DNA of 43,986 nucleotides from Bacteroidota bacterium (GTDB taxonomy: Bacteria > Bacteroidota > Ignavibacteria > Kryptoniales > JAKASW01): the NCBI GenBank assembly GCA_021845665.1, contig JAJZVO010000038.1, positions 1 through 43,986 of the forward strand, in the 5' to 3' direction. A program made the translations under genes and the position numbers. Every line of letters begins with the position of its first letter. The first letter of the stretch is position 1. Shown here one piece after another: positions 1 to 43,986 of this stretch. The notes under the pieces were generated by a model. The model worked only from the letters and a program-made list of their open reading frames with translations. It was not told where the DNA came from and made no database searches.

Positions 1-6
1 GCCCGT

Positions 7-69
7 CTATTTAAAATACTCACATACCACTGCGCCTATGAAACCCGCTCCGACAGGCTGAACCACCAT
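7..69 (-). CDS. 20-aa small ORF with strong Shine-Dalgarno
   Basis: Reading leftwards, a full TAAGGAGGTGAG Shine-Dalgarno lies just upstream of an ATG at 69, followed by 20 codons and TAG. The peptide begins MVVQPVGAGF, is mostly hydrophobic and has one cysteine near its end. No family is recognised. It could be a small membrane peptide, a leader peptide for a gene beyond the left edge, or the start of a gene broken by the TAG. The ribosome-binding site is stronger than that of most large genes here, which is the only support. Confidence 0.35.
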   Translation of the reverse strand: MVVQPVGAGFIGAVVCEYFK

Positions 70-209
70 CAAAAACTCACCTCCTTAGGTTGACGCCTAT
101 GCGCCCTGCGGTACGAAGCAATCTGCATGCTGAGCAGATGGACTAACCGGACAGTTGAATAGAGCGCGACGCACACTTGTTTTCCTGGTGAAAACAGGAG
201 GTTGGGATC

Positions 210-623
210 ATGGGTGAAATATCGGACGAAGAGTTCAGGGAGTTGAATGAAGCTTACGAAGCCATGATGGAAGAACGGCGGAAGATGAAGTCGCTTGAGG
301 ACGACCTCTTTAGTTATCCCTTGATTCTACTGCGATCTCGTCCTTTCTTCCGAATCCCGGGCCGGCTTTGCGCGGCTCCCTTGGCATTGCGAACTTCCAG
401 TTTCGTTTTGCGAGATCTGTTTTTGCCGTTGCAGACTCTCAGTTTGACGTTGCGCACTACGGCTTTCGCATTGCACAACTCACGCTTCCCATTGCGAACT
501 CAGTCTTCGACATTGTGTCGACGGTTTTTAACATTGCGACAAAGCCCATTCGCATTGCGATTTTCCCGTTTGACGTTGCGCACTTCACTTTTTGCATTGC
601 GCAACCCGCCTTTGGCATTGTAA
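210..623 (+). CDS. Hypothetical protein with 21-bp repeat-encoded heptads
   Basis: An AGGAGG lies 8 bases before the ATG at 210. The first ~34 residues are acidic and helix-prone (MGEISDEEFRELNEAYEAMM). Downstream the frame enters a 21-bp tandem repeat and reads as heptads with L-R-T/N at fixed places, ending inside the array at 623. A second plus frame is open from 314 to 733 and reads the same repeats as F-x-I/V-A-x-x-x, a more protein-like pattern, so a frameshift between about 305 and 376 may separate the true N-terminus from the repeat domain. Function unknown. Confidence 0.4.
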   Translation: MGEISDEEFRELNEAYEAMMEERRKMKSLEDDLFSYPLILLRSRPFFRIPGRLCAAPLALRTSSFVLRDLFLPLQTLSLTLRTTAFALHNSRFPLRTQSSTLCRRFLTLRQSPFALRFSRLTLRTSLFALRNPPLAL

Positions 624-670
624 ACACGGCTTTTGCCATTGCGAAGATGCCGTTTGCCGATGTAAACGCC
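377..670 (+). repeat. Fourteen tandem 21-bp units encoding a heptad repeat
   Basis: Fourteen consecutive 21-bp units start at 377, 398, 419 and so on to 650, with no spacers. A weaker fifteenth may follow at 671. The core of each unit is close to TTT-NNC-ATT-GCG. In the frame of position 368 this gives F-x-I-A followed by three variable residues. Changes at the Phe (ttt/ttc) and Ala (gcg/gca) codons are partly synonymous in this frame, which favours it as the coding frame. At least two minus-strand frames also stay open through much of the array. Confidence 0.8.
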
Positions 671-1173
671 CCTTTCCCGGCCGCAGACCCGGGACATGGC
701 CTCTCACAACAGTATTCCGCCAGTACGGTCTGAGCACCGGAGTTTTCACCACTCCGATGTGATTCCGGAGACTGGAAAGTTGGAATGGGAACAGCTCGCC
801 GAGCCGTTCAAAGAGAGACACGAAGGGATCCCGGAATTGTTCTTCCGGTGCCCCTGCATTTGTCCGGTTTCTTTGCAGCCTCTCGTGGAGCCGCATTCGT
901 CGCCTCCTGAATTTCGTTTAGAAATTCACTTCATTCAGAGACAGAATGTTCGCCGCGTTCTCTTGGTATGATTATTGGCCCTACTCCTGCTCCCCTCGGT
1001 CCGTAAAGGATCCGATTGCGCCATCCGAATATCCAACTGTCTGTTGCTAGCGCTGCTTGAAGGTAACGGAGAGATTTTTTAAATACATGTTTTAATGCAA
1101 ACCACGTATGATAAGATCGACCGGCTCTTAGTTGGTCCATAGAATGATGTGGAGCCTCCCGTCATTTACCGGC

Positions 1174-1260
1174 CGCCCCCACGGGGCTGACGTATCCCTC
1201 ATATTCCTTTCTACAAACAGGTCGTCCCTATCGGGACTCCTCTTCTATGTGGGAGCTAAT
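1174..1260 (-). repeat. Palindromic intergenic element, tandem units
   Basis: On the minus strand two hairpin cores occur in series: AGTCCC-GAT-AGGGACG, then a linker containing CTGTTTGTAGAAA, then AGCCCC-GTG-GGGGC. A further half-unit, TTAGCTCC, lies at the start. The same layout (core, a tail ending TTTGTAGAA, second core) occurs at 17452-17522 with different arm bases. Confidence 0.6.
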
Positions 1261-1356
1261 GATTCGCATGGGACAGGCCTGTCATTTGATCGCTGATACA
1301 TGACTGCAACCGCCGTACGCGCGGGCTGTTTATAGTTCGTCCCAAGTAAAAATACG

Positions 1357-1379
1357 TTAGCTCCGTAGGAGCGACCTGT
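1357..1379 (+). repeat. Palindromic intergenic element, single unit
   Basis: The core TTAGCTCC-GTA-GGAGCGA is followed by CCTGT. It belongs to the same family as 1174-1260, 12310-12340 and 17452-17522, with its own arm sequence (GCTCC/GGAGC). Confidence 0.55.
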
Positions 1380-1492
1380 CGGTCAAGGATGTGCGCGGCT
1401 GATGCCGGCCCCGGAACGCATCGATGCGTCCAAACCACATCGATCACACATGCCAATGCGCCGGCTTTCTTAGTGGGGAGAAGAGACCCGCT

Positions 1493-1927
1493 TCACTCTT
1501 TATTGTCGCCTTTCGCGAACGCCTCTTCCAGCGTGTGCCAGCCGAGGGTCGCGCACTTCACTCTTACAGGAAACTTCGATACACCCTGCATCGAGATAGA
1601 ATCACCCATTTCCTCGCCGTAGTCGCCCTCGATTCCCTTGACCATGTCGTAAAACCTGACCGCGAGCTGCTTCGCCTCTTCGATCGTCTTTCCTTTCACG
1701 AGGTCCGTCATAATCGACGCGGAGGCCTGGCTTATCGAGCAGCCCACGCCTGAAAACTTCGCGTCCGTTATCACGCCGTCTCTTACGATGACACTTACCT
1801 GTATGTCGTCGCCGCACGACTCGTTATATCCACGCGAGCTGTAACTCGCGTTCGTTATCAACCCATGGTTGTGAGGATGCTGATAATGATCCAGGATTAT
1901 TTCAGTGAATAAATCGTTTAAGGACAT
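1493..1927 (-). CDS. sufU: SufU-type Fe-S cluster assembly protein
   Basis: This 144-aa NifU-N/IscU-fold protein receives persulfide sulfur from the SufS cysteine desulfurase and helps build Fe-S clusters in the cytosol. The three conserved cysteines are visible: C38 in NESCGDD, C63 in GVGCSIS and C125 in VRVKCATLGW. Length and the spacing between C63 and C125 fit SufU rather than the shorter IscU. The ATG at 1927 lies 5 bases after the sufS stop, with a GGATAA ribosome-binding region overlapping that stop, so the two are translationally coupled. It ends with TGA. Confidence 0.93.
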   Translation of the reverse strand: MSLNDLFTEIILDHYQHPHNHGLITNASYSSRGYNESCGDDIQVSVIVRDGVITDAKFSGVGCSISQASASIMTDLVKGKTIEEAKQLAVRFYDMVKGIEGDYGEEMGDSISMQGVSKFPVRVKCATLGWHTLEEAFAKGDNKE

Positions 1928-1932
1928 GCCGG

Positions 1933-3210
1933 TTATCCAATCTTTGCGTTATCTGGCGTCCGGACTGTTTGTTCGGGAGCGGCTTTCTTCTTCGGTCTGA
2001 AGATCGCGATGCCCTTCTGGAGCGCCGCGGCCAGCGCTTCGACATCTGACTTGTCGTTGTAAAGATAGAAGCTCGCCCGGGCAGTCGACTGCACCTGAAG
2101 TTTTCTCATGAGAGGCTGCGCGCAGTGGTGACCGGCGCGTATTGCGATCCCTTCGGCGTCCAGTATCGTCGAGATATCGTGCGGGTGAACGCCCTCAACC
2201 GTGAAAGAGATGACTCCGGTACCGGTCGTTTCGGGCCTGAAGATGCGAATACCCTCAACCTCCGCCAGTCGCTTCTCAGCATAATCGCCGAGCTCGATCT
2301 CGTGGTCTTCGACGTTCTGCATGCCGATCTTCTCGAGGTAGCAAATCGCGGCTTTGAGCCCGATAGCGCCCGCAATGTTCGGCGTGCCGGCTTCGAACTT
2401 GTACGGCGGCCTCGCGTAATTGGAAGTCGTGGGGAACACCTCGTTTATCATCTCTCCGCCGCCGAGGAACGGCTCCATCTTCTCGAGAAGCTCGTACTTC
2501 GCGTACAACGCGCCGATCCCGGTCGGGCCGCACATCTTGTGCCCGCTCAGTGCATAGAAATCGCAGTCGATATCGCGCACATCCACCGGCATGTGCGGAG
2601 CGCTCTGCGCCCCGTCGACCATCGCCAGCGCGCCCGCCTCGTGCGCCATCCGGCAAATCTCTTTCACAGGGTTGATAGTGCCAAGCACGTTCGAGACGTG
2701 CACGACGGATACCATCTTCGTCTTTGGGCCCAGGTTGTCTTTCAAAGACTGAAGGTCGAGCCTGTAGTCGGAACTCATCCTGATGAACTTCAACACCGCG
2801 CCCGTATGCCGCGAAATTATGTGCCACGGGACAAGATTGCTGTGATGCTCCATGTCGCTCAGGACTACCTCGTCGCCTTCGTGAAGATTGTTCAGTCCCC
2901 AGGCATACGCGACCATGTTTAGCGACTCCGTGGCGTTCCTTGTAAAGACAATCGACTCGGGTCTCGCCGAGTTGATGAAGCCTGCAACCTTCGCCCGCGC
3001 TTCCTCGTACATGTCGGTCGCTATCTGGCTGAGCTCGTAAGCTCCCCTGTGGACGTTAGCGTTGTAATTCTCGTAATACTCGTCGAGCGCTGCGATGACT
3101 TCCTGTGGCTTCTGAGTGGTCGCTGCGCTGTCGAGATAAATGAGCGCCTTACCCTTTGATTTCCATCTGCCGAAGATAGGAAAGTCTTGTTTCGTATCAC
3201 GCTGGATCAT
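1933..3210 (-). CDS. sufS: SufS-type group II cysteine desulfurase
   Basis: A 425-aa PLP-dependent class V aminotransferase-fold enzyme that takes sulfur from cysteine and passes it to SufU. The PLP lysine is K225 in LSGHKMCGPTG, and the persulfide cysteine is C363 in RAGHHCAQPL, placed as in SufS/CsdA enzymes. The N-terminus has the usual IYLDSAATTQKP segment. A GAAGGAC ribosome-binding site precedes the ATG. It is the first gene of a two-gene sufS-sufU operon; no sufB, sufC or sufD lies in the window. The C-terminal tail of about 20 residues is poorly conserved and lysine/proline rich. Confidence 0.95.
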   Translation of the reverse strand: MIQRDTKQDFPIFGRWKSKGKALIYLDSAATTQKPQEVIAALDEYYENYNANVHRGAYELSQIATDMYEEARAKVAGFINSARPESIVFTRNATESLNMVAYAWGLNNLHEGDEVVLSDMEHHSNLVPWHIISRHTGAVLKFIRMSSDYRLDLQSLKDNLGPKTKMVSVVHVSNVLGTINPVKEICRMAHEAGALAMVDGAQSAPHMPVDVRDIDCDFYALSGHKMCGPTGIGALYAKYELLEKMEPFLGGGEMINEVFPTTSNYARPPYKFEAGTPNIAGAIGLKAAICYLEKIGMQNVEDHEIELGDYAEKRLAEVEGIRIFRPETTGTGVISFTVEGVHPHDISTILDAEGIAIRAGHHCAQPLMRKLQVQSTARASFYLYNDKSDVEALAAALQKGIAIFRPKKKAAPEQTVRTPDNAKIG

Positions 3211-3531
3211 AAACTTGTCCTTCTGTCAATGCACAATTCTCAACAAAAATTCCGCCTGAAACGTTGCTTTTTCCCGTTATAGAATTGATGCCCGGATTCG
3301 GTATAAAGTTAGCGACCGCTGCCGTGCAATTCAATGTTCACGGTCAAAAGGAGGAGTTGATTTTGACTCGACATTACGTCCTGTTGGATGTTGTCAGCAC
3401 CTTGAAAGGAAATTCTAAGGAGTCGGAGAGTTTTGCCCGACACAACCCCTTGAATGGACTCTTTACCACGCCAGTCAAACAGGACCGCAGACTAAAAGAG
3501 GGAATTTAGAATGCTATCCGGTTTCTTTATA
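3211..3531. other. Intergenic region between secA and sufS
   Basis: This stretch lies upstream of sufS. A weak sigma70-like pair on the minus strand (TTGCAC at 3324-3329, 18-base spacer, TATACC at 3300-3305) could drive sufSU. A plus-strand open frame of 81 codons (3264-3509) has no ribosome-binding site or recognisable content and is not called. Confidence 0.3.
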
Positions 3532-6500
3532 TCACTTTCCGTGACAGTTCTTGTATTTCTTTCCGCTTCCGCACGGGCAGGGGTCGTTGCGGCCCACTTT
3601 CTCTGCGACCCTAACCGGTTTACGCTTGATCTGGCCTTCGGCGCCCTGCGCGGCAGGCTCCCGGTTCGCCTGCATGCCGAAGCCGACAGCTGATTCGTGC
3701 TGAAGCTGCATCTGTTCTCTTCTCGGACGTGCACCGCGCCGCTGAGGTATCTCTTCGGGAGCGGCCGGGAACGCCCGGTAGACGATCTGTAGGACTTCAC
3801 GGTTGATATCCTTCAGCATCTGTACAAACATATCGAAAGCTTCACGTTTATATTCAACGACCGGATCCTTCTGGCCATAAGCGCGGAGATTTATTCCCTC
3901 CTTAAGGTCGTCCATCTCACGGAGATGCTCTTTCCACTTTTCATCAATCACCTGCAGCGTTGCCATGCGCTCGAGGCGACTCATCATCTCGATCCCGAGT
4001 TCCTTTTCCTTGTTGTTATAGAAATCGATTGCCGCCTTTATCACCCTGTCGGACACACCGTCCTTGCCGAAACGCCTGAACTCGTCGGGTGTGAAGCTCA
4101 CCTCGACGAGGAAGGTTCTCCGAAGCTCGTCGACTAACCCGGCGATATCGCCGTCGTCGTAATATTTATCGACTATTTCCTCGACAACCTCGCGCATCAT
4201 GCTGAATATGTCGTCTTTCAGGCGTTCGCCGACAAGGGCGTGCCTTCTTCTGTCATAGACGACTTCCCGCTGCTGGTTCATCACGTCGTCATACTCGAGG
4301 AGCCGCTTCCTGATGGCGTAGTTGTTCTCTTCGACTTTTTTCTGCGCGCGCTCGACGCTCTTGGTTATCATCGGGTGTTCGATGACGTCCCCTTCCTTCA
4401 TTCCGAACCTGTCCATGACGCGGGCTATCCGGTCGCTTCCGAACAGCCTCATCAGATCGTCTTCGAGGGAAAGGTAGAAGCGTGACGAACCTGGATCGCC
4501 CTGGCGTCCCGCGCGGCCTCTGAGCTGCCTGTCGATGCGTCTCGCTTCGTGACGCTCAGTGCCTATTATATGCAGGCCTCCCTTATCGACAACGCCGGGA
4601 CCGAGCTTGATGTCGGTTCCTCGGCCGGCCATGTTCGTCGCGATGGTAATAGCTCCGGGCATTCCGGCTCTCGAAACTATCTCCGCCTCGCGCTGGTGCT
4701 GTTTCGCGTTCAGAACTTCGTGAGCAACGCCCCGTCGTTTGAGCATCCTGCTGATCGTCTCGCTCACCTCGACGCTCGTCGTGCCGACGAGAACCGGGCG
4801 GGATTGCTTCTTCATCTCCTCGATCTCGGTTATGACTGCGTTGTATTTCTCACGCCTCGTACGATAGATGAAATCGTTCATGTCGTCCCTCGACAGCGAC
4901 TTGTTGGTCGGGATGACGGTCACATCCAGCTTGTAAATATCGAAAAATTCTCCCGCCTCGGTTTCGGCGGTGCCGGTCATCCCGGCGAGCTTCTTGTAAA
5001 GTCTGAAATAATTCTGAAGAGTTATCGTCGCAAGAGTCTGCGTATCGCGCTCCACCTTGACGCTCTCTTTAGCTTCAATCGCCTGGTGAAGCCCCTCGGA
5101 ATACCTTCTTCCCTGCAGGATTCTTCCGGTGAACTCGTCGACGATGAGGACCTTCCCATCCTGGACGACGTATTCCACGTCTTTTTCATAAAGGGTATAG
5201 GCGCGGAGAAGCTGGTTTACAGTGTGAATGCGGTCGCTTCGCTCGGCGTAAAGGGCATACAGATCTTCCTTCTTCCGCTGCACCTGTGCGGGGGCGAGAT
5301 CCTTGTCGCCTTCGATTGCCGCCACTTCATTCCCGATGTCCGGCAGAACGAACATATCTTTGTCCGCCTGAGAAGATGCGAGGTAATCGCGCCCCTTATC
5401 GGTCAGGTCGATGACATGGGTCTTTTCGTCGACGGCATAGTAAAGCTCGTCGTCGATCTCGTGCATCCGTTGTCCCTGGTCCTTGAGGTATTCAAGCTCG
5501 GTTGACTGCATGAGGCGCTTGTTGGCGGGCTCATTTAAGATCTTTGCCAGCCGCTTGTTCTTCGGGAATCCACGGTATCCTCTGAGAAGAAGGACTCCTG
5601 CTTCCTTCTCATTTCCTTCCGACAGGAATTTCTCTATATCCGCCGCATATTTATTGACAAGTCTTACCTGCTCATTGACCAAGTGCTCGACACGGGGCTT
5701 CATATCGTCGAATGAATGCTCGGTATCTCCTACGGGCCCGCTTATTATGAGTGGCGTCCTCGCCTCGTCGATCAGGACGGAATCTACTTCGTCGACAATC
5801 GCGAAGTAATGCTCACGCTGGACTATATCTTCCGCTTCAACCCCCATATTGTCACGGAGATAGTCGAAGCCGAACTCGTTGTTCGTACCGTATGTGATGT
5901 CGCAGTTATACATGGCACGGCGCTGGGTGGTATCCATGTCGGACTGAATGCAGCCTACGGTAAGTCCGAGGTATTCGAATACTTTTCCCATCCACTCGCT
6001 GTCGCGCTTCGCCAGGTAGTCGTTTACCGTGACCAGGTGTGCGCCTCTTCCCGGGAGTGCGTTGAGATAAAGCGGCATTACCGCGACGAGCGTTTTCCCT
6101 TCGCCAGTCGCCATTTCTGCAATCCTGCCATCGTGAAGTACCACGGCTCCCATTAACTGAACGTCGAACGGAACCATGTCCCAGACTATCTTGTGTCCGG
6201 TAACTTCCCAGCTCGTTCCGACAAGCCTTCTGCACGCTTCTTTTACGACCGCGAACGCCTCCGGCAGGATATCGTCGAGGATGTCTGCGACGATGTCATC
6301 GCGTTCCTGTTCCAGATTGTCGAGGTCCTTATATACGCCTTTCCTTTCCTCGCCCTCTACGTCCCCCTTAAGCCTTTCTTTCAACTCGCCGATTTCTTTC
6401 TCTATCTCGGCCATTTCCTCTTTGATTTTGTTCCGAAACGTTTCAGTCTTCGCCTTAAGCTCGTCGTCCGAAATAGACTGAAGCTTCTCAAATTCTTCGT

Positions 6501-6585
6501 TGATTTCCTCTGCGTAAGGAAGGAGTTTCTTCGCATCTCGTTCGTGTTTCGAGCCGAATATCTTGCCAATTGCGGATAATGCCAT
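3532..6585 (-). CDS. secA: Preprotein translocase ATPase SecA
   Basis: The 1017-aa motor of the Sec pathway, which pushes unfolded preproteins through SecYEG. Visible parts are Walker A (MATGEGKTLVAVM, about residue 160), the DEAD-like VDEVDSVLIDEA (about 265), the second nucleotide-binding domain (ATNMAGRGTDI, then GRAGRQGDPGSS), the helical wing/scaffold region, and a C-terminal SEC-C zinc motif (NDPCPCGSGKKYKNCHGK). An extra coiled-coil insert at about residues 55-100 is typical of Bacteroidota/Chlorobi SecA. AGAGGAAAG precedes the ATG. It appears to be transcribed alone from its own promoter. Confidence 0.97.
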   Translation of the reverse strand: MALSAIGKIFGSKHERDAKKLLPYAEEINEEFEKLQSISDDELKAKTETFRNKIKEEMAEIEKEIGELKERLKGDVEGEERKGVYKDLDNLEQERDDIVADILDDILPEAFAVVKEACRRLVGTSWEVTGHKIVWDMVPFDVQLMGAVVLHDGRIAEMATGEGKTLVAVMPLYLNALPGRGAHLVTVNDYLAKRDSEWMGKVFEYLGLTVGCIQSDMDTTQRRAMYNCDITYGTNNEFGFDYLRDNMGVEAEDIVQREHYFAIVDEVDSVLIDEARTPLIISGPVGDTEHSFDDMKPRVEHLVNEQVRLVNKYAADIEKFLSEGNEKEAGVLLLRGYRGFPKNKRLAKILNEPANKRLMQSTELEYLKDQGQRMHEIDDELYYAVDEKTHVIDLTDKGRDYLASSQADKDMFVLPDIGNEVAAIEGDKDLAPAQVQRKKEDLYALYAERSDRIHTVNQLLRAYTLYEKDVEYVVQDGKVLIVDEFTGRILQGRRYSEGLHQAIEAKESVKVERDTQTLATITLQNYFRLYKKLAGMTGTAETEAGEFFDIYKLDVTVIPTNKSLSRDDMNDFIYRTRREKYNAVITEIEEMKKQSRPVLVGTTSVEVSETISRMLKRRGVAHEVLNAKQHQREAEIVSRAGMPGAITIATNMAGRGTDIKLGPGVVDKGGLHIIGTERHEARRIDRQLRGRAGRQGDPGSSRFYLSLEDDLMRLFGSDRIARVMDRFGMKEGDVIEHPMITKSVERAQKKVEENNYAIRKRLLEYDDVMNQQREVVYDRRRHALVGERLKDDIFSMMREVVEEIVDKYYDDGDIAGLVDELRRTFLVEVSFTPDEFRRFGKDGVSDRVIKAAIDFYNNKEKELGIEMMSRLERMATLQVIDEKWKEHLREMDDLKEGINLRAYGQKDPVVEYKREAFDMFVQMLKDINREVLQIVYRAFPAAPEEIPQRRGARPRREQMQLQHESAVGFGMQANREPAAQGAEGQIKRKPVRVAEKVGRNDPCPCGSGKKYKNCHGK

Positions 6586-6609
6586 CTTTCCTCTTAGAAT
6601 TTCTAAAAA

Positions 6610-6638
6610 AATATAGCCAGACCTCCCCCCTTAATCAA
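6610..6638 (-). promoter_or_regulatory. Sigma70-type promoter of secA
   Basis: On the minus strand TTGATT (6633-6638) and TATATT (6610-6615) are separated by exactly 17 bases. The predicted transcript start is about 15-20 bases upstream of the secA ATG, leaving room only for its ribosome-binding site. Confidence 0.55.
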
Positions 6639-6689
6639 GGTAACCGCCGTTGGACTGTAAGCCGATTGAAATTACATTACAACCGAGTT

Positions 6690-7289
6690 GAGTGCGATCC
6701 GTTCCCCCCAACGCACCGTTTGTACCGACGATTTCTTCGTAAACCTCCCGAATGCCGCCCGACGATGCCGGCAAGTCTGAATCCGTCGGCCGATCAGGTC
6801 CACATTATCAAGCGTACTCTTTCCATATACATTGAAAGACCCAATGCGGCATGGTGTCCGTGTCGAGCAGCAGGAGGCGGTCGGTATAACCCAGACATCG
6901 GGAAGCATAGTCTTCTTTTCGAGCGAGCCAGGCGTCGGCACCAGCTTCGCGATTTAACTCCCTCCCCGATCTCAGGAACAAACCCGCGAAACTCACGGCG
7001 ACAGCGCAGTCTTAGAAATTACAGGAGAATGTGCGACCATCCTCGTCGTCGAGGACGAAGAAATACAGACCTTGTCCTCTCGGATTTGGGTTTGCCGAGA
7101 CTCGCCGGCCAGGACATGCTTTCTCACCTTCTCAAGATTAACCCGGGAGCGCGTGTGATATTTGCCAGCGGGTTTATGGACCCTGAAACCAAATCGGCAA
7201 TAGCCGTGACCGGGACGCGTGAATTCATACAGAAGCCGTATTCGGCGGTCGAAGTCCTGAGCAGGGTGAGAGAGGTGCTGAATAAGTGA
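6690..7289 (+). pseudogene. Remnant of a hybrid histidine kinase/receiver gene
   Basis: Pieces of a hybrid kinase appear in order but in two frames. They are a possible N-box near 6739-6780 (VNLPNAAR...), an F-box-like LFPYTLKDPMRHG from 6817, a clear G2 box in the same frame (GITQTSGSIVFFSSEPGVG, about 6886-6942) followed by TSFAI, an in-frame TAA and LPP, and a receiver start ATILVVEDEE at 7033. At about 7061-7070 the frame changes and roughly 40 receiver residues are missing. The text then resumes as TDLVLSDLGLPRLAGQDML through to FIQKPYSAVEVLSRVREVLN, ending at 7289. The internal stop, frameshift and deletion make it a dead gene. Confidence 0.75.
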
Positions 7290-7298
7290 AATACAGGA

Positions 7299-7365
7299 AA
7301 CTGCGACTCACCTCTCTTTCGATAGTGTCGATATTCACGCAGCGACACGGTGGCGAGCCGCAGAT
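7299..7365. repeat. Nested hairpin with the CTGCGACTCACC arm
   Basis: AAACTGCGACTCACCTC at 7299 faces GGTGGCGAGCCGCAG near 7350-7362, with an inner GTGTCG...CGACAC stem. It lies between the kinase remnant and the convergent M1 peptidase gene. The same arm sequence recurs at 12340, 17538 and 38200. It may work as a two-way terminator, but it has no long T-run. Confidence 0.45.
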
Positions 7366-7378
7366 CTCTACAGACTCG

Positions 7379-9349
7379 CTACTTCCCTACCCAGACATTG
7401 TTTGACGGATTTACATCCGGGAGAACTTTGTCGGGGTCGACGATTACCGAATCGATAGGGCTGGTGGAATCGTAATGGAGCATGAACACACCGCTCGTCT
7501 CCCAGATCTCGACAGGGAGATTGATCCTGCCCACTTCCCCGTTCGACTGCTTCACTTCAACCGTTACCGGCATTACCATCTGATCTTTGTTCTGAAGAGT
7601 GATGAGCGCGCCTTTCGCGGGATTGCCGTCGACATAACTTACGCTGTCTACAGCCTGATCGAGCTTGTAGTTCTTCACGAACCATTCCTTCCAGAACCAG
7701 TTCAGGTTCTCGCCCGACGCATCGTTCATCGTCCTGAAGAAATCCTCGGGAGAGGGATGTTTGTATGCCCATCTCCGGATGTATGTGCGGAAGGCGTAAT
7801 CGAACCTTCTATGCCCCAGCACGTATTCGCGGAGCATGTATAATCCGAGTGCCGCCTTGTAATACTCGAGCGTGTGAACGAATCGGCCCGGGATAGCATC
7901 CGCGTATGATATTATCGGCTGTGAAAGGGGATTGAGAAGATAGGGGACAATGTCGCGCGCGGGATTCTTTGCTTCAGGGTCAAACTCGCCGTCACGCTTG
8001 GGAGCATATTCGCCGTGATTGAATTGCAAGGAAGCATAAATATCTATGAAAGTATTGAACCCTTCGTCCATCCAGGCGTTCTGCCGCTCGTTGGAGCCGA
8101 CGATCATCGGGAACCAGTTGTGTCCCAGCTCGTGCGCCGTCACGGCCCAGAGTGTCTTCCCCGTCATCCTCCACCAGCAGAAGACGATGCCTGGGTACTC
8201 CATTCCTCCGACAGGTCCGGCGACATTTATCGCCGCGGGATACGGATACACGTACCAGTCCTTCGAGAATATTTCTATGCTCGCCTTGGTATATTCGGTC
8301 GAACGCCCCCACGCTGAGTCGGATGCGCTTTCGATCGGATAGACCGATTCCGCGAGCGATTTCCTGCCTTGGGGGAGATTTATCCTCGCCGCGTCCCAGA
8401 TAAACGCACGGGAGCACGCCCAAACCGCGTCGCGCGCGTGATCCATTCTGAAATACCACGTCAGCATTCCCTTCTCGGTGGGACGAGTCTCCGGTTTCCC
8501 GATTTCATCCGGACTGACGATGTAAACTCTCTTGTCGCTCTTACGGGCTTCACCTATTCTCCGGCGTTCCTTCGGGGTGAGGACGCTCTGAGGGTTCAGA
8601 AGAACTCCGGACCCGACCACGATCTGATCGGCTGGAACGGTCACGCTGTAGTCGAAGTCTCCATATTCGCAGTAAAATTCACCGTCTCCCAGAAATGGAA
8701 GGCTGTTCCAGCCGTTCAGGTCGTCGAACACCTCCATTCGAGGATACCACTGAGCGATCTCATATATCGTTCCATTCTTCGTGCGCATCCAGCCTGTTCT
8801 TCCGTACCCCGCCGGCGGCACGACAAAAGAATATCTAATAATGATCCCAAGCTTGCCGCCTCTGGCAGGAATCGGACGCTCAAGCCTGATCTGCATCCGG
8901 GTATCGTTGACAAGATAGTCCGCACGCAAAGTCTTTCCGTTCTGGACTATCTCGACGGAAGAAATGCTGTCGCCTCCGTAGAAACTCCGCGGGGCGTTCC
9001 CGCTTATCAATACTCCGCGTGATCCTTTGGCAAGCTGGTTCTGTTCCACCTGGAGCCAGACATAATGGAGCTCGTTCGGGCTGTTGTTCGTATATATGAT
9101 CTCGACTGTTCCGCTGATTGTCTTGGTTGTCGTGTCAAGTGTGGCTGCAATTCTGTAGTCGGCCCGGTTCTGCCAGTAACCCGGTCCGCGGGCGCCGTCC
9201 GCGCTTCGATATATCGAACTTCCGTTCGAATCGAAGTTCGGATCGAAGACCTTATGTGGATCGTATCCCGGACTTGTCTGGGAGAAGGCGTTCGAGAAGG
9301 GAATAATGAGACAGAAAACGAGGAACAGTGCAGTAAGCTTTTCTTTCAT
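7379..9349 (-). CDS. Secreted M1-family zinc metallopeptidase
   Basis: A 656-aa protein with an N-terminal signal peptide (hydrophobic residues ~6-21, then SNAFSQ). The M1 zinc site is complete: HELGH at 406-410 and the third ligand E429 in WMDEGFNTF, with the usual 18-residue gap. The substrate-binding GxMEN-like strand reads [10 protein letters not shown]. An aminopeptidase-N-like N-terminal beta domain precedes it. It probably trims peptides outside the cytoplasm. No type IX C-terminal domain is seen, so it may stay in the periplasm. It ends with a genuine TAG and is monocistronic and convergent with the kinase remnant. AAAGG precedes the ATG. Confidence 0.9.
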
Positions 9350-9733
9350 TAAAGATGCCTTTAGGATGTTTTTAAAACAGAAAAAAGGATGCGGTTATCA
9401 AGCAACTTTATTTACCGGACACGTAAGTCTATTTATGAAGTTAATCGCAATAAGACGGGAGAATTCATTTTCAGCAATATACCTTCGGATAAACGGAAAG
9501 GCAAAACCAGGCGGCTCAATTTCAATTCGACCAGATCATCCCGGGTTGTGCTCGACGGCAAATATGTTTGAAGGACTCACGGCTATTATGGATTTCTCGA
9601 GGGAGGAGGCGATTGCCTGAAGGACCGCAGGAATCGAAAGAGCAGTCGCGAGGAAACCGACGCCTCTCAGGACATATGACATGGTACACTTGGAATCGTT
9701 ACTAACCGATACTAAATTCAGCGGACGAAGACC
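9350..9733. other. Divergent intergenic region
   Basis: This is the upstream region for both the M1 peptidase (minus) and the SpoIIE phosphatase (plus). Short open frames exist on both strands, including a 48-codon minus frame starting MSYVLRGVGF at about 9680, but none has a good ribosome-binding site. No clear promoter pair was found. Confidence 0.3.
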
Positions 9734-12175
9734 ATGAAACGATCAGCAATATTTCTCGCGGCGGCGGCAATCGGCGGAATTGTTCTCTTCATTTCGTTAG
9801 TTCCGAGATACTCGATTCTCTATTCAATAGACAGCAGACTGAACCGCGGCCAGGTCATAGACTTTTCCCGGAAGATTGCGCACAGGATCGGGATGACGCT
9901 CCCGTCAGGCCTCATGCAAAACACAACCTTCATGGCTGAGGGAGTCTCACTTGCGTACTCGATGTCTGAGATAGGTACTCGTCGCACCAACGAACTGGTA
10001 AGGGCGGATTCCCTCCCGTTGAATTACTGGGACGTAATGTGGCTCGATCCGGCAAAGCAGTCGGTAAACGGGACATTGCTGGAGGTAGAAATCTCAGCGG
10101 GAGGAAAGTTGACGGGATATAAACGCTTCGTCCCCGATACGGCGGCTGGTGTGGTTTTGCAGGAGAAGGAAGCACTTGAGAACTTCCACGCATTCTGGGA
10201 CGCTCATAATCTGTCGGAAGTGACGGGATTATCGCTCTCAAGTTTCAGGCTGAGCGCGTCCGAACCCGTGGTCCTTGAGCACAGACAGGATTGGTCGCTC
10301 ACATTTACAGATGATACTACAGGCGTACCCGGCCTGAGGGAGGAGATGAAGGCGAGACTCGACGGGAACGAAATTACGAGTCTCGATATAAGTTACCGTC
10401 CTCCCGAACAGTTCAGGATCGATTACTCGGCAAAATCGTATCCTTACGTTTTCCTGACATTCATAGCGTGGATCGCGATGTTCTTGTCGTTTGCCGCGGG
10501 TCTCGCCATCTTTCTTAAGAGATACAATGAGGGCGAAGCAGGGATAGGATCGTCTCTCTCTGTCAGCATCGCGTACTACGTGTTCGCGGCCCTTGCGATG
10601 ATGCTTTCGTTCCCGTCTCTCGGAAAAGGACTGGGGATAGGCACGATGAATATTTTCTACCTGACCCTTGTCGTCTCCGGCATCATTCTTCTGCTCTGGC
10701 TTCCGCTGGTCTCGATACTCACATTTTCCGCGTGGGGTGTGGGAGAATCGTCTTCACGAGCGATATGGCCCGGGAAGCTTCACTCGTTCGATGCCGCGTC
10801 CCACCTCAAGGTATTTAATGAAAAACTCGGGGGCTCTGTCCTTCGCGGCTACGCGTACGGCGGGGTCATTCTCGGCTTGTATGCTTTGCTCCATCCTATC
10901 CTTCGTCTGCATGAGTACCCAAGCGAGTTTATGGGAACAGGGACCCCGCTGGATTCATACGTTCCATCCGTCAAAGTTCTCGCGGGCGCGTTCTCGACAG
11001 CTCTCTTCAGCGAGACCTTCTCGAGACTGGGAGTACTCTCATTCTTCGGGCGGAAGAAATTGGGAAAAGGAATCGCCGCCTCTCTGATTCTTTTCTTTCC
11101 CATGCTTTACTATCCGATGCCGTTCGGTGAATACGGCGTGCTCGCGGAAATACTGTTCTGCATCGGACTTTCCGCCGCATTCATATGGCTCTTCCTGAGG
11201 TATGACTTCGTAACGGTTTTGGTTGCCGGCACGATCTTCTGTTCGGCGCAGGGGCTGATACCTATATTCTCGTCCTCAAACGCCTACTTCCAGACAAACT
11301 CCATAATCGCAATCGTCTTATTCGCCCTGCCGGTCCTTATCTCCTTCGTTGCCCTGTGGCGAAAGCAGGCGTTCGAGCTGACGGTCGACCTGATGCCTGC
11401 ACACATACGCCGGATCAGCGAGCGCGAGCGGATGGCGAAGGAGCTGGAGATCGCGAAGAACGTCCAGAACAACCTCCTCCCGAGGACTACGCCGGCTGTC
11501 CCGCAGCTCGAGTTCGGCGGGATGTGCATTCCGGCGCTCGAAGTAGGCGGCGATTATTATGACTTCGTGCAGATGCACGGAGGGCTCATCGGGACCGCCA
11601 TCGCGGACGTGTCCGGAAAGGGACTGCCGGCTGCGATTTACATGACGCTCACGAAGGGCGCTTTACTCGCGTCGGCTGAAGATCAGCCTTCTCCGAGAAA
11701 GGTATTGAGCAAGATCAACCAGATAGTGTACCACTCCATTTCCCGCGGCACCTTCATAAGCATGATCTACGCGGTCATCGACACCAAGACGCGCAAAGTG
11801 AAATTCGCCCGTGCGGGGCACAACCCGCTCGCGTTGTTCTCGTCGAATTCTACTTCGGCAAAACTCTTCACGCCAAACGGTTTGGCTCTCGGACTGGATG
11901 ACGGTGAGAAGTTCGACTCGACACTGGAAGAGATGGAGATAACCCTGATGCCGGGCGATGCGCTGGTATTTTACACCGACGGTTTCACAGAGGCTATGGA
12001 TTCGGAGGCGAACGAGTTCGGCGAGGAGCGTCTTGTCCAGCTAATCGAGGCCGCGCGCCATCTCCCGGTGAAGGAGATGATAGCGAAGATAGATTCAGGA
12101 GTGAGAAAGTTTGTCGGCGGCGCACCCCAGCACGACGACATGACGATGGTGGTCATCAAAGTAAAGGCGGAATAA
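9734..12175 (+). CDS. Membrane SpoIIE/RsbU-type PP2C phosphatase
   Basis: An 813-aa protein. Residues ~5-24 form one membrane helix, an extracytoplasmic region follows to ~232, then about eight or more membrane helices to ~550, and a cytoplasmic PP2C domain. The phosphatase starts with the RsbU-type linker (ERMAKELEIAKNVQNNLLP) and keeps its metal-binding acids: GGDYYDF (D607, D610), IADVSGKG and the final QHDDMTMVV. It should dephosphorylate an anti-sigma-factor antagonist-like protein, but no STAS or anti-sigma gene is nearby. The membrane part includes SETFSR, which resembles the ExxxR motif of CPBP (CAAX-type) proteases with the first Glu lost. No strong ribosome-binding site is seen. Confidence 0.85.
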   Translation: MKRSAIFLAAAAIGGIVLFISLVPRYSILYSIDSRLNRGQVIDFSRKIAHRIGMTLPSGLMQNTTFMAEGVSLAYSMSEIGTRRTNELVRADSLPLNYWDVMWLDPAKQSVNGTLLEVEISAGGKLTGYKRFVPDTAAGVVLQEKEALENFHAFWDAHNLSEVTGLSLSSFRLSASEPVVLEHRQDWSLTFTDDTTGVPGLREEMKARLDGNEITSLDISYRPPEQFRIDYSAKSYPYVFLTFIAWIAMFLSFAAGLAIFLKRYNEGEAGIGSSLSVSIAYYVFAALAMMLSFPSLGKGLGIGTMNIFYLTLVVSGIILLLWLPLVSILTFSAWGVGESSSRAIWPGKLHSFDAASHLKVFNEKLGGSVLRGYAYGGVILGLYALLHPILRLHEYPSEFMGTGTPLDSYVPSVKVLAGAFSTALFSETFSRLGVLSFFGRKKLGKGIAASLILFFPMLYYPMPFGEYGVLAEILFCIGLSAAFIWLFLRYDFVTVLVAGTIFCSAQGLIPIFSSSNAYFQTNSIIAIVLFALPVLISFVALWRKQAFELTVDLMPAHIRRISERERMAKELEIAKNVQNNLLPRTTPAVPQLEFGGMCIPALEVGGDYYDFVQMHGGLIGTAIADVSGKGLPAAIYMTLTKGALLASAEDQPSPRKVLSKINQIVYHSISRGTFISMIYAVIDTKTRKVKFARAGHNPLALFSSNSTSAKLFTPNGLALGLDDGEKFDSTLEEMEITLMPGDALVFYTDGFTEAMDSEANEFGEERLVQLIEAARHLPVKEMIAKIDSGVRKFVGGAPQHDDMTMVVIKVKAE

Positions 12176-12204
12176 CGGATTGTTGTCCGGAGGACCCTTC
12201 GGGG

Positions 12205-12270
12205 AGTGGTGGATTGTTGGATTAATGGTGGGTAAAAATAAGGGAATGATGGAATAGTGGAATGTTGGGT
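12205..12270 (+). repeat. TGGAAT-type short-period repeat
   Basis: The region is made of imperfect 7-9-base units such as TGGATTG, TTGGATTAA, TGGTGGG, GGAATGA, TGGAATAG, TGGAATG and TTGGGTG. Similar tracts occur at 39175-39236 (plus) and 40107-40137 (minus). It is non-coding and lies just downstream of the SpoIIE phosphatase gene. Confidence 0.55.
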
Positions 12271-12309
12271 GAATGAATTTGCGGGATTCAAAACGTCGAT
12301 GATGCTATT

Positions 12310-12340
12310 CAGCCGCGTAGCGGCGAAATGTTTGTAGAAC
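12310..12340 (+). repeat. Palindromic intergenic element, single unit
   Basis: The core AGCCGC-GTA-GCGGCGA is followed by AATGTTTGTAGAAC. The arms are identical to the first unit at 17452 and differ from the copies near 1200 and 1360. It directly abuts the CTGCGACTCACC hairpin. Confidence 0.6.
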
Positions 12341-12373
12341 AACTGCGACTCACCCGGAGGTGAGTCGCAGTTT
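12340..12373. terminator. Perfect 14-bp hairpin between convergent genes
   Basis: AACTGCGACTCACC, a 4-base loop (CGGA), then GGTGAGTCGCAGTT followed by TCTGTGT. It lies between the convergent phosphatase gene and the type IX gene, so a two-way terminator role fits, although the T-run is weak. It shares its arm sequence with three other hairpins in the window. Confidence 0.5.
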
Positions 12374-12383
12374 CTGTGTCAGG

Positions 12384-13262
12384 TCATTTGGTTAAAAGCA
12401 TCTTCTTTACCTGCGTTATGCCCGGCGCCGTCAAACGGTAGAAATACACGCCGCTCGCAAGGTTCTGGCCGTTGAAGCTGGCGCTGTGCACACCCGCCTC
12501 CTGGTATCCTCTCACCAACTTAATCACTTCCCTGCCGAGGACATCGTACACCTTCAGCTCAACCTCACCCGATTTCGGGAGACGATAGCTTATCGTCGTC
12601 GTCGGGTTGAACGGGTTCGGATAGTTCTGTATCATCCCGCCTTCCTCGGGAAGCTGTGCCTGAAAAGTTTCGCTGCTCCCGCTTCTTTCAAGCCTGTATT
12701 CTGAATACGGCATCTTTCCCGTCTTCGGGTCTATGTATGCCGCAAGATCTGACTCCGCACACAAGAGCTCGATCGGCGCAGACTGGTTCTCTTTCTGTAC
12801 AATCTCTCTGAGTATCGAAGCTGCGCCCTGCGGGTCGTTCTCGTGATACAACGCAATGTAACAATTGTTCGGTTTTGCCCTCGTCCCAGGAGGTTTACCC
12901 TTGTACTTTGAAATAAACTCATCGTTCACCTGCCTGGCAGACCTCACATCGCTCGTCCTCAGGTAGAGATAAGACAGGAGGAGCCTGTGCTCTTCGGCTG
13001 CCTGAGGAAGGAGAGACTCGAAGAAGCGCGTTATGGACGGTGTCGTCTCGCTGTCTGCCGCGCTGTAGAGGAATGCGTATGCGGATTGATCGCCGGGATT
13101 ACGTTTGATGTAAGACATGAAAAAATCAACCGCCTCTTTATTCCTGTGTTTCATCAGCATGTCACCCCCCGGCGAAAGTGAGTCTATGGATCCCGACTGT
13201 CCTGCATCGGCAGAGGGCCTGGAGTAATTGTCCCCGGTTGCCGATCCCTCCGCCCGATTGAA
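12384..13262 (-). CDS. C-terminal fragment of type IX-secreted protein
   Basis: This is the end of the broken subtilase gene. The meaningful frame begins about 13262, after a frameshift relative to the beta-helix fragment; the same frame stays open to 13439 but is noise there. It encodes a TPR-like helical region (HRNKEAVDFFMSYIKRNPGD and repeats) and then the type IX sorting domain: YPNPFNPTTTISYRLP, VYDVLGREV, SGVYFYRLTAPG and a KKMLLTK end. Over its whole length it is clearly paralogous to the fragment at 40140-41342, including the shared YIDPKTGKMP motif. The C-terminal domain would direct export across the outer membrane and anchoring, but only if joined to the signal peptide upstream. 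Confidence 0.8.
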   Translation of the reverse strand, partial: FNRAEGSATGDNYSRPSADAGQSGSIDSLSPGGDMLMKHRNKEAVDFFMSYIKRNPGDQSAYAFLYSAADSETTPSITRFFESLLPQAAEEHRLLLSYLYLRTSDVRSARQVNDEFISKYKGKPPGTRAKPNNCYIALYHENDPQGAASILREIVQKENQSAPIELLCAESDLAAYIDPKTGKMPYSEYRLERSGSSETFQAQLPEEGGMIQNYPNPFNPTTTISYRLPKSGEVELKVYDVLGREVIKLVRGYQEAGVHSASFNGQNLASGVYFYRLTAPGITQVKKMLLTK

Positions 13263-14145
13263 CCGATGGGAGAGGTATACCGCCCCACGGGTCGCTCGCA
13301 AGGTAAGAAGAATAATTAATGTATCCTCTCGGAAAGACGAGGAACATTGAAGGGGTAGGAGTCCCGCCCAAATAATTCCCCTGCGCCATAACGGTCGAAG
13401 GAAGCTGTGCCGAGGAACCTGCGACACCGTTATATACATTGTTGCGTATCGTGTTCCACATGTAGTCGCTCGGAGGCGTAGTGCCGAACATTGCGGTGCT
13501 GTACTCGCTTGCCATTACCCCGTAAGTGCAGCCGGTAATCCGGTTGTTTCTCCCGTTTGAGTAAGGGGAATAGGTATATACGGTGGAGTTGTATGACGCA
13601 AGGATGCCGTGACCGTAATAGTCTATGTCGTTCCGCCCCGCTTTGGCGCTGCCGGTCAGGAACTGTAAGCCGATTCCCTGGCCCTGGTTTGCGTACCTGC
13701 ATATCGTGTTATCGTTTATCGTGACGTTATTGGCGCCGTTCTGGACGGTCACCCCCTGACCGCAATCGGTTATCCTGTTGTTCAGGATTGACGCGTAGAT
13801 GGATGAGGAGCCGTCGAGGAGTATCCCGCGTTCCATCGTAGAAATATTGCGGTTCCGAACCGCGACTCCGGTGGCATTCAGGACTTCTATCCTCGTGCCG
13901 TATTGCACGTTTACATAGTCAAGGCTCGACCCGGATGCGAGCCCTCCGCTGATGCTTATCGAGCCCCAGCTCTGCTGTGTTGTACCGCCGGTAGACGTGA
14001 AGGTAATGCGATTGGAAGAGGTGCCGTCAGCAATCAACCTTCCGTTTGCGACCAGGGATGCGCCAGGTACAAAAACCACGCTCGCGCCCGGGGCTAGAGT
14101 GAGTGTACGTCCCATTGGCAATGTTACCGTTGAAAGTGCGAGATT
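13162..14145 (-). CDS. Beta-helix fragment of the same secreted protein
   Basis: The frame continues directly from the subtilase fragment after a TAG at 14146-14148: the codons after the stop read NLALSTVTLPMGRTLTLAPG, the usual start of a right-handed parallel beta-helix. Repeated Asn-rich turns (NNRITDCGQ, NVTINDN, GRNNRITG) fit a pectate-lyase-like or NosD-like helix. A separate start at TTG 14121 or ATG 14115 would have no ribosome-binding site. The real protein text ends at about 13230 (GGIPLPSVQSGGG). The last ~20 codons to 13162 are out-of-frame noise after a frameshift. Confidence 0.7.
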   Translation of the reverse strand, partial: NLALSTVTLPMGRTLTLAPGASVVFVPGASLVANGRLIADGTSSNRITFTSTGGTTQQSWGSISISGGLASGSSLDYVNVQYGTRIEVLNATGVAVRNRNISTMERGILLDGSSSIYASILNNRITDCGQGVTVQNGANNVTINDNTICRYANQGQGIGLQFLTGSAKAGRNDIDYYGHGILASYNSTVYTYSPYSNGRNNRITGCTYGVMASEYSTAMFGTTPPSDYMWNTIRNNVYNGVAGSSAQLPSTVMAQGNYLGGTPTPSMFLVFPRGYINYSSYLASDPWGGIPLPSVQSGGGIGNRGQLLQALCRCRTVGIHRLTFAGG

Positions 14146-15099
14146 CTAACCCGACCATGTCTCACTTGCGGTGAGCGTGCCGAAATGGAATTTCAAGGCT
14201 TTATACGTGTTCACCCGCCCATAGCCATATTCAGATGTCCAGTCATTTCTTCCCATCGATGTAACCTTGTCAGCAGTATACCTCAGAATAGACTTGATTT
14301 GCGAAGGCGACAATGAGGGATCCACTGATAGCATCAGAGCAACTGTTCCGGAGACATGAGGAGCAGCCATAGACGTGCCAGCGAGATACCCATAGTCTTC
14401 CGTGCAGTCCATGCCAGCTTGAAGGTTAAATGAGTAATTGGGTTCCGTTGATAAGATGTTCCTTCCAAGGTTGTTTGCGCCGTTGAACTTCCAAACACTT
14501 CCGTCTCGGTAACCTCCTCGACCACCTGGAGCAGATACATCTATTTGCGGGCCGATATTAGAATAAGAGGACACATGGTCGTCTTGGTCGGTTGCAGAAA
14601 CAGCAATAACGTTCTGGTACGACGACGAATACGCAGCTGGCCACCGGACGTACCCGCCGTAGTTATTACCTGCTGAAGCTACAATAACAACATTGTGAGA
14701 ATTGGCATAAGCGACCGCGTCCTGAAGGGGACCGGCCGCAGTATTCCAACCGCCACTGAAGTTGATAACGAGCTTATAATTGTTGTTTCTTGCATAATCG
14801 ACTGTGTATCGCACAGCGTTATAAAAGGCTTGTGGTATGGAATAACCGCCAGCGTCAAATGCCTGAACTACGAGTATTTTGCAGTTCCACGCGATTCCGG
14901 CTATACCAGTGTTATTATTGGTTTCTGCACCGGCGATTCCCGCAACATGTGTCCCGTGACCTAATAAGTCCCTCACAGTAGTATCAGCAGGTAATGTCTC
15001 CACAAAATCGCGTCCAATGATAATTTTGTTCTGGTCATCCAAATCCGGGTGTGATAGTGTCCCATTAAGCATGGGGATCCCGCTGTCGAGTAACCCCAT
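14146..15099 (-). CDS. Subtilisin-like (S8) catalytic domain fragment
   Basis: A 317-aa S8 protease domain with a complete triad: Asp in GLLDSGIP near the start, His in GHGTHVAGI, Ser in GTSMAAPHVSG, plus the oxyanion Asn in SAGNNYGG. The ATG at 15099 immediately follows an in-frame TAA that separates it from the prodomain fragment. At the other end a TAG at 14146 cuts WSG from the following beta-helix. As written, this piece has no signal peptide and no type IX domain, so it could not be exported alone. The intact active site suggests that the breaks are recent or are bypassed. Confidence 0.75.
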   Translation of the reverse strand: MGLLDSGIPMLNGTLSHPDLDDQNKIIIGRDFVETLPADTTVRDLLGHGTHVAGIAGAETNNNTGIAGIAWNCKILVVQAFDAGGYSIPQAFYNAVRYTVDYARNNNYKLVINFSGGWNTAAGPLQDAVAYANSHNVVIVASAGNNYGGYVRWPAAYSSSYQNVIAVSATDQDDHVSSYSNIGPQIDVSAPGGRGGYRDGSVWKFNGANNLGRNILSTEPNYSFNLQAGMDCTEDYGYLAGTSMAAPHVSGTVALMLSVDPSLSPSQIKSILRYTADKVTSMGRNDWTSEYGYGRVNTYKALKFHFGTLTASETWSG

Positions 15100-15621
15100 T
15101 TACACATTCGAGCTACCTGTAGCGAGGTTCCATGCATCAGTGGCATCAATGTCCGCTCCAATAGTACCGCCGGGTGGGACCTGACCTGTGTTTCGCAGAG
15201 CCCATTGATAAGGAAACGTAGCTGGGCTGGTGCCGCTGAAATACGGGTCATTCGGCAGGAGATGAATTTCACCGATAAAATTAGGTTCAACCGTCCCCAC
15301 CGCCCCGTTCTTCTGCAGGTCGGATATCACCGACATGACATCGACTCTATCGGGAAATTCGATCCATCCCCATCCAAGGTCGTCGAAATCCTGCTTAATT
15401 CTGGAATGGAATTTCCCGAACGTAGAAGCGAGGTCGGCTGCTTTGTATCCGCCTTTCACTTTTATCGCCAATCCGCCAGCAGCACACTTTACAGCTCTAG
15501 TGTTCCAAAGGCCGGAGATAACCGGTCTTCCACCCACCCTCTTCTGCGACAGGGTAATAGGGGGCAATGATAGCGCCACGAATAGGGCTAAGAGCAAGGT
15601 CTTTCTGATAATCGAGTTCAT
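15100..15621 (-). CDS. Signal peptide and prodomain of the broken subtilase
   Basis: The ATG at 15621 gives MNSIIRKTLLLALFVALSLP, a typical signal peptide. The frame stays open upstream to 15726, but that part overlaps the lipoprotein gene and lacks secretory features. Residues ~60-140 form an inhibitor-like prodomain (FHSRIKQDFDDLGWGWIEFP, AVGTVEPNFIGEI), and the end DATDAWNLATGSSNV is the usual lead-in to an S8 domain. A TAA at 15100-15102 then stops it one codon before the catalytic domain continues in the same frame. Confidence 0.7.
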   Translation of the reverse strand: MNSIIRKTLLLALFVALSLPPITLSQKRVGGRPVISGLWNTRAVKCAAGGLAIKVKGGYKAADLASTFGKFHSRIKQDFDDLGWGWIEFPDRVDVMSVISDLQKNGAVGTVEPNFIGEIHLLPNDPYFSGTSPATFPYQWALRNTGQVPPGGTIGADIDATDAWNLATGSSNV

Positions 15622-15649
15622 TTTGAAAACCATCAACAAATAGTTATCA

Positions 15650-16084
15650 TCAGCTGTGCAATTTTCCGCGGAATTCTGTGCAACTCTCGGACGGAATCGA
15701 CATTTCATTCCATGTCTTGCCGCCATCCTGACTCTTAATCAGTCCCCAGGGCGCTGCGTATATTGTCCGGGGGTTCTTTGAATCAATGAGCACCGCAGTG
15801 TACTTGTCGCTGACCCCAGTAAGCAACGTATCCCATGATGCTCCCGCGTTTGTGGTCTTAAACAATCGTCCTGGAGTTCCGGCGCTGAAATTCGACATAC
15901 TCCCCGCAAAGACTACATCCGGATTCGTCGGGTCAATTGCGATCGCCGTGATGGTCTCGTTTCCCAGGCCAGGATAGGTCCACGCACTGTCAAGAGGCCC
16001 AATCGGGCCCACACCGTTGTCGCTGCAACTCGTGGACACCAAGACGACAATCGAGAAGAGAAGTAATCGAATCATAATCTTCAT
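15650..16084 (-). CDS. Short lipoprotein with BNR/sortilin-like repeats
   Basis: A 144-aa protein with a lipoprotein-type signal (MKIMIRLLLFSIVVLVSTSC, modified Cys at 20). The mature part has BNR-type repeats: AIAIDPTNPDVVFAG, LFKTTNAGASWDTL, IDSKNPRTIYAAP and LIKSQDGGKTWNEM. This is the pattern of beta-propeller photosystem-II-stability/sortilin-like proteins. Such propellers usually need more blades, so the gene is probably cut short and runs into the start of the subtilase gene. AGGAGG with good spacing precedes the ATG. Function unknown; surface binding is likely. Confidence 0.6.
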   Translation of the reverse strand: MKIMIRLLLFSIVVLVSTSCSDNGVGPIGPLDSAWTYPGLGNETITAIAIDPTNPDVVFAGSMSNFSAGTPGRLFKTTNAGASWDTLLTGVSDKYTAVLIDSKNPRTIYAAPWGLIKSQDGGKTWNEMSIPSESCTEFRGKLHS

Positions 16085-16404
16085 CCTCCATTCCTCCTGG
16101 AATTTCTTCTGCCGATAAACTCACCACCGAAGAAAACGATATTTCATGCACTTCTTTTTCGAGAATCGACTGTCCTTGCATGTGCGTGAGGCGGTAAACG
16201 ACGTGATTCGAGGCAGCTCTCTCTGTAGACATTTCCCTGGGAACCGCTTTTGAGCGGAGATCGGCACGGAACAGCGCCAGCGGGAAAATCGCGATCGCAT
16301 CCATGCTGCGGGGCTCATTCCTCTCGTATATCGCCTACGACTTATCAATAATCTTACACGATAAGGCAGAACTCATAGGATTCTATCGCAAAGCATCGAC
16401 AGCC
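16085..16404. other. Unassigned stretch upstream of the lipoprotein
   Basis: Minus-strand frames are open here (for example 15990-16304, starting MDAIAIFPLA), but no family is recognised and the longest overlaps the lipoprotein gene. It may be debris of a regulator together with the LuxR-like remnant at 16405-16593. Confidence 0.3.
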
Positions 16405-16593
16405 CTAAATTACCTCCCCCGCCCGCAGCGCGCAATCAGCCAAGAGGCTGATTTCATATTTACGGAAAGCAACCTCTTTTCGCCTGAGTCCCTTTGTCAT
16501 CAGGCTCAGCACCTTCTTCTCCGCCCGCGTAAGGTCATAACCGTCCTTGCGCGAACCGACCGCAGAGACTGTTCTTATCGACCTGTTTTGCAC
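16405..16593 (-). pseudogene. Remnant of a LuxR/NarL-type DNA-binding domain
   Basis: The minus frame contains GYDLTRAEKKVLSLMTKGLR and then RKEVA, which matches the first two helices of a LuxR-type helix-turn-helix (LTxRExEVLxLxxxGLSNKEIA). The recognition helix and the dimerisation helix are missing: the text continues as FRKYEISLLADCA. There is no receiver domain upstream. It looks like a fragment of a response regulator. Confidence 0.45.
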
Positions 16594-16706
16594 TTCGCAT
16601 GACGCTCCCTTTCGAGTGATCTACAAACCTTTCGCAAAGCGATTTCATGCATACAAAGCGTTTAAGTATGTTGTGGAACTGGGGGGACTATCTCTCGAAA
16701 TGGTAA

Positions 16707-17123
16707 ACTACCGTAGTACTTCTCCGCTCATTCTTCGAGGATGTCATAGATATAGTGAGCATCCCCGGGTTCGGCACAATCTCAGCAATGATGATAATGA
16801 CAGAGATTATCGATATAAGCCGGTTTAAGAAGGTGGACAATTTCAGAAGCTACTTTGGTGTAGCACCTGGAGAGGATTCCACCGGTGAGGAGGAGACGAT
16901 AACCGGTTTGACACAAATAAGGAACAAGGTGCTCAGAACAGTAATAATAGAACCGGCCTGGGTAGCAGTGCAAAAGGATCCTGCGCTCATGATGGCATTC
17001 GCCAAGCTGAGCAAGAGGATGAAGAAGAACGAAGCGATAATCAGGATCGCTAAGAAGATGATCAACCGGCTCTGGTATGTGCTCAAGAACAAGAATCCAT
17101 ATCAGATAGGTGTTGTCGAATGA
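16707..17123 (+). pseudogene. C-terminal fragment of an IS110-family transposase
   Basis: The frame opens at 16707 after a stop and reads FFEDVIDIVSIPGFGTISA, then EIIDISRFKKVDNFRSYFG, the Transposase_20 (IS116/IS110/IS902) pattern with its helix-hairpin-helix-like SIPGFG and the LRTVIIEPAW segment. It runs to a natural stop at 17123. The N-terminal DEDD domain expected over ~200 residues upstream is absent, and the LuxR remnant lies there instead. It is a 5'-truncated, inactive copy. No IS ends were identified. Confidence 0.75.
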
Positions 17124-17451
17124 AAAAGCTTCTATAACACTCGATGGAGTTCACATGATAAGTAATAGGTGGGGATAGCGCTGCATTATTCCTGCAGCTC
17201 CTTTTCCGGAAGTGAAAGGATGTCTGCTTTTATTAGACTGCGCCCCCACCCATGTATTGGTGACAAAGATAATGCGGCTCTCGTCCAGCTTGGACCGTTC
17301 ACAACGGGATGTCCGCTCATAAGAGAATGCTTACATGGACACTCCGCATCGAAACGAGATCGAAGAAAGGAAAGCTTAAACTGCCACGGTTGAGGCGTTG
17401 ACTTTTAACATAAGGGATTAATGAAACAAGAGATCGGTGAGATAAGATGGT
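17124..17451. other. Non-coding tail of the IS110 remnant
   Basis: No ribosome-binding site or recognisable protein is seen on either strand. It may include the 3' flank of the former insertion sequence. Confidence 0.3.
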
Positions 17452-17522
17452 CAGCCGCGTAGCGGCGACATATTTGTAGAAAGTCACACCGCACAAAATA
17501 TTTAGCCCCTTTAGGGGCGACA
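17452..17522 (+). repeat. Palindromic intergenic element, two units
   Basis: Unit one is AGCCGC-GTA-GCGGCGA followed by CATATTTGTAGAAA. After a ~20-base linker, unit two is TTAGCCCC-TTT-AGGGGCGACAT. It has the same architecture as 1174-1260 in the opposite orientation, with different but still paired arms. Confidence 0.6.
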
Positions 17523-17537
17523 TAATCCCTTCTCCGC

Positions 17538-17587
17538 AAACTGCGCTCACCTTCTTCGAGAAGAAGCTTAGGAGGTGAGTCGCAGTT
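17538..17587. terminator. Long hairpin at the end of the IMPase-family gene
   Basis: AAACTGCG-CTCACCT pairs with AGGTGAGTCGCAGTTT, and an inner CTTCTT-CGAG-AAGAAG stem extends the structure. One arm encodes the last residues of the phosphatase (EKLRLTS), so the coding sequence ends inside the hairpin. The arm sequence is the one seen at 7299, 12340 and 38200. Confidence 0.5.
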
Positions 17588-18341
17588 TCTCGAGCAACGG
17601 TTCGTGCAGATATGGATTCGCCGCCAGGGCGGTCTTTCCGTAGATGGTCGCATTCCCCGCAAAGTCGGTGAAGACTCCGCCTGCCTCCTCTATGATCGGC
17701 TTGATCGCCGCGACATCCCACGGACTCACTATCGGATCGAGCATCGCCTCGGCCTGTCCCTCGGCGACGAACGTGTATCCGAAACAGTCCCCGAACCCGC
17801 GGTCGTGGTACGACATATTCGTGATGTCAAGAAACCCTTTTTCGTACCTCGTACGGAGAAAATATTTCAATCCCCCGTACACAATGGATGATTTCTCGAG
17901 ATCCTTCAGTTTGCTGACCCTGATCTTTTTGCCGTTGCAGAAAGCACCGTGCTTCCTGGAAGCGTAGTAAGTCTTCTTCAGAGCCGGCAGCGACATGATT
18001 CCGGCCACGATCTCTCCGTCGTGTTCCAGCCCGCAGAGCGTCCCCCAGTAGGGTATGCCGCGCGTGAAGTTACGGGTGCCGTCGATCGGGTCTATGATCC
18101 ACCTGTACTCGTGACCTTCGGAATTGTCTCCGAACTCCTCGCCGTAGAATCCGTGTTCGGGGAATTTCTTCGACAGCTCTCTTATGAGAAACTTCTCGCA
18201 CGACTTGTCCGCGATTGTAACGGGACTCTTGTCCGATTTGTAGTCGACGCGGAATTTCGAGCGGAAGTATTTGAGCGTGATACGCTCGGAGGCCTTGACA
18301 ACCTTCAGGGCGTATTCGACTTCTTTCTGATATGATTTCAA
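17568..18341 (-). CDS. Inositol-monophosphatase-family phosphatase (HisN-like)
   Basis: A 257-aa Mg-dependent, Li-sensitive-type sugar phosphatase. Metal ligands are visible: E68/E69 in YGEEFG, D84 and D87 in IIDPIDGTRNF, and the later Asp in SPWDVAAIKPIIEEAGG. In this family the lack of a long insert and the EEFG form resemble histidinol-phosphatase HisN or inositol-1-monophosphatase. The substrate cannot be settled because no histidine or inositol genes are nearby. Its last codons form one arm of a repeat hairpin. Confidence 0.85.
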   Translation of the reverse strand: MKSYQKEVEYALKVVKASERITLKYFRSKFRVDYKSDKSPVTIADKSCEKFLIRELSKKFPEHGFYGEEFGDNSEGHEYRWIIDPIDGTRNFTRGIPYWGTLCGLEHDGEIVAGIMSLPALKKTYYASRKHGAFCNGKKIRVSKLKDLEKSSIVYGGLKYFLRTRYEKGFLDITNMSYHDRGFGDCFGYTFVAEGQAEAMLDPIVSPWDVAAIKPIIEEAGGVFTDFAGNATIYGKTALAANPYLHEPLLEKLRLTS

Positions 18342-18395
18342 TGCAATCGTGAGAGCCGGCTCTGTTATTTAGATTTAACCGGCACTAGCCTCCTG

Positions 18396-18512
18396 TCAGG
18401 CCTGGGTAGCTTTAGCTTTGGTTGCAGCTTCGCGGCGTGCCCGGGTTTTCGCCTTCAGCTTCTTTACCTTTTGGTGGTGCTTCTTTTTGGCAACTTTTGT
18501 CTTCTTGTTCAT
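18396..18512 (-). CDS. 38-aa lysine/arginine-rich protein
   Basis: ATG at 18512 with GGAGT six bases upstream; the product begins MNKKTKVAKKKHHQKVKKLK, continues with AKTRARREAATKAKATQA and ends with TGA. About half the residues are basic and it is helix-prone. This suggests a nucleic-acid- or ribosome-associated small protein, but no family can be named with certainty. The clean start signal and lack of low-complexity DNA support a real gene. Confidence 0.6.
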   Translation of the reverse strand: MNKKTKVAKKKHHQKVKKLKAKTRARREAATKAKATQA

Positions 18513-18551
18513 CGGTACTCCTTGTTGAGGTTACGTTATGTGAAAACTTTC

Positions 18552-18755
18552 TTACGGCTCGCTGCATGAATGGAAGAAGCCGCATTTCGGACAAATATAC
18601 CGGCATCTGAATGTCTGAAGCCTTGTGCCGCAGTTGTCGCAGTAGTTCCAGTACTCGTTTGAAGAGAAATCGATGGAATTGTTTGCGGCAATCTCGGGAT
18701 GCTCGTCGCTTCCGGCCGAAACTCCGTGCGATTGTCTGTCTTCAGGTGATTCCAT
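18552..18755 (-). CDS. Small zinc-ribbon protein
   Basis: A 67-aa protein if started at the ATG 18755; a TTG at 18791 would add 12 residues. The C-terminal half is a zinc ribbon: CDNCG, then RCRYICPKCG and a final FHSCSEP. Similar tiny proteins with CxNCG...CPxCGxFxSCSD ends are widespread and uncharacterised. The N-terminal half is polar and unlikely to fold alone. Neither start has a good ribosome-binding site. It sits between clpC and the small basic gene on the same strand. Confidence 0.6.
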   Translation of the reverse strand: MESPEDRQSHGVSAGSDEHPEIAANNSIDFSSNEYWNYCDNCGTRLQTFRCRYICPKCGFFHSCSEP

Positions 18756-18792
18756 CGTGATTATTTTAACAAAGGCGGAAGGAATTTCCAAC

Positions 18793-18825
18793 CTATTTAG
18801 CCCGCTCTAAAGAGCGGGGCTGACG
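18793..18825. repeat. Inverted repeat resembling the palindromic family
   Basis: TTTAGCCCGCTCT, two A, then AGAGCGGGGCTGACGG forms a 10-bp stem with one extra G. The AGCCC...GGGGCTGACG edges resemble the element at 1174-1190, but the core is longer and the TTTGTAGAA tail is absent, so family membership is uncertain. Confidence 0.4.
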
Positions 18826-18850
18826 GACGGAGGTGCTAATGCCGCTGAAT

Positions 18851-18882
18851 AAAAAAAAGCCGGACGGTTGATGCCATCCGGC
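18851..18882 (-). terminator. Rho-independent terminator of clpC
   Basis: On the minus strand GCCGGATGG, loop CATCAA, CCGTCCGGC and then eight T. The 9-bp stem has one G-T pair. It lies 26 bases after the clpC stop and is the only textbook terminator found in the window. Confidence 0.85.
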
Positions 18883-18908
18883 GTATTAGATCAAACATTA
18901 ACTAGACT

Positions 18909-21425
18909 TCAGTTCGTGCTCACATCCGAAAGATTGGGGTCTTTCGTCTCGGCTTTCGCCTTCTGCTCCGTGAACTTCAGCTCACCGGAGCGCTTGTCGA
19001 TCTTCACCTTTACGATCATCCCTTCGGTGAACGTGCCTTTGAGCATTTCCTCGGCGAGCGGATCTTCGAGGTAGCGCTGGATAGCTCTCCTCAGCGGACG
19101 CGCACCGTACGCCGGGTCGAAACCCTTCTCTGCCAAAAATTCTTTCGCGGGCTTCGTCAACTCGAGCGTAACGCCAAGTGTAGAAAGACGCTTTCTTAGG
19201 CTCTCGGTATGAATGTCGATTATCTTCTTGATGTCGTCCGTTTCGAGCGAGTGGAAAATGATCACGTCGTCTATCCTGTTCATGAATTCAGGATTGAACA
19301 TCCGCTTCATCGCCTCTTCGATGATGTTCTTCATCGAACTGTACTTATCTTCCGCGGTCGGCTGGCCGAAGCCGAACGTACCGGCAGGCTTTATTTCCCG
19401 CGTGCCGATGTTCGTCGTCATTATAAGTATCACGTTCTTGAAGTCGACACGTCTTCCGAGACTGTCGGTGAGTATGCCGTCGTCAAGCACCTGGAGAAGA
19501 ATATTGAACACGTCTGGGTGCGCCTTCTCGATCTCGTCGAGCAGGACAACGCTGTACGGCTTCCGGCGAACCTTCTCGGTTAGCTGCCCGCCCTCTTCGT
19601 AGCCGACGTATCCAGGAGGCGCTCCGACAAGCCTGCTGACGTTGAACTTCTCCATGTACTCGGACATGTCGATCCTCACGAGCGCATCTTCGGAGTCGAA
19701 CAGGTACCGGGCGAGCGCCTTCGCGAGCTCTGTCTTTCCGACACCCGTCGGTCCGGCAAAAATAAACGAGCCGATCGGCCTGCGTGGATCCTTCAATCCA
19801 GCCCTTGCGCGCCTGATGGCTTTGCTCAACTTTACAATGGCTTCGTTCTGACCGACGACGACCTTTGTCAGCTCGTCGGACATCTTGAGAAGCTTCGCCG
19901 ATTCGCTCTCGGCGATCTTGTTCACTGGGATTCCGGTCATCATTGCGACGACATCGGCCACATGATCCTCGGTGACCTCGTGGATTGTGGTCTCGGCTTT
20001 CAATTCCCATTCGCGCTTCGCGATTTCGAGATCGGAGAGTAGTTTCTTCTCCAAGTCGCGCAGACGAGCAGCTTCTTCGAAGTCCTGTGTCTTAACGACC
20101 TTGTTCTTCTGCTGCTTTATCTTCTCGATCTCTTCTTCCAGCTCGACGATCTCTTTTGGCGCGATGATATTCGCGAGGTGGATCCTCGATCCGGCCTCGT
20201 CCATGACATCGATGGCCTTATCGGGAAGGAACCTGTCGGTCATGTAGCGATCGCTTAGCTTCACAGCCGAGTCGATAGCGCTTTCTGTAAACTTTACGTT
20301 GTGGTGTTCCTCGTATTTCTGCTTGATATTGTTCAAAATCTGTATCGTTTCGTCGACCGTGGTCGGCTCGACCATGATCTTCTGGAATCTGCGGTCGAGC
20401 GCGCCGTCTTTTTCAATGTACTGACGGTAATCGTCGAGCGTCGTAGCGCCTATGCACTGTATCTCTCCGCGGGCGAGAGCGGGTTTGAACATGTTGGACG
20501 CGTCGAGCGAACCGGAAGCGCCGCCGGCACCTACAATCGTGTGGAGTTCATCTATGAACAAGATTACGTCTCTGGCTTTTTCCAGCTCGTTCAGCACCGC
20601 TTTCATTCGCTCCTCGAATTGTCCGCGGTACTTTGTGCCCGCGACCAGTGCAGCGAGATCCAGCGTTACAACGCGCTTGTTATGAAGCACGCGCGAAACC
20701 TTCTTCTGCACGATCCTGAGCGCCAGTCCTTCAGCTATTGCGGTCTTGCCGACTCCAGGCTCGCCTATAAGGACCGGGTTATTTTTCTTCCTGCGTGCGA
20801 GAACCTGTGCCACTCTCTCGATTTCCTTCTCGCGTCCGATTATTGGATCCAGCTTGTCTTCCATCGCGAGCTTCGTAAGGTCCCGTCCGAAATTGTCGAG
20901 GACAGGCGTCTTCGACTTCTCGCCCTTGCGCGGCTCAGGACCTGCCGCGCTTCCGTGCTGTGTGGAAGGCTGCGCAGGCTGGGACGGCTTGCCGTTTATT
21001 ATGTTGTCGAGCTCCTGGCGAACGCTGTCGTAAGTCACGTTGAACTGGTGCAGGATCTGGGAAGCAACGTTATCGTCGTCACGCAAGAGAGAGAGGAGCA
21101 GGTGTTCAGTGCCGATTACGTCGGATTTATATAGCTTTGCTTCCAGGTAAGTTATTTTCAAAACCTTTTCCGCCTGCTTCGTCAGCGGTATATTGCCGAT
21201 CGTGAGCGTACCCCCCGACGTGCGTACGGTGTCCTCGACCGCCTTTTTCAACTTATAGAGATCGACGCCGAGATTCCTGAGGATCTTGACGGCTATTCCT
21301 TCTCCTTCGCGGATAATCCCGAGGAGCAGATGTTCGGTGCCGATAAAATCGTGGCCAAGCCTCAAAGCCTCTTCGCGGCTGAGTCGGATGACATCTTGCA
21401 CGCGATTTGAGAAATTACCTTCCAT
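18909..21425 (-). CDS. clpC: Clp protease ATPase subunit ClpC
   Basis: An 838-aa Hsp100 unfoldase that feeds proteins to ClpP. In order: two Clp-N repeats ([19 protein letters not shown] and [17 protein letters not shown]), AAA1 with [15 protein letters not shown], a UVR-type middle domain ([17 protein letters not shown], typical of ClpC rather than ClpA or ClpB), AAA2 with [15 protein letters not shown], and a ClpB-D2-small C-terminal domain. No mcsA, mcsB or ctsR genes flank it. It is monocistronic, ends with a strong terminator, and its start is supported by AGG seven bases upstream. Confidence 0.96.
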
Positions 21426-21756
21426 TTCGTACCTAAGAGTTATTTGTTCCTGTGCTTAATCCAACACGATAGAGGCTGAGCAAGTTTCAGGCTCCAGTCT
21501 CAGAATCAGATCAACATCAACGTCAATTTATAATGACAATCCGCTATTATCAACCGAAGCGGGAGTCTCGGCCTAGGGCCTCTGACAATAATTTCGGAAA
21601 TCGCCGCTGAAAATCAAGTCAGCTGTACGTTGATTTGCGCCGCGTCAAATCAAGAATTCGTCTAAATTTCTCCCGATTATCCCTATTCCTTTGAAAAATG
21701 GGGGGGAGCGGTTAAATTTACTCGCTTCGCTTCTAACATTTGACAGTGGGCTGACT
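21426..21756. other. Divergent intergenic region of clpC and phosphate genes
   Basis: This stretch holds the 5' regions of clpC (minus) and the PhoU-like gene (plus). The only clear structure is the inverted repeat at 21630-21653. Plus-strand starts TTG 21691 and GTG 21757 are both possible for the PhoU-like gene. No convincing -35/-10 pair was found. Confidence 0.35.
21630..21653. promoter_or_regulatory. Inverted repeat, candidate operator
   Basis: TTGATTTG and CAAATCAA form a perfect 8-bp inverted repeat with an 8-bp spacer (centre to centre 16 bp). A third half-site, AAATCAAG, lies at 21611. Its position about 100 bases upstream of the PhoU-like/PiT pair suggests binding of a dimeric regulator, but there is no direct evidence and it is not a known Pho box. 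Confidence 0.35.
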
Positions 21757-22401
21757 GTGAAAATCGACAGATTGATTCAAGTTCTCCTCCCGCATGATGA
21801 GAAGTTCTATTCGTTGTTTGAGGAGATGACCAAACTTCTTCTAAAGGCCTCGGTGGCGCTGAAGAAGATTCCCGATTCGGATGCATCGAGAACCAAGGCT
21901 ATCGTGGACGAAATCGAGGGCTTGGAACATCAGGCTGACGAAGTGACCCACAGGATTTTCGCCGAGCTCAATGCCACGTTTGTCACGCCTTTCGACAGGG
22001 AAGACATCCACCAGCTCGCATCATCCCTCGACGATATCATGGATTATATAAACGGCACCTCTTCACGGTTCATCCTGTACAACGTAAAGAGTGCCACCCA
22101 GTATATGCGCAGGCTGATGGAAATCATCGAGATGCAGGTCGAGATAGTTGGAAAAGGAATCACTTATCTCAGGGACTTCAGGAATACCAGAATGCTCCAG
22201 GAAGTCCTGAAGAAGGTGAACGAGTACGAAAATGACGCAGACACCGTCTTCAACCTTGGCATAGCCGATCTTTTTGAAAATGAAAAAGATGCGATTGAGC
22301 TTATAAAACTCAAGGAGATATATATGGGTTTGGAGACAGCGACAGATCGTTGCGAAGACGTTGCTAACGTCCTCGAATCGATCTTGATCAAACATGCCTG
22401 A
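21757..22401 (+). CDS. PhoU-like DUF47 protein, partner of PiT transporter
   Basis: A 214-aa all-helical protein of the DUF47/PhoU-related family that accompanies PiT-type phosphate transporters and is thought to tune their activity. The start GTG 21757 gives MKIDRLIQVLLPHDEKFY, the usual N-terminus. A TTG at 21691 would add 22 residues with no support. Conserved acidic pairs (EIEGLEHQADEVTHRIFAEL, DREDIHQLASSLDD) match the metal-binding PhoU pattern. The PiT gene follows after 12 bases. Confidence 0.85.
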   Translation: MKIDRLIQVLLPHDEKFYSLFEEMTKLLLKASVALKKIPDSDASRTKAIVDEIEGLEHQADEVTHRIFAELNATFVTPFDREDIHQLASSLDDIMDYINGTSSRFILYNVKSATQYMRRLMEIIEMQVEIVGKGITYLRDFRNTRMLQEVLKKVNEYENDADTVFNLGIADLFENEKDAIELIKLKEIYMGLETATDRCEDVANVLESILIKHA

Positions 22402-22413
22402 TTCCGCCAATAA

Positions 22414-23406
22414 GTGATGCTAACGCTCGTTATCGTCATAATAGCAGTCGCGCTAGTCTTCGATTTCCTGAACGGATTTCACGATTCCGCGAATTCAATC
22501 GCAACCGTCGTCTCAACCCGCGTCTTGACACCCAGGAAGGCCGTAGCATGGGCCGCGTTCTTTAATTTCATCGCGGCATTCTTTTTCGGACTGAGAGTGG
22601 CGGATACTCTCGGAAAGGGTCTTGTCGAGCTGAGCGCAGTCAACGAATATGTGATTATGAGCGGCCTTATCGGAGCGATCGCCTGGGATCTGATAACATG
22701 GTACTACGGTTTGCCGACAAGCTCTTCACACGCCCTCATGGGCGGATATGCCGGGGCCGCTATCGCCAAAGCGGGCTTCTCCGCAATTCTGTACGGCGGC
22801 TGGACAGGAACCCTGATCTTCATAGTCGTCGCACCGGTAATGGGACTCGTGGTGGCTTTCCTGTTGATGACCGCCGTCATGTGGATCTTCCATAAGAGGT
22901 CGTCGACGAAAGTCAACGGAGCTTTCCGAAAACTTCAGCTCCTTTCCGCCGCTTTCCTGAGTCTCGGACATGGCACGAACGACGCTCAGAAAACCATGGG
23001 CGTTATCACGGGGCTTCTCGTGACAGCGGGATTCCTGAAGTCTTTCGAAGTACCGTTCTGGGTGATCATCATGTGCAACTTCACGATTGCGATGGGAACA
23101 CTCTTCGGCGGTTGGAGGATCGTGAAGACAATGGGACAGAAGATTACGCGGCTGCGGCCGGTGGACGGCTTCTGTGCAGAGACCGCGGGCGGAATTACAC
23201 TGCTCGTCGCAACGTTCGCGGGCATTCCTGTCAGCACGACTCACACCATCAACGGCGGTATCATGGGAGTCGGAGCGACAAAGCGGGTATCGGCCGTGCG
23301 GTGGGGAGTCGCCGGCAACATCGTGATGGCCTGGGTGCTAACGATCCCAATGGCTGCTCTCATAGGAGCGGGAGCCTACCGGATATTGGAAATGTTCATC
23401 AAGTAA
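22414..23406 (+). CDS. pit: PiT-family inorganic phosphate transporter
   Basis: A 330-aa inner-membrane phosphate symporter with about ten membrane helices. Both family signatures are present: FDFLNGFHDSANSIATVVST in the N-terminal half and GHGTNDAQKTMG in the C-terminal half. GTG 22414 and ATG 22417 are alternative starts. It is co-transcribed with the DUF47 gene and ends 8 bases from the convergent polA stop, with no hairpin between them. Confidence 0.93.
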   Translation: MMLTLVIVIIAVALVFDFLNGFHDSANSIATVVSTRVLTPRKAVAWAAFFNFIAAFFFGLRVADTLGKGLVELSAVNEYVIMSGLIGAIAWDLITWYYGLPTSSSHALMGGYAGAAIAKAGFSAILYGGWTGTLIFIVVAPVMGLVVAFLLMTAVMWIFHKRSSTKVNGAFRKLQLLSAAFLSLGHGTNDAQKTMGVITGLLVTAGFLKSFEVPFWVIIMCNFTIAMGTLFGGWRIVKTMGQKITRLRPVDGFCAETAGGITLLVATFAGIPVSTTHTINGGIMGVGATKRVSAVRWGVAGNIVMAWVLTIPMAALIGAGAYRILEMFIK

Positions 23407-23414
23407 GTCCTGTC

Positions 23415-26204
23415 TCAGTGCGCATCGAGCCAGTTCGGCCCTGTGCCGACGTCGACCTCCACAGGAACGCTGAGCTTCAAGGCGTTCGTCATCCCGTCGC
23501 GAACGAGCGATTCTAGTTTCTTCACCTCATCCTTCGGAGCTTCGAAGACAAGCTCGTCGTGCACCTGAAGTATCATTTTCGAACTCATCTCCTGTTTCTC
23601 CATCTCGCGGAAGATGCCGACCATCGCGAGCTTGATCATGTCCGCGGCTGTCCCCTGTATCGGCATGTTGATCGCCTGGCGTTCTTCGGCCATCCGGACG
23701 GCGGAATTCTTGCTGTTGATGTTGGCGAGATAGCGCCGTCTGCCGAGTAGAGTCTCGACGTAGCCGTGTTTGCGTGCAAACGCCAACGTCCCGTCGATAT
23801 ATTCACGAACTCTCGGAAATCTCTGGAAGTACGTATCGATGACTTCCTTCGCCTCTGCCTGCGAAATACCAAGGCGGATCTTCAGTCCGTACGGTCCGAT
23901 GCCGTACAGCAAGCCGAAGTTCACTTCCTTCGCCTTCCGCCGCATATCGGACGTGACCTTGTCGGGTGCCACACCGAACACCTTCGAGGCGGTTGTGCGG
24001 TGTATGTCCTCGTGCTTCTGAAATGCCTCGATCAGCCCTTCGTCCCTGCAGATGTGTGCCATCACGCGAAGCTCTATCTGAGAATAATCGGCGGACATCA
24101 TCACCCACCCTTTCTCTCCGGGGACGAACGCCTTGCGGATTTCCTTCCCCATCTCGCCGCGTATCGGGATGTTCTGAAGATTAGGGTCGGACGAACTTAG
24201 TCTTCCGGTCGCAGCGACAGTCTGGTTGAACGAAGTGTGCACGCGACCCGTGCGGGGATTGATAAGAGTCGGAAGCGCATCGACGTACGTCGACTTGAGC
24301 TTGCTGAGCTTCCGGTAGGACAAGATATAGTCCGCTATCGGGTGCTGCGCGCTCAGCTCTTCAAGCACGAAGACGTCCGTGGAATACCCGGTTTTAGTCT
24401 TCTTTCCTGACGGGAGTTTCATCTTGTTGAAGAGGATATCTCCGAGCTGCTTAGGAGAATTTATATTGAACTCCTCACCGGCGTGCTTGTAAATGTCGGC
24501 GGCAAGGTTCTCGATCATCCGCTCGAGCTCTTTCGAAATCTGTCCTAGTATTTCGGTATCTATCTTGACGCCGGTCTTCTCTATTTCAGTGAGAACCTCG
24601 ACGAGCGGGAATTCCATTTTCTGGCAAAGTTCGAGAAGATTCAGTTTCTCGAGCTTCTTACGAAGCGCATCCGCTAATAGAAGAGCGACATCAGCATCCT
24701 CGCCCGAATATTCCGCGACGACTTCCGGCGGGACCTCGCGCATGTTCTTCTGGTTCTTCCCCTTGCCGATGAGATCCTCTATCGGGACGGGCTCGTATTT
24801 GAGGTACTCCTTCGCGAGAGCGTCGAGGTTGTGCTGGCTGTCGGGGTTAACTACATACGCAGCGACCATCGAATCGAATTCCACGCCGCGCGTGCGTGCC
24901 CCGTAATTCGAGAGGACGAGCATGTCATATTTAAGATTCTGCCCGATCTTCCCGATTTTCTGAGACTCGAAAATCGGCTTCAGTATTTTCACGGCATCTT
25001 TGGCGGCGACACCGCGACCGACTTCATCACCCGAAAAGAGATCCCCTTCATCGGAAGCAACGTTGACATAATATGCCTCGTGCGGTTTAATGGAGAGCGC
25101 TATGCCGACCAGCTTCGCGTTCAGCGCGTCGACGCTGGTGGTTTCCGTGTCCATCGAGACAATGTCTGCCTTCTTCAGTTTCTCGGCAACCTTTTCGAGC
25201 TCATCCGCCCTGGTTATGAGCTTGTAGGAATGCCTGACCGTCGAAATATTTCCGTAGTCGGCTTCGGCGGACTCCGTCTCCTCGACTGCAGCCGGTTCTT
25301 CATCCGAAGTGTTCGATTCGGCTGAGGAGACGAGCTGTTGAGCCCTGTTGAGCAGCGATCTGAACTCGAGAGCATTGAAAAGCTTCACGATCGCGGGCTG
25401 ATCCGGATTTTTTTCTTTCAGGGTATGGAAATCGACGCCGAGAGGAACGTCCGTCTTTATCGTCACGAGCCATTTGGAAAGAAGCGCCATCTCCTTTCCT
25501 GTCTTCAGTTTTTCCTTAAGGGCTGGCTTGTCGATCTTGTCGGTACCTGCGAGAACTTTTTCCACGGTTCCGAACTGCTGAATCAATGGTATCGCCGTCT
25601 TTTCTCCGATTCCTTTTATGCCGGGCACGTTATCGACCGCGTCGCCGGTCAACGCGAGAACGTCGATTACTTGGTCGGGCTTCACTCCGAACTTCTTCTC
25701 GACTCCCTTTTCGTCGACGATCTCCATGTCGGTTCCGCTCTTCCCCGGCTTGTACATCTTGATTTTCGGCGTGATCAGCTGCATGAAATCCTTGTCGCCG
25801 GTCACCATGAAGACGTCTATGTCCTCCTTTGCAGCGAGAAGCGCAAGTGTGCCTATGACATCATCGGCCTCGAAGCCGGGCCTTTCGACAGTCGGCACGC
25901 CGAAAGCGTTGAGCATCTTCTTTATGTGACCCAGCTGCGACGCCATCTCTTCCGGCATCTTCTCGCGGGTCGCCTTGTATTCAGGGTATTTTTTGTGACG
26001 GAAAGTCGGCTCAGCTGTGTCGAACACCGCGACGAGGTAATCAGGCTTCTCATCGGCCAGAATTTTCATGAGATAGTTGGCGAACCCGAACACGGCACTG
26101 GTGTTCTGGCCTTTTGAATTGATAAGCGGACGGCTGATCATGCTGAAATAGGCCCGGTACGCAAGTGCGGTTCCGTCAAGTATGAAAAATCTTTTTGCTG
26201 GCAA
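23415..26204 (-). CDS. polA: DNA polymerase I with active proofreading motifs
   Basis: A 929-aa three-domain polymerase for Okazaki fragment maturation and repair. The 5' nuclease (residues ~1-290) begins FILDGTALAYRAY. The 3'-5' exonuclease (~330-500) keeps SMDTETTS, GQNLKYDML and YSGEDADVALL, so proofreading is probably active. The polymerase (~530-929) shows MSADYSQIELRVMAHI (A), RRKAKEVNFGLLYGIGPYG (B) and QVHDELVFE (C). The start codon is TTG at 26204, six bases after AGGAG; no in-frame ATG nearby preserves the N-terminus. An inverted repeat lies upstream. Confidence 0.96.
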   Translation of the reverse strand: MPAKRFFILDGTALAYRAYFSMISRPLINSKGQNTSAVFGFANYLMKILADEKPDYLVAVFDTAEPTFRHKKYPEYKATREKMPEEMASQLGHIKKMLNAFGVPTVERPGFEADDVIGTLALLAAKEDIDVFMVTGDKDFMQLITPKIKMYKPGKSGTDMEIVDEKGVEKKFGVKPDQVIDVLALTGDAVDNVPGIKGIGEKTAIPLIQQFGTVEKVLAGTDKIDKPALKEKLKTGKEMALLSKWLVTIKTDVPLGVDFHTLKEKNPDQPAIVKLFNALEFRSLLNRAQQLVSSAESNTSDEEPAAVEETESAEADYGNISTVRHSYKLITRADELEKVAEKLKKADIVSMDTETTSVDALNAKLVGIALSIKPHEAYYVNVASDEGDLFSGDEVGRGVAAKDAVKILKPIFESQKIGKIGQNLKYDMLVLSNYGARTRGVEFDSMVAAYVVNPDSQHNLDALAKEYLKYEPVPIEDLIGKGKNQKNMREVPPEVVAEYSGEDADVALLLADALRKKLEKLNLLELCQKMEFPLVEVLTEIEKTGVKIDTEILGQISKELERMIENLAADIYKHAGEEFNINSPKQLGDILFNKMKLPSGKKTKTGYSTDVFVLEELSAQHPIADYILSYRKLSKLKSTYVDALPTLINPRTGRVHTSFNQTVAATGRLSSSDPNLQNIPIRGEMGKEIRKAFVPGEKGWVMMSADYSQIELRVMAHICRDEGLIEAFQKHEDIHRTTASKVFGVAPDKVTSDMRRKAKEVNFGLLYGIGPYGLKIRLGISQAEAKEVIDTYFQRFPRVREYIDGTLAFARKHGYVETLLGRRRYLANINSKNSAVRMAEERQAINMPIQGTAADMIKLAMVGIFREMEKQEMSSKMILQVHDELVFEAPKDEVKKLESLVRDGMTNALKLSVPVEVDVGTGPNWLDAH

Positions 26205-26264
26205 CGTCGACTCCTGTTTGACATAATTTAGAAAGATCGACGGTCAGATGGAACGCTGCTGCAT

Positions 26265-26308
26265 GTGACCGTCACTAACTAAGCTTCGGCCGAGATAGTG
26301 ACGGTCAC
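26265..26308. promoter_or_regulatory. Paired palindromes between polA and Yip1 genes
   Basis: GTGACCGTCACTA (26265-26277) and TAGTGACGGTCAC (26296-26308) are a perfect 13-bp inverted repeat. Each half contains an almost self-complementary 11-mer, GTGAC-C/G-GTCAC. Their centres are 33 bp apart, about three helical turns. This fits two operator sites for a dimeric regulator acting on the divergent polA and Yip1 genes, or alternatively a hairpin in the transcript. Confidence 0.45.
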
Positions 26309-26325
26309 TGTAGAAAGATACTTCT

Positions 26326-26354
26326 GTTTGTACTTCATGTACCACTAATATAAT
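26326..26354 (+). promoter_or_regulatory. Promoter of the Yip1 pair
   Basis: A consensus TATAAT at 26349-26354 lies about 20 bases before the GGGAGG ribosome-binding site. The -35 side is weak (TGTTTG around 26325-26330 at 18 bases). The paired palindromes lie just upstream, where an activator or repressor would act. Confidence 0.4.
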
Positions 26355-26375
26355 TTTAGCAAAAAGGGAGGATAC

Positions 26376-27137
26376 ATGTCGGAACAACAACTTACAACCG
26401 AGCAGCCGTCTGAAGAGACAATGTCTTTCACCGACAAAGCGGCTGGGGTTTTCTACGAGCCCACAAAGGTGTTCGAATCCATCAAAAAGTCGGGGGTAAA
26501 AGCGGCGGATTGGTTTGTACCTGTTTTAGTGCTCGCGATAGTTGCGAGCGTATCAGTCTACGTACGCTTCAGTACACCGGAATTGAAGTACCAGAGCATG
26601 CGGATTGCCGAGCAAAGCATCGACAAAATGGTTGCAGAGGGAAAGATATCCGCTGACCAGGCGCAACTGGCAAAACAAAGGATGGAAAGCGGATCGTCCG
26701 GGTTCGAATGGATCGGAGTTGCCGGAGCTCTGGTCGCGACTTTCATTTTCTTCTTTTTGCTCGCGGCAGTTTGGTTTCTCGTCGGGAAATTCGCGCTGAA
26801 AGGAGATCTGACATACTCTCACGCGATGGGGATAGTCGGGCTGAGCAACTGGATAGCGGTCGTAGGAGTTATTATCGGGATCGCCTTGTCTGTTGTACTC
26901 GCGCGGCTCGACGGCGGGCTCAATCTCGGGATGCTGACGACGATGAACGTGCAGAGCAAGAGCTATTTGCTAATGGCAAGAATAGACTTCTTCACGCTTT
27001 GGAGTTTGTTTATCGTGTCGGTCGGCCTTGCGACGTTGGCCGGAAAGCGAGTCATCCAATCTGCCGCATGGGTATACGGCATCTGGATCGTTTTCACATT
27101 GGTAAGCGTCTTCTTGTTCACAGGCAGATTCGCATGA
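26376..27137 (+). CDS. Yip1-family membrane protein, copy 1
   Basis: A 253-aa protein with a ~20-residue polar head, then FTDKAAGVFYEPTKVFESIK, a typical entry to the Yip1 domain, and about five membrane helices (around 46-65, 110-140, 150-175, 200-222, 230-250). A soluble helix of ~50 residues follows the first membrane helix. Bacterial Yip1-like proteins have no settled function; some bind membranes or form channels. GGGAGG lies six bases before the ATG. It is followed 75 bases later by a paralogue. Confidence 0.75.
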   Translation: MSEQQLTTEQPSEETMSFTDKAAGVFYEPTKVFESIKKSGVKAADWFVPVLVLAIVASVSVYVRFSTPELKYQSMRIAEQSIDKMVAEGKISADQAQLAKQRMESGSSGFEWIGVAGALVATFIFFFLLAAVWFLVGKFALKGDLTYSHAMGIVGLSNWIAVVGVIIGIALSVVLARLDGGLNLGMLTTMNVQSKSYLLMARIDFFTLWSLFIVSVGLATLAGKRVIQSAAWVYGIWIVFTLVSVFLFTGRFA

Positions 27138-27212
27138 GCAGCCTCGCGGATTAGATGGTGCAACGCGTCCGCAATTGAGCCTGATATTCGCAAAAAGAGA
27201 AGAGGAATAGTC

Positions 27213-27986
27213 ATGCCGGAACAACCTGATTCTCTCGACAGCCCGGCTCAGAAGCCGATGTCTATGGCCGGCAAAGCCGCGGGAATTTTTTACAAGCCGT
27301 CACAGGTATTTGATTCTCTGATGACGTCTGGCGTGAAATTTCTCGACTGGTTCATTCCCCTCGTCCTGGTGTTGGTGATCGCGGGAGTCTCCTCCTATGT
27401 CCAGTTGAGCACTCCCGCCCTTCGCATGCAAATCGTTCAGCAACGCGAGGAAGCCATAACAAAGGCTGAAGCGAAAGGAGAAATCACGGCGGATCAGGCA
27501 TCGCAGGGAACACAAATGATTGTGGACAACATAAGCAGCGCATCGGCATTTGCCGTCGTACTGAGGATTACGACAGTTACGATTGTCCTCCTGATAGAAT
27601 TCTTCGTCGTGTCGCTCGTCTGGTTCCTTGTCGGTCGGTTGGCGCTCAATTCCTCCTTCGACTACTCTAAAGGTTTAGCCGTGACGGGATTGTCGTACTG
27701 GATTACAGGCGTGGGCCTGATTGTCGCGATCGTAATTGCCGTCCTATCCTCGCGGCTCGATGGGGGTGTCCATCTCGGAATGCTCGTCCCCATAAATAGC
27801 CGAAGCCTGTCTTACTCTATTCTTTCAAGGCTGAATCTCTTCACCATCTGGAGTCTGATAATAGTTTCGATAGGCATGGGCGCACAATCCGGAAAGAAAA
27901 AGATGACGGCGGGCGCCTGGGTTTTCGGATTCTGGATCGTTTGGGAAGCTGTCAGCATATTTTTCGAGCATGCTATGCACGGTTGA
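27213..27986 (+). CDS. Yip1-family membrane protein, copy 2
   Basis: A 257-aa tandem paralogue of the gene before it: the head ends MSMAGKAAGIFYKPSQVFDS, then come the same helices, including LDGGVHLGMLVPINSRSLSY (copy 1: LDGGLNLGMLTTMNVQSKSY) and LNLFTIWSLIIVSIG. The two proteins differ most in the soluble helix after the first membrane segment. GAAGAGGAA precedes the ATG. Both probably share the promoter near 26350. Confidence 0.75.
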   Translation: MPEQPDSLDSPAQKPMSMAGKAAGIFYKPSQVFDSLMTSGVKFLDWFIPLVLVLVIAGVSSYVQLSTPALRMQIVQQREEAITKAEAKGEITADQASQGTQMIVDNISSASAFAVVLRITTVTIVLLIEFFVVSLVWFLVGRLALNSSFDYSKGLAVTGLSYWITGVGLIVAIVIAVLSSRLDGGVHLGMLVPINSRSLSYSILSRLNLFTIWSLIIVSIGMGAQSGKKKMTAGAWVFGFWIVWEAVSIFFEHAMHG

Positions 27987-28053
27987 ATGAGGATCGAGGG
28001 GATTCCCTTTTCGGGCGCGGGCCAGCCAGTTCCGCGGTATCAGAGGACGGGCT

Positions 28054-29232
28054 TTAGTCGCTGATCAATCTCTTCAAAGAATCTGCTGTATGTTTCTTTT
28101 TGGCGTCGATCAACTTTCTGGCGTCGTCCAACTTTCCCCAAGTGTTCCAGAGGAGCACGCCGGTAACACGATTCTCATTCAGGTAATAGACAACTCCCTT
28201 CCTGTATTCTTCCACCCAATCTTCAACCACTTCCACTCCCGCATTGAGATCACCGACCGCCTCATATCCGAGGTCAAATAGATCCGAATAGAAGAATGGC
28301 TGATGGTTGTACGGCTCCGGGTCACCTGACATATTCAGGCCTGCCAGTTTTCCCATCGTGTTCGCATTGTCTTCGTGTTCTACCCGCATCCTTATATCCA
28401 GACTTCGATTGTAGAAATTCGCCACGTCGCCAGCCGAATAGATTGCATGATCGGTCGTTCTCAGAAACGCATCCACGATAATCCCGTTGTCGACAGCGAG
28501 CCCCGATGCTTTTGCGAGAGCATCGTTAGGCATGATGCCGACTCCGGCAACGACCGCGTCGGCCGCAAACTTTTTACCGCTCTTTGTCTCCACAGCGTAG
28601 CCGGAATCAGACTTGCCGATCGAAACGACAGACTCGCCCGCATGGACCTTGACTCCCTTCTCCGAGAAGTAGTTGATGAGAAAGGCAGAGAGGCCCTTCG
28701 GGTAGACTCTCGCACCTATGCCGTTATCAGGGAAAATCAACGTAACGTTTTTCCCGTTCATTGCCAAAGCAGCGGCTACCTCTGACCCGATGAAACCGCC
28801 TCCCACGACCACAAAGTCGGAAGCAGTGTCGACAACTGCGCGCAATGTCCTATAGTCTTCTACGGTCCTGTAATAGATTACTCCTTCTCCTCCCGAAGGA
28901 AGCTTGCGCGGAGTTCCACCCGTTGCGAGGAGGAGTTTCTCATAAGTGTACGACTTTCCGTCTCCGACCGTGACGGACTTCAGGGATCGGTCGATCGATT
29001 TAATCCTGGTACCCGCAAAAAAATCGACTTTCTGTTTTCCGGTATTCCTCCAGATGCTATCGAGCTGATCGCCTTTCCACAGCCCTTTCGAAAGCGGCGG
29101 GCGATTGTAAGGCATATCTTTCTCTTCGGTGAAAACCGCGATCGCTCCGCTCCCATCATGCTCTCTGATACCACTGACGGCCGAGTCCGCAGTCATTCCT
29201 CCGCCGATTATGACATACTTGAAGTCGCTCAT
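28054..29232 (-). CDS. AIF-like FAD/NAD(P) oxidoreductase
   Basis: A 392-aa flavoprotein of the pyridine nucleotide-disulfide/ferredoxin-reductase group. The FAD-binding Rossmann motif is YVIIGGGMTADSAV at residue ~6. The PYNRPPLSKGLWKG segment is typical of rubredoxin/ferredoxin-type reductases. A second nucleotide motif, VVGGGFIGSEVAAAL, binds NAD(P)H, and AIYSAGDVANF closes the FAD site. There is no CxxC redox pair. Its C-terminal domain (WNTWGKLDDARKLID) resembles apoptosis-inducing-factor-like proteins. The electron acceptor is unknown and no ferredoxin gene is adjacent. CAGGGAAAAAG precedes the ATG. Confidence 0.82.
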   Translation of the reverse strand: MSDFKYVIIGGGMTADSAVSGIREHDGSGAIAVFTEEKDMPYNRPPLSKGLWKGDQLDSIWRNTGKQKVDFFAGTRIKSIDRSLKSVTVGDGKSYTYEKLLLATGGTPRKLPSGGEGVIYYRTVEDYRTLRAVVDTASDFVVVGGGFIGSEVAAALAMNGKNVTLIFPDNGIGARVYPKGLSAFLINYFSEKGVKVHAGESVVSIGKSDSGYAVETKSGKKFAADAVVAGVGIMPNDALAKASGLAVDNGIIVDAFLRTTDHAIYSAGDVANFYNRSLDIRMRVEHEDNANTMGKLAGLNMSGDPEPYNHQPFFYSDLFDLGYEAVGDLNAGVEVVEDWVEEYRKGVVYYLNENRVTGVLLWNTWGKLDDARKLIDAKKKHTADSLKRLISD

Positions 29233-29272
29233 CTTTTTCCCTGATTATTTTTTCCGCTATATGAGTAAACAT

Positions 29273-29302
29273 ATTATAACAACTTAAGTTCCGTCGAGGC
29301 AA
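29273..29302 (-). promoter_or_regulatory. Candidate promoter of the oxidoreductase
   Basis: On the minus strand TTGCCT (29297-29302) and TATAAT (29273-29278) are separated by 18 bases, about 40 bases before the start codon. The same AT-rich stretch reads TATTAT on the plus strand and might also serve the ECF operon. Confidence 0.35.
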
Positions 29303-29386
29303 ATCAAAGCGAGTCAATTGCAATTTTCTGCCGCAGGCGGTAAACTAACTCGCATTCCCGGAGGGATGACGCTTAGTGGAGTCGTT

Positions 29387-30289
29387 ATGAAGACAGAGTA
29401 TTTGGAAAGAGCCAATCGGATAGCCACCGACAATGTTTCGAGCGCACAACAGGTACTAAAAGATACGCTCGATTTGCTGTTGGATTTCTGCGAAAAGTAC
29501 TCGCCGGAAAAAGGCTTTATCCAGGAGCTGAAGTCGATCTCGACTACCCTCTCCAACGCACAGGCCCAAATGGCGGCACTGTCTAACATCTCGAGGCTCA
29601 TCGGTGAATCTTCCGATAGACTCTCAGCCGAAGGCATACATGGGTACATCAAAAGCCTGCGGGAAAAAGTTGAAGAGTCATCTTCGAAAGCGGCGGGCAG
29701 GGCAGCCGGTTTGATCTCCAATGACCGGACATACGCCACTCTGAGTCAGAGCGAGTTTGTGATTAAGACCTTCGAGACCGCCGCAGTTTCCGGAAAGAGT
29801 GCCGTAGTCTATGTGATGGAGTCGCGCCCTCTGTACGAAGGAAGACAGACTGCTCGCGCCTTGAAGTCGATGGGCCATCGCCCAATCCTGGTTTCCGATG
29901 CGGCGATAGGCTTTTTCGTGGAATCCATAGACGCCGCATTCATAGGAGCCGACGCGATACTGTCGGACTGCACCGTTGTCAACAAGGTGGGTTCGTTTGC
30001 ACTTGCCGCCGCCTGCTCCGTTGCCGGCAAAGGATTTCACGCGATAACGAGCGTCCTCAAATACGACCCTGAGAAGAAGGCGATCGGATTCCTCAATAAA
30101 GAAGAAAGCCCGCACGAGATTTTCCCAAACCCTGAATTCGAAGTCAGGAATATATATTTCGATAAGGTAACTCCGCGCCTGGTTACCTCAGTAGTAACGG
30201 AAGCGGGCATCATGAAGCCTGCCGCTGGGAACGACCAGGGAACGCTTCAAAGGAGGCTCGAAGAGGCGATGAAAGAGATTTATGGCTGA
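29387..30289 (+). CDS. eIF2B/MtnA-like isomerase-fold protein
   Basis: A 300-aa protein with the helical N-terminal half and Rossmann-like C-terminal half of the eIF-2B alpha/beta/delta family (which includes methylthioribose-1-phosphate isomerase and ribose-1,5-bisphosphate isomerase). Family motifs include VYVMESRPLYEGRQTA, SDAAIGFF, FIGADAILSDCTVVNKVGSF and the end FDKVTPRLVTSVVTEAGIMK. Start ATG 29387 (GGAG five bases upstream) is preferred to the TTG-like upstream extension. The next gene, an ECF S-component, overlaps its stop by 8 bases, so it may act on the transported compound. The exact substrate is unknown. Confidence 0.75.
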   Translation: MKTEYLERANRIATDNVSSAQQVLKDTLDLLLDFCEKYSPEKGFIQELKSISTTLSNAQAQMAALSNISRLIGESSDRLSAEGIHGYIKSLREKVEESSSKAAGRAAGLISNDRTYATLSQSEFVIKTFETAAVSGKSAVVYVMESRPLYEGRQTARALKSMGHRPILVSDAAIGFFVESIDAAFIGADAILSDCTVVNKVGSFALAAACSVAGKGFHAITSVLKYDPEKKAIGFLNKEESPHEIFPNPEFEVRNIYFDKVTPRLVTSVVTEAGIMKPAAGNDQGTLQRRLEEAMKEIYG

Positions 30290-30875
30290 AGCCTCTTCCC
30301 GGTTCGAGAAGGAGGTGAACGCGACCACCATACCTCTCATAGCCTTCGGCGCGGCGCTGAACATCGTGGTTGGGCAGGCGGTGCAGCTAATCAAGCTGCC
30401 GCTTTATCTCGATTCAATCGGCACCATTCTGATAGCCTGCGTGATAGGTCCGCTGGCTGGAATGTTAACGGGGGCTTTCGCAAATCTAACATTGGGTCTC
30501 TTCTTCAATTATGCATTCATATTCTTCATACCGGTTACGCTGGTGATCGGCGCATTCAGCGGACTTGTTGCGAAAATGGGAGTGTTCAGAAGATGGTACA
30601 CCGCCGTTCCGACGGGATTGGTGCAGGGGATCCTGTCGGCAGTTGCCTCGGCGCCGATAGCTGCTTTCATGTTTGGGGGAGTCACGATGGGCGGCACTGA
30701 CTTTCTTGTTCTCTACTTCAGGGCGATCGGGAAATCGATTATCCAGAGCGCATTCCTTCAGGGGCTCGCGGCGGACCCGGTCGACAAGGCTGTAAGTTAT
30801 CTTATCGTATATTTCCTCCTTAGGAGAATCCCCCGATCGATTCTCATCCGCCTTCCGGGCTATGCAAACGCCTGA
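30282..30875 (+). CDS. ECF transporter substrate-binding S-component
   Basis: A 197-aa membrane protein with about five or six helices. It has the S-component look: a short first segment with ALNIVVGQAVQLIKLPLYLD, then SIGTILIACVIGPLAGMLTG, and a glycine-rich FMFGGVTMGGTDFLV loop. It determines which micronutrient is imported, but its sequence does not match the well-known thiamine, biotin, riboflavin or folate S-components by eye. The start overlaps the eIF2B-like gene by 8 bases and its end overlaps EcfT by 14. Confidence 0.7.
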   Translation: MAEASSRFEKEVNATTIPLIAFGAALNIVVGQAVQLIKLPLYLDSIGTILIACVIGPLAGMLTGAFANLTLGLFFNYAFIFFIPVTLVIGAFSGLVAKMGVFRRWYTAVPTGLVQGILSAVASAPIAAFMFGGVTMGGTDFLVLYFRAIGKSIIQSAFLQGLAADPVDKAVSYLIVYFLLRRIPRSILIRLPGYANA

Positions 30876-31617
30876 AATACCGCGGAGAGGCTATAATCCT
30901 CTCTATCACTACGTCACACTCACGATTGTATTGGCAGCGTTCACATACAGATTGGAATGGCAACTCTTCACTCTTCCGGCCCTGATAGCGGTCACTCTCT
31001 TTTTTCCTGAAAGGAAAAGCACATACAGAGGCTTTCTGAAATTCGTTCTCCCGCTGATACTTATCGGCTTCATAATAAACGGCATCTTCTTCCCCGGTAA
31101 TGTGGCATTCTCTATCGGGCCGGTAAAGTTTAAAGACCAGGGCCTTCTGTTCGCATCCACAGTAGCGGCGAGGCTGACCCTGATCGTAATTGCAGTCAGT
31201 TTCTATTTTTCCCGCGTGAAGCCCGAGACGATTTCCGAATACCTCGCTTCCCGTGGTGCGGACAGGCGCTTCATTTACATTTATCTTCTTTCTGCGGCGA
31301 TGGTTCACCTCATGCGAGACAAGCTGCAGAAGATTTATACCGCGCAGTCTGCTCGCGGGCTCGACACGACGAAGAACGTTTTCACAAGGGCAAAATACCT
31401 GCTGCCGATGCTTGTGCCTCTCTCTTATTCATATATTGCCGAAAGCCTCGATCGGGGCATAGCGCTTCGGGCGGCGAATTTCTCGGACAAGAAATCGTCG
31501 AAGACTCCCGCAGTGGTCCCTCTTGTCGGAATAGAAGTAAACCGGAAAGGCCTCCTGCTTGGAAGGCTTGTCTTGCTGGCTGGAGCAGCTATGGCAATCT
31601 TCAGGTTCGTGAGATGA
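30862..31617 (+). CDS. ecfT: ECF transporter transmembrane protein EcfT
   Basis: A 251-aa membrane scaffold of the ECF module, with four to five helices and the cytoplasmic coupling helices that dock the ATPases. The expected Ala-Arg-Gly motifs appear as QSARGLDTTKN and, further on, RGIALRAANFSDK, the second being a looser match. It is translationally coupled to both neighbours (14-base overlap upstream, 4-base ATGA overlap downstream). Confidence 0.82.
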   Translation: MQTPEIPRRGYNPLYHYVTLTIVLAAFTYRLEWQLFTLPALIAVTLFFPERKSTYRGFLKFVLPLILIGFIINGIFFPGNVAFSIGPVKFKDQGLLFASTVAARLTLIVIAVSFYFSRVKPETISEYLASRGADRRFIYIYLLSAAMVHLMRDKLQKIYTAQSARGLDTTKNVFTRAKYLLPMLVPLSYSYIAESLDRGIALRAANFSDKKSSKTPAVVPLVGIEVNRKGLLLGRLVLLAGAAMAIFRFVR

Positions 31618-32444
31618 AAATTGTTTCGCTGGCTGGATTTTCTGTTTCATATACGAAGGACTCGCCTCCCGCGCTTGACCGAATCGACCTCGACCTGAAC
31701 TCCAGGGAGAGCGTCGTCGTAAGCGGGCTCAGCGGTTCGGGCAAATCGACGCTTTGTCTCGCGGTCGCGGGACTTACAGACACCTTCCCCGCGATGACTG
31801 TGAGCGGCGAGATAAATAGGGGCGAGAGCGCTGATGGAAAGCCGCTGAGAGTCGGCATCGTTCTCCAGAATTTCTATTCACAGATCACTTACCTCCGCTC
31901 GACCGTGATGGAAGAAATCGCGTTCCCTTGCGAGAATCTTGGCATGCCGCGGGAAGAGACGGCCCGTCGTGTATCGGACGCGCTCAATAGAATTCGAATA
32001 TGTCACCTCGCAGAGAGAAGTCCTCTCGAGCTTTCCGGCGGAGAAAAACAAAAAGTGGTACTTGCCGCCGCCATAGCGGGCAAGCCCGACCTCCTTATCC
32101 TCGATGAGCCTCTAAGCCAGCTGGACCCGGAGTCTACTGCCTACCTTGGAAACGTACTCTCTGAACTGAAAAAAGAGATGGCACTGCTGATCGCGGAAAA
32201 CGATCCGTATCTCACTTTGAAGGTCGCCGACAGACTGGTGGTGCTTTCCGAGGGAAAGATAATAGCGGACGGCTCGCCGGAGACTGCGATCAGCCCGTCG
32301 ACCGCAACCTGCCTCGACCTCCCGGCCTGGACAAAATGCGTTTCAAAGGCTGATGAAGAGTCCATCGCTGGTGAGAATCAGGCTACAAGACGATACGAAT
32401 TGAACTACAGGAAAGCGTTGACCCTTTTGAGAGGATCCGTATGA
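31614..32444 (+). CDS. ecfA1: ECF transporter ATPase 1, H-loop His replaced
   Basis: A 276-aa ABC ATPase. Walker A is GLSGSGKST (about residue 38), Q-loop region IVLQNFYSQITY, signature LSGGEKQKV (140-148) and Walker B LLILDEPLSQLDP. Where other ABC ATPases have the switch His (THD) this protein has A-E-N196-D, so the H-loop His is Asn. In the A1/A2 dimer its Walker A site would pair with the degenerate signature of the next protein. ATGA overlaps join it to its neighbours. Confidence 0.88.
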   Translation: MKIVSLAGFSVSYTKDSPPALDRIDLDLNSRESVVVSGLSGSGKSTLCLAVAGLTDTFPAMTVSGEINRGESADGKPLRVGIVLQNFYSQITYLRSTVMEEIAFPCENLGMPREETARRVSDALNRIRICHLAERSPLELSGGEKQKVVLAAAIAGKPDLLILDEPLSQLDPESTAYLGNVLSELKKEMALLIAENDPYLTLKVADRLVVLSEGKIIADGSPETAISPSTATCLDLPAWTKCVSKADEESIAGENQATRRYELNYRKALTLLRGSV

Positions 32445-33286
32445 AGGTCAAGTACGAAAACGTATCGTTCAATTACAACCCAACGGCGGCACTGAGCAAC
32501 GTCTCCTGCGAGTTCGATTCAGGAAAAACAGTTGTTGTTGCGGGTCACAACGGATCAGGCAAGAGCACTTTCCTGAAATTGATGAACGGCATTCTTAAGC
32601 CCACGGAGGGACGAGTAACGCTTGGAGAGATCGGAACTGAGGGGAAGCGGACAAGCGAACTTGCAAGGTTGTGCGCGTTGAGCTTTCAAAATCCCGACGA
32701 CCAGCTTTTCGCGCAGACGGTTAAGAAAGAGCTGAGATTCGGCATCGACAACATCGGTGGAGGTGACGGACTATACGACTCAATCGTGGATACCTTTCAC
32801 CTCAGCGAGCACCTTTATTCTAATCCGTACGCGCTTGTGTATGCGATGCGCAGGCTGGTAGTGATAGGCGCGACGGCAACGATGGGGACACCGATACTCG
32901 CGCTGGATGAACCGACCGCAGGTTTGTCAATTCGTGAAAAGGGATATCTCGGTAATCTTATTTCCTTCCTCAAGGCAAAAGGTACCACGGTCGTAATCGT
33001 TACGCACGATTTGAACTTCTTACTTCCTTATTCGGACGAAATGCTGTTGCTTTCGCACGGCGAGGTACAGTTCAGTGGCGGAAGGGACGAATTCTTCACC
33101 AGGAAGGATGCGCGGGACGTGATGAGACGGTCGGGTATAGGTTATCCGATGTACGCGAGAATTTCATCGGCGCTCGATTTGGGGAAAACCGCTTTCGACG
33201 CAGAAGAAATAGTTGAAGGAGTGGGAAAAAAGAGAGCCGGTACCACCCGGCGCACAAACGGGCAGCACCAGCTCGAGGGGGCATAA
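32441..33286 (+). CDS. ecfA2: ECF transporter ATPase 2, signature motif lost
   Basis: A 281-aa ABC ATPase. Walker A GHNGSGKST, Q-loop FQNPDDQLFAQTV, Walker B ILALDEPTAG and switch His H189 in IVTHDLNFL are intact. The LSGGQ signature is absent: after NPYA the text is LVYAMRRLVVIGA (residues 132-144). The D-loop Asp is Ser (GLS163). The reading frame is clean, so this is not simple decay. It pairs with ATPase 1, which has the signature but not the His. The last ~25 residues are basic. It is the end of the operon and is convergent with the sensor kinase gene. Confidence 0.88.
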   Translation: MKVKYENVSFNYNPTAALSNVSCEFDSGKTVVVAGHNGSGKSTFLKLMNGILKPTEGRVTLGEIGTEGKRTSELARLCALSFQNPDDQLFAQTVKKELRFGIDNIGGGDGLYDSIVDTFHLSEHLYSNPYALVYAMRRLVVIGATATMGTPILALDEPTAGLSIREKGYLGNLISFLKAKGTTVVIVTHDLNFLLPYSDEMLLLSHGEVQFSGGRDEFFTRKDARDVMRRSGIGYPMYARISSALDLGKTAFDAEEIVEGVGKKRAGTTRRTNGQHQLEGA

Positions 33287-33310
33287 ATATACCATGTTTA
33301 TTCAGGCCGG

Positions 33311-35986
33311 TTACACTCGGCCAGCAGTGTTTAGCTCCGCTATTAGTTCGCTCTTCGTAAAATTCCTCCTATCGATAAAACTAAGCTTGCTTTCATAATC
33401 CTTGAGTAATTCGGACACCAGCCTGATGTTATCGGGACGCGTAAGGAGAAGCGTCTTCCCCGCGTTTCGGCACGCATTCACTACTCTTTCAGTAAGGTTA
33501 TCCGGTGTGGCATCGACCACGAGAACGACTTCCTCAGTGAACAGATTCTCAATGTCTTCAGCGAAGTTCGGGCTCATTCTTGTCGTCCTGAATCCGGCCC
33601 CGTCCATTATAGCAGTAAATAAGCTGTACAGCTGTTCATCCTCGGTGACGAAATATATCTCTTCGGCGGGGAGCGGAACCGTTACGTTCTTCTCGTGCAG
33701 ATCGGTGTGACCCGGATTAGAGTTGGGGAGGTAGACCACGATAGTTGTACCGGCACCGTAGACGCTGTCGATCCATATATTGCCGCCGTGAAGTTCAACA
33801 AGTCTTTTGGTTAAAGCGAGTCCAAGGCCGCTTCCCGAGCGGGAGTCATCCAACTGAACGAAAGGCTTGAAAAGCTTGTCGAGATCTTCTTTCTTAATAC
33901 CCGTTCCCTTGTCAATCACCCGCAATTCAGCGCCGATTCCTGACTTAACCATCTGAAGACGAACCACGCTCCCATCCGGGCTGTAGTTGATAGCATTATT
34001 CAGGAGGTTGTAAAGTATCTGCTTGAACTTCACTGTGTCGGCGACGAGTACATCGACCCCGTCCTCTAACTTGGTATCTATGGTAATGTGTTTTCGATCG
34101 AGTAACGGGCGAAGTATACGACTTATGCTTTCCACCACTTCACGCACCGAAAATTCCTGGAGGTCGAGCTTCATTTTTCCGGTTTCCACTTTCGCAAGGT
34201 CGAGGACATCATTGATGAGGCTGAGAAGGTGTTTCCCCGCCGTTACGATGTTGCCGCTGAAGTCGAGAAGAAGACCTTTATCGAGGTCTTCGGTGTCGGA
34301 ATGAATAATATCGGCGAAACCTATTATTGAATTCAGCGGGGTGCGGATCTCATGGCTCATATTTGCGAGGAATTCCGACTTGGACCGGTTCGCTGCGTCG
34401 GCTCTTTTCGCTTCCTCATCAAGTTTGGCGGCATCGGTTTTTAGTGCCAGAAGTTCACCCTGGGTGGCAAAGTAGGCCTCAAGTATCTTAGCGGCAGCGA
34501 TAACCGCTTCGACCACTTCCTGATTGGGCTTGAGCGCTACGACCGCACTGCTTACCAGATCCCTTTCTCTCACAGGCGCCGCAAGGTAGCCCTGCGCATT
34601 CACGAATTCACGCGTCGACAGATCGCTAACGAGCAACTGGGGAACATTGATGATGAATCCCGACTTTTCTTTCACTTCAAACTTATTGGACCCTGTATCA
34701 AAGCGTACCAGGGCGACTCCGTCAGCTCGTGTGATGTCCATTAAGTCCTTCAGGAATTGCCTGAGACCGTCTTCGACGAACAGGCGCCGGGCCGATTCGA
34801 ACAGCTGTTTGTAAGTCGAGAGAATGAAATCCGTGTTCTCGACAGGCTCGAATATCACCACCTGTGAGTCATAGCTTCCCCTTATGATCGTCAGCCGAGC
34901 ACGCACCTTAAGCCCGTCACGTCTCATGTAATTGAATTCGCCCGGAATTTTTGCTCCACCCGAGTTGGATTTGCCCGTCTCATCGGGTCTGACTGCCGAG
35001 GCCAGTATCTCTGCAACTTCGTCTGACTGTGCACTGCTCCCATCAAGTCCGAATATTCTGTAGAACGCACCGTTAATGGAAGTGATCTTGTAGTCCGGAT
35101 TCGGGACTTTTCCATCTGCCATTAGGATTACGATCCCGAGGTTCATACTTTCAAAAGCATCCAGGAGAAGGGAATCGGTTGCACCAAATGGTTGTTGGAC
35201 GCTGTCTTCGATGGAAGGAGAAAACACTGCAAACAGATCCCTGTCGACCTTCATTATGCCGATTCTCCTGCCGAGACTTTTACTCGAAAAGATCCGCCGG
35301 TCTTTCCCGCTCCTGTTCAACTCCTCCATCATTCCGAGAAGTTCGGACTCGTTGGACCTGTGAAATGACGTGATGAAAGCATCGTTTTCATGAACGATGT
35401 TGCCTCTGTGGTCCATGAGAGCATACGGGGTTCCGAGGTCCTTCAGTGCGGTTCTGACGACCTGTTCCATCTTATCCAAAAGAGACCGGGAGAGCTTTTC
35501 CCTGATGAGTTCCTGCATGTACCAGTATTCGGTAGGGGCAAGCTCGGCATCGCTTCTGAGTTCGATCCTGCAAGTGAAATCCTGATCGTCTACCACGAAG
35601 ACTATCATCTTACCGCTTTGCCCGCGGGCTTCACGGGTTGAGTTGTGTTTCCGATCGATATGGGCGAGTGCGTTGTCTATCCTTTCAAGAACGCTCAAAG
35701 ACTTCCCGTTCTCGGCGCCCTCGGAGAAAAGGAACTCTCCGAAGACGCTCCCGCTGAAGCTCAGCCTACTGTCTATCGAATCATAAGCCCTGGCAAGGGT
35801 CGACAGCATTCCCTTGAGGACATCCTCGAGTGAAGCATTCCTCGGAAGTTTGAGACCGGCGATGGTCTTAATTCTTCGCGATGATTCGAGTTCGTTTTCC
35901 AGGTTCCTCTGTTTTTTCATGAACCCGTATACTATCATCAACAGCAACGACAAGACTGCTGCAACCACCAGCAATGTCTCGCTCAT
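33311..35986 (-). CDS. Multi-domain sensor histidine kinase with pseudo-receiver
   Basis: An 891-aa protein. One N-terminal membrane helix (~3-22) is followed by a helical region, two PAS-like domains (YALMDHRGNIVHENDAF; LGIVILMADGKVPNPDYKI), a GAF-like part (~400-510), HisKA with H545 in NMSHEIRTPLNSIIGFAD, and HATPase with NNAINYSPDG, DKGTGI and GSGLGLALTKRLVELHGG. The final ~125 residues have a receiver-like layout starting IYFVTEDEQLYSLF. The phospho-acceptor region is irregular (VVLVVDATPDN) and the conserved Lys is not clear, so it is probably not a normal phosphate acceptor. The gene follows a second degenerate receiver by 22 bases. Confidence 0.85.
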   Translation of the reverse strand: MSETLLVVAAVLSLLLMIVYGFMKKQRNLENELESSRRIKTIAGLKLPRNASLEDVLKGMLSTLARAYDSIDSRLSFSGSVFGEFLFSEGAENGKSLSVLERIDNALAHIDRKHNSTREARGQSGKMIVFVVDDQDFTCRIELRSDAELAPTEYWYMQELIREKLSRSLLDKMEQVVRTALKDLGTPYALMDHRGNIVHENDAFITSFHRSNESELLGMMEELNRSGKDRRIFSSKSLGRRIGIMKVDRDLFAVFSPSIEDSVQQPFGATDSLLLDAFESMNLGIVILMADGKVPNPDYKITSINGAFYRIFGLDGSSAQSDEVAEILASAVRPDETGKSNSGGAKIPGEFNYMRRDGLKVRARLTIIRGSYDSQVVIFEPVENTDFILSTYKQLFESARRLFVEDGLRQFLKDLMDITRADGVALVRFDTGSNKFEVKEKSGFIINVPQLLVSDLSTREFVNAQGYLAAPVRERDLVSSAVVALKPNQEVVEAVIAAAKILEAYFATQGELLALKTDAAKLDEEAKRADAANRSKSEFLANMSHEIRTPLNSIIGFADIIHSDTEDLDKGLLLDFSGNIVTAGKHLLSLINDVLDLAKVETGKMKLDLQEFSVREVVESISRILRPLLDRKHITIDTKLEDGVDVLVADTVKFKQILYNLLNNAINYSPDGSVVRLQMVKSGIGAELRVIDKGTGIKKEDLDKLFKPFVQLDDSRSGSGLGLALTKRLVELHGGNIWIDSVYGAGTTIVVYLPNSNPGHTDLHEKNVTVPLPAEEIYFVTEDEQLYSLFTAIMDGAGFRTTRMSPNFAEDIENLFTEEVVLVVDATPDNLTERVVNACRNAGKTLLLTRPDNIRLVSELLKDYESKLSFIDRRNFTKSELIAELNTAGRV

Positions 35987-36008
35987 TTAATGCCTCCTCG
36001 AAAATGTA

Positions 36009-36374
36009 TCAACTGGAGTATTCGAGTGCGTCAACGATCCAGTTGATATAGTTCTTCCGAAGAAGTTTCTCGGCAGCCGATCTCACCCTGTCGGGCTCGT
36101 CGCCGGAATCGCGGTCTCCGGCGGCAGTCTGAACGTATTCGGGCTCCACAAAGAGGATGGGCATGCTGCTCTTAAGAGAATCTATCTTCGGTTCGTCTGC
36201 ATATTTGGATTCGACGATGAACAGGTCCATTCTTCCGGTGATGGCGCGTGCGCTCGCCTCCGCGGGTGTATCGACAAATTCCAGTTCGTACTTGGGATGC
36301 GGAAACGCTCTTACGATAAGCTTCAGCGTGTCCGAATTCTCTATGAATACGAGTGTTCTGCAGACCAACGACAT
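36009..36374 (-). CDS. Stand-alone pseudo-receiver protein
   Basis: A 121-aa protein from ATG 36374 (ten codons further upstream are open to 36404). It has the alternating strand/helix layout of a CheY-like receiver: RTLVFIENSDTLKL, LEFVDTPAEASARA, MDLFIVESKYAD and MPILFVEPE. The acidic pair after strand 1 is E-N and the phospho-Asp after strand 3 is Glu (FIVE), so it cannot be phosphorylated in the usual way. It is transcribed with the downstream kinase, whose own C-terminus is also a degenerate receiver. Confidence 0.55.
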   Translation of the reverse strand: MSLVCRTLVFIENSDTLKLIVRAFPHPKYELEFVDTPAEASARAITGRMDLFIVESKYADEPKIDSLKSSMPILFVEPEYVQTAAGDRDSGDEPDRVRSAAEKLLRKNYINWIVDALEYSS

Positions 36375-36557
36375 TTCTATTTCCTTTCGATTTATCCCAT
36401 GCAAAATCGTGCCATGATCTGGGGCTCCATTATCTTCGCGGCGGGTGCAGTAAGCGCCTGGAATACAGTTGGTTACGAGTCAGCCCCGATTAGTTGGATG
36501 AACTGGCTTCTGAAAATGGTGTAAAGATTACTGGAGGGTCGGAAATTTTAGCGTATC

Positions 36558-38162
36558 TCAGGCGGGGATTCCCGGCTTTACGAAGATTACCTCTTCCCTG
36601 TCCATGAAAACAGCCCCGGGTTGGCCTTTGGCTTTCTTGACGAACTTTCTCATTGTATAGGAAACAGGTACAATGCCGCTTGTCCGGGCTTTGCTGTAAT
36701 GTGCGGCGATGCGGGCAGCGAATTCGAGGACCGCCTTCTGCGGATACTCCCTCGATCCGTTCCTTATAATGACATGCGAGCCCGATACGCCCCTCGCGTG
36801 AAGGAAGACGTCGTTTGGTTTCGCGAAGCCGAATGTGAGCTCATCGTTGTTCTTCGCGTCCTTGCCCACGTAAATCAGGTATCCACTTGTCTCAAATTCC
36901 CTGAACGGACTCCTCGCCTCCTCGCGCGCTTTCTCCCTCTTCGACATTAAGGTAATCGCTTCAACGTCGGCGCTGGTCTCCACATTTCCGAGTTCCGCTT
37001 CCACCTTTGCGAGCTCCTTCTTCACCTCCTCTTTTCGGGCAAACGCCTGGCGATATGACTCGCGTGCTTTCTTTGCCTTCTCGTAGTAGACTTGTGCGTT
37101 TTGGACTCCTGATAGTCCGGGATCAAGACTGATTCTCTCGCCGGTGTTCGCGTCCACGAACGAGTCCGCGCCCTTCTGCACTTCCGCTAAATGTGCCATT
37201 ATATTGTCGGCGAACATCCTGTATTTCGACTCCCTGTTCCCGGAAATATCTTTCTCAATCTTTCCGATTGTCTTGAGAAGCTCATCTTTGCGTCCGGACA
37301 GCCTCTCCGTCAAACCATCCCTGAGTCTTACATCGCCTTCATGCCTTTCAGCATTGACCGAGTAGGCGGCGACACAGAGGTTGACCGAATCGTATCTCTC
37401 GTCTCTAAATAGACTCAGGTGATGTAACTCGATAAGACTCATCGCCAGAGGGTTGTCCCCGTCGTAGTATATCCTCGGTACCGGACGGGAAAGCTCGTCA
37501 AGGATATTTGTAACCGCGTCAAACAAGCTCGAAGCTGTGTCACGGCTTATTTCGGTTCCCTTCGGGCCGGCACTTTTCATAAGTTCTTCACCACCTGTCC
37601 GGTAGAACGCCTCCTTGCCGAGTTCGCCGGAGAAAGGTGGAATAACTCCCGTCAGTTTCTGAAGAGGATTGCCGGATCCGTTTTCGAAGGCCGCGGCAAA
37701 ATCATCTGCGCTTCCCTCCCACCGAGCTTTGCCCGAATAGCCCGCAAAGTTGAACTCTTTTTTGGATTTGCCGAGAAAGGCTTCTTCCAGTTTGCCCGCG
37801 GCGTCGACAAGATATACATTCGCGTGAGGGCCGAACAGGTTAACTACCATCAACTTTTCATCGCTCAAGCCGAAGACGATCGTCCTCTCATTCATAAGAA
37901 CATCGATTCGGAGAACGGTGCGGTCGACAACGTTCCTCAGGACGTTGGCTCCGGTGTGGCGTTTCGGCGCCTGCCGGAGGAAGAAGAAGTTCGCGCGCGG
38001 CTTGCAGGATACGACGAGTACCTTCGGCTGTTCTTCCTCTTTCTTCAAGATCAGTTCAAGCGTATTCTCGACTCTCGTGAAGCTCGCGCCCACGACCGAC
38101 GTTACGATCTCTCCGCGGATTTCATCGACGAGGGCTTTGAGTGTAAAATAGTTATTCACCAT
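36558..38162 (-). CDS. rqcH: NFACT/RqcH-family ribosome quality control protein
   Basis: A 534-aa protein. Members of this family bind stalled 50S-peptidyl-tRNA complexes and add C-terminal Ala tails. The NFACT-N domain is at the start (NYFTLKALVDEIRGEIV), a long coiled coil at ~290-420 (KKAKESYR-type helices), and the NFACT-R domain at the end: GYLIYVGKDAKNNDELTFGF, HARGVSGSHVIIRNG and SYTMRKFVKKAKGQPGAVF. ATG 38162 is chosen; a TTG three codons upstream is possible. It is divergent from the alkyltransferase-like gene, with a repeat hairpin between. Confidence 0.88.
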   Translation of the reverse strand: MVNNYFTLKALVDEIRGEIVTSVVGASFTRVENTLELILKKEEEQPKVLVVSCKPRANFFFLRQAPKRHTGANVLRNVVDRTVLRIDVLMNERTIVFGLSDEKLMVVNLFGPHANVYLVDAAGKLEEAFLGKSKKEFNFAGYSGKARWEGSADDFAAAFENGSGNPLQKLTGVIPPFSGELGKEAFYRTGGEELMKSAGPKGTEISRDTASSLFDAVTNILDELSRPVPRIYYDGDNPLAMSLIELHHLSLFRDERYDSVNLCVAAYSVNAERHEGDVRLRDGLTERLSGRKDELLKTIGKIEKDISGNRESKYRMFADNIMAHLAEVQKGADSFVDANTGERISLDPGLSGVQNAQVYYEKAKKARESYRQAFARKEEVKKELAKVEAELGNVETSADVEAITLMSKREKAREEARSPFREFETSGYLIYVGKDAKNNDELTFGFAKPNDVFLHARGVSGSHVIIRNGSREYPQKAVLEFAARIAAHYSKARTSGIVPVSYTMRKFVKKAKGQPGAVFMDREEVIFVKPGIPA

Positions 38163-38198
38163 GGGACGCAATCAAGTTAACGAAAGTGCCGGAGAATA

Positions 38199-38232
38199 GT
38201 GCGACTCACTTCCAAAGTGAATCGTAGTTTCA
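38199..38232. repeat. Imperfect hairpin of the CTGCGACTCACC family
   Basis: GTGCGACTCACTT, loop CCA, then AAGTGAATCGTAGTTT. Two of the pairs have become a mismatch and a wobble. Here the genes on either side are divergent, so a terminator role does not explain it. Confidence 0.45.
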
Positions 38233-38244
38233 TAAATTTCATTG

Positions 38245-38628
38245 ATGAAGAATTATCCCGAGTCATACCTGACGATTTGGAAAGCTGTCAAAGGAGTGCG
38301 CAAGGGACGCGTTGCTACCTACGGACAGATAGCGAAGATCTGCGAATTGAGAGGCCATGCGAGGCTTGTCGGCTATGCTCTTCATAACCTTCCGGCCAAC
38401 TCCGGCGTACCGTGGCACAGGATCATAAACTCGAAAGGGATGATTTCTCTTCCCAGGCACACGGGCGGCTATGAGAGACAGAAGAAGTTGCTTGAGCGGG
38501 AAGGGATCGTCTTCAAGAACGAGAAGATCGACCTTGCGAAGTACGGAGCAGGAAACAATTCAGGTACGAGGACCCGAAAAGCGCGCAGCGCTAAGGGCAA
38601 TCCCGTCGAGAGAATGAAAAGGAACTGA
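38245..38628 (+). CDS. Alkyltransferase-like (ATL) DNA repair protein
   Basis: A 127-aa member of the O6-methylguanine methyltransferase fold. The DNA-binding helix region (GRVATYGQIAKICELRGHAR) and arginine finger are kept, but the acceptor motif PCHR is PWHR (W57 in GVPWHRIINSKG). This is the mark of ATL proteins, which bind alkylated guanine and hand it to nucleotide excision repair instead of repairing it. The last ~25 residues are basic and probably unfolded. ATG 38245 is chosen over TTG 38242. There is no clear ribosome-binding site. Confidence 0.88.
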   Translation: MKNYPESYLTIWKAVKGVRKGRVATYGQIAKICELRGHARLVGYALHNLPANSGVPWHRIINSKGMISLPRHTGGYERQKKLLEREGIVFKNEKIDLAKYGAGNNSGTRTRKARSAKGNPVERMKRN

Positions 38629-38644
38629 CGATGAAGGAGACACA

Positions 38645-38705
38645 AACAATCTGCTGCGCGCCATGCTCCATGCGCTACGCACCAAGCCCTTGGCGCCATG
38701 CGTGA
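38645..38705 (+). repeat. ATGCGC-type short-period repeat
   Basis: A run of GCGCCATGCTCC, ATGCGCTACGCACC, AAGCCC, TTGGCGCCATGCG. Each unit is a variant of GCNCCAT/GC. The start codon of the YbaK gene lies inside it (38698). Confidence 0.4.
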
Positions 38706-39183
38706 AGACTACCCGGTAACTACCGCGATACGCGAGCTAAGGGCTGCGGGAGTCGCGTTTGTCCCGCACCTATACAACTACGTCGAACATGGTGGCACGC
38801 GTGTGTCGGCGGAATCGCTCGGCGTGCAGGAGCACAGCGTGATAAAGACTATCGTCATGGAGACGGACGAGAAGAAGCCGCTATTAGTGCTGATGCACGG
38901 CGACCTTGAAGTGTCGACCAAGCAGCTCGCCAGAGTTATCGGCGTAAAGCGCGTCGACCTCTGCACTCCGGACGCCGGACAGCGCCACACGGGCTATCTC
39001 TTCGGCGGGACGAGCCCGTTCGGGACGAGAAAGAAGCTCCCGGTTTATGCTGAGAAAACGATCTTCGATTTGCCGAAGATATACATCAACGGCGGGAAGA
39101 GAGGGTTCCTTGTCGAGATAGCTCCGAAGGAGCTCAAGAAAGTGTGCGGCGCAACGGAAGTGGAGGTGGGAATTTGGGAATGA
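38698..39183 (+). CDS. ybaK: YbaK/EbsC-type aminoacyl-tRNA deacylase
   Basis: A 161-aa Cys-tRNA(Pro)/aminoacyl-tRNA editing domain that hydrolyses mischarged tRNA. Key parts are SVIKTIVM (catalytic Lys region), LVLMHGDLEVSTKQLAR, and the binding loop GYLFGGTSPFGTRKKLPVY. The length is normal for a free-standing domain. The ATG at 38698 arises from a short-period repeat and has no ribosome-binding site, so the true start may differ slightly; the YPVTTAIRELRAAGVAF start of the fold is intact either way. Confidence 0.88.
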   Translation: MREDYPVTTAIRELRAAGVAFVPHLYNYVEHGGTRVSAESLGVQEHSVIKTIVMETDEKKPLLVLMHGDLEVSTKQLARVIGVKRVDLCTPDAGQRHTGYLFGGTSPFGTRKKLPVYAEKTIFDLPKIYINGGKRGFLVEIAPKELKKVCGATEVEVGIWE

Positions 39184-39236
39184 GGGGATGGTGGAATAAG
39201 GGATTGTTGCAGAAATGGGTTAATGGATTGGGGGAC
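39175..39236 (+). repeat. TGGAAT-type short-period repeat
   Basis: The units GGGAATGAG, GGGATGGTGG, AATAAGGGATTG, TTGCAGAAATGG and GTTAATGGATTGG resemble those at 12205-12270. The tract fills the whole gap between the YbaK gene and the convergent toxin gene. Confidence 0.5.
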
Positions 39237-39662
39237 TTAGGATGTTGCGGCTGACTTCAAAGGATTGATGATCTTAACGGTCCGAATTATCTGACCCGCG
39301 TTCAGGTCTTCCGTGTAGAGCGACTCGCACTTGGCGCTTTCAGCTGACACAACGATAAGCGAATCCCAGAACGAAAGCTTGTACTGGAGGCTCGCATCTA
39401 CCGCCTCATTAATAAGATCCTTCCCTACAACAACCACCTCCATGTTCTCAAACATGTGAATAATACTCTTGACGAGAAGCGGATCAACGTGCAGCTTGAC
39501 CGTTGCAGCCACATAAAATTCCTGAAGAACCTGCGTAGATATGACGGCGTCACCGGCAATGGCCTTCTGTTTAAACAGATCGCGTGCGAGAGCACGCTTT
39601 TTCACATCCCTTTTGTCGAGCTGATATATCAGTATGTTCGTATCGAAGAAAGCTCTAGACAC
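39237..39662 (-). CDS. vapC: VapC-type PIN-domain toxin
   Basis: A 141-aa PIN-domain ribonuclease. The acidic Mg site is complete: D7 in FFDTN, E48 in QVLQEF, D100 in FWDSLI and D119 in TEDLN. VapC toxins cleave RNA (often tRNA or rRNA) and are held by the antitoxin. The start is taken as GTG 39662, which overlaps the antitoxin stop by 8 bases (GTGTCTAG); an open extension to 39737 would lie inside the antitoxin gene. Overlap and order (antitoxin first) are typical. Confidence 0.9.
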   Translation of the reverse strand: MSRAFFDTNILIYQLDKRDVKKRALARDLFKQKAIAGDAVISTQVLQEFYVAATVKLHVDPLLVKSIIHMFENMEVVVVGKDLINEAVDASLQYKLSFWDSLIVVSAESAKCESLYTEDLNAGQIIRTVKIINPLKSAATS

Positions 39663-39879
39663 GGTACAAGTCTTCGCGCTTCCATTTTTTCGTGCCGCCA
39701 GGCATTTCCGCCTTATCCATAAGAAGGTAGCATTCATCGACCCATTTACCGGAATTCCGCGTCACGGTTTGCTCGAGAAGCCGGCGAATGAGCGAATTCA
39801 GCGTCAGGTTGTGTTTGCGGGCGTACTCACGTCCGGCTTTGATAATCTTCTCGTCCAGAGCAAGCGTAATATTCTTCAT
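39655..39879 (-). CDS. vapB: VapB-type antitoxin, ribbon-helix-helix
   Basis: A 74-aa protein. The N-terminus MKNITLALDEKIIKAGREYA, followed by RKHNLTLNSLIRRLLEQTV, is a ribbon-helix-helix DNA-binding fold; the tail (WVDECYLLMDKA...KWKREDLYRV) should wrap the toxin. GGAAGG precedes the ATG. It ends with TAG, within which the toxin gene begins. It probably represses its own promoter, which lies 18 bases upstream. Confidence 0.85.
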   Translation of the reverse strand: MKNITLALDEKIIKAGREYARKHNLTLNSLIRRLLEQTVTRNSGKWVDECYLLMDKAEMPGGTKKWKREDLYRV

Positions 39880-39896
39880 CGCCTTCCTTTTTACAC

Positions 39897-39936
39897 ATAA
39901 TAAGTGCGACAGGGGTGTTTGTCAAGCCGCCTGACA
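39897..39936 (-). promoter_or_regulatory. Strong promoter and operator of the vapBC pair
   Basis: On the minus strand TTGACA (39920-39925), a 17-base spacer and TATTAT (39897-39902): one mismatch from consensus, the best promoter in the window. TGTCA and TGACA (39920-39924, 39932-39936) form an inverted repeat with a 7-base spacer over the -35, a natural site for the ribbon-helix-helix antitoxin. Confidence 0.75.
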
Positions 39937-40106
39937 TTAATGAGCAGTTCCACTTGTCCATAGAATCGGAATGCAGCTGATGCCAAACCCACACCTCAGT
40001 ACCACACTCTGTGAGTGTGTGATATGTGACCGTTACCCGCTTGGGCAAACGCAAAGACTGCTGCGGTCACAAAGAGGTGAGGTCAAGCGGCCTCGCCTCG
40101 GAATTC
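39937..40106. other. Intergenic region upstream of vapB
   Basis: No gene. It contains ACACTC-TGTG-AGTGT at about 40004-40019 and an 8-bp inverted repeat TGTGACCG (40025-40032) with CGGTCACA (40064-40071). The latter uses the same GTGACCG word as the palindromes upstream of polA. Either could end the type IX gene transcript coming from the right. Confidence 0.35.
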
Positions 40107-40137
40107 CACCATTCTGTTCTTCCACTATTCCAGCCTT
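40107..40137 (-). repeat. TGGAAT-type short-period repeat, reverse
   Basis: On the minus strand GGCTGGAATAGTGGAAG, AACAGAATGGTGGAATT. It is the mirror-strand counterpart of the tracts at 12205 and 39175, just after the end of the second type IX gene. Confidence 0.45.
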
Positions 40138-40139
40138 TG

Positions 40140-41342
40140 TTACTTCATCATCAGCATTTTTCTCACCTGGTTTATACCGGGTGCTGTCAATCGGTAGAAG
40201 TAGACTCCGCTTGCCAGATTATCTCCGTTGAACTCTGCCGCATGAATCCCCGCCGACTGGTAGCCGTTTAATAACGTCACGACTTTCCTCCCGAGCACAT
40301 CGTACACCGTCAACGTCACGTTGCCAGCTTGGAGAAGGTTATAGCTGATCATCGTTGTCGGGTTGAACGGGTTTGGATAGTTCTGTACCAGGCCATTGAT
40401 CTTTTGCTGACCGCTGATTGCTGACTGCTGATTACCACTACTCATGTTCGGCATCTTTCCCGTTTTCGGATCGACGTACATCTTGAGCGCATTTTCAGCG
40501 TCAGATATTTCCATCGGTGTTGAAAGAGAGGCATTCTGTACGACATCGTCCAAGATCGAAGAAGCCCGGTTAGCGTCGTTTTTGTTGAATAGCGCGATGT
40601 AGAAGTTGTTCAACTCTGCCTTTTCCGCGAGCGCTGTATTCGGATTGGAATCCATAATGCCGTCGTTCACAAGCTTCGCGTCATTGATGTCGCCTTCCCT
40701 TAAATACAGATTCGAAAGAAGGAGTTTATCTTCCCTGGCGGCCTGGCTCGGCAGGGTCTTGAAGTATTTTATTATGTCCGGCCTTGTCGTACTGTCGGCA
40801 CAACTGTAAAGATAGACATAACCCGCTTCTGCCTCGGGATGTCTGCCAAGGTAAGACCTGAAGAAGTCCTCCGCCTCCTTATGCCTCCGCTTCTCAAGGT
40901 ACTTGATCCCAATCGAAAGAGAGTCAAAGGAAGCTGCTGTACCTGTCTTCAAATTGTTTGTCGCGTTCGGAGAATTACCCGGCGAAGCGCTCGCTACGAT
41001 GGGCGGCTTCACCGTTTCTTTAAGCCGGGATTGAGCCGAAGGAGTCGGAAATCCTGACCAGAAATCGGTCGATACATAAGGAACGACATTGATTGATGAC
41101 CCCGAACCGGTCTGGAAAATCGCGTTGCTCGGATTCCCGCCGTTCCAATAGTCCCCGTAAGCGTCCAGATTGCTCACCGTGCTGTACCATGTGTTCAGCG
41201 CCACGTCGACATCGTTGTCATAAATACTGCTTGTTCCGTAAGGAGGGTACGGCTCACCGATATCGGGATAGCTGTTCTGGTACACCATGACGCCGATCTG
41301 GCAATGGGTAATCCGGTTGTTTCTCCCTCCAGAGCTGTCCAC
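40140..41342 (-). CDS. C-terminal fragment of second type IX-secreted protein
   Basis: A 400-aa open frame that continues the beta-helix fragment after an in-frame TAG at 41349-41351 (two codons, then GTG). It contains the end of the beta-helix (GGRNNRITHCQIGVM), a TPR-like region (EKRRHKEAEDFFRSYLGRHP, LREGDINDAKLV), the shared YVDPKTGKMP, and a type IX sorting domain (YPNPFNPTTMISYNLL, VYDVLGRKVV, SGVYFYRLTAPG). A linker of about ten residues (NQQSAISGQQ) is coded by a CAGTCAGCAATCAGC-type DNA repeat and is absent from the paralogue at 12384-13262. It has no signal peptide of its own. Confidence 0.8.
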   Translation of the reverse strand: MDSSGGRNNRITHCQIGVMVYQNSYPDIGEPYPPYGTSSIYDNDVDVALNTWYSTVSNLDAYGDYWNGGNPSNAIFQTGSGSSINVVPYVSTDFWSGFPTPSAQSRLKETVKPPIVASASPGNSPNATNNLKTGTAASFDSLSIGIKYLEKRRHKEAEDFFRSYLGRHPEAEAGYVYLYSCADSTTRPDIIKYFKTLPSQAAREDKLLLSNLYLREGDINDAKLVNDGIMDSNPNTALAEKAELNNFYIALFNKNDANRASSILDDVVQNASLSTPMEISDAENALKMYVDPKTGKMPNMSSGNQQSAISGQQKINGLVQNYPNPFNPTTMISYNLLQAGNVTLTVYDVLGRKVVTLLNGYQSAGIHAAEFNGDNLASGVYFYRLTAPGINQVRKMLMMK

Positions 41343-41348
41343 GTTTTC

Positions 41349-42614
41349 CTAGAGCGGCGATGAACCCCAGATCGCTGCAATGCCCCAGTTATAGTAGTCA
41401 ACGTCATTCCGCCAGATATATCCGCTGCTTCCGGAGTACTGTATGCCGGCGCCCTGCTGGTTTTGATTAATCTTATAGATCACGTTGCCGTCGCAGGTAA
41501 CGGTCAACGAGAGAACGTAGATACCATGGTTCACGTTGGAATTCGAGATGGTATTATTCAGTACCGACCCGGATGAGTTGTAGTAATATATTCCGTGACC
41601 GGAGTTGGCCGTGATGTTGCAGTTTGTGATCTCTACGTTCGAAGCGTTCTCGACATCAACCTGCGTTCCATAATCTATGTCTGCGTAGTCAATGGTGGAG
41701 CCATTTGCACCGGAGCCGTTTAGTACTATCGAACCCCAATCACCGGGGGAAGGAGAAGCTGAGTTTGACGTAAAGACGACCGGAGAACTCGATGATCCAT
41801 CAACGGATAGTGGAGAATTTGCAGTTATGCCGTAACCGCCACCAGTGTTGAAAACAACTCTAGTACCGGGCTCTATGGTCAGAGGAAAATCCGATGGTAC
41901 AGTGACAGCGGAATTGACGTAAACTACTCCCGACCACAGACCTGAGTTCACATTAGTGGGCGCTGTCCCAACGGATACAGGCTCAGTGGATGAACTTCCA
42001 TAGGAATTTGTAGCGGTTACCCAATAAGCGTCCGCTACATTTTCATCCGGAAGACTCGCAGCTGCTCCCGAGTCTGTGAATGATGTAGATGTGTAGTTAG
42101 ACGGGGTTATCACTGAGACGCTTCCGTTTGAGGCTTTGGAAACAGAATATGTCAGATTATTCAATGGTATTTGCGGATTCCACTTCAGGACCACATTCTG
42201 TCCGACAATGTTAACGGAGAAACCGGTTGGTTGAGGTGGAGCGTTAGGATTTCCACCGCCGCTTCCGATTCCTGTCAGAGTTCCGCCGGGCTCAACATCA
42301 ATACTTGACCCTGCCTCCTTAATGACTTGGCTTCCTCCGTCAATAATCAAATTTGCTCCGGCACATACCACCAATTGCACATTTGGCTCCAAAGTCAGCG
42401 TGCAACCATCCTGAACTTCCACCGTGTTGGTGGTGGCCAGTGTGGTGTAGCCGTCAGTAATGTAGATTGAATCGTTGCCGTTTGGATTTGGCGCGACAGT
42501 CACATTTCCAGACCATACCCCTGGTTGATTTATACTATCATCTACAACAGTAGAATTCGGATCCTGCCAATTGAAGACAACCTGTACATATTCATTATCG
42601 TTCAGGCCAAGATC
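41349..42614 (-). CDS. Middle fragment of second type IX-secreted protein
   Basis: The frame is open from a frameshift at about 42615 and begins DLGLNDNEYVQVVFNWQDP. It carries a low-complexity stalk (VEVQDGCTLTLEPNVQLVV), a fibronectin-III-like domain (residues around PQPTGFSVNIVGQNVVLKW, ending VTATNSYGSSS) and a beta-helix (VWSG-type strands, NNTISNSNVNHGIYV). It ends at TAG 41349, after which the next fragment continues in the same frame. An independent start at GTG 42503 has no ribosome-binding site. Confidence 0.7.
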   Translation of the reverse strand, partial: DLGLNDNEYVQVVFNWQDPNSTVVDDSINQPGVWSGNVTVAPNPNGNDSIYITDGYTTLATTNTVEVQDGCTLTLEPNVQLVVCAGANLIIDGGSQVIKEAGSSIDVEPGGTLTGIGSGGGNPNAPPQPTGFSVNIVGQNVVLKWNPQIPLNNLTYSVSKASNGSVSVITPSNYTSTSFTDSGAAASLPDENVADAYWVTATNSYGSSSTEPVSVGTAPTNVNSGLWSGVVYVNSAVTVPSDFPLTIEPGTRVVFNTGGGYGITANSPLSVDGSSSSPVVFTSNSASPSPGDWGSIVLNGSGANGSTIDYADIDYGTQVDVENASNVEITNCNITANSGHGIYYYNSSGSVLNNTISNSNVNHGIYVLSLTVTCDGNVIYKINQNQQGAGIQYSGSSGYIWRNDVDYYNWGIAAIWGSSPL

Positions 42615-43618
42615 AAAAAGGCCCCGTCTGCAAGGTCAATCCCGGCAGGCGAGGCACTGTCCGCGATGTCATACCCATTGGGATGATGCGGTGGTACCGG
42701 TTCACCGTAACCATCATTATAGCCTTCCCAATATGCTTCCTGTGCTTCAGGTACATATTGGGCTAATCCCGGTTCGCCACCGTGCGTCAAGTATTGGTAG
42801 ATGCGCCTCTGCGATTCAGGATCCCAGTAATTATCGTGCCAGTTTAGAGGGCCGACATCCCAAACTGGTACATCTGTTTCTACAGTTGAGCCATAGTAGA
42901 GGGTGACATTAAATACCGTTGATTGATCAGAACTATTCAGCACACTATGATCTGGCAAAGCGCAAAAAAAATCATTCGTCTGGATTACGTGACCGTTTGC
43001 AGTGGTAAGTCCGAGATCACCTTCACGCGTAGCATAAATCCAGACTCCTACTGTCGACACTCTATCTAGTTTTGACTTTGAACCTTTGGACCTTTCTGGT
43101 GTGAGTTGCGCGCGATTGACATATTGGGGGGTGCCGTATTTCACCATTGAGGCTAAGCGATTCTCGGGTACTACATTCACGCTGCTCATTCCGTTCCGTA
43201 AACTGATAGTAAACGTCGGTGAGAAAAGGGCGCCAGGCGGCACCATAAACTTCCTTACGAGCACTTGTTGGTAGCCACTTGCTTTTACCACCAATTCATA
43301 ACTCTGACCGGAATCAGGTGTTGGGACGAAATTTATTAGAAATCCCCCGCTGTCGTTCGTGGCTGCCCTCGGTCGGAAGTGAGATGTAGACGACACTAAA
43401 TCCTTATCCACTTTCTCCATCCCTGCCGTCGGGTCAGAATTTGGGGCGAGCAAATACACCTCAGCTCCGGCAATAGGCTTTCCAGTGGCCGCGTCTAAGA
43501 CAGAGCCGCTTACGTTTCCGACGTATTTGCTTGGATTCATCGGTATTCCTCTGATCCCCGCATCGGCATAGAGAGCAGATAGAAAGAAAATCATGGAAGC
43601 CATGATCATTTTGTTCAT
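42602..43618 (-). CDS. N-terminal fragment of second type IX-secreted protein
   Basis: ATG 43618 follows GGAGG by five bases and gives a signal peptide (MNKMIMASMIFFLSALYADA); the open frame to 43741 is ignored. A carboxypeptidase-regulatory-like beta domain follows (NVSGSVLDAATGKPIAGAEV), then a domain with conserved Trp and Tyr (SPAGIDLADGAF near the end). The frame ends at 42602 because a run of five T (42615-42619) is one short: with six, GAFF would continue as DLGLNDNEYV in the next fragment. Confidence 0.7.
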   Translation of the reverse strand: MNKMIMASMIFFLSALYADAGIRGIPMNPSKYVGNVSGSVLDAATGKPIAGAEVYLLAPNSDPTAGMEKVDKDLVSSTSHFRPRAATNDSGGFLINFVPTPDSGQSYELVVKASGYQQVLVRKFMVPPGALFSPTFTISLRNGMSSVNVVPENRLASMVKYGTPQYVNRAQLTPERSKGSKSKLDRVSTVGVWIYATREGDLGLTTANGHVIQTNDFFCALPDHSVLNSSDQSTVFNVTLYYGSTVETDVPVWDVGPLNWHDNYWDPESQRRIYQYLTHGGEPGLAQYVPEAQEAYWEGYNDGYGEPVPPHHPNGYDIADSASPAGIDLADGAFLILA

Positions 43619-43737
43619 CTGAACCTCCGATCTGTGTGAATGTAGAATGTCAATGACGCTATGAGAAGCAACGTGCAGGTAAATGGTCTTGCAATAGAAC
43701 AGGGAACGAACCCGCCCGGCACCAAGCCTTGTAAGCA

Positions 43738-43986
43738 TCACTTAGCAAAAATCACACTATCCGTTTGAGCTAGGTGAAATTTCCCATCTTCACCGTACCG
43801 GTAAATAAGCCGTTTCGATTTGCAGCACGATAAACTCCGACCGGAGCATTCAATTCTATTTACAACGATATCCCAAGCTCCGTCTTGAGAAGTGCTCAGA
43901 AAATTAAGATGCGCGGACACATACTTGCCTTCCTGATTCACGTCTTCCTCAGTATTGTATTTCCAGACCCTGGTAACCATATTCCC
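43738..43986 (-). CDS. Partial C-terminus of unknown protein
   Basis: The frame is open to the right edge of the window and ends at TAG 43738. The visible part (MVTRVWKYNTEEDVNQEGKY, WDIVVNRIECSGRSLSCCK, YRYGEDGKFHL) resembles a small beta-rich secreted domain with three cysteines. ATG 43980 could also be the true start but has no visible ribosome-binding site within the window. It lies upstream of the second type IX gene on the same strand. Confidence 0.4.
   Translation of the reverse strand, partial: GNMVTRVWKYNTEEDVNQEGKYVSAHLNFLSTSQDGAWDIVVNRIECSGRSLSCCKSKRLIYRYGEDGKFHLAQTDSVIFAK

Follow-up and report, generated by a model that had tools for sequence, protein, structure and literature searches.

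The locus described here raises the question of whether both ATPases of an ECF importer have to hydrolyse ATP; that is, whether a motor built from two paralogous subunits can run on a single working site. Descriptions of the ECF motors studied so far give them two functional ATP sites. In the group II motor of Lactobacillus delbrueckii, a Glu-to-Gln change in either ATPase leaves neither ATPase activity nor folate transport (PMC10368641). The initial annotation had started from the same general picture of ECF importers, and the dependence of the characterised motor on both Walker B Glu residues bears it out. It had also proposed that the two ATPases encoded in the window (the whole stretch of 43,986 nucleotides that was analysed) form one canonical and one degenerate site, with complementary losses in the two proteins. 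To address this, we analysed the operon, its relatives within the genus and 45 operons of the same layout.

An ECF operon with unequal ATPases

The operon lies on the forward strand, with genes in the order eIF2B-like, S component, EcfT, A1 and A2. The S component, or substrate binder (30282..30875), is CD3073-like (NCBIfam NF045596, E = 5e-37; Pfam ECF_trnsprt matches weakly); its score of 127 bits against a curated cut-off of 180 makes it a relative of the CD3073 family and not a member. EcfT (30862..31617; Pfam CbiQ, 44.8 bits) is followed by ATPase A1 (31614..32444; Pfam ABC_tran), which is EcfA1-like with TIGR04520 as its top NCBIfam match, and by ATPase A2 (32441..33286), which is EcfA2-like with TIGR04521 as its top match. 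The AlphaFold model of A1 (pLDDT 83.7) has an ABC ATPase fold, with 4mki and CbiO/EcfA as top solved matches; that of A2 (pLDDT 80.2) matches 4mki and EcfA2 chains. An S component, EcfT and ABC ATPases within a single operon identify the system as an ECF transporter (type III ABC importer). The EcfT match is the only one in the genome, which also holds no close second ECF ATPase, and we therefore consider the A1/A2 pair to be dedicated to its own system; no alternative partner is obvious, and a different ATPase as partner of A1 or A2 was rejected. The S component is linked to T and A genes of its own and the genome has no shared module, as in a group I ECF system. Close relatives come from metagenome assemblies of Bacteroidetes and Candidatus Kryptoniota. 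Within the genus, S components share approximately 78–96% identity, compared with about 51–90% for EcfT, A1 and A2.

The eIF2B/ribose-1,5-bisphosphate-isomerase-like gene (29387..30289, forward strand, in an ORF that opens at 29318; Pfam IF-2B, 128 bits) is probably the first gene of the operon. It overlaps the S gene, an adjacency seen solely in the source genus. Its score with NCBIfam TIGR00511 (90 bits against a cut-off of 314) falls below the ribose-1,5-bisphosphate isomerase cut-off. The protein is nearer to eIF2B-alpha-like proteins, and its closest solved structure is 1vb5 (E = 1.3e-20). Around the position that we take to be that of the catalytic Cys of the isomerases, it reads TLSQS, and the protein may therefore lack isomerase activity.

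In an ABC dimer, each composite ATP site combines the Walker side of one ATPase with the signature and D-loop contributed by its partner. A1 has an intact Walker A (GLSGSGKST, G38–T46; 31725..31751), Q-loop (Q85), signature (LSGGE, L140–E144; 32031..32045), Walker B (LLILDEP, D164–E165; 32091..32111, with Glu165 in place) and D-loop (D171), and has lost the switch His, the position being occupied by Asn196 (32199..32201). A2 has an intact Walker A (GHNGSGKST, G35–T43; 32543..32569), Q-loop (Q83), Walker B (ILALDEP, D156–E157; 32894..32914) and switch residue (His189; 33005..33007), with LVYAM at the signature position (132–136; 32834..32848) and Ser163 replacing the D-loop Asp (32927..32929). 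All of these motifs are on the forward strand, and those on which the initial annotation relied are present in the sequence at the residues it had named. Because composite sites share motifs across subunits, one site here (A2 Walker, A1 signature) reads as fully canonical and the other (A1 Walker, A2 signature) as degenerate, lacking signature, switch His and D-loop Asp. This is the composition of an ABC heterodimer with one degenerate site, namely a consensus site and a site without signature and catalytic residue.

The sources are metagenome-assembled genomes and the A1 of one relative (L053) is split into two ORFs, both of which would fit sequencing error, a frameshift or decaying genes. 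Against this, all 11 genus operons, which come from independent assemblies and whose A1 and A2 are 51–88% identical, have N196, the xxYA replacement and S163, with the same overall pattern. N196, Y134, A135, R137 and R138 do not vary in the genus, and the A2 signature is replaced by [LM]xYA[LMQ] throughout (LPxxx and other forms occur elsewhere). Both genes have dN/dS values of 0.12–0.21, indicating purifying selection. Genus-wide conservation thus excludes read error at the missing motifs, a concern of the initial annotation, and purifying selection excludes pseudogenes or gene decay. An asymmetry in the same direction also occurs in sequenced isolates, among them thousands of E. coli genomes (see below), and we give an artefactual or decaying origin a negligible chance.

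One-sided motif loss across 45 operons

To determine how far the asymmetry extends, we gathered, via the S component, 45 operons with an S-T-A1-A2 layout from four families of the class, Alpha- and Gammaproteobacteria, Enterococcus, Streptomyces and haloarchaea. Sampling beyond the phylum consisted of plasmid-collection records (Paracoccus, E. coli, Salmonella, Streptomyces, Enterococcus and haloarchaea). A signature was counted as intact if it read xSxG[QE], which covers the variation among the homodimer controls; Arg, the A1 switch residue of enterobacteria, falls in an alignment gap and was assigned by hand. The survey shows 132 motif losses at the A1-Walker/A2-signature site versus 5 at the other. 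The 132 comprise the A2 signature (44 of 44 readable operons), the A1 switch His (38), the A2 D-loop Asp (28), and A1 Glu (10), Q-loop Gln (8) and Lys (4). All 5 losses at the A2-Walker/A1-signature site affect the A1 D-loop Asp, in family f17 and in enterobacteria; a sixth flagged loss (A2 Glu, L041) reflects truncation at a contig end and was left out. The canonical site is otherwise retained: A1 has LSGG[EQ] and A2 has Lys and Gln in 45 of 45 operons, and A2 Glu and His are present in every readable operon. As controls we used 23 single-gene CbiO ATPases encoded beside other EcfT genes in the same class, which form homodimers and cannot be asymmetric; all 23 retain the signature, Lys, Glu and D-loop Asp, and 21 of them retain the switch His. 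Given 132 versus 5 losses and largely intact controls, the one-sided pattern is not due to chance. The split between a canonical and a degenerate composite site is thus upheld well beyond the source genus, always in the same direction.

The extent of the loss differs among lineages. In the A1 proteins of family f6 (L033, L034, L036 and L051), LSGGE is kept and Walker A, the Q-loop Gln, the Walker B Glu and the switch His are all gone; these proteins are apparent pseudo-ATPases. The A1 switch residue in family f4 is variable (T, Y, S, N or A), and the Streptomyces A2 signature is only mildly changed (LSLGD). Two single-gene CbiO ATPases of family f6 (L073 and L078) have Gln at the switch position, so that both sites of such a homodimer would be without His.

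These data bear on whether both sites could nevertheless hydrolyse ATP, with the A2 motif at 132–138 and A1 Asn196 replacing signature and switch His in a functionally symmetric pair. The A1 proteins of the genus keep Lys, Gln, Asp and Glu, the A2 replacement motif is conserved in the genus, and ECF homodimer signatures tolerate LSFGE or LSYGE. However, these tolerant signatures retain Ser and the second Gly (23 of 23) and A2 has neither, and lineages that share the A2 loss lack A1 Glu or the entire P-loop, so hydrolysis at two sites cannot be general. We regard two working sites as improbable.

In phylogenetic trees, A1 proteins cluster with A1 proteins and A2 proteins largely with A2 proteins across phyla (an A1 clade is not rejected, p-AU = 0.71), and the duplication is therefore old. 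Mapped on the tree, the A1 losses number at least three for Glu (replaced by Gln in f17 and most haloarchaea and by Asn in f6), three for the Q-loop Gln, at least four for the switch His and one for Lys, and none of these residues was lost in any A2. Four operons combine an altered A2 signature with intact A1 Lys, Gln, Glu and His (L061 from Streptomyces, L104 and L105 from Enterococcus, and L056 from a member of the class), and the reverse case, an A1 loss beside an intact A2 signature, does not occur in the 45 operons. The A2 signature was therefore probably lost first, and catalysis by A1 decayed later and several times, through loss of His, replacement of Glu by Gln or Asn, or loss of the P-loop. 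The same four operons show that the A1 and A2 losses do not always go together, and they are relatives of the kind that the initial annotation had named as refuting such coupling. What stands of the proposed complementary loss is its location: the losses are complementary in place, falling on the same composite site, and their timing is not strictly linked. L107 and L108, two fused pairs from outside the S family studied here, have acceptable signatures on both sides.

The sequence of losses could also have arisen with no mechanistic benefit: after duplication the signature is lost neutrally, one site is enough, and A1 residues drift under relaxed constraint. This accounts for an A2 signature that is altered in all readable operons while A1 is intact in 4 of 45, for the loss of different A1 residues in different lineages, and for the freely varying f4 switch residue, which looks unlike a selected design. 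It fits less well with the fixation of the replacement residues in the genus, and with the fact that most lineages have kept the Walker A Lys and the Glu of A1 well after the signature had gone. In ABCB2/B3, restoring consensus residues is reported to impair transport or coupling (PMC7756269). Neutral drift remains a serious contender, at somewhat less than even chances; it concerns cause, and predicts the same one-site machine as our best explanation.

Proposed transport cycle and substrate

Our best explanation, which we consider likely, is a dedicated group I-like ECF importer with an unequal A1:A2 heterodimer, one hydrolysing site, a probable hinge site in the genus and probably a nucleoside-type substrate. 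What we observe directly is the pattern of motifs, the direction in which it leans, how widely it is spread and conserved, and the tree of the paralogues. We infer that A1 pairs with A2 and which site hydrolyses, from the sequences and from ECF structures, and also the hinge role and the substrate. ATP would be bound and hydrolysed by A2 Walker A and B, Q-loop and switch His together with A1 LSGGE, driving the EcfT coupling helices. Hydrolysis at the A1 Walker motifs, opposite an A2 with a Ser D-loop and no signature, would be inefficient. In the source genus A1 Lys44, Gln85 and Glu165 are all kept, and the second site probably still binds ATP, most likely as a static hinge; exporters in which one site is degenerate have been proposed to use ATP in this way (PMC7756269). 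Given the retained Walker A and Glu165, slow hydrolysis may also take place there. In family f6 the P-loop of A1 is gone and that site probably has no bound ATP. Extended to the whole clade, which is widespread in bacteria (including most E. coli) and haloarchaea, this would mean one hydrolysable ATP per cycle. In f6, the most advanced members, A1 would lend its signature only, and the cycle could do without further hydrolysis or a further bound ATP; we give this broader claim about an even chance.

The transmission interface of EcfT may be asymmetric as well, judging from its predicted coupling helices, each of which ends in a conserved X-Arg-X motif in ECF transporters. The X-Arg-X motif of the first (QSARGLD; 31345..31365, forward strand) is present, and its Arg is kept in all aligned T components. 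At the corresponding position of the second (ALRAANF; 31462..31482, forward strand) the T-component alignment shows no Arg, and it is absent in 11 of 11 genus operons (AANF, ATNF, AAHL and similar; including L022–L031). Relatives have Arg in nearly all cases (LRG/MRG/ARG-type) and Lys in family f17. We read the absence as a local loss because the operon, protein families and relatives otherwise fit an ECF system.

The substrate is probably a nucleoside or a related compound, a guess based on gene neighbourhoods. In haloarchaea, Enterococcus and Lacticaseibacillus the system lies next to nucleoside hydrolase genes, and the E. coli system has a nucleoside/nucleotide kinase-family gene as a neighbour. 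The assignment is less firm for the source genus, in which no nucleoside hydrolase gene lies beside the S component and the neighbour is the eIF2B-like gene, below the isomerase cut-off. No Rfam element was matched between 26000 and 36500, and a riboswitch is thus absent as a substrate clue. Of 5426 complete E. coli genomes, 3302 carry the operon (L102), which is flanked by epd and yggC; K-12 MG1655 lacks it, and we found no described function for this operon. Searches of open-access papers for CD3073, the Salmonella STM307x gene names and a yggC-linked ECF system returned nothing. The E. coli version makes the proposed one-site motor testable, with K-12 as a clean host that lacks the operon.

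Comparison with known transporters

Within ECF importers, the system resembles EcfA-EcfA'-EcfT of L. delbrueckii in combining an S component, a T component and two paralogous ABC ATPases, with A1 and A2 nearest to EcfA1 and EcfA2 in family and fold. It differs in having a single dedicated S component and one degenerate composite site, whereas both L. delbrueckii ATPases have working motifs. The Gln or Asn that naturally replaces A1 Glu in three other lineages would be equivalent to the L. delbrueckii mutations; provided that these systems work, they cycle differently. YkoEDC-type group I systems with fused ATPases (PMC5037267) similarly have dedicated S and T components, and their A1 and A2 branch with the A1 and some A2 proteins of this clade. 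In fused YkoD-like pairs (L074, L076, L080, L083 and L085) A1 is intact and A2 has LGKGE with the D-loop Asp kept, a mild form of the same asymmetry; in the papers searched, we found no mention of LGKGE in the second half. The Cetobacterium CD3073/CD3072 system (L065) has an S component of the same family group, but its gene order is S-TudS-A-A-T and both ATPases are fully canonical.

Outside the ECF group, the closest parallels are the heterodimeric ABC exporters TM287/288, TAP, CFTR and Pdr5 (PMC7756269), which have a consensus and a degenerate site with complementary losses over two subunits. Those are exporters with substrate-binding transmembrane domains, whereas the present system is an importer with a separate S component. 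Among importers, the fused ATPases RbsA and NupO of Bacillus subtilis have one degenerate site, with no Lys in the second Walker A of either (PMC11466899); unlike these, the system described here is of the ECF type, and Walker A of A1 is complete in the genus, although not in f6. We found no description of degenerate ATP sites in ECF systems in the open-access literature, where an earlier mention is possible. The phenomenon is therefore of a known kind, and looks to be new in a dedicated ECF motor. It extends degenerate ATP sites, known from exporters and from RbsA and NupO, to ECF importers, in a graded natural series that runs from symmetric relatives through signature-only loss, loss of the switch His and replacement of Glu by Gln or Asn to loss of the P-loop, and that would offer a direct route to the role of the second ATP in a toppling importer.
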